Shown here piece by piece: positions 1-41,393 of a stretch of DNA of 41,393 nucleotides (position 1 is its first letter; every line of letters begins with the position of its first letter). Location of the stretch: the NCBI GenBank assembly GCA_028687045.1, contig JAQUAW010000009.1, forward strand, positions 1-41,393. Direction: 5' to 3'. The notes beneath the pieces were generated by a model. The model was not told the DNA's origin and did not search any database. It saw only the letters and a program-made list of their open reading frames with translations. A program made the translations under genes and the position numbers. Source of the DNA: Patescibacteria group bacterium (GTDB lineage Bacteria > Patescibacteriota > Patescibacteriia > Magasanikbacterales > UBA922).

Positions 1-4
1 GTAG

Positions 5-68
5 GTTGGATTGAGGGCTTGTGAGGTGCCTCTATTTTTCACGCACGAATATTAGCCCGAAATCCAAC
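5..68. repeat. nested palindromic intergenic element
   Basis: GTTGGATT (5-12) pairs with AATCCAAC (61-68); inner GGGCT/AGCCC also pairs. Confidence 0.5.
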
Positions 69-185
69 AGTTTCGCCGTAGGGACATATTGATAAAAATG
101 ATAAGATGTATAGCTTATATTTTAAATGTACTGATAAAAAATTTATAGATACTACTTTAAGTAATTTTTCATTTTAAATAAAAAT

Positions 186-3100
186 ATGGAGGGGAAAAAA
201 TTTATAGTTACATTTATTTTAGGAATAATTTATTCTTTTTTGTTTTTTAATTTGGCAAAAGCTGAAAATGTTTTGGATGTACCTTTTATTACTCAATTTC
301 CACCTGGAACAGATTGGTATCATACAAAAAATTGTGGGCCAACATCTTACTTGATGATAGATTCTTTTTATACTGATAAAAAATTGAATATACAAAGTAT
401 AAAAGATGTTGATGATTGGTTGAATAAAAATTACGGACGTCCTATAGATAATTATAATGGTTATTATACAAATATAAATGATTTGAAAATTTTAGGTTTA
501 GAATTTGGAAATTTTTTAGATAATGATGTCGAGATGGTAAATTCTTTAGAAAAAATAAAGAATGCATTAAAGAATGATTTACCTGTTATTATATTTGTAT
601 ATACTAATATGTATAAATATGGTAGAAATATAGATGTTGGTCACTTCATGGTCATCACCGGCATCACTGACGATACAGTCTATACCAATGATCCAGGAAA
701 AACGGAAGGTAAAAACAAAGCTTATCCACTTTCACAATTTATTTATGCTTGGTCGCTGCAAAACAATGCGGCTCTTATTTTTTATCCACCTGGGCATGAA
801 AAAATTTTAGAAAATAAATCTGGTGGTTTGTTTTTAGATTTGTTTAATTTTGCTAACAATATTTTTGATATCAAAAATATTTTACCAGATGAGAATGGTA
901 AAGATGTTAAAGGTGAAACAGAAGTGTCTATACAGCCAGAAAATAATAATTTTGTTTATACCGCTTCTATTACAGACAAAAATCAAAGTTTGGAGGTAGA
1001 GCCCGGACAAATCATAAACGTCGTTGTCAAAGCAAAAAATACTGGCAATACCACTTGGCAAAAAAATCTTATTTCTTTGAATGTTTTAGGTACTAAAGTG
1101 GACAATCAAAAATTTTTTGTTGATACTTGGAAAACTCATTTGCGTCCAACTTTGGTAGATAGTGATGTGGCCTCAGGAGAAACAGGTATTTTTTCTTTTC
1201 AACTAAAAATTCTAAATGAAATTGGAAATTATAATTTTCGTACGATGATTGTCCGACAAGATGGTCTGCAATTTACGCAAGTGGGAAGTGATATTTTTTC
1301 TTTGAATTTGAATGTAAAAGAAAAGAAAGTTGAAGAAGTCTTGTTACCTATAATAAAAGAAGAAAATGAGATCAATATTTTTGATCAGGTAAAAAATACC
1401 GTAGATAATGTCATAAACAAAGTAAACGAAGTTGTGACTGATATTGTCAAAAGTATTCCAACATTTTTTGGTGGTGGTTCTTCTAATGGATCAACTAATA
1501 ATACTAATAGTGATAATGATTTTGTGTCGTCAGAGATACCTGAACCTGAATTATTTTTTACCGCTTCGGCTAGCAGTACTTTGACAAATATTGTTACCAC
1601 AACAATTTTTGGTGAAAAGAGTACAGAGCTAGTGAATCTGAAAATAAATAATTTAGAAAATATTTTTTCATCTTCGGGAAAGTCTTGGTCATCGGATGTT
1701 GATTTAGTAGAAGGTGAAAATAATTTATTATTTTCTTTTTCCAATTTTGATCAGACAAAAATTGTGACTGGAACATTGCCAATAATTTTAGATTCTATAT
1801 CCCCAGATAAACCTATTTTGAATTCTATCTTGAACACTGACAATTCGCCACAATTAAATTTGTCATGGCAGAGTGCTGACGTTGGTAGTGGTTTGGCTTA
1901 TTATATTTTAGAAAATAAAATTGCGACTAGTACTGAGTGGCAAACACTTTTGAAAAATACCACAAGTACTATTTTAAATTTTCCAGTAGCCATTGGAAAT
2001 AGTTATGAATTCAGAGTAAAAGCTGTGGACTTGGCTGGTAACGAATCGTCTTGGAGTAATGAAGGAAACGATGATTCAATTTTAGTTGATTATTCAAAAG
2101 AAGTTATTATCAACGAAATTGCTTATGCGCCGACTTATCAAGGTGCTTGTGGTGGTGAGTGGATAGAATTGTATAATCCTGAAAATTTAGATTTGTTTGG
2201 TTGGAGTTTGGAAGTTTTGTCTGTAAATTCTTCAAGTACTGTTATAATTTCAGCTTCGAGCACAGATAAATATTTAGTAATTGGTAGTTTGAATATTCCA
2301 GATACGGGCGCTAAAATAGTTTTGAAAAATAATGTAGGAAAAATAATTGACGAGACAGACCAAAGTCTTGGTTGGTTTGTTACTCCAAATTTTAGTCATG
2401 CTCGTTCGTTCGAAAGAATAAATACAAGTTCTTCTGGTAATTTGGCAAGCAATTGGCGCGAAAACAATTCTTTGAGATTTCAATTATTCAATTCTATGTG
2501 CAATCAAGATTATTCTAGTCGTGGTTTTGATAATAATAGTTATTATTTTTTGAGTAATAATTTAGCACAAGATTATATTTTTTCTACTACTTCAACCAGT
2601 GACAAAATTTTGATATTAAGCAAAGAACACAATCCTTATATTTTAGATTCTAGAGTCATTTTGCCAGCTGGTTATACTTTGGTGTTAGAACCTGGTGTAG
2701 TTGTGGTGGGTGTTAATAATGATTCTCTTTTGGAAGTGGCTGGTACTCTGCAAATAAATGGTACAGCAAGTGAACCTGTATATTTTACTTCTGCTCGTGA
2801 CAAGACTGTTTCAGATTGGTATTTGTCTGGTAACCCGAGTAGGTTAGAAGCTGCTGAAGTTTCTTTGGGTGATTGGGGATTGATTATTGTCAAACCTGGT
2901 GGCACAATGCAAGCCTATTATACAAATTTTTTCTATGGTGGACATACTTATCGTACAGGCAGTTGTTTTTCTTGTTGGACGGAAGAAGTCATTCGCAATG
3001 AAGGTGGAAGTGTAGTTGTGAATAACAGTAATTTTGATAATATTTTTGTTATCCAAAATGATTACAATAGTAGTAATGATGCTTACATTTGGAATGGTGG

Positions 3101-3983
3101 TAATTTGGAAGTAAATAATAGCAATTTTAATAATGGTTATCGGGCTATCCTGTCCAATAAAGATACTCATGTTAGTATTAGTAATAATAAGTTTAGTAAT
3201 TTTAGTTTTGATGGTGTTTCACCGGTAAATGTTCAAGATGCTATTTTAGATAAATGGGAAAACAATGTTTTTGAAAATAATAAAATCAATAATATTAGTT
3301 TGCCAACTCTAAATATTTCTGAAGATTATACTTTGACGACAGATTATAATGATGTTTATTTCAATGGTATTAATGTTTCTTCTGGTGCTATCATGATGAT
3401 TATGCCTGGTGTCAATATAAATTTGAATGAAAATACTTGGCTAAAAGTAGAAGGTAGTTTGCAAGCTGTTGGTACAGAGAATAATCATATTAGTATTTGT
3501 CCTAATCAACCAAAATGTAGTGGTCTTTGGTTTTCAAATTCGCAAAACAATATTTTGTCTTACGTAGATATTAGAAATGGTGGATATCATTCTAATCATA
3601 CTTATCCTTATTTATATTTGAATTATTATTCATCTCTTTGGCTAGTCAATTCACAGTTAGCTATCAATAATTCTAGCATTATGGATAGTCGAAGACCAAG
3701 TGGTTTTGGCATTTGTGGTGTAAATAGCGATTTGGATATTAGTAATTCTGAATTTGGTTGGAGTGTTGATTATCCACCACCAAAATATTCCAATTGGATT
3801 GATGGTGGCATAAAAATAAATGGTGGTAGTTTACATTTAGATAATGATACTTTCCGTATGATGAATTACGCTGTTGATGCTAGTCAGGGTGGGGAAGTGA
3901 CATCTGAAAATATGAGTTCTACCAATTTTATTGATATGTATGATGTGAAGTATTCTTTGCCAAATAATATTTTTTCTTTTTAA
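186..3983 (+). CDS. large secreted protein: N-terminal C39-like peptidase domain (NCGPTS...GHFMVITG), NBR1-Ig-like segment, lamin-tail-like domain, C-terminal right-handed beta-helix repeats
   Basis: 1265-aa ORF with signal peptide; Cys/His motifs of the C39 fold; EIAYAPTYQGACGGEWIELYNP lamin-tail signature; repetitive NNS/NNN beta-helix-like C-terminus. Confidence 0.8.
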   Translation: MEGKKFIVTFILGIIYSFLFFNLAKAENVLDVPFITQFPPGTDWYHTKNCGPTSYLMIDSFYTDKKLNIQSIKDVDDWLNKNYGRPIDNYNGYYTNINDLKILGLEFGNFLDNDVEMVNSLEKIKNALKNDLPVIIFVYTNMYKYGRNIDVGHFMVITGITDDTVYTNDPGKTEGKNKAYPLSQFIYAWSLQNNAALIFYPPGHEKILENKSGGLFLDLFNFANNIFDIKNILPDENGKDVKGETEVSIQPENNNFVYTASITDKNQSLEVEPGQIINVVVKAKNTGNTTWQKNLISLNVLGTKVDNQKFFVDTWKTHLRPTLVDSDVASGETGIFSFQLKILNEIGNYNFRTMIVRQDGLQFTQVGSDIFSLNLNVKEKKVEEVLLPIIKEENEINIFDQVKNTVDNVINKVNEVVTDIVKSIPTFFGGGSSNGSTNNTNSDNDFVSSEIPEPELFFTASASSTLTNIVTTTIFGEKSTELVNLKINNLENIFSSSGKSWSSDVDLVEGENNLLFSFSNFDQTKIVTGTLPIILDSISPDKPILNSILNTDNSPQLNLSWQSADVGSGLAYYILENKIATSTEWQTLLKNTTSTILNFPVAIGNSYEFRVKAVDLAGNESSWSNEGNDDSILVDYSKEVIINEIAYAPTYQGACGGEWIELYNPENLDLFGWSLEVLSVNSSSTVIISASSTDKYLVIGSLNIPDTGAKIVLKNNVGKIIDETDQSLGWFVTPNFSHARSFERINTSSSGNLASNWRENNSLRFQLFNSMCNQDYSSRGFDNNSYYFLSNNLAQDYIFSTTSTSDKILILSKEHNPYILDSRVILPAGYTLVLEPGVVVVGVNNDSLLEVAGTLQINGTASEPVYFTSARDKTVSDWYLSGNPSRLEAAEVSLGDWGLIIVKPGGTMQAYYTNFFYGGHTYRTGSCFSCWTEEVIRNEGGSVVVNNSNFDNIFVIQNDYNSSNDAYIWNGGNLEVNNSNFNNGYRAILSNKDTHVSISNNKFSNFSFDGVSPVNVQDAILDKWENNVFENNKINNISLPTLNISEDYTLTTDYNDVYFNGINVSSGAIMMIMPGVNINLNENTWLKVEGSLQAVGTENNHISICPNQPKCSGLWFSNSQNNILSYVDIRNGGYHSNHTYPYLYLNYYSSLWLVNSQLAINNSSIMDSRRPSGFGICGVNSDLDISNSEFGWSVDYPPPKYSNWIDGGIKINGGSLHLDNDTFRMMNYAVDASQGGEVTSENMSSTNFIDMYDVKYSLPNNIFSF

Positions 3984-4076
3984 AATTTTGTATAAACAAA
4001 AAACAGCCTATCTCTAGACTGTCTTTTGTTTCCTCCCGACGTCGCCAGCTTCGGTTGGAAACTGTGTGTCGTCGGG

Positions 4077-4346
4077 TTACGTCTCCTTTTGTTTCTCCTC
4101 TTCCTCCTTTTTGTCTAGTTCTTCTTGTTCTCTTCGTTCCGCATCTTCCTCCTTCTTCCGTTTACTTCTACTATCAAAGTAGAAGATGACTGTGGTTGGT
4201 GGAAAAGTGACCAGGCAAATGATATAGACCGGAGTCAAGAACCCCGGATCTTTTGTGTTTCCAAGGACCAGATAGATGATACCAGAGATGGACAGTGTCA
4301 GAAGAAAGAAGCTGAGAAGCGGAAAGAACTTTCTCACCATGTACAT
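4077..4346 (-). CDS. small two-TM protein with charged C-terminal tail; start probably MYMVRKFF rather than the ORF-track start
   Basis: TM segments FFPLLSFFLLTLSISGIIYLVL and PVYIICLVTFPPTTVIFYF; TTGACT/TAAATA-like promoter upstream on the minus strand. Confidence 0.55.
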   Translation of the reverse strand: MYMVRKFFPLLSFFLLTLSISGIIYLVLGNTKDPGFLTPVYIICLVTFPPTTVIFYFDSRSKRKKEEDAERREQEELDKKEEEEKQKET

Positions 4347-4474
4347 TGTTTTCTCTCTCAGTCTGTAGGTGACTTGCATATTTAGCCATAAATTGAACAA
4401 AAAGTCAACAAAAAACAGCCTATTTAGACTGTCTTTTGTTCTCTCCCGACCGCCAGAAGAGAAACTCTTCTTTT

Positions 4475-4825
4475 TCATGTGCTGTCGGGCTTTTCCTCCT
4501 TACCCCAGAAGAGATATTTATTGAAGACAACTGTACCGCCTGGAGTTCGGTAGTTGTCGGGCATACTCCGGAAGAAGATTCTTCCGGATTGAATGTTCCA
4601 GTATAACGCTTCTGGTATGTCGTCCTTTTGAATACGTCCGTTGGTAATATTGGACAACTCCCACTCATTGAGAGCTTGTTCTTCAGTCTTGTCTTTGAGA
4701 AAATCATAGATTTTCTCAGCGAGTTCGTCTCTTTTTTGGTATTCTCCTTGAGTTTTGAACCCAAGTGAGAACAAATAGACCACCATAAACACCAAAGCCA
4801 ATCCCCAAAGTTCTTCTGATCCCAT
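4475..4825 (-). CDS. small single-TM hypothetical protein
   Basis: 116-aa ORF, SD GAGGAGGAG, minus-strand promoter TTGACA-17-TAACTT at 4857-4885. Confidence 0.65.
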   Translation of the reverse strand: MGSEELWGLALVFMVVYLFSLGFKTQGEYQKRDELAEKIYDFLKDKTEEQALNEWELSNITNGRIQKDDIPEALYWNIQSGRIFFRSMPDNYRTPGGTVVFNKYLFWGKEEKPDST

Positions 4826-4856
4826 AACTCCTCCTCGAGTCGTTGATTGTAAAAAA

Positions 4857-4885
4857 AAGTTACCACCAAAACGTCATTTTGTCAA
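4857..4885 (-). promoter_or_regulatory. sigma70-type promoter
   Basis: TTGACA-N17-TAACTT reading on the minus strand, upstream of 4475..4825. Confidence 0.6.
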
Positions 4886-5028
4886 GGTTAAGCCCAAAAA
4901 ATTGGCTTGAAGCGATTTTGTTTTTAGAGTATAATGGATACGAAATTACGAACTACGAAGTTTTCGTATTTTCGTACCTTTCGTATTTCGTATCCCTCTA
5001 ATAAACCAATAATCTAATAAACCAACCT

Positions 5029-6465
5029 ATGGAAAAACAAACCAAAATTGTCTGTACTATTGGACCTTCTTGTGAAGATGTAGAAACTCTTGAAAAGATG
5101 GTAAGGGCGGGGATGAATGTAGCTAGACTAAATTTTTCACACGGCACTTATGAAAATCATGCCATGCTTATCAAAAATATTCGTGAAGTAGCTGAGAAAA
5201 CTGGTGAACCAGTTGCGATTTTGCAAGATTTGTCAGGACCAAAAATTAGAATAGAAAAAGTTGCCGAAGAAGGTGTAAATTTGGTAGAAGGTGCTGAAGT
5301 AATTTTTTCTACAGATTCCTCTGACAAAGATGCTATTCAAGTTGGTTACAAAGAATTACACAAATTTGTCAAAAAAGGTGAAGCTATGTTTCTTGATGAT
5401 GGTAAATTAGAAGTAATAGTCAAAGAAGTACAAGGTCAAAGAATTATTACAAAAGTTGTTGTGGCTGGAGTTTTGTTTTCCAACAAAGGTATCAACATTC
5501 CTAAGACTGATTTGACAGGATTAGAAGTTTTGACAGAAAAAGATAAAGCTGATGCTAGATTTGGTGTAGAACAAGGAGTAGATATGATTGCTTTGTCTTT
5601 TGTGATGCGTCCAGATGATATTCTTGATTTACGTTATCATATCAAACAAATGGAATTAGAATTGGGTATAGAGCCTCATGATCCTATAAAGATTATCGCC
5701 AAAATAGAAAAAGCTGAAGCTGTAAAACATATCAAAGATATTATAACTGTAACGGATGGTATCATGGTAGCTCGTGGAGATTTGGGAGTTGAAATTCCAG
5801 CGGAAGAAGTTCCAATTGTGCAGAAAAAATTGATAGATATTGCTCTTGAAAATGCTAAGCCAGTAATTGTGGCTACTCAAATGCTTGATTCGATGCAAAA
5901 TAATCCTCGCCCTACTCGTGCCGAAGTTTCTGATGTAGCCAATGCGGTGATTGATCACACAGACGCTGTGATGCTTTCCAATGAAACTGCAACTGGAAAA
6001 TATCCCGTTGAAACTGTTTCGATGATGAGTAAAATTATCAAAGAAACAGAAAAATCAGAATATACCAAATTGTTTATTCGCGAGCCAAAAGAAAAGACAA
6101 ATAAGATTGATGACGTTATAAGTGGTTTGTCTCGTCTTGTGGCTGAAGATGTTGGGGCTGATCTTATTTTGGCAGCTTCTTTGTCTGGAGAAACAGGTCG
6201 TTTGATTTCTCGTTATCGTCCAAAATTTCCAATTGCGGTAGCGACCAATAGTAAATTAGTTTCGCACCAATTGAATTTGTCTTGGGGAGTTTTACCTTTT
6301 GAAGTGATTGAATGTAAAAGTATTGAAGAATTAGTAGATCGTTCGATGACACATTTGCGTGAGAAAAAAATAATCAAAGAAGGTGATAGAATTATTGTGG
6401 TTGCTGGTGAACCAGTTGGACATGCTGGCTTTGTCAATTTGCTTGAGGTGAGGGAAGTGAAGTAA
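5029..6465 (+). CDS. pyk: pyruvate kinase
   Basis: TKIVCTIGPS, MNVARLNFSHG, IMVARGDLGVE, NPRPTRAEVSDVANAV motifs. Confidence 0.98.
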   Translation: MEKQTKIVCTIGPSCEDVETLEKMVRAGMNVARLNFSHGTYENHAMLIKNIREVAEKTGEPVAILQDLSGPKIRIEKVAEEGVNLVEGAEVIFSTDSSDKDAIQVGYKELHKFVKKGEAMFLDDGKLEVIVKEVQGQRIITKVVVAGVLFSNKGINIPKTDLTGLEVLTEKDKADARFGVEQGVDMIALSFVMRPDDILDLRYHIKQMELELGIEPHDPIKIIAKIEKAEAVKHIKDIITVTDGIMVARGDLGVEIPAEEVPIVQKKLIDIALENAKPVIVATQMLDSMQNNPRPTRAEVSDVANAVIDHTDAVMLSNETATGKYPVETVSMMSKIIKETEKSEYTKLFIREPKEKTNKIDDVISGLSRLVAEDVGADLILAASLSGETGRLISRYRPKFPIAVATNSKLVSHQLNLSWGVLPFEVIECKSIEELVDRSMTHLREKKIIKEGDRIIVVAGEPVGHAGFVNLLEVREVK

Positions 6466-6468
6466 AGT

Positions 6469-6697
6469 AATAAAAGGCTTGAAAGGCTTAAAAAGCTGGA
6501 AATGCTTGAAAGGCCATTAACTAATTTGACTAAGCTTTTGCATTTTCCAAAGATTTGATTAATTCAAAAAGTAAAAAAGCAACTTCACGTTTATTTTCTA
6601 TATATTCAAATTTATATATTTACAAAATTTAATTATTTTTTGCGTAGGTCACTAGCCTTTCTGGCTTTTCCAGCTTTTTAAGCCTTTCAGGCTTTTG
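6469..6697. repeat. MITE-like element with ~45-bp terminal inverted repeats built from the word AAAGGCTT
   Basis: aaaaggcttgaaaggcttaaaaagctggaaatgcttgaaaggc matches the reverse complement of cctttctggcttttccagctttttaagcctttcaggctttt. Confidence 0.7.
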
Positions 6698-6761
6698 TCT
6701 GATTTTGTCAATTTTCAATAATTATGGTATAATATTTTTGCTTACTTTAAATCAATATTCT

Positions 6762-9700
6762 ATGTTCAAAAACCGCGTCACATCTTCCAAAAAAGTCGCG
6801 GAAATTGGGAGGAAAAAAACAACAAAAATAGACGCTACCAAACATGAAAAGCGTGTTTTGTGGTTTGATGAAATCAGTATCAAGGATATTCCACTGGTAG
6901 GTGGTAAGAATGCAAGTTTGGGAGAGATGTACAACAATTTGACTACCAAAGGTATTAGTGTCCCAAATGGTTTTGCGGTCACTTCTTTTAGTTATTGGGA
7001 ATTTTTGGACAAAACTGGGCTCAAGAAAAAAATAAAAGAAGCGGTCAAAAATTTAAATATAAATGACATAAAAAATTTATCTCAAGTTGGAGCGAAAGTT
7101 CGTAAGATGATTTTGGAAGCAAAATTTCCTGCTGAATTATCCAAAGAAATTGAAGAATCATATATCAAGTTGTCCAAATTTCAAAATTGTAATAATGTCG
7201 CCGTAGCAGTACGTTCATCAGCTACAGCCGAAGATTTGCCAGATGCTAGTTTTGCTGGACAACAAGAAACTTATTTGAATGTAGTTGGCAAAAAAGATTT
7301 GCAATTAGCTGTTAAGAAATGTATTTCTTCTTTGTTTACTGATCGTGCGATTTCTTACCGTGAGACCAAAGGTTTTGATCATCTTGACGTAGCATTGTCT
7401 GTGACAGTGCAAATTATGGTTGGTTCAGAATCTGGTGCTAGTGGTGTGATGTTTACGCTTGATACTGAGTCTGGTTTCCCTGGTGTAGTACTTATCAATT
7501 CTGCCTATGGACTTGGTGAATATGTAGTCAAAGGCCGAGTTACTCCAGATCAATATTATGTTTTCAAAGAAGGTTTGAAAATGAACAAAAAATCAATTAT
7601 TAGCAAAATTCTTGGTACCAAAGAAGTAAAACTTGTTTATGGTAAGACAGGTACCAAACAAATGTCTGTACCTCGTGCTCAACAAAATAAATTTGCAATT
7701 TCTGATGATGATGTTTTGCAGTTAGCAAAATGGGGAGTAGAAATTGAAACTTATTATGGTAAACACCAAGATATTGAATGGGCCAAAGATGGTAAAACAG
7801 GCAAACTTTATATAGTTCAAGCTCGTCCAGAGACTGTCAAAGCCAACAATGACAAGAATTTTATTGAGACTTATATTTTAAATAAAAAAGGAAAAGTATT
7901 ACTCACAGGTACTTCAGTTGGTCAAAAGATTGGTGCTGGCAAAGTCCGTGTTATCGACAATCCAAAACAAATGAAACTTTTCAAAAAAGGTGAAGTTTTG
8001 GTTACTCGTATTACTGATCCAGATTGGGAACCTATCATGCGTATTGCTTCGGCAATTGTGACTGAACAAGGTGGTAAGACTTCTCATGCCGCTATCGTTT
8101 CTCGTGAGCTTGGTGTACCTTGTATTGTTGGTGCCAAAAATGCTCGCAAAATTTTGAAGACTGGTCAAAAAGTGACTGTCAGTTGTACCAATGGTGACGA
8201 AGGTGTTATTTACAAAGAAATGTTACCTTTTGAAGTTCAAAAAACTGAAATCAAGCAAGTGGACAAAACTAATACCAAGATAATGATGAACGTCGGTGAT
8301 CCTGATCATGCTTTTTCATTGTCATTTTTACCAAATGATGGTGTTGGTCTTGCTCGTGAAGAATTTATTTTTAGTAATTTTATCCGTATTCATCCTTTGG
8401 CACTTTTGAATTATGACAAATTACAAGACAAAAAAGCCAAAAAACAAATTGCTGAGATTACTCGTGGTTACAAGAAAAAATCTGATTATGCTATCGACAA
8501 ATTAGCCGAAGGTATTGCTCGTATTTCTGCTTCATTTTATCCAAAAGATGTGATTGTTCGTCTGTCAGATTTCAAGACCAATGAATATGCTACTCTGATT
8601 GGTGGCAAAGAATTTGAACCAAAAGAAGAAAATCCAATGTTGGGATGGCGTGGTGCAAGTCGTTATTATTCCAAAGAATACAAACCAGGGTTTGCTCTTG
8701 AATGTGCTGCTATCAAAAAAGTCCGTGAAGAATGGGGACTAAAAAATCTTATTGTCATGATTCCATTTTGTCGTACACCAGAAGAAGGTCAAAAAGTTTT
8801 GGACACCATGAAAGAATTTGGTTTGGAAAGAGGAAAGGAAGATTTGCAAGTCTATGTTATGTGTGAAATTCCTTCCAATGTAATTTTGGCAGATGATTTT
8901 GCTCAGCTTTTCGATGGTTTTAGTATTGGTTCCAATGATCTTACTCAATTGACACTTGGTGTTGATCGAGATTCAGCTCTTGTTAGTCATGTTTATAGTG
9001 AAAAAAATCAAGCTGTGACAAAACTTATTAGAGATGTTATTAGAACTGCTCACAAACACAAACGTAAAGTTGGTATTTGTGGACAAGCTCCAAGTGATTA
9101 TCCAGAGTTTGCTGAGATGCTCGTGCGTGAAGGTATTGATAGTATCTCACTCAATCCAGATACCGTGATTCCAACTCGTGAACGTATTGCTTTTACCGAG
9201 AAGACTCTAGGGCGCAAAGGTAAAAAAACTCACAAGACTTATTTGGGATTAGTGACTTTGCTTGGTATTATGTCTGCTTTTACCATGACTCTTGGTGCAG
9301 GGTGCAACTTGTCACAAAATGTCGAAAATTTTAGTAAACCAGTTTCCCAAGAAGTAACTCCTGCACAGATAAGAGAAAACGCTGAGAAAAAAGCTTTGGA
9401 AAATCAACAAAAAGAAAAATTACAATTGACACAGTCTTTGAACATCGCTGAATTTTCCAACTTTAGTATCAAGTATCCTCAAGATTGGATAGTAAATTAT
9501 TGGAATGGGGGAGTGACTATTACTGATTCTAGTACAACTGAATATCTTAGTATTTTCAAACAACTTGTGAGTCATCCAGTAGATGCAAGTAAAAAAATAA
9601 AAATAAATTTGGATGGCAAAGAAGCTTTCAAATATACTCAGACTTTCCCAAGTAGTACCAAATCTTTTACTGTGGTGGAAGTAAATATGGGAGATTATGT

Positions 9701-9935
9701 TTTGGAGATGAATAGTGATGTCAAGAATTTTGATGAAATTTTGGCTACATTTCAATTTACTGACATGACTAATCCTGATAGGCCCCTAACGCACTGGGAT
9801 GTCCGTGAAAAGCGTGTTTGTGTGCAGATGATGACTTATGCCAGACAAGCTGAAGGAACAATTTGTCAGGCCTTCCCAACACCTTGTGATGTGCCAGCTG
9901 GCTGGAATGTCTGTGACGCGACTAATTTGCAATAA
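6762..9935 (+). CDS. ppsA: phosphoenolpyruvate synthase (pyruvate, water dikinase) with a C-terminal membrane/lipobox-like segment and extra extracytoplasmic domain
   Basis: GGKNASLGEMY, GGKTSHAAIVSRELGVPCIVG, GICGQAPSDYPEFAEMLVREGIDSISLNPD; then TYLGLVTLLGIMSAFTMTLGAGC and a ~180-aa domain. Start moved to MFKNRV because the 6705 start overlaps a TTGTCA-17-TATAAT promoter. Confidence 0.93.
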   Translation: MFKNRVTSSKKVAEIGRKKTTKIDATKHEKRVLWFDEISIKDIPLVGGKNASLGEMYNNLTTKGISVPNGFAVTSFSYWEFLDKTGLKKKIKEAVKNLNINDIKNLSQVGAKVRKMILEAKFPAELSKEIEESYIKLSKFQNCNNVAVAVRSSATAEDLPDASFAGQQETYLNVVGKKDLQLAVKKCISSLFTDRAISYRETKGFDHLDVALSVTVQIMVGSESGASGVMFTLDTESGFPGVVLINSAYGLGEYVVKGRVTPDQYYVFKEGLKMNKKSIISKILGTKEVKLVYGKTGTKQMSVPRAQQNKFAISDDDVLQLAKWGVEIETYYGKHQDIEWAKDGKTGKLYIVQARPETVKANNDKNFIETYILNKKGKVLLTGTSVGQKIGAGKVRVIDNPKQMKLFKKGEVLVTRITDPDWEPIMRIASAIVTEQGGKTSHAAIVSRELGVPCIVGAKNARKILKTGQKVTVSCTNGDEGVIYKEMLPFEVQKTEIKQVDKTNTKIMMNVGDPDHAFSLSFLPNDGVGLAREEFIFSNFIRIHPLALLNYDKLQDKKAKKQIAEITRGYKKKSDYAIDKLAEGIARISASFYPKDVIVRLSDFKTNEYATLIGGKEFEPKEENPMLGWRGASRYYSKEYKPGFALECAAIKKVREEWGLKNLIVMIPFCRTPEEGQKVLDTMKEFGLERGKEDLQVYVMCEIPSNVILADDFAQLFDGFSIGSNDLTQLTLGVDRDSALVSHVYSEKNQAVTKLIRDVIRTAHKHKRKVGICGQAPSDYPEFAEMLVREGIDSISLNPDTVIPTRERIAFTEKTLGRKGKKTHKTYLGLVTLLGIMSAFTMTLGAGCNLSQNVENFSKPVSQEVTPAQIRENAEKKALENQQKEKLQLTQSLNIAEFSNFSIKYPQDWIVNYWNGGVTITDSSTTEYLSIFKQLVSHPVDASKKIKINLDGKEAFKYTQTFPSSTKSFTVVEVNMGDYVLEMNSDVKNFDEILATFQFTDMTNPDRPLTHWDVREKRVCVQMMTYARQAEGTICQAFPTPCDVPAGWNVCDATNLQ

Positions 9936-9950
9936 CGTTTAATTATAATT

Positions 9951-9980
9951 AAAACAGTCTCTATTTAAGAGGCTGTTTTT
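9951..9980 (+). terminator. intrinsic terminator
   Basis: AAAACAGTCTCTATTTAAGAGGCTGTTTTT. Confidence 0.75.
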
Positions 9981-10090
9981 AATATTCGTTAATATTTGTT
10001 TAATATCTGTAATAATATTTTTTTAATATTCGTCAAATATTAGGCAAATACTAATCAAATATTATACATATATTATTTTATTTCATATTT
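9981..10090. repeat. phased ATATT array
   Basis: aatattcgttaatatttgtttaatatctgtaataatattt... word recurs about every 10-11 bp. Confidence 0.6.
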
Positions 10091-10174
10091 TTTTAGTATG
10101 AATAAAACATAACTTTATCAATAATTTTTTAATAGAAATATAGCTCAACACAGCTATTTTTTTATGATACCATC

Positions 10175-10203
10175 TTGACAAAAAGCCAAAAATGTGCTAC
10201 ATT
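10175..10203 (+). promoter_or_regulatory. extended -10 sigma70-type promoter
   Basis: TTGACA-N17-TACATT with TGC upstream of the -10. Confidence 0.65.
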
Positions 10204-10287
10204 AAGCTTAGTTTTCCCCAACTTAAGCGCCCGACCAAACGACGGTGCTTTCTACCCATTTGGGGAACAAGATTCGAGAGGTTTTCG

Positions 10288-11031
10288 ATGATTTCCCGCG
10301 CCATGCTCTTCGTCTCGATCGTCGTCGTTTCCTTCTTCACTGGCTGTGACACGCCTGGGGAAGGGAACCGTTCGTACGATGTCTTCTCCGACGTTTTCGC
10401 GTCGGCGGATGTCTACGAGAGCGACGATGATTCGTGGACGGGGGACGTTCAGTTGGATGCCCACCAGCTGTCTGTCCCACAGAGCAAACAAGAAGGGTGG
10501 CGGATCCCCGAGGATCCGCCACTCGACCTGGGCATCAGTTCTTTGGTTTTTTCTTCGGGAGAGCCTCAACAGCTCTGCAAGGTGAATCATGACTGTACTT
10601 GGGACGACGGTGATCCTCTCACCGACGTCCGATGCGACCTCGCGTCGCATCAGTGCATTCATGAACCGCCTCTGGGCTGTTTTACTCTCCGTGCAAACGG
10701 AGAGGTGTACGGCGATCCCGACAACACCGAGGGGGTTTTCCCAGATCCCTCGGTGGAGGAATGGGAGCAGTGCCCCAGTGGCAACTGCTTCCACTTTACG
10801 TACTGTCCGGGACTGAGGTGGGACTACTTCAACGTCCTAACCTCGTCCGGGCAGTGGGCAGCTGACTGGGACAGCTGCCCACAAGGGTCGTTCGACGACA
10901 CCGTCTTTACCGGTGGTGTGATGCCCGAAGACGTCGGCTGTCAGCCGATTTGTTTCGGGTCGTCAGAATACGACCCCCCTTACAAGAAGGTGTTGCAATG
11001 GCAATGTAGTGCTTACTACTTGCCAGACTAG
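10288..11031 (+). CDS. GC-rich Cys/Asp-rich lipoprotein of foreign composition
   Basis: Signal peptide and lipobox MISRAMLFVSIVVVSFFTGC; GC-rich third codon positions unlike neighbours; start moved from 10192 because the promoter overlaps it. Confidence 0.8.
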   Translation: MISRAMLFVSIVVVSFFTGCDTPGEGNRSYDVFSDVFASADVYESDDDSWTGDVQLDAHQLSVPQSKQEGWRIPEDPPLDLGISSLVFSSGEPQQLCKVNHDCTWDDGDPLTDVRCDLASHQCIHEPPLGCFTLRANGEVYGDPDNTEGVFPDPSVEEWEQCPSGNCFHFTYCPGLRWDYFNVLTSSGQWAADWDSCPQGSFDDTVFTGGVMPEDVGCQPICFGSSEYDPPYKKVLQWQCSAYYLPD

Positions 11032-11382
11032 CAACCCTTTAGACACGGGCAGGCGGTGGAGCTTCCTTCGGGACGCTCCGCCGCCTCGCTCCACCACACC
11101 ATTTTTTTATTAATACCTTTTTGATGGTATTTTTTGTTTGTAAATTTTTGTTTTTTGGAATGTCTGAGGATAACACAAATGTTACACGAATAACACAAAT
11201 TATATAAGAAGAATCCTCCCAAGGCGGACTAATAAACAAAGTAAGCAGAATATGCAGAATAAGTTGTAAGCCTCGTAAGCCTTGTGAGCCTTGTAAGCTT
11301 TGGTATTGCAAACAATACCATTTTAGTATATAATATCTCCGCTTTTAAGAAAATAAATTATATTCGCACTATTTACAACATC

Positions 11383-11402
11383 CCTGCCTGCCGGCAGGCA
11401 GG
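11383..11402. repeat. 20-bp perfect palindrome CCTGCCTGCCGGCAGGCAGG
   Basis: direct reading. Confidence 0.8.
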
Positions 11403-11445
11403 AGCGTAAATCTGCGTATTTATCCTTATAAATCTGCGTTTAAAT

Positions 11446-12459
11446 ATGATTCTACACAACCGCATAAACCGCAAAGAATTACGCAAAAAAATGCAAGAAG
11501 ATGCTACACCTCGTACCACGCTTTCTTTTTATAAATACGTCAATTTGGCTGAACCAGAAAAATTACGTGATGAGCTCTATCGTGCTTGGAGCGCTATGGG
11601 GATCTTAGGTAGAATTTATCTGGCCAAAGAGGGGATAAATAGTCAGCTGTCAGTACCAACTGTCAATTTTCAAATTTTTCGCGATTATGTTGATATGTTC
11701 AAAGAGTTTGAAAGTGTTCCTTTCAAAATCGCGGTGGAAGATGATGGCAAATCTTTTTACAAATTGACTATCAAAGTCAGACACAAAATTGTAGCTGATG
11801 GACTTGATGACGATGCCTTTGACACCACCAACGTCGGTAAGCATCTTACTGCCGAAGAGTGGAATGAAGAAATGAGCAAAGAAGATACTATTGTCGTGGA
11901 TATGCGCAATGCTTACGAATCAGACATCGGACATTTTGAAAATGCTATATTGCCTGACGTTGATACTTTTCGCGATGAGCTTCAATTTGTCAAAGAAGAA
12001 TTGAAAAACAAAAAAGACAAGAAAATTTTACTCTATTGTACTGGTGGTGTGCGTTGTGAAAAAGCCTCAGCATTTCTCAAGTCCGAAGGTTTCAAAGATG
12101 TTAACCAGCTTTATGGTGGGGTGATAGATTATGCTCGTCAATGCAAACAAAAAGATTTGCCAGTGAAGTATAAGGGCAAAAATTTTGTTTTTGATGATAG
12201 ATTGTCAGAAACAATTTCTGCTGAAATTTTGACCAAGTGTTCGCAGTGTGGTGAGAGTTGTGATGAATATACCAACTGTAGTAATACTGCTTGTCATTTT
12301 CTTTTTATTCAATGTGGTAAATGCAAAGAAAAGTATGAAGGTGCCTGTGGTGAAGAGTGTCAGAAAATAATAAATCTACCAGAAGATGAAAGAAAAGAAA
12401 TACAAAGAGAAATGTCGAAGAAGAAAGGTAAAAATGGTAGACTGAAAAAACGGGAATAA
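11446..12459 (+). CDS. trhO: rhodanese-domain tRNA uridine(34) hydroxylase (TrhO/YceA family)
   Basis: FYKYVNLAEPEKLRDELYRAWSAMGILGRIYLAKEGINSQLSVP; rhodanese loop YCTGGVRCEKAS. Confidence 0.93.
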   Translation: MILHNRINRKELRKKMQEDATPRTTLSFYKYVNLAEPEKLRDELYRAWSAMGILGRIYLAKEGINSQLSVPTVNFQIFRDYVDMFKEFESVPFKIAVEDDGKSFYKLTIKVRHKIVADGLDDDAFDTTNVGKHLTAEEWNEEMSKEDTIVVDMRNAYESDIGHFENAILPDVDTFRDELQFVKEELKNKKDKKILLYCTGGVRCEKASAFLKSEGFKDVNQLYGGVIDYARQCKQKDLPVKYKGKNFVFDDRLSETISAEILTKCSQCGESCDEYTNCSNTACHFLFIQCGKCKEKYEGACGEECQKIINLPEDERKEIQREMSKKKGKNGRLKKRE

Positions 12460-12474
12460 TAATATTATTAAGAT

Positions 12475-12505
12475 AAAACAAGGTTGATAAAGCCTTGTTT
12501 TTTTT
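12475..12505 (+). terminator. intrinsic terminator
   Basis: aaaacaaggttgataaagccttgtttttttt. Confidence 0.7.
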
Positions 12506-12911
12506 CTAGAAACCACCAGTGAAATTGTGGAGTACTTTTGAAGGTAAAACCGTGCCAAAAGTCAACATAATAGTGTTGTTTTTGTGTAATATAGAATAAA
12601 CTATAAAATAAAGATGATCTTACTTTTTTAACAAAAAAGTAACAAAAAGTTTTGAAGGGGAAGAACTCGCCTGTGTTGCCAATTGCGAAATAGTTATTGA
12701 CAAACAACGGGGCTCAAACAGCTTCCCCCTCAAACTCCCCAATGACAAGATAAAGAACATTTTAATTAAATTTGTTTATATAGTAACTGGCATTAACTGT
12801 AAATTAAAAACCACCAGCTCTTTATTGTTGGGCTATTTTTTTGATAGCTAGAAAAGTTAATTTGTGGTATTATAGAAATAGATTTATACATCATAATTTT
12901 TAATTATCAAT

Positions 12912-15191
12912 ATGGATAATCAAGATTTCAATAATCAAAATCCTGGAGTAGAGGAACAATCTCAAATTCCTCAAGAACCTAAAGTTAAGAAAAGTAAAAG
13001 AGCAATGTTTATTGTCTTGGGGATGGCTATTGTTGCCGTTGCTGTCGTCGCGACATATCTTTTTTTGCCACAAGCAAAACAAGAAATGGTAAAAGAAACT
13101 GTGATAGAAACAGTTAAAAAAGTTCCTGAAGTTGTCATGGAAAATATCAAACCAGCGATAGTTTTTTCTTCTAAATTTTCAGTTTATGAAGAAGTCCCGG
13201 TAGTTATAACACCGCAAGTTAAAGAGTATATAGTTAATCAAGATTTGAGCAATGTGATAAATGTGGACGATTTTTATTTGTCTGATGAAGCCAAAGCTTT
13301 ATTAAACAAAAATGCCTTTGCTGTCACTCCTGCTTACCATAATGAATTTTATCCTTTGTACGAAGATAATCGTTACAATTATTTGCCAAGTTTTATCACT
13401 ACTGACTCTATTTTGCACAATTATCATTTAGTTTTTGATTATTTACTAAAAAATCTGGAAGAAGAAAAATTGTTTTCAGAATTGCAAACTGTAAATTCTC
13501 AAATGTTGGCTGAATCAGTGAAACAGTATGAAAGTTTGAAAGGTAGTGAGTGGGAGAATGCAGCTAGAAGAAATGTTGGTTTTTTTGCTGTAGGAAGTAG
13601 TCTATTGGATTCTGCTATAGTTGTACCAGAATTTGTAAAAGATGAAGTAATTCAGGAATTAAAGTTGATTGCTGATCATCAAGGTATTACTGTTTCACCA
13701 GTTATAAATATTGGTAGCAATGAAACTATTATAGAAAAATTGAAAGAAGATTATTCGCAGTATATTCCACGTGGGCATTATGAAAAATCAGAAAAGTTAC
13801 AAAAATATTTCAAATCAATGATGTGGTATGGACGTCTTAGTTTTCGTATGAAGAGTGAAGATGAAATCAAATCAGCTCTTTTGATTACTTTGGCATTGAA
13901 CAAAGACGACAACAAAAATGCTTGGAACGCTATTTATGAACCGGTCAATTTTTTCGTTGGTAAAAGTGATGACATTACTTATTATCAATTTAGAGATTTG
14001 TTGGAAGAAACTTTGGGTAAAGAAATTTCATTTAGTACTCTTACTAGTGACAAAGAAAAATTGGCTGAATTTGTAAAAGCTACTGAAAAACTTGAACCAC
14101 CACAAATAAATTCTATTCCAGTTTTTAATTCTGAAATTCAACCAGATAGAGAAAAGGAAATAAAAGGTTTTAGATTTATGGGGCAAAGATTTACGATTGA
14201 TGCTGCTATTTTCCAAAGATTGGTAGATAGAGAAACACCAAATAGGATGTTGCCAAAAGGTTTAGATATTCCTTCGGCTATGGGTTCTGAGGAAGCTTTA
14301 GATATTTTGACAGAGATGGGAGAAACAGAATATGAAAAATATTCTACCAATATGCTTAGTATGAGAAAATATGTAGATACTTTTTCAGTGGGCAATTGGA
14401 CCCAGAATTTGTATTGGTCATGGCTTTATCAGCTTCGTCCACTTTTGGAAGAAAAGGGAAGTGGTTATCCTACATTTATGCAAAATAAAGCTTGGGTTAG
14501 AAAAGATCTAAATACTTATTTAGGTAGTTGGTCAGAGCTCAAGCACGATACTATTCTTTATGCTAAGCAAGTCTATGCTGAGATGGGCGGTGGTCCAAGT
14601 GAACCAGAAGCCAAAGATGATAGAGGTTATGTCGAACCAAATGTTTATGTTTATGCTAGGTTAGCTTCACTACTCAAGATGACAAAAGAAGGTCTAGAAA
14701 GTCGGGCGCTTTTGACTGAGACAATGAAAGATAATATTTCCAAAATGGAAACTTTGGCTTTGAAACTAAAAACAATTTCGGAAAAAGAATTGAACAACGA
14801 AAATTTGACTGATGAAGAATATGAATTAATTAGATCTTATGGTGGACAACTAGAACATTTTTGGTTGGAAGTAAACAAAGATGATAAATCTTTTAGTGAA
14901 TATGAAAAACAAAGTGATTATTTGATGGAAAATCCTGCTGCTATTATTTCAGACGTCGCAACTGATCCCAATGGTCAAGTCTTGGAAGAGGCAACCGGTA
15001 GAATTTATGATATTTATGTAGTGGTACCAATTGATGGTGAATTGCGTATTGCCAAAGGTGGTGTTTATTCTTATTATGAATTTGCCTGGGACTTATCAGA
15101 CAGACTGACAGATAGTAAGTGGAGAGATATGCTAAACAATGGTGAAGCTCCTGCCTTACCTACGTGGACTAATTCATTTGTAGCACAATAG
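12912..15191 (+). CDS. DUF3160-like membrane-anchored extracellular protein
   Basis: N-terminal TM; PAYHNEFYPLYEDNRYNYLPSFITTDSILHNYHLVFDYLL typical of DUF3160. Confidence 0.8.
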   Translation: MDNQDFNNQNPGVEEQSQIPQEPKVKKSKRAMFIVLGMAIVAVAVVATYLFLPQAKQEMVKETVIETVKKVPEVVMENIKPAIVFSSKFSVYEEVPVVITPQVKEYIVNQDLSNVINVDDFYLSDEAKALLNKNAFAVTPAYHNEFYPLYEDNRYNYLPSFITTDSILHNYHLVFDYLLKNLEEEKLFSELQTVNSQMLAESVKQYESLKGSEWENAARRNVGFFAVGSSLLDSAIVVPEFVKDEVIQELKLIADHQGITVSPVINIGSNETIIEKLKEDYSQYIPRGHYEKSEKLQKYFKSMMWYGRLSFRMKSEDEIKSALLITLALNKDDNKNAWNAIYEPVNFFVGKSDDITYYQFRDLLEETLGKEISFSTLTSDKEKLAEFVKATEKLEPPQINSIPVFNSEIQPDREKEIKGFRFMGQRFTIDAAIFQRLVDRETPNRMLPKGLDIPSAMGSEEALDILTEMGETEYEKYSTNMLSMRKYVDTFSVGNWTQNLYWSWLYQLRPLLEEKGSGYPTFMQNKAWVRKDLNTYLGSWSELKHDTILYAKQVYAEMGGGPSEPEAKDDRGYVEPNVYVYARLASLLKMTKEGLESRALLTETMKDNISKMETLALKLKTISEKELNNENLTDEEYELIRSYGGQLEHFWLEVNKDDKSFSEYEKQSDYLMENPAAIISDVATDPNGQVLEEATGRIYDIYVVVPIDGELRIAKGGVYSYYEFAWDLSDRLTDSKWRDMLNNGEAPALPTWTNSFVAQ

Positions 15192-15193
15192 AG

Positions 15194-15925
15194 ATGCGTA
15201 AAAAACAAATAATTTTGTTAGTCGGGTTTGTAATATTTTTGCTAATTGTTTTGGTTAGTATTAACTTTGCAAACTTGGCGACAAAAACAGAAATTGAAAT
15301 TGATCTATCTGCTGAAAATGACTTCTCAGATTTTTCAGCACAAAAAAAGAAGCTTCCTCAAAAAAATGAGGAAGCTTCTGTATTAGGAGTGGATAATTTG
15401 ATAATGATGAGTGGTAATATTTCAAAAAATGAAGAAGCTGATTTGGACAAAAATAGTATTTTAGAAAATTATAGTTTGGAAAATGGAGTTTTATCAATTG
15501 TACAAGCAGAAGAAATACTTTGGCAATCAAATTCTGATTGGTGGGTAGACGATTTTGTTTTAGCTGATTCTAATAGTGACGGGATAGTGGATATCAACAT
15601 GTCTGTCTGGAAACCTGGTAATTTTGGTTCTTCTCAACCTTTTTGGGTAGAGGAAAATGATATGAGTATCAAGAATCATTTTTTTGTTTTTGATTTGGTA
15701 AATAACAAAATAAAACCAGTCTGGCAATCTTCTAATCTTAGTGCTCCAAACTGTGCTTTTCAAATTGTAGATGTTGATAATGACAGCAAAAATGATTTGG
15801 TGGTTTTAGAAGGGGATTATGTGGACAGTCCAGATTGTCTGGGTAAATATAGTGCTGTTTGGAAATGGAATGGTTGGGGATTTGGTAATGAGTGGAGGAG
15901 TGAAGAAGGTGTCTTGACAAAATGA
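15194..15925 (+). CDS. membrane-anchored hypothetical protein with FG-GAP-like DxNxDG repeats
   Basis: N-terminal TM; LADSNSDGIVDI and VDVDNDSKNDLVVLEG. Confidence 0.7.
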   Translation: MRKKQIILLVGFVIFLLIVLVSINFANLATKTEIEIDLSAENDFSDFSAQKKKLPQKNEEASVLGVDNLIMMSGNISKNEEADLDKNSILENYSLENGVLSIVQAEEILWQSNSDWWVDDFVLADSNSDGIVDINMSVWKPGNFGSSQPFWVEENDMSIKNHFFVFDLVNNKIKPVWQSSNLSAPNCAFQIVDVDNDSKNDLVVLEGDYVDSPDCLGKYSAVWKWNGWGFGNEWRSEEGVLTK

Positions 15926-15976
15926 AGATAGCGTAGTATAGTAAGAATGTAATACATTATTACTTTATAAAATATT

Positions 15977-16222
15977 ATGATCACTATTACCAAAGCGACC
16001 ATTAAAGGTCAAATTACTATCCCAGCCTCTTGGAGAAAACGTTTTGCTACTGATAGATTTTTGGTTGAGCAAAAAGATTCTCATCTCGAAATTAGACCAT
16101 TAGATTTGGACAAATTAGAACAAAGTCAGGAGTACACTGTTTTCGATGCTATTCGTGATAACAAAGGCAAAGGTATCAAAGCTAAGGATTTGGAAAAAAT
16201 ATTGAAAAAAATTGTTGAATAA
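15977..16222 (+). CDS. AbrB/MazE-type antitoxin
   Basis: ITKATIKGQITIPASWRKRF SpoVT/AbrB-like motif; overlaps downstream toxin. Confidence 0.8.
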   Translation: MITITKATIKGQITIPASWRKRFATDRFLVEQKDSHLEIRPLDLDKLEQSQEYTVFDAIRDNKGKGIKAKDLEKILKKIVE

Positions 16223-16469
16223 TTTTTTTATGGACAAAATAGAAAAATTGCTTCGCAAAATTAGCCAAAAAAGTAGGGAACAGTTACTCTTGGTTATCAG
16301 TAAATTATTATCAGGACAAAATACTGGATTGAATATTAAGAAATTGAAAGGTACGGATTTCTTTCGCTTACGTTCTGGTAGATTTCGTATTATTTTTCAT
16401 TATGAAGATAATAGTAAAGAAATAATAATTGATAGTATAAAGTTGCGAGATGAAAATACTTACAAATAA
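16212..16469 (+). CDS. RelE/ParE-superfamily toxin; likely start MDKIEKLL within the ORF
   Basis: LKGTDFFRLRSGRFRIIFHYEDNSKEIIIDSIKLRDENTY. Confidence 0.8.
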   Translation: MLNNFFMDKIEKLLRKISQKSREQLLLVISKLLSGQNTGLNIKKLKGTDFFRLRSGRFRIIFHYEDNSKEIIIDSIKLRDENTYK

Positions 16470-16470
16470 C

Positions 16471-16506
16471 AAAAAAATAATCCTAATAAATTAGGATTAT
16501 TTTTTT
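16471..16506. terminator. bidirectional intrinsic terminator
   Basis: aaaaaaataatcctaataaattaggattattttttt. Confidence 0.8.
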
Positions 16507-16519
16507 GGATAGTATAATT

Positions 16520-17218
16520 TTAGTCTATACAAACTTCTGGACCAGGTTCTTCTGTTTGGATTTGTTCTGCTATTCTGTCGGTGCTACCATCTTCATTTAT
16601 TTTGTATATAGCAACAGTAGGTAAGTGATCTCCACAACCAAAAGAGTTTTCTTCGGTTACTTGTACAAAAAATTCATTGTTTGTTTCTAGTGTTTTGGCG
16701 ATTAACAAATCTTTTTGACGTTTTACATCTCCAAATGTTGCGCTTACAAATAGTGTGGCTTTTTCAAGTGTGTCAATTTTACCACCAAGTATTTCTAGTA
16801 GTTTAGTATAGGTGTCAATTTTTATTATTTTATTATTTTGTTTTGCTTCTAGCCAATAGTCTATCTGACATTTTCCACCTGCGACATATAGATATGTTCT
16901 ATTTTCATCTGACAAATCAGCGCAATCTGTTGTTTTTGATAGGGTGAAAGTCGTATTAGGAATTTTGTTTGAAAGCGGGTATATAACCCAATCTAGGGTT
17001 AGTATTTTTTTTGCAGTAATATAATTTTCTTCATCTAGCCAATTGTAACCTTCTTGTTGGTAGAGGTAAATATTAGGTGTGTCATACGTTCTTGTGAAAG
17101 TATTGTTTGGAGGAGTGTAGTCTTCTTTTTGTTTTAGGTAGAAGAAGCAAAAGATAGCTAATCCTATAATTAATAAACTAAAAATACTAGCTATTATTAT
17201 TTTATTTTTTTTGTTCAT
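16520..17218 (-). CDS. membrane-anchored hypothetical protein
   Basis: 232-aa ORF with N-terminal TM. Confidence 0.7.
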   Translation of the reverse strand: MNKKNKIIIASIFSLLIIGLAIFCFFYLKQKEDYTPPNNTFTRTYDTPNIYLYQQEGYNWLDEENYITAKKILTLDWVIYPLSNKIPNTTFTLSKTTDCADLSDENRTYLYVAGGKCQIDYWLEAKQNNKIIKIDTYTKLLEILGGKIDTLEKATLFVSATFGDVKRQKDLLIAKTLETNNEFFVQVTEENSFGCGDHLPTVAIYKINEDGSTDRIAEQIQTEEPGPEVCID

Positions 17219-17321
17219 AAAAAATTATATTAGTATGATTTTATTATATCACTAGTTTGAAAACAAAACAAAAAACTCCACTGAATTAGTGAGGTTTTTT
17301 GAAAATATCTTTATATCAATT

Positions 17322-18368
17322 TCAAATTATTTCACGCATCTCGCCTACATAGGGTGTCATCATTTGTTTTCTTACTTGATCTTCTGTCATGGTACCTTGA
17401 GCCAAAATCCACATAAGTTTGACTTCTGTCATGACATCTGTCAAATCTCCGCCTGGTATGGCGCCAGCTTCAAGTGCCAATACTGCACATTCGTCGTTTA
17501 CTTTTTTGTAACTATTTCCTCCTAGAAATTTTGTAGAAACAATGACTGGTATTTTGAGGGTACCAACGGTTTTTTTGATAAGTGGTAGAAAAGAATATTC
17601 ACCTTCTGTAGGGACTGATCCTGCTCCATGTGATTTGAAGATGATGCCTTTGCATTTTCCAGAAGTCACAATGCTTTCTATCAGGCCTGGTAACTGTCCC
17701 GGTGTCAGATCCAGACTAACAATATCATTGCTAAAGTGTGGTTTGATATTTAGGGGAATTGTCGGATCAGCCTTTTTGACAATGGAACTAAAATGAATGC
17801 CTGTCGATAAAATCATACCTAGTTCTGGAAAAGCAGGGGATTTGAACGCTCGAAAAGAAGATTCGCTGACTTTGACTGAGCGTGAACCTCTGAGAATCAA
17901 ATCACTAAAAACAATCATCACTTCGGCGATATTTTGTTCAGCCGCTACCACAGCCGTTTTTACAGCGTTTTCAAAATTAAATCTGGCGTCATTGCCGTAT
18001 TCTGTCAAAGGTAATTGCGAGCCGGTAAGTACTATTGGTTTTTGCAAACCATTGCCAAGTGCGATAGTGAGTGCCGAGGCGGTATAGGCCATAGTATTGG
18101 TGCCGTGAGTAATGACAAAGCCATCATATTTGTCATGTTGTTCTTGGATAAACATTGCTAGTCTTGTCCAGTCCTGGGGACTTACATTAGTACTGTCTTT
18201 GTTGGAGAGTATTTCCATAGAGACATCGGCAACTTGATCCAAGTCAGGGACAAGCTCCATAATTTCGTCTATGTTTTTGGCTGGGACCACCATGTTTTTT
18301 TCTTTATCCACTACCATGACAATAGTACCTCCATAGCTTATGACAAGAATTTTTTTCTTTTGTGACAT
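17322..18368 (-). CDS. type I L-asparaginase
   Basis: SYGGTIVM, FVITHGTNTMAYTASAL, VLTGSQLPL. Confidence 0.95.
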   Translation of the reverse strand: MSQKKKILVISYGGTIVMVVDKEKNMVVPAKNIDEIMELVPDLDQVADVSMEILSNKDSTNVSPQDWTRLAMFIQEQHDKYDGFVITHGTNTMAYTASALTIALGNGLQKPIVLTGSQLPLTEYGNDARFNFENAVKTAVVAAEQNIAEVMIVFSDLILRGSRSVKVSESSFRAFKSPAFPELGMILSTGIHFSSIVKKADPTIPLNIKPHFSNDIVSLDLTPGQLPGLIESIVTSGKCKGIIFKSHGAGSVPTEGEYSFLPLIKKTVGTLKIPVIVSTKFLGGNSYKKVNDECAVLALEAGAIPGGDLTDVMTEVKLMWILAQGTMTEDQVRKQMMTPYVGEMREII

Positions 18369-18462
18369 ATGTTTTTTGAGTAATTTAGTTTAGTATAATT
18401 TTATATAGCATAGCAGATATTTTTTTTATGGTCAAAGGGGTGTTATCAATTAGATGATAAAC

Positions 18463-18493
18463 AAAAAACCTCACTAAAGTAGTGAGGTTTTTT
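18463..18493. terminator. intrinsic terminator
   Basis: aaaaaacctcactaaagtagtgaggtttttt. Confidence 0.75.
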
Positions 18494-18507
18494 GTGAAAT
18501 TCCTATG

Positions 18508-18581
18508 CGGACCGGACGAGGCTCGAACTCGCAACTTCTGCCGTGACAGGGCAGTGCTCTAACCAGTTGAACTACCGGTCC
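18508..18581 (-). tRNA. tRNA-Asp(GTC)
   Basis: GGACCGG/CCGGTCC acceptor stem, loop CTGTCAC, T-loop TTCGAGC. Confidence 0.93.
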
Positions 18582-18646
18582 GTATATTCAATTATTTTTG
18601 ATAATTGAATTGAAAACTTACAATAATTCTAAACCAAAATTACAAA

Positions 18647-18763
18647 CTATTTTGTAGCAGTTGCAGCTTTGGCAAGACGTTTTTGTTTTTTCTTGTCTCT
18701 TCTTATTTTTGCTTTTTCACGCTCAATTTTGAATTTGGCGTTGATTTGTTTTCTCATTCCCAT
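18647..18763 (-). CDS. 38-aa highly basic protein MGMRKQINAKFKIEREKAKIRRDKKKQKRLAKAATATK
   Basis: short ORF read directly, missing from ORF track; composition resembles small ribosome-associated proteins. Confidence 0.5.
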   Translation of the reverse strand: MGMRKQINAKFKIEREKAKIRRDKKKQKRLAKAATATK

Positions 18764-18835
18764 AATTTTGGATTAGTTTGTTGAGTACGGATAATATGAT
18801 ACCTTTTTTTGAATTAAATGTCAATATTTGTGCTG

Positions 18836-19318
18836 TTAGTAAGCAAAGTAGCCCAGCTTTTCTTTGATATCTTTGAGCCTGGCATAAAAGCCAGCACTGT
18901 GGATAGAATTTAGCCCCAATTTCTGGTGATCGTAGTGGTGAGTCCATTCATGCAAAAGTGTATCTAAGAAGGTCTTAGGGGCCAGAATTTGCCCTCTGAC
19001 AGCGGTTCTATTACTGATGTAGATGTATTTACTGCCAGGTTTGTAATAGCCATATTGTTTCATAGCTACTTTGCCGTTGCGCTTTTTGTGGTATTGCTTA
19101 GTATCTGATATTTTCAAACTTACAATATCTATTTTAGCCAGATCTGCCAACTCATCCAAAAGCAAATCTCCCAGACTTTGTCGATCTTTTTCTTCCTTGC
19201 TTTGCAAAAGTAGGGAAGTGAGTTTTTTGGCTTCATCTGAAATGGGTATTTTTATTTTAATTGTTTTGTTGCTACGTTCGTAGTTGGTTTGTAGAAAATT
19301 GAAGTTGAATATTTTCAT
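18836..19318 (-). CDS. SprT-like zinc metalloprotease
   Basis: TLLHEWTHHYDHQKLG zinc-binding motif. Confidence 0.75.
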   Translation of the reverse strand: MKIFNFNFLQTNYERSNKTIKIKIPISDEAKKLTSLLLQSKEEKDRQSLGDLLLDELADLAKIDIVSLKISDTKQYHKKRNGKVAMKQYGYYKPGSKYIYISNRTAVRGQILAPKTFLDTLLHEWTHHYDHQKLGLNSIHSAGFYARLKDIKEKLGYFAY

Positions 19319-19335
19319 AAATGGTTACATTTTTG

Positions 19336-19655
19336 CATTGTCAAATTGCTAAATTGTTACATTGTTGAAATGCTATTTTTTAATAAAATTTTCTTAACCA
19401 AGTTCCCTTCCCTCGTCCGCCCTAGGCGGATAAATAGGGAAGCCTGCCCGCCGAATGGGAGGGGGGCAGGGTAGGGTCTTAACGGGATATTGCATTACAA
19501 ATTTCTTTTATTTTTTTAGTAATATTATTATTAGCTCGATAAGTTTTTCTTATTTGCATAGTGCGAGACCCCCTCCTGACCTCCCCCTAAAATGGGGAGG
19601 AACTCACTAAATAAATTTTGTTAAAAAAAAACAATTTAGCAATTTAACAATTTTC
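19336..19655. repeat. MITE-like element (AAATTGCTAAATTG outer words, agttccc.../...ggaac inner inverted arms)
   Basis: homologous to 39450-39690; shared string gggcagggtagggtcttaacgggatattg. Confidence 0.65.
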
Positions 19656-19708
19656 TTTATATTTTTTGAACTAGCTTATTATAGCATAATTTCAATTATA
19701 GAAAAACA

Positions 19709-19790
19709 AAAAAGACCTTCGTAGTGTTCGGCGTGACATAGGAGCAAAGGAGGGGGTGCCCCGTCAGCGCCAAACACTATAAAAGTCTTT
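19709..19790. ncRNA. candidate structured RNA / long hairpin
   Basis: AAAGAC/GTCTTT, TAGTGTTcGGCG/CGCCAAACACTA, TGAC/GTCA stems; contains AAAGGAGG. Confidence 0.4.
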
Positions 19791-20125
19791 AGTATTATTA
19801 AGAGATATTAGCAAGTTTTATGTTTTTTGTCAAGATTAGCTAATTTAGGATAAATTTGTATTTTTGCTTGTTGTTTTATTATATGTTTATTATTTAAAAT
19901 AGATAGATTTGTTTGGTACTGGTAAATAAAATTGTAAGATGATATATTTAAAACAATAATAAGTTAAACGTTATTTTTATCTTTTTAACTAACTTTTTAA
20001 TTGTATAAAAAAGTTTATCAAAGATGTGATGGATAATCCCCCTCCTATTAGGAGGGGTTAGGGGAGGTCTGAAGTATAATAAAACGTTTTGTCTTGCTAT
20101 AGACCCCCTCTAACTCCCCCTAGTA

Positions 20126-20851
20126 GCGGTAGTGTACAGTAATTTGTACAAAATGTGCTACAATAGGAGATGTATAAAAAAATTAAACAGACTCAATTGA
20201 GTCGCTGGAAAATGGCACAACTGATCACAGAGTGGTGTTATGCAACTCCAGCAGCAGTCTGTGCTAGAAAGTTAAATCTTTCTAGAACAACTGTCCAACT
20301 GTGGTATGGAAGAATAAGAGAAAAAATTCTTCAACTACCTCCGCCACCTCTGTTTACAGGAGCGGTGGAAGTAGATGAAAGTTATTTTGGTAAAAAACCA
20401 TTTGGTATGAAAGGTACCGGAATGGTAGGTAAAGTACCTTTCTTTGGTATTCGCTCTAGGGAAACCGGTTTAGTCTGGGTTACAACAATGAATGTTGAAC
20501 CACGTCAAGAAACCATAATTCCAATTATTCAAAAAATGGTTTCTCCTGGGACAACTATCTATTCTGATGGTTTTGGTGCTTACGCACCACTTAAATCACT
20601 TGGTTACAAACACAGAGTTGTATATCATGCTCATGTCTATGTTACTGACAAAAATGTCTACACCAATGGTATTGAATCCTTTTGGAGATATCTCAGACAT
20701 TTCTTTCGTAGTAAAAGAACTTTGAGTAAAAATGTTTACAAACAGTACCTCTCAGAAGCAGTTTTTAGGTTCAACACTCGACCTATGGCAAATCTCCGCA
20801 AGGTTGTGCGTAATTTTCTTGATTTTGATTAAAATTACTGTACACTACCGC
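20126..20851 (+). mobile_element. ISXO2/IS1595-like insertion sequence
   Basis: 20-bp terminal inverted repeats GCGGTAGTGTACAGTAATTT / AAATTACTGTACACTACCGC; TAGTA on both sides; encodes transposase. Confidence 0.85.
20170..20832 (+). CDS. ISXO2-like (IS1595 family) DDE transposase
   Basis: VEVDESYFGKKP, IYSDGFGAY, TNGIESFWRYLRHFFR. Confidence 0.9.
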   Translation: MYKKIKQTQLSRWKMAQLITEWCYATPAAVCARKLNLSRTTVQLWYGRIREKILQLPPPPLFTGAVEVDESYFGKKPFGMKGTGMVGKVPFFGIRSRETGLVWVTTMNVEPRQETIIPIIQKMVSPGTTIYSDGFGAYAPLKSLGYKHRVVYHAHVYVTDKNVYTNGIESFWRYLRHFFRSKRTLSKNVYKQYLSEAVFRFNTRPMANLRKVVRNFLDFD

Positions 20852-20943
20852 TAGTAGGGGGAGAATCAATTTTTATTTTGTTATTTTTTTAGAAACAACA
20901 TAAGGAATTTAAAACTTTTGTTTGTAATTTTTATTTTTTTTAA

Positions 20944-20977
20944 TAAAAAAATTCCTGACGTAATCAGGAATTTTGTT
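20944..20977 (-). terminator. intrinsic terminator of the infC-rpmI-rplT operon
   Basis: aaaaaattcctgacgtaatcaggaattttgtttt. Confidence 0.7.
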
Positions 20978-20988
20978 TTGTAAAAGTT

Positions 20989-21333
20989 TTATTTTACTTC
21001 TTCAAATATTTTTGTAAATACTTGAGGATTTTTTTCTGCTATTTCAGCTAGAATTTTTCTATCAATCAATACCTCGTTTTTCTTTAGTGAATTTATAAAT
21101 ACACTATATGAAGTACCTAAGGCACGAACAGCTGCATTGATTTTTACTTGCCATAAACGGCGATTTTCTCTTTTTTTGTTTTTTCTATCACGATAAGCAT
21201 AAGCACCGGCTTTGGTATCTGCAGTTTGAGCTAGTTTTATCAAACTTTTTCTACCTGCTTCAAAACCTTTGGTTCTTTTCATGATGGCCTTACGGCGTTT
21301 GACGTGTTGTACACCTCTTTTTACTCTAGGCAT
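20989..21333 (-). CDS. rplT: ribosomal protein L20
   Basis: MPRVKRGVQHVKRRKAIMKRTKGFEAGRKSL. Confidence 0.97.
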   Translation of the reverse strand: MPRVKRGVQHVKRRKAIMKRTKGFEAGRKSLIKLAQTADTKAGAYAYRDRKNKKRENRRLWQVKINAAVRALGTSYSVFINSLKKNEVLIDRKILAEIAEKNPQVFTKIFEEVK

Positions 21334-21352
21334 AATATTTATTTATTACAGT

Positions 21353-21559
21353 TTATGAATATGGCAAAGCTTTGACAACAGTTTTTTGCAATGGCAAAGA
21401 AACCACATTGTCAGTACGTTTGTTGCGTTTGGTATTACCTGATTCACGAGAGTTGAAATGATCTTGACCATCAGTTCTTTTTAGAACTTTTGTGCCTTTT
21501 TTTGATCTTTTCACCATGAATCTTTTGGCAGTGCCTTTGTGTGTCTTCATTTTTGGCAT
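21353..21559 (-). CDS. rpmI: ribosomal protein L35
   Basis: MPKMKTHKGTAKRFMVKRSKKG. Confidence 0.95.
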   Translation of the reverse strand: MPKMKTHKGTAKRFMVKRSKKGTKVLKRTDGQDHFNSRESGNTKRNKRTDNVVSLPLQKTVVKALPYS

Positions 21560-21651
21560 ATTTTTGATAATTTTGAGATAATTGAAGCTCCGTGATTATA
21601 GACTACTTTTGAGCTTAAGTCAAGAGATGGTGTGTGTATAGGTTCTTTTGA

Positions 21652-22200
21652 TTACTTTTTAACAATAATCGTCACAATACTTTTGCCTTGTCTAATGATT
21701 TCTTGTTCAAAACGAGTTTCTGTTGTTTTTTGAATATCGGTTATCATTTTTTTGACAATTTCAATTCCTATCTCTGGTCTGGCGTTTTCACGGCCTTTCA
21801 TATTTAATTCAATTTTTACTTTGTCACCTCTATTTAGAAATTTTTCAGCTTGTTTTTGTTTTATTTGTAAGTCATGTTCACTAATACGAGCAGAAAGACG
21901 AAGACCTTTGGTTTCACTGGTTTTAGAGTGAGCTTTTTGTTTGCGTGCTTCTTTTTCTTTTTGGTATTTGAATTCTGTAAAATCAATTAGTCTAGCCACT
22001 GGAGGAGTACTTTTTGGATTGATTTCTACTAAGTCCATTTCTTTTTCAAAAGCCATATCAAGCGCTGCTTTTTTGGACATTGTACCTATATTTTTTCCTT
22101 CTTCATCCAAAACTATAAGCTCTTCAGCTTCAATCTCATTATTTTTTTTGTATTTTGGAATTAGGGCTTTTTCTGGACGTTTTTTTCGGGATATACGCAT
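21652..22200 (-). CDS. infC: translation initiation factor IF-3
   Basis: VARLIDFTEFKYQKEKEARKQK; infC-rpmI-rplT order. Confidence 0.96.
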   Translation of the reverse strand: MRISRKKRPEKALIPKYKKNNEIEAEELIVLDEEGKNIGTMSKKAALDMAFEKEMDLVEINPKSTPPVARLIDFTEFKYQKEKEARKQKAHSKTSETKGLRLSARISEHDLQIKQKQAEKFLNRGDKVKIELNMKGRENARPEIGIEIVKKMITDIQKTTETRFEQEIIRQGKSIVTIIVKK

Positions 22201-22261
22201 AACGTTTTTTATTGTTTAGTTTTTTTTCTAAGATTAAGGTGGTCTTTGTGAAAGTTTTACT

Positions 22262-22351
22262 ATATTAAAGTAAGCTTGAAAGGCCTAAAAAGCTCAAAAG
22301 GCTTAAAAGGCTTTTTTGGCTTTTTAGGCATTTCAAGCCTTTCAGGCTTTT
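22262..22351. repeat. AAAGGCTT-word inverted repeat
   Basis: gcttgaaaggcctaaaaagc...gctttttaggcatttcaagcctttcaggc, related to 6469-6697. Confidence 0.65.
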
Positions 22352-22355
22352 TTTT

Positions 22356-22774
22356 CGTGGAGATGCCGGGAATTGAACCCGGGTCTAGATGGGTTATCTC
22401 CATATTCTACATGTGTAGCTAGGTTTGGTATTTCGTATGGTAGCTAGAAAACCAGCAAAACAACTACCAACTATTCTGGTTTATTGTCAATTGAAACGTT
22501 CAGAAAACCATTTCAATTTACGCTCGATGGGGGTTGACACCGCAGGCTTCAATATCGAGTATCTCGAAAAGCGATGGTAGATGAGCTTGTTTAAGCTACT
22601 ACAGATGCGAATGATGGCATACTGAAAGCGTTAGCTAGGCTAACAACAGCTGTTCTCACGCGACTTGCTAAGTTTGCACTTAGGAATTCTACGCCGGTAT
22701 TTACGAGGAAAGCGTAGCTCCTCGACATGCTTATGGAAGGTAACAAGATCCAACTATCGAATCCTGTCATCCCC
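22356..22774 (-). ncRNA. ssrA: transfer-messenger RNA (tmRNA)
   Basis: 5' GGGGATGACAGGATTCGATAG and 3' GACCCGGGTTCAATTCCCGGCATCTCCA; G3:U70 acceptor pair; adjacent to smpB; tag ORF at 22591-22677. Confidence 0.93.
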
Positions 22775-22874
22775 TTGATTGAAAATTTAGAAATTTTCAA
22801 TTTTAAATTTTCAATTATTTTAGTAACAAACAAGTCACTTTGAAAATTGAAAATTAGTTAATTGAAAATTGTGG

Positions 22875-23321
22875 TTAATAGTCGCCTTTGAGGGCACGTT
22901 TTATGTCACGTTTTCCTTCTCGTTCTTTTATGACACGTTTTTTGTCGAATTGTTTTTTACCACGTCCAATGCCTATTTCTACCTTTATTTTACGGCCTTT
23001 AGTATATACTGAAAGGGGGATAATTGTCAAGCCTTTTTCTTGCAATTTTCCTGTTAAATAAGCTATTTGTTTCTTGTTTAGTAGAATTTTTCGGCTTTTT
23101 TCTGGTTCATAATCTTTTACATTAGAATATTTGTATTTGGAAATGTGAGTGTTTAGTAAGTAAGCTTCTTCATTGTGAAAAGTTACAAAACTGCCAGCCA
23201 ACTTGATTTGTTTGTTGCGTACAGATTTTACTTCAGGACCTGTCAATACTAAGCCAGCCTCCAGAGTCTCGAGGATTTCGTAGTCGAATCTTGCTTTTTT
23301 ATTGACGGCGTAGGTGGGCAT
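22875..23321 (-). CDS. smpB: SsrA-binding protein SmpB; start at MPTYAVNKKARFDYEI
   Basis: DYEILETLEAGLVLTGPEVKSVR; ORF-track N-terminal extension translates a repeat. Confidence 0.95.
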   Translation of the reverse strand: MPTYAVNKKARFDYEILETLEAGLVLTGPEVKSVRNKQIKLAGSFVTFHNEEAYLLNTHISKYKYSNVKDYEPEKSRKILLNKKQIAYLTGKLQEKGLTIIPLSVYTKGRKIKVEIGIGRGKKQFDKKRVIKEREGKRDIKRALKGDY

Positions 23322-23334
23322 ATTCTTTTTTAAT

Positions 23335-23425
23335 TCCTCCCCCACGATAAGGGGGAGGTTAGGAGGGGGTTGCGTGGCAGTACAACGCAACCCCACCCCA
23401 ACCCTCCCCTTACAAATGGGAGGGA
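23335..23425. repeat. MITE-like CCTCCCCC palindromic element
   Basis: tcctcccccacgataagggggaggttaggagggggttgcgt...acgcaaccccaccccaaccctccccttacaaatgggaggga. Confidence 0.65.
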
Positions 23426-23559
23426 GATTGTTATTTCGTAGTTTAAAGTAATTTTTAAATAATAAGGATATTCTTGACTTATAATAAGCTATTTGTACAT
23501 TTTTTGCAAGATTCAGGTAATTGTTGTATAATAAATTCAAATTATTTTTGTAAAAATAT

Positions 23560-24000
23560 ATGTTTTCTCATAAAAAAAAATTTGATTTGGTTTTGGGTAT
23601 TTTTTTAGTAATTGCTCTTTTTGTAATAATTGCGGTTTCTATAATTTTGTATTTATTGTTTAGTAGATATCAGACAAAAAGTAATTTTATAAATACTAAT
23701 CAAAATAGTAATTTTCAACAACAACTAAGTCCTATTGAATTATTGAATAGTTATGAAGAAGAAATTAAAAAACAAATTGATTTAGTACAGACTAGTGACA
23801 AAGATATTGCAACAGTTGCCAAAAATTTGGAAAACGATATGTTGAATATTCGTGTACCTGCGGAAAAAAGAGAAATGTTTTTGAGTGCAACTCTACAAAT
23901 TGTGCGTATGCAAGATCAAGGATTGGAGATTGATCCGAAGGCTAGTAAAGATAAAATTTTGGAAATTTTAAATAGTTTAGTTAATTATGAAGAAAGATAA
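23560..24000 (+). CDS. membrane-anchored hypothetical protein
   Basis: 146-aa ORF with N-terminal TM. Confidence 0.7.
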   Translation: MFSHKKKFDLVLGIFLVIALFVIIAVSIILYLLFSRYQTKSNFINTNQNSNFQQQLSPIELLNSYEEEIKKQIDLVQTSDKDIATVAKNLENDMLNIRVPAEKREMFLSATLQIVRMQDQGLEIDPKASKDKILEILNSLVNYEER

Positions 24001-24748
24001 ATCTGTTTTTGTTGCTATTGCCTCTATATTTATATTGCCTCTAATTTTGTTGGTTATAAATTTTTGGCCAAATAAGTATGTCTTTTTTGTAGGCATGGGA
24101 TTATTAATTGCATATTTTTCTTTTGTTGCTTTTCGATATACTTTGGATAAATCAGAGATTGCACTCAACTTTATGACTTCTTGGTCATTTGTTGCTTTGA
24201 TTCTTTTGGTAGAAAATATTTTGATACGTTATATTTTCATTGCATTTTCAGTATTAGTTTTTTTCTTTATTGCTTATTGGAGTAGACCTCAGACAAGTCA
24301 TTCTATCCAAGTAAAAGAAAAACCTTTGCGTCGTATGATGATGATGCTGTATGTTTTCAATACTTATGCTTTTATGATAGGTGCTTATGCTTTGCATATT
24401 TATTTTCCTAATTTTTCTTTTGTTTTGATTAGTATTTTTTCTGCAGTTTATTCTGCTTTTGCGGCTTACATGATATGGAGTTTGTATTTCAAATCAGAGT
24501 TCAAAAAGTTACTTATTTGGTCTATTATATTTGCTACGGTTGTCTTTGAACTCATGTGGGTGATGATTTATTTACCATTTGGTTATTTGGCTTTAGGGTT
24601 ACTCACTGTTTGGATTTGGTATTTGTTACAATTATTTGTACGTTTTCATTTGACAAAAGAAAATATAATTTGGAAACAGCAAATTTCATTTTTGTTAATT
24701 AATTTAATTCTGTATATTTTTGTACTTTATATTATTAGATGGGTATGA
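23987..24748 (+). CDS. polytopic membrane protein
   Basis: multiple hydrophobic segments; overlaps neighbours as in an operon. Confidence 0.75.
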   Translation: MKKDKSVFVAIASIFILPLILLVINFWPNKYVFFVGMGLLIAYFSFVAFRYTLDKSEIALNFMTSWSFVALILLVENILIRYIFIAFSVLVFFFIAYWSRPQTSHSIQVKEKPLRRMMMMLYVFNTYAFMIGAYALHIYFPNFSFVLISIFSAVYSAFAAYMIWSLYFKSEFKKLLIWSIIFATVVFELMWVMIYLPFGYLALGLLTVWIWYLLQLFVRFHLTKENIIWKQQISFLLINLILYIFVLYIIRWV

Positions 24749-25845
24749 TAAAAAAACAACCTCCACATTTACCAGAAAAAGTTTATTCCACAAAAGCAGC
24801 TCAAAGTTGGCAAAATATTCGTCTTATTATTTATGTTGCTATAATTTCTTTGTTAGCCGGATTTACGGGTGCTTTGGTTATAACTGCTTGGTTTGAACCT
24901 TCTCTTTATTCTACGCAAGGAGGAGTTTTTTTGATAAATAATAATAAAAATGATAATGACAAAGATAATGACATCACTACTTGGAGTCAGACTCCAAGTG
25001 TTTTGGCTGCCAAGAGATTAGAATTTAGTACTATAAATATTTTTGACAAAACATTGCAAGTGTCAGGTAATTTTTATCCAGAGAGTTCTTTTTTGGGTAG
25101 GGTGGCTATGCTTAGCTCTAGTGGTTGGGGAGTTATTTATTATCCAGATTTCAATAAAGTAAAATTAACTAATTGGTTAGCACTAGATAGTCAAGGTTTG
25201 GAATACAAAATTGAAAATACTATTTTTGATTCAGCTAGGGGAATGCTTTATGTAAAATTTGTGGGTAATAATTTTCGTGTGATGTCTTTTCCTGATTGGA
25301 ACAACTTTGGTAATGGCACCAAAGTTTGGGTTTCTGATTACAATGTTTGGAAAGAAAGACAGCTAGGTGATACTATTGTTGTGGCTGAAAGTATACACAA
25401 AATTACTGAACAATATAGTCGTCTAAGACTTGAACCAGAAACTGAAATAGGTAATATTGTTATGACTGAAGAAGGTCAATTTGTTGGTTTTGTGGATAAA
25501 AATGGTATGTTGCAGACAGCCTGGTTTGCAGATTATCAATTGCCTCATCTTTTGGAAAATGGTGAATTTATAAAAAATAATATTGATTGGACAGGTTACT
25601 TTGTTGAGCGTCATGGTATAAGTGATATTACTGGAACACCTGGTAATGGTTTTTATATAGTTAATCCTGGTAGTGATGCTACAATTTTGAAAAAAGGTGA
25701 TATAATTATTGCCGTAAATGGTAGTAGTATAGATCTTCATAATTTGTGGAAGACATTGCTGACAACTAGTGGAGATTTTTCTTTGACTGTTTGGAGAAAT
25801 AATGAAGAAGTAGATTTGAAAATTCATCTAATTTCTAATAACTAA
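24739..25845 (+). CDS. membrane-anchored PDZ-domain protein, degenerate HtrA/trypsin-like
   Basis: C-terminal PDZ GFYIVNPGSDATILKKGDIIIAVNGSSI; no clear catalytic GNSGG. Confidence 0.7.
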   Translation: MGMIKKQPPHLPEKVYSTKAAQSWQNIRLIIYVAIISLLAGFTGALVITAWFEPSLYSTQGGVFLINNNKNDNDKDNDITTWSQTPSVLAAKRLEFSTINIFDKTLQVSGNFYPESSFLGRVAMLSSSGWGVIYYPDFNKVKLTNWLALDSQGLEYKIENTIFDSARGMLYVKFVGNNFRVMSFPDWNNFGNGTKVWVSDYNVWKERQLGDTIVVAESIHKITEQYSRLRLEPETEIGNIVMTEEGQFVGFVDKNGMLQTAWFADYQLPHLLENGEFIKNNIDWTGYFVERHGISDITGTPGNGFYIVNPGSDATILKKGDIIIAVNGSSIDLHNLWKTLLTTSGDFSLTVWRNNEEVDLKIHLISNN

Positions 25846-25865
25846 TTTCTAATAAAATATAAGGT

Positions 25866-25930
25866 AATATTTGTTTAATATTTGAAAATATTAGGCAGAT
25901 ATTATAACAAATATTAAAAAATATTATTTA
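25866..25930. repeat. phased ATATT array
   Basis: aatatttgtttaatatttgaaaatattaggcagatattataacaaatatt. Confidence 0.55.
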
Positions 25931-25947
25931 ATAAATTCACAAACATT

Positions 25948-26553
25948 ATGTTCAACACACACAACCCTCTAGGACGTCTTCGACGTGGTTTCAAATTAAT
26001 ATTTTTGGTGGGAATTTTGGTAGCTATACTTTCGGTTGGCGTTACCTTACTTTTTCCCTTGCAGTATAGAGCTGATGCTCAAGTACTGATAATTTCACAA
26101 TCACGTACGGGTGTTGATCCATATACTGTTGTGCGTTCAGCTGAACGTGTTGGCGAAAATATTGCTCAAGTTATGAAGACCAATGATTTTTATGCCAAAG
26201 TAAAAGATCAAAAAAATTATGATATAGATTGGTCTTATTTTGAAAACAAAAATGAAAGAGAAAAACGCAAACTTTGGCAAAAGACGATTGTACCTTCTGT
26301 TGTTTATGGTACTGGAGTTTTGAATGTTTCTTCATTTCATCGTGAACCTGCAGTAGCTGAAAAATTAGCCAATGCTGCTACTGATGCTCTTGTGGCTCGT
26401 GGTTGGGAATATATTGGTGGAGACGTGACTATCAAAGTAGTCAACAATGCTGTGGTTACCAAGTGGCCAGTTAGACCAAACCTTGCATTGAATGCCTTGC
26501 TTGGATTTATGGTAGGAGTATTTTTGATGGGATTAGTAGTGGTGAAGAAATAG
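25948..26553 (+). CDS. Wzz-like chain-length-determinant family membrane protein
   Basis: two terminal TMs; YRADAQVLIISQSRTGVDPYTVVRSAERVGENIAQVM. Confidence 0.65.
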   Translation: MFNTHNPLGRLRRGFKLIFLVGILVAILSVGVTLLFPLQYRADAQVLIISQSRTGVDPYTVVRSAERVGENIAQVMKTNDFYAKVKDQKNYDIDWSYFENKNEREKRKLWQKTIVPSVVYGTGVLNVSSFHREPAVAEKLANAATDALVARGWEYIGGDVTIKVVNNAVVTKWPVRPNLALNALLGFMVGVFLMGLVVVKK

Positions 26554-26668
26554 TGATTGAAACCCTCCTGACCTCCCTTAGAAAGGGAGGAACCTAAAAA
26601 GAAATTAAGTTTTTAGAAAAGTCCTCCCCTTTATAAGGGGAGACAGAGGTGTTTGTTGGAGCGAAATT
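26553..26668. repeat. MITE-like element, left copy
   Basis: gtgattgaaaccctcctgacctcccttagaaagggagg...gtcctcccctttataaggggagacagaggtgtttgttggagcg. Confidence 0.7.
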
Positions 26669-26679
26669 AAGTTTACTTT

Positions 26680-27051
26680 ATGATTCCTTATTTACAAAAA
26701 CTCCAAGAAATAAAAATGCGGGCTAGAAGATTGAGGAATAATCAGACAGAAACAGAAAAAATATTGTGGAAGAAAATAAGGAATAGAAAAATAAATAATT
26801 TGAGATTTTTGCGACAATTCCCTATAATATTCAATATAAATAATAAAATAAATTATTTTATAGCAGATTTCTATTGTCATGAAAAAAAGACTGTTTTGGA
26901 AATAGATGGTAAAATACATTTGAAACAAAAAGATTATGATGAAATGCGAGAAGAAACATTGAAGGAAATGGGATTTAAAATTACCAGGTTTACTAATGAA
27001 GAAATTTTGAATAATTTAGACAAGGTTTTAGAAAAAATTTATAATTTATAA
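26680..27051 (+). CDS. DUF559-family (Vsr/REase-like) putative endonuclease
   Basis: RARRLRNNQTETEKILWKKIRNRKINNLRFLRQFPI...IADFYCHEKKTVLEIDG. Confidence 0.85.
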   Translation: MIPYLQKLQEIKMRARRLRNNQTETEKILWKKIRNRKINNLRFLRQFPIIFNINNKINYFIADFYCHEKKTVLEIDGKIHLKQKDYDEMREETLKEMGFKITRFTNEEILNNLDKVLEKIYNL

Positions 27052-27085
27052 AAACTCACCTGTCCTTCCTTAAAAATGAGTTACG

Positions 27086-27199
27086 GTGATTGAAACCCCT
27101 CTGCCTCCCCTTAAAAAGGGGAGAACCTGAAAAGTAAACTTGGCTTTTAGAAGAGTTCCTCCCTTTTTAAGGGAGGTCAGGAGGGTTTGTCGGAACGAA
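27086..27199. repeat. MITE-like element, right copy
   Basis: ggtgattgaaacccctctgcctccccttaaaaaggggag...ttcctccctttttaagggaggtcaggagggtttgtcggaacg. Confidence 0.7.
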
Positions 27200-27259
27200 A
27201 AAAAAGTTTTAAATATTTTAGGAAAATTAATTTATGTTTAATTATTAATTTAAACAATA

Positions 27260-27591
27260 TGCAACAAGAATTAGCTCAATTTGATTTTTTGAAAGTTTTT
27301 ATAGAAAAAACTTTGGATGAAGCAGGTTTTGAAACTTTGTCAGAAGAAACACGTAGTGAATATGTGCCTCAATTTGTGGCAGAAGCCGAACGTCGTCTTG
27401 GTTTGGCACTTATCCCTAAGTTGTCTGAAGAATCTGTAAAAAATTTGGAAAAATTTTTGCAACAAAAAGATTTTTCTCCAGAAGATTTGCAACAATTTTG
27501 GGTAGACAATATTCCAGATTTTCAAGCGACAGTAGATCAAACTTTGCTTGATTTCAAAGGAGAATTGAAAGATATAGTGTCTACTCTATAA
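27260..27591 (+). CDS. hypothetical protein (DUF5663-like), start probably MQQELAQFDF
   Basis: 110-aa acidic helical protein; start moved out of the flanking repeat. Confidence 0.6.
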
Positions 27592-27599
27592 ATTTTTTT

Positions 27600-27809
27600 A
27601 TGCCTGTACCAACTCAAGCACAATTAGAAGAAAGCAAAAAAATGAATCAAGAAAAATTACTTCGTTTGCAACAAGCTTATGATAATTTTGTTATTGAATG
27701 GGATGGTATTGAAAAAGAAGAAAAAGAAGTATTGGAGCAACTTAGAAGCTATGTAAAAAAATCAAAAATACATGATATTTTAAGTACTATTCATTCTATA
27801 AAACATTAA
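27600..27809 (+). CDS. small coiled-coil hypothetical protein
   Basis: 69-aa ORF within an operon. Confidence 0.6.
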   Translation: MPVPTQAQLEESKKMNQEKLLRLQQAYDNFVIEWDGIEKEEKEVLEQLRSYVKKSKIHDILSTIHSIKH

Positions 27810-27813
27810 CTAT

Positions 27814-30800
27814 ATGAGGACTCGTGAACAACAATCTCCAGATTTGGGTGTATTTGAAAAAACCAAATTTGACCAATTTACAGCTGGTAAAAAAATTGTG
27901 GTAAATATAGATGGTGACTGGAAAGAAGTTACTTTGAGAGAAGAAGTAACCAAAGATGATGTAAAAAATGGTAAATTGAATTTGAAAATTTCTTATGAGA
28001 AAACTCCAGGAAACTCTGTTGATTTAGATTTGCCAGTAGAAGCTGAACCAAAAATAGTAAAATATCCAAATGGTTTGAATATTCAAGATGCAGATTATGG
28101 TGATTTTACTATTGAGACTTCTTATGTTACTGAAAATGGTAGTATAGAATATAATGTAAAAGATAATGATGAAAATAAAACAGAAGTAGGTGTAAGACAA
28201 GAAATTATAGATTTGTGGAGAAGTGTAAATGAGGCTAAACAAAATGTAGCTACTCTTGAGGCTAAAATTGGTAGGTTATCTGCACAAAAGAGATTGGAAT
28301 TTACTACCGAACTTCATAAAGCTAATAAATTTGTTACAGAAATTTTTGCTAGTTTGCCAGAAATAAATAAAATGAACAAACTTGATAATGATCAACTCAC
28401 AGCTTTGCAAGAAAAGTTAGCCGGTTTGATGAAAAAATCAGAGCAAGTATTGAAATCTTTGAGTGCTGATGTGGATTTGGTAATTAACAATACTGGTGCT
28501 ACACCAGCACCACCTGCCAGAGCTAGAAGATTTGAAGATTTTAGACATGATGATACTGAAAAAGATAAAGCAGTAAGAGAAAAAGAATTAACAAAAGATG
28601 CTAAAAATGCTGAAGCAATGAAGGAAGAGTTGGAACAAAAAATTGCAGAAGCGTATGAAGAAATAGATGATGAACGTGAGGGTGTTTTAGTCGATAGAAG
28701 AAAAACTGAAGAAGAAGCTTTTATGAGTGCTCATGCTGATGCTAATGGTAAATTACCAAAGGGTAGTAAAGGTTTCGATAAAGATAAAGTTAAACTAACC
28801 CCTGCAGAAGAAAAAGAATTTAAAAATAAAAAAGCCAAAGCTAAAAAAGAAATTTATAAAAATTTTTTTGAACGTTCTGGTCGTAGGAGTGAATTGCAAA
28901 AGAAGATTTTAGATGAAGTGACTAGATTGAGAATGGAAGCTGTTCAGATTGATTCAACAACTGAGGATAGTCAACTCAGAAAAGATAATGGTGTTGTCGT
29001 TGACTATGTCAAGCCAGCTGCCAGTTCTGATGACTATTTGGATTCAGTTTATCTAGCTAAAAATATAAAAATTCTAGATCAAGTATTGAAAAATATTATT
29101 GATAAAAAAGAATTAGGTGAGGAGACTGCAGAAAACAAAGAAGTCTTCGATTTCAGTTCAGAAGTAGAAAAATCGAAAACTAGAATGCAAGCTATGCTGG
29201 AGTCTATACCAAAAAAAGATGATGGTACACCAGAAGATTCTTTTGTTAGCGTATATAAGGCTTTGCAAAAGAGATTAGCAGATTTTGATAAAGATAGTAC
29301 AAGTCTTTCTAATAGGGATCTGGCTGTAAGAGAAGGTCTTTTACAAGCTAATGACTCAAAGGATGTTTTACAAAGAAATAGATTTGACTTGGTAAGTGAT
29401 AATAATAGAGAATTGGATGGTGATGCTAGAGACATACAAAAAATAAAAGCTGAAGAAGAAATCAAAAATATATCAAAAGAAACAGAGAATAGTATTCAAG
29501 AAAAAACTCCTGTCATAGATATGACAGAACCGATGATGCAAGAAATTTTGAAGTCAAACTTTTTGGTAGTTGAAGATGCTTTGACTAGTATGTTGACAGA
29601 AGGTTTGGATTATACCGATGTCAATGGTGTCACAGCTTTGAAACCAAAGATTTTGGAAAAATTCAAAAATCTTATTTCTGAAAATTCACCTAATCCAGCC
29701 TTACTCGCCAAATTGCGTGAAGCTGGTATCAAAAATTGGGCAGATTTCAAAAAACTTTGGGATGAAAAATTGGCAGGACAAGCAGCTGCTAGTGTGGACA
29801 AAATGTTGCAGGCTGTCATGAAAAAAGAAATTGCCAATAATATTAGTTGGTGGGATAAAACTAAGAAATTCAAAGGTCAGATTGCGGCTAGAATGGCTAT
29901 TACCACGGCCTTGGTTGGTGGTGCCGCTGTTGGTGCTAGTCTAGGTGTGGCTGCTCTTGGTGGAGCTGCTGCTATTGGAGTGGCTGCTGGTGGTACTGTT
30001 GGTGGTGGTATTAGAGGAGCTCTCAACAAATTACTTTTTGGTAATAAGAGAATGCAAGCTCGTAGTGAAAGATTACAAAAAGAATTGGAAGATAGTAAAA
30101 AGGGTGATGTTGTAAAAAATATTGTTGGTAAAGTTTTAGGGAGTCTAGATTCTACTATAGTTGCTTCTTCTAATATAAAAGAGTTGCCATCATTTTCTGC
30201 TATTCTTGCTCAAACTACTCGTGATTTGACCACAGAAATGTCTCAATTGTCTGAAGTCGCAGAAGTCACCGAAGCCAAAGATTTGCAAGGTAATGCTCGT
30301 GTTCTTTATGAAAGAGCTCTGGCTCATCTTGAAATAAAAGAAGAAGATGTAGAAAACAAAAGAAAACTTGCACAAATAATTTTTAAGATGAATGGTAAAG
30401 GTGACAGCAAAGCAGAATTATTGTCCAAAGATGATCCAAAAATTATGCGTCTTTTGGAAAGTGTTGTTTCAATTTATTCTGGCAAAACAGGTATTGTAGC
30501 TTCAGCTGCTATGGGTGGTATTGTAAGTTTGGCTTATTTGGCCGATAGTGAAATTACTAGAGCTTCTATGGGTGCTCTCTTTGGTGGTATCAAAGGCTAC
30601 AAAGAAGGTCGTGCTAGACAAGTAGAATCACAGCAAGCCAAAGCTAGAGGATCTATTTATACTGACATTTCAGATTTACGAGCTGTCAATCAAACAGCGT
30701 TTAGAGATCCTAGTTATTCTATTGATTCTTTGTCAGCAGAAAATAGAAAAGTTCTTCGTGACAAAGTTATTAGATTGAAAAGATTGGTACATATCAATGC

Positions 30801-32862
30801 TGAGCCAGCGGATTTGGCAGTCTTTGGAATTGTCAAAAAAGATGAAAAAGGTAATTATGTCGATTACAATGCTAATGTAATTATAGATAAGGATGGAAAA
30901 TTGGTAGATGCTGAAGCACGTATGCTCTTTATGGATATGCGTAGTGCTATCACTGATGCCGAACGTATTGGTTTGTTACATGAAAGACAAGAAGATAGAA
31001 AAAATATGGGTGTGGTACTCGAACAACTTCAAGCAAGAAGTAAAGAAATTGAAGAAGGTCTTCCAAAAGAAAGAAAAGGTCTCATGCGTACTTTTGGTAA
31101 TTGGTTGGCCAATAAAACTTATAGAAATAAGACATTTACTTATACTGTTGGTGGTGCGGTCTTGGGAGCGGCTAGTGCTTTACTTATTGGCGCAGCAGCC
31201 AAAGAAATCAAAGAAGGTATATTTGGTACTCCAGCTGGTGGTATGAATCCAGATAATCTGGGTGGCAAGGGAGCTAATGCTCTTGGTGAAAAAGCTGGTG
31301 TGGGTGCTGCAGCTGTGGCCAAAGCTGGTGAAAATGGTGGTGCTATCGCTGGATTGGACAATAATCATGCAGGTACTGCTAGTAATACAGGTGAATTACC
31401 TGCAGAATCTCCTAATAATCATGAAGGGTTACTAAATCCAGAAGTAGAATCAAAACCACAAATCTTTTCTCTAAAAGTTGGAAAAGGTGGTAGTGCTTGG
31501 GGTACATTGGATAGAACTCTTACTGACAAAGGTGCTCCAGCAGAATTCAAAGATTTGTTTGCTTCTGACAAAAAAGCTTTTGCTGCTTGGCGAGAACAAC
31601 AGCTAGAAGATATGGGTTACAAAAAAGTAAATGGACATATGGGACATCCTGTTACTATACACGAAGGTGCAGAGATGAAAGTTTACAAAGGTGAAGATGG
31701 TAATTGGCATGCGAGATTTGATGATAGTGTCACTGCCAAGTCTGCTGATGGTAGAGTTTATAATACTGTAGAAAGCAATAAGACTTTGCATTTTCAAGCT
31801 CCTGAAACCAAATCCAGTGCAGAAGATTGGCAAAATAATTATAAATTTTTCAATAAGGTACAACCAGCGGTGGAATCTGGTGACGCCAAAGTTTTGCATT
31901 CTCTAGTTACAGATACAAAATTAGGTCCAGTCATAAAGGAAATGGGTGGTATACCAAGTATCAGAGAAGTAACTTTTGATCCAAAGAGTGGGGAAGTAGC
32001 TTTGTCTATGTACAATCCACAAACTCATGAGGATCTAATATTACCAGTCCATCCACATGAGACAGACAATGGCTGGCAAATGTTGGATGTAGATAGGGGA
32101 TTGAAACCAAATCCTTATACAGAGGTTATGCATCCTGCCAATGATAATACTGCTTGGACTGTCAGTGACAAACCTGCTAATCCTGTTTTCTTCGATGAAA
32201 AAGAAGTTGCAAATCATCATGCTCAACCTAATGTTGAAGTAACTAATAATGCTACAAATCACGAAGCAGCCAATGATAATCAATTTGCAGATCATTCTAG
32301 TAAAACTGGTGATGCGAAAGATGTGGATGTACTTAGTGGATCAGAAAACACAGAGTTAGCCCAAGAATACAAAGACCAAATTGAGGAACTTGTGGGAGAA
32401 ATCAATCCAGATATTCATGATGGTGGTACTGGTTTAGTGTTGAGCGTAAGAGATAAATTGTTACACGAGATAGGTGCTGCCAATGACAATCAATTGCCAG
32501 CAGATTTGAAACATGAACTTGCTACTAATCCAGATGCTGCCAAAGAATATTTGCTTAAAAAATTAGATCCAGATGAAAAGTTGTTATTTGAGGATGTTGG
32601 TCAGGGTACTACCAAACTTGAAGGTGCAAGTGATGTGTTGATAGGTGAGGATGGTCTAGCTGTAAAAATGCAATTGGAAGATGGCAGTGAATATATATTC
32701 CATCCACCTAAAGGTTGGAAACAGTTTGATGATGTAGATGGTGTTCTTTATCTTAAAAATGGTGACTTACATAGTCCTGTGGAGATACATAATGAAGAGG
32801 GGGTTTATCATATCAGGCCACTAGATCAGGCTGGAAATGGAAAAATAGCCAAAGCAGCCTAG
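27814..32862 (+). CDS. giant coiled-coil protein with several Gly/Ala-rich hydrophobic hairpins
   Basis: 1682-aa ORF; ITTALVGGAAVGASLGVAALGGAAAIGVAAGGTVGG and YTVGGAVLGAASALLIGAA segments. Confidence 0.8.
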   Translation: MRTREQQSPDLGVFEKTKFDQFTAGKKIVVNIDGDWKEVTLREEVTKDDVKNGKLNLKISYEKTPGNSVDLDLPVEAEPKIVKYPNGLNIQDADYGDFTIETSYVTENGSIEYNVKDNDENKTEVGVRQEIIDLWRSVNEAKQNVATLEAKIGRLSAQKRLEFTTELHKANKFVTEIFASLPEINKMNKLDNDQLTALQEKLAGLMKKSEQVLKSLSADVDLVINNTGATPAPPARARRFEDFRHDDTEKDKAVREKELTKDAKNAEAMKEELEQKIAEAYEEIDDEREGVLVDRRKTEEEAFMSAHADANGKLPKGSKGFDKDKVKLTPAEEKEFKNKKAKAKKEIYKNFFERSGRRSELQKKILDEVTRLRMEAVQIDSTTEDSQLRKDNGVVVDYVKPAASSDDYLDSVYLAKNIKILDQVLKNIIDKKELGEETAENKEVFDFSSEVEKSKTRMQAMLESIPKKDDGTPEDSFVSVYKALQKRLADFDKDSTSLSNRDLAVREGLLQANDSKDVLQRNRFDLVSDNNRELDGDARDIQKIKAEEEIKNISKETENSIQEKTPVIDMTEPMMQEILKSNFLVVEDALTSMLTEGLDYTDVNGVTALKPKILEKFKNLISENSPNPALLAKLREAGIKNWADFKKLWDEKLAGQAAASVDKMLQAVMKKEIANNISWWDKTKKFKGQIAARMAITTALVGGAAVGASLGVAALGGAAAIGVAAGGTVGGGIRGALNKLLFGNKRMQARSERLQKELEDSKKGDVVKNIVGKVLGSLDSTIVASSNIKELPSFSAILAQTTRDLTTEMSQLSEVAEVTEAKDLQGNARVLYERALAHLEIKEEDVENKRKLAQIIFKMNGKGDSKAELLSKDDPKIMRLLESVVSIYSGKTGIVASAAMGGIVSLAYLADSEITRASMGALFGGIKGYKEGRARQVESQQAKARGSIYTDISDLRAVNQTAFRDPSYSIDSLSAENRKVLRDKVIRLKRLVHINAEPADLAVFGIVKKDEKGNYVDYNANVIIDKDGKLVDAEARMLFMDMRSAITDAERIGLLHERQEDRKNMGVVLEQLQARSKEIEEGLPKERKGLMRTFGNWLANKTYRNKTFTYTVGGAVLGAASALLIGAAAKEIKEGIFGTPAGGMNPDNLGGKGANALGEKAGVGAAAVAKAGENGGAIAGLDNNHAGTASNTGELPAESPNNHEGLLNPEVESKPQIFSLKVGKGGSAWGTLDRTLTDKGAPAEFKDLFASDKKAFAAWREQQLEDMGYKKVNGHMGHPVTIHEGAEMKVYKGEDGNWHARFDDSVTAKSADGRVYNTVESNKTLHFQAPETKSSAEDWQNNYKFFNKVQPAVESGDAKVLHSLVTDTKLGPVIKEMGGIPSIREVTFDPKSGEVALSMYNPQTHEDLILPVHPHETDNGWQMLDVDRGLKPNPYTEVMHPANDNTAWTVSDKPANPVFFDEKEVANHHAQPNVEVTNNATNHEAANDNQFADHSSKTGDAKDVDVLSGSENTELAQEYKDQIEELVGEINPDIHDGGTGLVLSVRDKLLHEIGAANDNQLPADLKHELATNPDAAKEYLLKKLDPDEKLLFEDVGQGTTKLEGASDVLIGEDGLAVKMQLEDGSEYIFHPPKGWKQFDDVDGVLYLKNGDLHSPVEIHNEEGVYHIRPLDQAGNGKIAKAA

Positions 32863-32875
32863 TTTATAAAATAAT

Positions 32876-32914
32876 AAAAAGACTTACACTTGATTGTGTA
32901 GGTCTTTTTTTATT
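32876..32914 (+). terminator. intrinsic terminator
   Basis: aaaaagacttacacttgattgtgtaggtctttttttatt. Confidence 0.75.
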
Positions 32915-32935
32915 ATAGACATTTGTCTTTGCCTC

Positions 32936-32964
32936 TTGACAAAATGTTCAAAATGTGTTATACT
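32936..32964 (+). promoter_or_regulatory. promoter P1
   Basis: TTGACA-N17-TATACT. Confidence 0.75.
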
Positions 32965-33206
32965 CGGCTGTTAAATAAATCTTCCAAAGTCTTGTCGAAA
33001 AGTTTGGATTATTGGGTATTAGTGAGCATTTATTGTGAAGTTATTGTCTAAACATAGTCAAAAACGATAATACCTTAAGGTAAATAACCAGTGTTTAATT
33101 AGTTACTATAGTTACTTCTAATCACCTAAAATTACTTTTACTTTGCAGTCTAATTCGTCGATAACTAAAAGTAACTGACAATATTTAGAAACAGTGGTCA
33201 AAGGTC

Positions 33207-33235
33207 TTGACAAAATGGTCAAAATATGCTATACT
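33207..33235 (+). promoter_or_regulatory. promoter P2
   Basis: TTGACA-N17-TATACT; near-identical to P1 including TTGACAAAATG. Confidence 0.75.
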
Positions 33236-33404
33236 ATCCCGTTCATTAATAATGAGAATAAAAAATGGTTTTTGTCTTCTGAGAAGCTATTGGGAAGAGG
33301 TTCCTGCTACTTTCTCAGCTGATAAGCTGAAATATTTTATTTTCTGACACTTAGGTGTCGAAGGTAAATACTTTCTTTACAATTCACCAGTACTACTTAT
33401 ATGT

Positions 33405-33459
33405 TTCCCTCGGTTATATGTGTGAGAAGATTATTTCTTATCTATATAACCGACGGGAA
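33405..33459 (+). promoter_or_regulatory. leader hairpin U1 (55 nt)
   Basis: TTCCCTCGGTTATAT / ATATAACCGACGGGAA; apical GGTTATATGTGTGAGAA. Confidence 0.65.
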
Positions 33460-33572
33460 CATCTGCAAGGAAACTTCCATCGGTCACCAGCCCCACCCGG
33501 GCGGGTGGCACGGTGGTTAGGCTACCATTCTTTTCTTCGACAACGGCATAACCTTCTTCGGGAGAAATTTTC

Positions 33573-34376
33573 GTGAACAAGCGCAATATCATCACCGGTC
33601 TCGTCGTGCTCGCGCTCGTGGTCATCGGTGTCTACTTCTTCTACGACTTCGTCACGGGAGTCCAGAAGGGGCAGGCCGAGACCAACGAGAAGATCGGCGC
33701 GATCAACACCGCGATCTTCGGCGTCGACGTGCAGAAGAAGGACGACAAGGGCAACCTCCTCTTCTACAAGAAGGATGGTTCCCCCGTCATGGAGCACATC
33801 CCTGGGGCGATCGAGGACTTCGACTCGCGGATCAAGACGAACGCGACGAACATCACGACGAACAAGACCGCGATCGAAGCGCAGGACAAGAAGTTCAGCT
33901 CGCAGGACGAGACTCTCGAGACCAACGTCAAGGTCCTTCAGGATCGTATGAAGGCGCTTGATGAGGCCGCAGACCGCTACCGCAATAACAAGGGCGGTCG
34001 CGTCACGGTCCTCGAGACTCGTGTCAGCGCTTGGGCTCGCAGGGCCAAGAAGGCCGAGGCGAAGCTCGCCGAGGCCGAGACCAAGCTCGACGGGACCGTC
34101 GTTCGCGTCGTCAACCTCGAGGATCAGGTGGCAATTCTGGCCACCACCCCCGATGAGCCGGCCTTCGAGAACTTCGATGACAACGCGACGACCACCACCA
34201 CGACGGACGAGCCGGCCCCTGCGCCGACTCCGACCGAAGAGGCCCCCGTGCCTGCTGGTCCTCCGGCTCCTGTGCCGACGCCGACCGAAGAGGTGGTTCC
34301 CACGCCGATGCCGGTCTCCGATGCCTCCCCGCCGATCGTGGGGCACATCGAGCAGGTCAGCGACGGCGACAAGTAG
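33573..34376 (+). CDS. GC-rich gene 1: N-terminal TM, coiled coil, Pro/Thr-rich C-terminus (GTG start)
   Basis: MNKRNIITGLVVLALVVIGVYFFYDFVTG; GC-rich third codon positions. Confidence 0.8.
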   Translation: MNKRNIITGLVVLALVVIGVYFFYDFVTGVQKGQAETNEKIGAINTAIFGVDVQKKDDKGNLLFYKKDGSPVMEHIPGAIEDFDSRIKTNATNITTNKTAIEAQDKKFSSQDETLETNVKVLQDRMKALDEAADRYRNNKGGRVTVLETRVSAWARRAKKAEAKLAEAETKLDGTVVRVVNLEDQVAILATTPDEPAFENFDDNATTTTTTDEPAPAPTPTEEAPVPAGPPAPVPTPTEEVVPTPMPVSDASPPIVGHIEQVSDGDK

Positions 34377-34377
34377 T

Positions 34378-34454
34378 ACTGGTGTTCCCTGGGGAGACGC
34401 AGACGGTGAGCGGAGTTTTACTCCGCCCACCAGACGCGTCCCCCAGGAACCAGT
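34378..34454 (+). ncRNA. 3' structured element D1
   Basis: ACTGGTGTTCCCTGGGGAGACGC / GCGTCCCCCAGGAACCAGT with inner GCGGAGTtttACTCCGC. Confidence 0.65.
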
Positions 34455-34494
34455 CATATATGTAGGTGTAAATAACACGTACATAGATGATTGG
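34450..34494 (+). ncRNA. second hairpin after D1, sharing its CCAGT arm
   Basis: CCAGTCAT / ATGATTGG and ATGTA-GTGT / ACAC-TACAT. Confidence 0.55.
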
Positions 34495-34536
34495 TACTAG
34501 ATATCAATATGCACATTACAATACACCAGTACGATA

Positions 34537-34591
34537 TTTCCGTAGGTTATATGTGTGAGAAAAATATTCTTGCATAGATAACCTACGGAAA
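34537..34591 (+). promoter_or_regulatory. leader hairpin U2 (55 nt)
   Basis: TTTCCGTAGGTTAT / ATAACCTACGGAAA perfect 14-bp stem; same apical GGTTATATGTGTGAGAA. Confidence 0.7.
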
Positions 34592-34712
34592 ACCCCCGTA
34601 TGGTACCCCCTCCAACCTGGCTTACCCCAAGGAAAGGGGGAGCTTAAACGGGGGTTGTCGAGAACAACTGTCTTTTCCCACTCAACGTCAACTCAGATTT
34701 CGAGGTGAATTC

Positions 34713-35423
34713 ATGAACTGCCAATGTGGACATCAGAACGTCACGGCCGGTCAGCCCTGCCCCCAGTGCGGGACGACCAACCTCCAGGTCCAGCAGCAGG
34801 TCCGTTTCCAGGCCCCCCCGGCGATCACCTACCAGCCGGTCCAGGGGCAGCAGCCCCCCGCCGCGGCCCAGCAGCAGACGACCCGTCGCTTCAGCTGGCT
34901 CGGGCTCATCGGTACCATCCTAGGAGCATTGGCGCTCCTGTTCTTCATCATCTTCGTCCCCATCGCCCTGTCTCGCAGTGGCGACAACGAGGACAAGATC
35001 GCGGCGAACACGACAAGCCTGATGACGCACGACGCGGCGATCGCGGCCAACACCGCGCATCTGAGGGTGATCCTCCCGGCCTTCGCGCCGGGTGGTATCA
35101 TCGATACGATGAACAACGGGATCGCCAAGAACTCGACCGACATCGCGGCGAACACGACCGACCTGGTCGACGCCGGGAAGGCCTACGACAAGCTCGAGAA
35201 GCGCGTCGACAAGCACGACACCCGTCTGACCAAGGTCGAAGGCGACGTCGCGTCGCTTGACGCCAAGGTCCGTCGCGTGTCGACTCGAGTCTCCAACTAC
35301 CAGGCGGAGGCGACGAAGGAGCACGCACGGCTCGGTAGCGAGTCGGCGGCGAACAAGGCAGCGCTCGACGCGATCTGGGCCGAGCTCTCAGAGCCGGTTG
35401 GATCCATCGAGCGCATCGACTGA
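34713..35423 (+). CDS. GC-rich gene 2: N-terminal zinc ribbon, TM, C-terminal coiled coil
   Basis: CQCGHQNVTAGQPCPQCG; LGLIGTILGALALLFFIIFVPIAL; SD GAGGTGAA. Confidence 0.8.
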   Translation: MNCQCGHQNVTAGQPCPQCGTTNLQVQQQVRFQAPPAITYQPVQGQQPPAAAQQQTTRRFSWLGLIGTILGALALLFFIIFVPIALSRSGDNEDKIAANTTSLMTHDAAIAANTAHLRVILPAFAPGGIIDTMNNGIAKNSTDIAANTTDLVDAGKAYDKLEKRVDKHDTRLTKVEGDVASLDAKVRRVSTRVSNYQAEATKEHARLGSESAANKAALDAIWAELSEPVGSIERID

Positions 35424-35429
35424 CATCGT

Positions 35430-35507
35430 ACTGGTGTTCCCTGGGAAACGTATATGGTACGCGAAGTTCTACTTCGCAAACCTAACACGTTCCCAGGGGG
35501 TGCCAGT
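35430..35507 (+). ncRNA. 3' structured element D2
   Basis: ACTGGTGTTCCCTGGGAAACGT / ACGTTCCCAGGGGGTGCCAGT with inner GCGAAGTtctACTTCGC. Confidence 0.7.
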
Positions 35508-35546
35508 CTCATACTTATTTACTTTTGTAAGTAGGTAGGAGACTGG
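35503..35546 (+). ncRNA. second hairpin after D2, sharing its CCAGT arm
   Basis: CCAGTCTC / GAGACTGG perfect 8-bp stem. Confidence 0.6.
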
Positions 35547-35562
35547 TAGTATTTATTTGTAG

Positions 35563-35600
35563 CACATCTTAGTGAGTGAAATATCACATACTGAGATGTG
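35563..35600 (+). ncRNA. additional intergenic hairpin
   Basis: CACATCTTAGT / ACTGAGATGTG. Confidence 0.55.
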
Positions 35601-35694
35601 TCACAAATGATACAACTGTTCATTACAATTAATATAACAAAAAAATATTTAGTGCTTGATGCTCATATATTTTCATTTTTCTGTTTTATACCAC

Positions 35695-35749
35695 GTGTGG
35701 TTAGGATATTTGTGTACGAAGTTTTCGTGCATATATACCCTTGCCACAC
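35695..35749 (+). promoter_or_regulatory. leader hairpin U3 (55 nt, weaker)
   Basis: GTGTGG / CCACAC outer stem, inner ACGAAgttTTCGT; GGTTA...TTTGTGT. Confidence 0.4.
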
Positions 35750-35841
35750 TAGCTGCCCCGTTCGGGGTGAAAACCCGCAGGGCGGGGTGGTTCAAGGATG
35801 GCAACAACGCCAACTTCGACAACAGACAGGAGAATGAGATC

Positions 35842-36654
35842 ATGCGCACGAGCGTGGTCGTGATGATGGCAGCCCTCTCCCTGGGGCTGTTCGGAGCGAC
35901 AACGGAGGCGAAAGCTTCCGAGGGGACGTGGTCGGAGCATTATGCTCTCGACTGCGCGAATGACGGGTCCGTCGAGGACTCGATCGAGGTCACTTGCCAC
36001 GAGGTTGGCGAGGTGGTGAAGCTGCGGGCTACTTGTCCGCGGGGGATCTTCTTCGTCAGCTACCGTTGCGAGGGTCTGAAGGTCGAGGCCGAGATGGAGA
36101 CTGTGCCGAAGGCAGAGACGGTTCCTCCGTCCTGCCCCGAGCAGCCCAAGACTACCACGAAGAACGAGGACTGGTTCGACTACCAGCTCGGCCTTCACAC
36201 CAGCGGCCTGATGGTCGCCGGAGATCTGCCGAACGCGTTCTACGCGGGCGGCGAGTTCTCCGCCCAGCTGAAGCTGGGTGGCAAGTGGTGGCTCACGACG
36301 GCTCTCGGCCTGGGCTACGCCCGGGTCGGCGACAGCGACAACCTCGCACTCACCGAGAGCGTCGGGCTCCAGTACCGCCTCAACACGGACTGGTACCTGG
36401 GGCTCGTCGCGCGCCACTACGTGGTGCTCGACGGTGGTGGCGACGTACTTCAGGCGGTCCTGCCTAGCCTGGAGATCGTGTACAACATCAACCAAGATCT
36501 CCAGGCCGTCCTCATGGGCGGCGCGGGCTGGGGGCACTACCGAGTGCAGAATCGTGTTTCGGCAGCGTCATCAGTGGCGCCGGACGAGTACGAGACGGGC
36601 ACTCGGGACGACCTCACCGGCATGCTGGGGGCGAGCCTGCGGGCACGCTTCTAG
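35842..36654 (+). CDS. GC-rich gene 3: signal peptide plus predicted outer-membrane-type beta-barrel
   Basis: MRTSVVVMMAALSLGLFGATTEAKA; alternating aromatic strands (FYAGGEFSAQLKLGGKWWLTTALGLGYARVGD...). Confidence 0.75.
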   Translation: MRTSVVVMMAALSLGLFGATTEAKASEGTWSEHYALDCANDGSVEDSIEVTCHEVGEVVKLRATCPRGIFFVSYRCEGLKVEAEMETVPKAETVPPSCPEQPKTTTKNEDWFDYQLGLHTSGLMVAGDLPNAFYAGGEFSAQLKLGGKWWLTTALGLGYARVGDSDNLALTESVGLQYRLNTDWYLGLVARHYVVLDGGGDVLQAVLPSLEIVYNINQDLQAVLMGGAGWGHYRVQNRVSAASSVAPDEYETGTRDDLTGMLGASLRARF

Positions 36655-36762
36655 CATCGGAGAGACGGGGTGAAGGCTAACACCTCGGCAAAAAAAATAG
36701 GCCAACGTTCGATTCCAGCGAGAGTTCTTTCGTTTTTTTCTCAGATGGAGATTTCTCAACTC

Positions 36763-38505
36763 ATGAAGACCCAGAAGTTCAACATCGTGGCCTTGGCGCT
36801 CTTCGCCATGGCCTTCTCGGCCGTGGGCGCCTCGTGCGTCGATGGCCAGGGTAACAACATCCCCGCGCAGAAGAGCGCGGGGCTCAACGCCGATGGGACC
36901 GGCCACGCGGACAACTGCGAGGCCAAGTTCAACCCGCCCTCCGTCGACCTCGGCGTCTCGTGCGTCGACTTCACCGACTGCCTCGACGTCGCGCCGACGC
37001 TCAAGTCGGGGGCTCCGGCTCCCGTGTTCTGCGTCCAGCAGAGCGATGTGGATGACTTCGGTTGGGATCAGGATCTGGTGGGCAGCTGTGCCGCCCAGGC
37101 CGATCTTGATGGAGACGGCGCGGGCGACGAGTGCGATGATGACGACGACGGCGATCTGATCGCCGACATCGACGACAACTGCCCGACGGTGCCCAACCAC
37201 GACCAGGCCGACAGCGACGACGACGGCGTGGGGGACGCCTGCCAGGACAGCGACGACGACGGCATCCTCGACATCGACGACAACTGCCCGGACGTCGCCA
37301 ACCACGACCAGGTGGACAGCGACGAGAACGGCATCGGTGACGCATGCGAAGACACCGACAACGACGGCATTCTCAACGTCGACGACAACTGTCCGACGAT
37401 CCCGAACGCGGATCAGGCTGACAGTGACGACGACGGCGTGGGGGACGTCTGCCAGGACACCGACGAGGACGGCATCCTCGACATCGACGACAACTGCCCG
37501 CTGGACTTCAACCCCGGCCAGCTCGACGCCGACGAGGACGGCATGGGCGACGCCTGCGATGACGACATCGACGGCGATGAGATCCTGAACGATGATGACA
37601 ACTGCCCGCTGGTCGCCAACCACGGCCAGCTCGACGCCGACGAGGACGGCATGGGCGACGCCTGCGATGACGACATCGACGGCGATGAGATCCTGAACGA
37701 TGATGACAACTGCCCGCTGGACTTCAACCCCGACCAGCTCGACGCCGACGAGGACGGCATGGGCGACGCCTGCGATGACGACATCGACGGCGATGAGATC
37801 CTGAACGATGATGACAACTGCCCGGAGATCCCGAACGCGGACCAGGCGGATCTCGACAACGACGGAATCGGGGACGTCTGTGACCCCGACTGTGACGGTG
37901 ACGGGGTCGAGGCCCCGTGCAACTACGACGCCGACGGTGACGGCTACAGCCCTCCCGCCGACTGCATGGAGGGTGAGGCCAGCGTCCATCCGGGCGCGAC
38001 CGAGCTCTGCAACGGCGTGGATGACGACTGCGACGGCGTGACCGACGAGGGCTGCCCGACGACGCCCGAGTGCACGACCGCCGCCGACTGCGACGACAAC
38101 AACCCGAGCACGAGCGACACCTGCGTCGACGGCGAGTGCGTGAACACGCAGCTCCCGCCCGCGGGCACGTGCGAGGTCGACGACGACTGCCTGGACAGCG
38201 AGGTCTGCATCGCCGGGACCTGCCGTACCAAGGCGCAGCCCGGGCAGTGCTCTCCCTTCGCCATCGAGGTGATCGGGGGCGAGCAGGACACCTACCTCGA
38301 GTGGTACTCGGCCACCAGCCCAGCGCCCACGCGCAACGGCCGGGTCGAGGACGGGACGTACCAGTCGCAGAACGGGGAGTGCTCCGTGGCGGCCTTCGAC
38401 TTTTCGGTCGACGGCTGCTACTGCCACACCGCGTTCGGAACGTCCCCCTGCGCCCAGCTCCCCAATTCGCCTGGGGTCTGGGGCTGCAGGCACAACCAGC
38501 AGTAG
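36763..38505 (+). CDS. GC-rich gene 4: secreted Ca-binding protein with thrombospondin type-3-like repeats and MopE-like Cys/Asp motifs
   Basis: DxDxDGxxDxxDNCP repeats; DADGDGYSPPADC...ELCNGVDDDCDGVTDEGC. Confidence 0.9.
   Translation: MKTQKFNIVALALFAMAFSAVGASCVDGQGNNIPAQKSAGLNADGTGHADNCEAKFNPPSVDLGVSCVDFTDCLDVAPTLKSGAPAPVFCVQQSDVDDFGWDQDLVGSCAAQADLDGDGAGDECDDDDDGDLIADIDDNCPTVPNHDQADSDDDGVGDACQDSDDDGILDIDDNCPDVANHDQVDSDENGIGDACEDTDNDGILNVDDNCPTIPNADQADSDDDGVGDVCQDTDEDGILDIDDNCPLDFNPGQLDADEDGMGDACDDDIDGDEILNDDDNCPLVANHGQLDADEDGMGDACDDDIDGDEILNDDDNCPLDFNPDQLDADEDGMGDACDDDIDGDEILNDDDNCPEIPNADQADLDNDGIGDVCDPDCDGDGVEAPCNYDADGDGYSPPADCMEGEASVHPGATELCNGVDDDCDGVTDEGCPTTPECTTAADCDDNNPSTSDTCVDGECVNTQLPPAGTCEVDDDCLDSEVCIAGTCRTKAQPGQCSPFAIEVIGGEQDTYLEWYSATSPAPTRNGRVEDGTYQSQNGECSVAAFDFSVDGCYCHTAFGTSPCAQLPNSPGVWGCRHNQQ
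37519..37830 (+). repeat. three near-identical 108-bp (36-aa) tandem repeats within gene 4
   Basis: cagctcgacgccgacgaggacggcatgggcgacgcctgcgatgacgacatcgacggcgatgagatcctgaacgatgatgacaactgcccg starting at 37519, 37627, 37735. Confidence 0.9.
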
Positions 38506-38512
38506 GTCGTCT

Positions 38513-38754
38513 ACTAGGTCGCATCTCGCAGACCTAGTCTCAATTTAGTGAACACACAGGACCCGCCCCGGCATTCCGCTGGGGGCGAGATCGGGTCCAC
38601 AACACGACAGTTCCGGGGGAGTATTCTGACTCCTCCGTCCGCAACCAGCGGTAAAGCTCAAAGTGGGTGAAGCTCAGACGTTCGTCACGGCGCGCTTCAT
38701 GTGCGTCCTGGCGACACCAACACCGGCTCTCGATACCTAACCGTACCGAGAGCC
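38513..38754 (+). ncRNA. GC-rich noncoding tail with serial hairpins
   Basis: ACTAGGTC/GACCTAGT; GGACCCGCCCC...GGGGGCGAGATCGGGTCC; GGAGT/ACTCC; GGCTCTCG/CGAGAGCC. Confidence 0.45.
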
Positions 38755-38804
38755 CACAACCTTTCTTCTTTAGACACTGATTACATTGATTAATAAAAGA
38801 TTAC

Positions 38805-38848
38805 ACTGATGTGATACTGATGTGATACTGATGTGATACTGATGTGAT
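38805..38848. repeat. 4 x 11-bp tandem repeat ACTGATGTGAT
   Basis: direct reading. Confidence 0.95.
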
Positions 38849-38920
38849 TGAGTGGTTAGAGGGTAGAGGTGATGAAAATAAAAGAAATCTCCATTTAATT
38901 TGGGGATTTTTTATTTATGT

Positions 38921-39113
38921 AAAATAATATTTTTTAATATTCGATTAATATTTTACGAATATTACGAAAGATATTATTACAAATATTATTGCGAATATTG
39001 AACGATGGTGGTTTTTAATATTCGTTTCATATTTGTTTCATATTTGGAAAATATTATCGAGTATATTATGACAGATATTAGACGAATATTATTGCGAATA
39101 TTTACAGATATTT
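38921..39113. repeat. phased ATATT array
   Basis: homologous to 40802-40992, both following an agaaatctcc...ggggatttttt terminator. Confidence 0.7.
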
Positions 39114-39139
39114 CATGTGGTATAGTAAACGTTGTCCAC

Positions 39140-39168
39140 TTGACAAAAGGCTTAAAAAATGGTATTCT
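39140..39168 (+). promoter_or_regulatory. promoter of predicted sRNA
   Basis: TTGACA-N17-TATTCT. Confidence 0.6.
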
Positions 39169-39174
39169 CTAATC

Positions 39175-39250
39175 AAAGGATAGTAAACCGTATAACTACG
39201 GGTTAACCATCTTCGCATATAAAATTCCGTTTAATACCGGAATTTTATTT
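39175..39250 (+). ncRNA. predicted small RNA with complementarity to the adjacent tRNA; ends in an intrinsic terminator
   Basis: promoter at 39140-39168; terminator AAAATTCCG tttaatac CGGAATTTT (39221-39246). Confidence 0.5.
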
Positions 39251-39290
39251 ATGTCAAATTTTGTGTTATAATTGTTGCCGGTGGACTAAA

Positions 39291-39364
39291 GGGCTCGTAG
39301 TTTAACGGTAAAATACTATCCTGCGAAGATGGGGTTGCGGGTTCGATTCCCGTCGAGTCCACCA
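39291..39364 (+). tRNA. tRNA with anticodon GCG (reads CGC/CGU, nominally Arg), encoded CCA
   Basis: GGGCTCG/CGAGTCC acceptor, CTATC-CTGCGAA-GATGG anticodon arm, GCGGG-TTCGATT-CCCGT T-arm. Confidence 0.85.
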
Positions 39365-39401
39365 CTAAAAGACTTCACTTATTTTTTAGTGGAGTTTTTT
39401 T
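39362..39401 (+). terminator. terminator of tRNA transcript
   Basis: CCACTAAAA...TTTTAGTGG then T-run. Confidence 0.7.
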
Positions 39402-39449
39402 GTTGTGATAAAATATCTGATCTATCTACCTGTTTTGCGAGGAGAAAAT

Positions 39450-39690
39450 AGATTATCAAATTACTAAATTATTACATTATTATTTTTTTATAAAGAATTA
39501 TTTAACAAATTAATTTTTGGAAAGACTTAAAACATTTTAAAAAGTTCCCTTCCCTCGTAGGGAAGGGGCAGGGTAGGGTCTTAACGGGATATTGTATATA
39601 AAATAGTTTTTATTTTTAACATTGACTGAGACCTCTCCCTGACCCTCTCCTACCAGGAGAGGGAACTTACAAAAAAAATTATATTTAAGT
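39450..39690. repeat. MITE-like element, second copy of the 19336-19655 family
   Basis: agttcccttccctcgtagggaaggggcagggtagggtcttaacgggatattg ... gagacctctccctgaccctctcctaccaggagagggaac. Confidence 0.65.
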
Positions 39691-39860
39691 TTTAGGGCTT
39701 ATTTATTTGCTAGTTAAACCATAAAAAACAACTATATATTATTTTAGTTATTAATATTATTGCTTCTATACATTTATTTTATATCTGCTATAATTTATTT
39801 AGTAAGGCTGCTTGTGTCACATTGCACTTGTGTTTTGTTTTTTTTAAATAAAATAATGTT

Positions 39861-39905
39861 TTTTAATATTCCGTTAATATTTGTTTCATATTTGATAAAT
39901 ATTTT
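39861..39905. repeat. short phased ATATT array
   Basis: tttaatattccgttaatatttgtttcatatttgataaatatt. Confidence 0.5.
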
Positions 39906-39991
39906 TGTTAACTTTGTACAACGATATATGTCTAGTAGATTTTTTATAAGAATGTTATAATTAAATTAGATTATTTTTTTAAATTATAAAT

Positions 39992-40747
39992 ATGGATAAA
40001 GTAGAATTATCACCGAGAGATAAATTGTTACAATTGCATGACTTAACTCCTGCAGAGAATAGAGAGCTAGTAGAGAAATTAGAAAATGCTTTGCAATCAG
40101 CCGGACAAGAATTTTCTCTAGATTATCTGCAAGCTGGAGAAATAAATATTGGCAATAAGATGATCAGATTTTCTTTTATGTTGAGTGGCGAAAGAGAAAA
40201 TAAAAATTGGCAAGAATATCTGTCCGAAGATTTGGCTGAGAGTATTGTGAGATCTTTGGAGAGAATCAAAAAAAGTAGTAATGATGAATTGTTTGTCGAT
40301 GAGATTGTCGTGACTGATGTCAATTTTGCTAATCCGCGTAGTGGTAAACCAGTCAATGGTGTGACTTTGACCAATATGGAAAATACCAGTCAAAATAGTA
40401 TTGTACTTTTTGTCAATGCTTTGTCTGATACAAATTATCGTGGAGAAATACCAGGTGTTTCACATTTGGAAGGAACTGTTACTCATGAATATGGTCATTG
40501 CTTGGACAATGCTTCTGGTGCAGATTTGCGTAAGATGTGGGTAGAGAGATTACCTTGGCAATATGACGAAGAGAGTGATACTTTTTCTTATAATGGCGAA
40601 CAACAAGATTTTGTGACCACTTATGCTGGTGTAAGTCCAACAGAAGACTTGGCGGAATCTTATGCCATTTATTTGCTGGATAAAGAACGTCTGGCTCGAG
40701 TAAGTCAGAAAAGGAAAGCATTTTTTGAAGCATTACTTGGTTCTTAA
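39992..40747 (+). CDS. putative zinc metallopeptidase-fold protein
   Basis: GTVTHEYGHCLDNASG motif and downstream EDLAESYAIYLLD. Confidence 0.7.
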   Translation: MDKVELSPRDKLLQLHDLTPAENRELVEKLENALQSAGQEFSLDYLQAGEINIGNKMIRFSFMLSGERENKNWQEYLSEDLAESIVRSLERIKKSSNDELFVDEIVVTDVNFANPRSGKPVNGVTLTNMENTSQNSIVLFVNALSDTNYRGEIPGVSHLEGTVTHEYGHCLDNASGADLRKMWVERLPWQYDEESDTFSYNGEQQDFVTTYAGVSPTEDLAESYAIYLLDKERLARVSQKRKAFFEALLGS

Positions 40748-40801
40748 TTTAAAAAATTATATAGAAATCTCCAGAAGTTGGGGATTTTTTGATTTATGTA
40801 A

Positions 40802-40992
40802 AATAATATTTGGTTAATATTTGGAAAATATTATCGCGTATATTATGACAGATATTAGACGAATATTATTATAAATATTACAACAAATATTATTGCGAAT
40901 ATTGAACAATGATGTTGATTAATATTTGTTTCATATTTGGTAAATATTATTTCAGATATTAGACGAATATTGACAGATATTAACAAATATTA
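40802..40992. repeat. phased ATATT array
   Basis: aatatttggttaatatttggaaaatattatcgcgtatattatgacagatattagacgaatatt... Confidence 0.7.
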
Positions 40993-41047
40993 CTTTATCA
41001 AAAACGCAGTTGTCTAAACAATGAAAATATGATAATATTTAAGCACT

Positions 41048-41393
41048 ATGTTAGACACTATTTTGTTATATTTACCCAACAATTTTTTCGGTCTTTTTTT
41101 GTTAGTCTTGATTTTTGTCTTGGCTTTTTTGTTGTTATTTCGTCTGAAAAAAAGTGAATGGATTATCTATTTTTTGCTGATTTGGTTTCCTCTTGAGAGT
41201 CTGATACTTATGTACACGCCGTTAGATTATTATGCCCAGGTCAAGTACATCCCAGAGATTATTATGTACGGTTTGGTTTTTGGGACTTGGCTTTCATTTA
41301 TTATTAGAGAACACAAATTTTTGCCTAAGCAACCACTCAATAAATGGCTAGTAGCTTTTGTGGTGGTGGCGCTTATTTCTTTGGCGCTTAATT
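41048..41393 (+). CDS. N-terminus of a polytopic membrane protein (possibly O-antigen ligase-like), truncated by window end
   Basis: MLDTILLYLPNNFFGLFLLVLIFVLAFLLLFRLKKSEWIIYFLLIWFPLESLILMYTPLDYYAQVKYIPEIIMYGLVFG; open to window end. Confidence 0.65.
   Translation, partial: MLDTILLYLPNNFFGLFLLVLIFVLAFLLLFRLKKSEWIIYFLLIWFPLESLILMYTPLDYYAQVKYIPEIIMYGLVFGTWLSFIIREHKFLPKQPLNKWLVAFVVVALISLALN

Follow-up and report, generated by a model that had tools for sequence, protein, structure and literature searches.

In a Candidatus Magasanikbacteria bacterium, which is ultra-small and AT-rich, an operon of surface-protein genes stands out by its strikingly high GC content, and these genes were found to be separated by an ordered and repeated series of RNA hairpins. 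In our judgement, held at about even odds (probability roughly 0.5), they comprise RNase III-type processing hairpins and protective caps, which together isolate each cistron of the operon. If this is true, a bacterium of reduced genome would isolate every cistron by paired processing and protective hairpins, and several of its messages would have both ends tied together at the stop codon. The arrangement has the look of a so far undescribed means by which individual messages are cut, kept apart and protected, and a literature search found no account of such a hairpin-capped operon system among the papers that it covered.

The GC-rich operon and its relatives

The window analysed here is a whole contig of 41,393 nucleotides (C18) from a genome of 1.15 Mb that is 95.6% complete. 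The GC3 is approximately 0.21 genome-wide and 0.21-0.26 in the genes neighbouring the GC-rich run, while four consecutive genes, g1 to g4 (33573-38505), display values of 0.84-0.91 and are kept apart by structured spacers (Table 1). Two sigma-70-type promoter copies, which are 80% identical over 45 nt, precede the operon, and the second of them is likely to drive it. In the attenuator-like leader downstream, the hairpin CTGAGAA..TTCTCAG overlaps a terminator-like TCAGCTGATAAGCTGA with a T-rich tail. The leaders of the loci L039, L040 and L051 are alike in design (GAGAGAG/CTCTCTC versus CTCTC..GAGAG-TTTTTT), and each of the four loci read has such a leader upstream of the operon. A strand-specific scan gave minor terminator calls at 33315, within the leader, and at 33512.

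The ATG at 36763 is the likely start of g4. The product of g3 is probably a beta-barrel; its structure prediction, which is of low confidence (pLDDT 40), contains antiparallel strands that point to a barrel and prove nothing. No relatives of the operon genes were detected in a protein-level search of viral contigs and no match to the operon in phage DNA records, and plasmid DNA gave one short match only, to a Halorussus plasmid and inside g4. A profile of g2, applied to 381 genomes of the class, produced strong matches only in the window and in genome G059.

A related operon is present at the locus L051 (G057:C123), where an AT-rich gene homologous to the one at 27814-32862 of the window (E 8e-12) is followed by a TTGACA promoter, an attenuator-like leader, GTTCTTTACAAT, a hairpin U and a homologue of g2, and next by a second GTTCTTTACAAT, a hairpin U, a barrel-like gene that is 28% identical to g3 in alignment, and a cysteine-repeat lipoprotein-like gene. 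Since order, leader and hairpins are shared, the locus seems to have been retained and not freshly inserted.

Table 1. Features of the GC-rich operon in window coordinates
Feature	Position	Strand	Remarks
Promoter, first copy	32936-32964	+	sigma-70-type, TTGACA-17-TATACT, first of two similar copies; promoter scan
Promoter, second copy	33207-33235	+	sigma-70-type, TTGACA-17-TATACT; promoter scan
Leader	33277-33345	+	attenuator-like, putative function
TTACAAT motif 1	33377-33383	+	TTTCTTTACAAT; in relatives GTTCTTTACAAT
P1 5' arm, unit 1	33385-33398	+	CACCAGTACTACTT
Hairpin U1	33398-33465	+	core 33405-33459; 29 pairs, three 1x1 mismatches
Hairpin V1	33469-33516	+	GC-rich, upstream of g1; ends approximate
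g1	33573-34376	+	N-terminal membrane segment and coiled coil; GC3 0.85
P1 3' arm, unit 1	34371-34384	+	AAGTAGTACTGGTG, includes g1 stop codon
Hairpin A1	34388-34447	+	outer and inner stem, 3' of g1
Hairpin B1	34449-34495	+	long stem, 1x1 mismatches
TTACAAT motif 2	34516-34522	+	
P1 5' arm, unit 2	34524-34535	+	CACCAGTACGAT
Hairpin U2	34537-34591	+	24 pairs
Hairpin V2	34591-34656	+	GC-rich, upstream of g2
g2	34713-35423	+	zinc ribbon, membrane segment and coiled coil; GC3 0.87
P1 3' arm, unit 2	35425-35436	+	ATCGTACTGGTG, immediately 3' of g2 stop codon
Hairpin A2	35440-35498	+	
Hairpin B2	35502-35547	+	
Hairpin C2	35553-35610	+	extra long hairpin, 1x1 mismatches
TTACAAT motif 3	35623-35629	+	
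Hairpin U3	35695-35749	+	23 pairs, 1x1 mismatches
Hairpin V3	35752-35790	+	GC-rich, upstream of g3
g3	35842-36654	+	signal peptide and probable beta-barrel; GC3 0.84
g4	36763-38505	+	lipoprotein-like, eight thrombospondin type 3 repeats; GC3 0.91

Architecture of the spacers

A preliminary description of this DNA had reported three 55-nt hairpins, U1 to U3, upstream of three consecutive genes. Their folds were borne out, as were their spacing from the start codons (113, 121 and 92 nt) and the presence of a further C/G-rich hairpin, here termed V, between each of them and its gene. They are part of a larger repeated module: both full spacers, g1-g2 and g2-g3, run from the stop codon through hairpin A, hairpin B, the motif TTACAAT, hairpin U, hairpin V and the ribosome-binding site to the start codon. 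Hairpins A and B and TTACAAT, together with the leader, the composition of the genes, the structure of their coding RNA and a long-range stem (P1), go beyond what had been described. Both hairpin A, which possesses an inner helix, and hairpin V are GC-rich. Hairpin B forms 21-25 bp with mismatches that are all 1x1, hairpin U is a duplex of 23-29 bp with isolated 1x1 mismatches, and the g2-g3 spacer harbors the extra hairpin C2.

Hairpins of at least 18 pairs with only 1x1 mismatches amount to nine in the window, six of which lie within 33398-35749, and each whole-window shuffle yielded 0-2 of them. Hairpins of the same shape and of different sequence occupy the same place in relatives, where near-perfect long ones were found at matching positions (three in L051 and two in L053). 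On the plus strand, the scan placed no terminator at U1-U3, A or B; the T-tract of an intrinsic terminator is missing from hairpins A and B. When Rfam covariance models were run on the GC-rich island, no match reached the gathering thresholds and only chance-level matches appeared at E up to 1, which agrees with the initial description, where the element was not recognised as a known family. Separately, CACCAGTAC was considered as a genome-wide element and rejected, most of its matches resembling ordinary coding sequence.

Covariation and selection

The 17-mer GGTTATATGTGTGAGAA is indeed common to U1 (33412-33428) and U2 (34545-34561), and no further site was found in the 1.15 Mb genome with two mismatches allowed. 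It had been taken as apical; it occupies instead the 5' strand of the upper stem, and the loops differ (GATTAT versus AAATA). Nor do the two hairpins combine divergent stems with a conserved loop, as had been supposed, for they are alike throughout: among their 24 pairs, one has changed on both sides in a compensatory way and three on one side only, and two cells do not pair. U1 and U2 are paralogous copies, similar over the whole length, and alone they make a weak case for selection. The suggested loop-binding site or riboregulator, which required a conserved loop on covarying stems, falls with the difference between the loops.

Within the module, the strongest support is for hairpins A and B. 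In their two paralogous copies, from which this covariation was derived, all 80 of 80 cells of the 40 pairs are paired and 10 pairs are compensatory on both sides; the pairing was reached by 0 of 500 shuffles, and slid versions were 33-43% paired. A covariance model of A/B retrieved no copies beyond its two sources, the other hits being their complementary strands or chance matches, and among the searched loci hairpin A is confined to this operon. For hairpin U, further copies with compensatory changes, on which the original proposal of a selected RNA had depended, were encountered at three relatives' loci (8 compensatory pairs), and a DNA pattern made from the U hairpin of relatives belonging to this order hit three records, every one of them from Candidatus Magasanikbacteria.

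The hairpin enrichment, the same-shaped hairpins of the relatives and the A/B covariation turn the case for selection on U1 and U2 into a good one. The proposal of a selected RNA thus keeps its ground in the absence of an Rfam match, the compensation among the relatives' U hairpins and the A/B covariation, having lost its conserved-loop rationale, and the hairpins as a putative selected RNA element outside Rfam are supported. What appears to be kept is shape and position, namely TTACAAT, a duplex of 22-29 bp and a GC-rich hairpin, rather than the loop sequence, which implies that the duplex may be read by its shape, for instance as an RNase III-type substrate, and not as a ligand- or loop-binding element.

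A long-range stem at the stop codon

In the units of g1 (W1) and g2 (W2), the region after TTACAAT pairs with the stop codon approximately 1 kb away to form P1, a stem of 12-14 bp. Nine bases are common to the P1 arms of both genes and the variable part changes on both sides, which indicates that P1 is more than a repeat. A counterpart is present in L039, a locus from a different family of the order: there AGATGGAAAAACTACTT, located 3' of TTACAAT, forms pairs with AAGTAGTTTTCGCCATCT at the stop codon, and the sequence of this stem is unrelated to that of g1 and g2. The duplex energies of -26.0 (W1), -23.3 (W2) and -21.6 (L039) kcal/mol were matched by none of the other windows along the unit (0/452, 0/433 and 0/133, respectively), and all three stems were also better than 300 shuffled arms. 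Partition-function folding gave a P1 pair probability of about 1 in W1 and W2 and of 0.79-0.88 in L039, and the value of W1 was likewise near 1 when 2.4 kb of the operon were folded. P1 was not found in W3, the unit of TTACAAT motif 3, or in L051u2 by the sliding-window and shuffled-arm test, and L051u1 was marginal. As P1 was present in three units out of the six examined, it is variable and not obligatory.

Structure in the coding RNA

Folding of the coding RNA was compared with shuffles that preserve both protein and codon usage. The resulting z was -5.5 to -7 for g3 and -3.8 to -4.5 for g2, about -4.3 and about -3.4 for the GC-rich C8 and C13 genes, -4.5 for the barrel gene of L051 and about -3.5 for the L039 gene; across g2, g3, the C8 and C13 genes and the L051 barrel, z ran from about -3.3 to -7. 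Sixteen Cupriavidus genes of similar GC gave -0.43 +/- 0.78 (lowest -1.49), and a control set of 24 ORFs from these genomes, which was chosen by composition alone and includes one probably spurious frame ('AT W 8', 69% GC), gave -0.46 +/- 1.66. The values of g1 (about -2) and g4 (-0.1 to -1.8) are unexceptional. The idea of structured coding RNA in all GC-rich genes was rejected, seven other GC3-rich genes lying between +0.9 and -2.3 with an average near -0.8; the excess is a property of some of these genes. In g2, g3, the C8 gene and the L051 barrel the sense strand shows the greater excess, and the C13 and L039 genes display no such bias.

Proposed processing and alternative explanations

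According to the reading that we prefer, a polycistronic transcript would begin at the tandem TTGACA/TATACT promoters. The hairpins adjoining the genes, A on the 3' side of the stop codon and V on the 5' side of the ribosome-binding site, are GC-rich and would serve as caps, while those in between (B, C2 and U), with 21-29 bp and isolated 1x1 mismatches, match RNase III substrates in size and shape. Cuts at B/C2 and at U would then set free one message per gene, carrying V at its 5' and A at its 3' terminus, and the two caps may shield it from exonucleases. A ribosome arriving at the stop codon of g1, g2 or the L039 gene would have to open P1, and because P1 overlaps the stop codon, a coupling is suggested by which it would tie processing or decay to translation. 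An RNase III is encoded in the genome (TIGR02191, 223.5 bits, G000:C33), and near-continuous intercistronic duplexes of about 20 bp or more, as expected of its substrates, were found at U1, U2, U3, B1, B2 and C2; the assignment of these hairpins to the enzyme is putative and follows their size, shape and position.

The main alternative to processing regards TTACAAT as the -10 box of an internal promoter for each gene, with P1 and U hiding the 5' end and stabilising monocistronic mRNAs that are made independently and left uncut. This explanation draws on TTACAAT, which in every unit immediately precedes either the P1 arm or the hairpin, on the conservation of (G/T)TTCTTTACAAT across two families, and on a start 6-7 nt past TACAAT, which would lie in the P1 arm, whose pair probability is about 1. 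It is nevertheless unlikely: a consistent -35 box before TTACAAT was not found by eye, the scan returned a single weak promoter ending in TACAAT (35600-35629, 9 of 12), and true-looking TTGACA/TATACT promoters already stand upstream of the operon. Antitermination or elongation control over the structured GC-rich genes, in the manner of put or LoaP, is distinctly improbable, since the hairpins precede every cistron, equally strong ones lie 3' of the genes and P1 at the stop codon is left unexplained, even though the leader before the operon in all four loci and the two hairpins preceding each gene would suit it.

Very unlikely is an explanation at the DNA level, in which the genes are mobile cassettes with inverted-repeat ends (transposon- or attC-like) from a recent GC-rich donor. 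The position and the gene order are kept after the homologous AT-rich gene in another family, the arms differ between units and co-vary without any fixed end sequence, and the sense-strand preference of the excess structure in four of the genes and the phage and plasmid searches described above also speak against it, against which stand the 14-bp inverted repeats flanking g1 and g2, the foreign-looking composition, and thrombospondin and MtsC-like matches that resemble myxobacterial proteins. An integron or transposon reading was rejected on synteny and arm covariation.

Comparison with known systems

In the early genes of phage T7, RNase III sites of the R1.1 type are situated between the cistrons. 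The hairpins that we propose to be processed resemble these sites, which are intercistronic hairpins of about 50-60 nt with approximately two helical turns and internal mismatches on a polycistronic mRNA; they differ in that each spacer holds two sets (B/C2 and U), in the GC-rich caps beside the ORFs and the long-range stem, and in their setting, a chromosomal operon of a candidate phylum where cleavage is putative. Pre-rRNA processing stems likewise enclose kilobase-scale RNA between paired ends, whereas P1 encloses a protein-coding cistron, measures 12-14 bp only and has a 3' arm that overlaps or abuts the stop codon. Like REP/BIME-type stabilising hairpins, hairpin A, located immediately 3' of the stop codon, could protect a 3' end, but it is not a dispersed repeat and has a 5' counterpart in V. 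The coding RNA of g3, far stabler than its synonymous shuffles, recalls the globally ordered RNA structure of RNA viruses; in contrast to their genomes, these are DNA-encoded bacterial genes, and g4 and several GC3-rich genes lie near 0 to -2.

Products and wider occurrence

Runs of 29 consecutive GC-ending third positions were observed in 70 of the 83 genomes of the order. Omp85/BamA was matched in none of the 83 (controls, 7/14), and without it the cell should not place barrels in an outer membrane, which leads to a possible role in a diderm host. That the messages, with their high GC, coding RNA folded well past the synonymous shuffles, hairpin caps and, in some units, joined ends, are made exceptionally compact and durable for barrel- and lipoprotein-like products acting in or on a GC-rich diderm host is a very long shot. 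The operon raises the question of why barrel-like, GC-rich and strongly folded messages are kept without the Omp85/BamA pathway. For two other GC-rich genes of this genome (G000), situated on C8 and C13, relatives were found within the order, and the leader of the C13 gene is nearly unchanged between G000 and G037, where the proteins are only 44% identical.

Stand-alone GC-rich genes in the order

Of 83 genomes of the order, 70 contain stretches of 29 GC-ending codons despite the AT-rich composition of the genomes examined, and an Omp85 family protein was found in none of the 83. Two further contigs of the genome that harbors the window each carry a stand-alone GC-rich gene with strongly structured coding RNA. 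One of the pair encodes a lipoprotein-like protein, which has a relative in one other genome of the order, while the other encodes a barrel-like protein with a C-terminus of the GxxYxF type and relatives in eight other genomes.

Coordinates of the stand-alone GC-rich genes and the tmRNA gene
Feature	Location	Strand	Locus
GC-rich gene, lipoprotein-like	G000:C8:2050-2500	-	L011
GC-rich gene, barrel-like	G000:C13:428-1033	-	L013
tmRNA gene	window 22355-22774	-	

In another family of the order, the GC3-rich genes at loci L100, L101, L098 and L102 each possess their own promoter and terminator, and the 3' hairpins of L100 and L101 share the motif GCAAAACACGC. The product of the GC-rich gene at L103 (2394-3041, minus-strand coordinates) has a C-terminus similar to the variable domain found in target proteins of diversity-generating retroelements.

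RNA structures and repeats in the window

After g1 (34376-34459) and g2 (35428-35509) of the surface-protein operon, GTACTGGTG can pair either with the distant arm of the long-range stem P1 or locally with CCAGT 3' of the GC-rich hairpin A, an alternative that might constitute a switch. A hairpin of 30 pairs with three 1x1 mismatches (22272-22340) adjoins the tmRNA gene and is perhaps its terminator. Short GATGTGATACT-like tandem repeats lie 3' of the operon (38770-38870), and an AATATT-rich motif is dispersed in many copies downstream (39000-41000).
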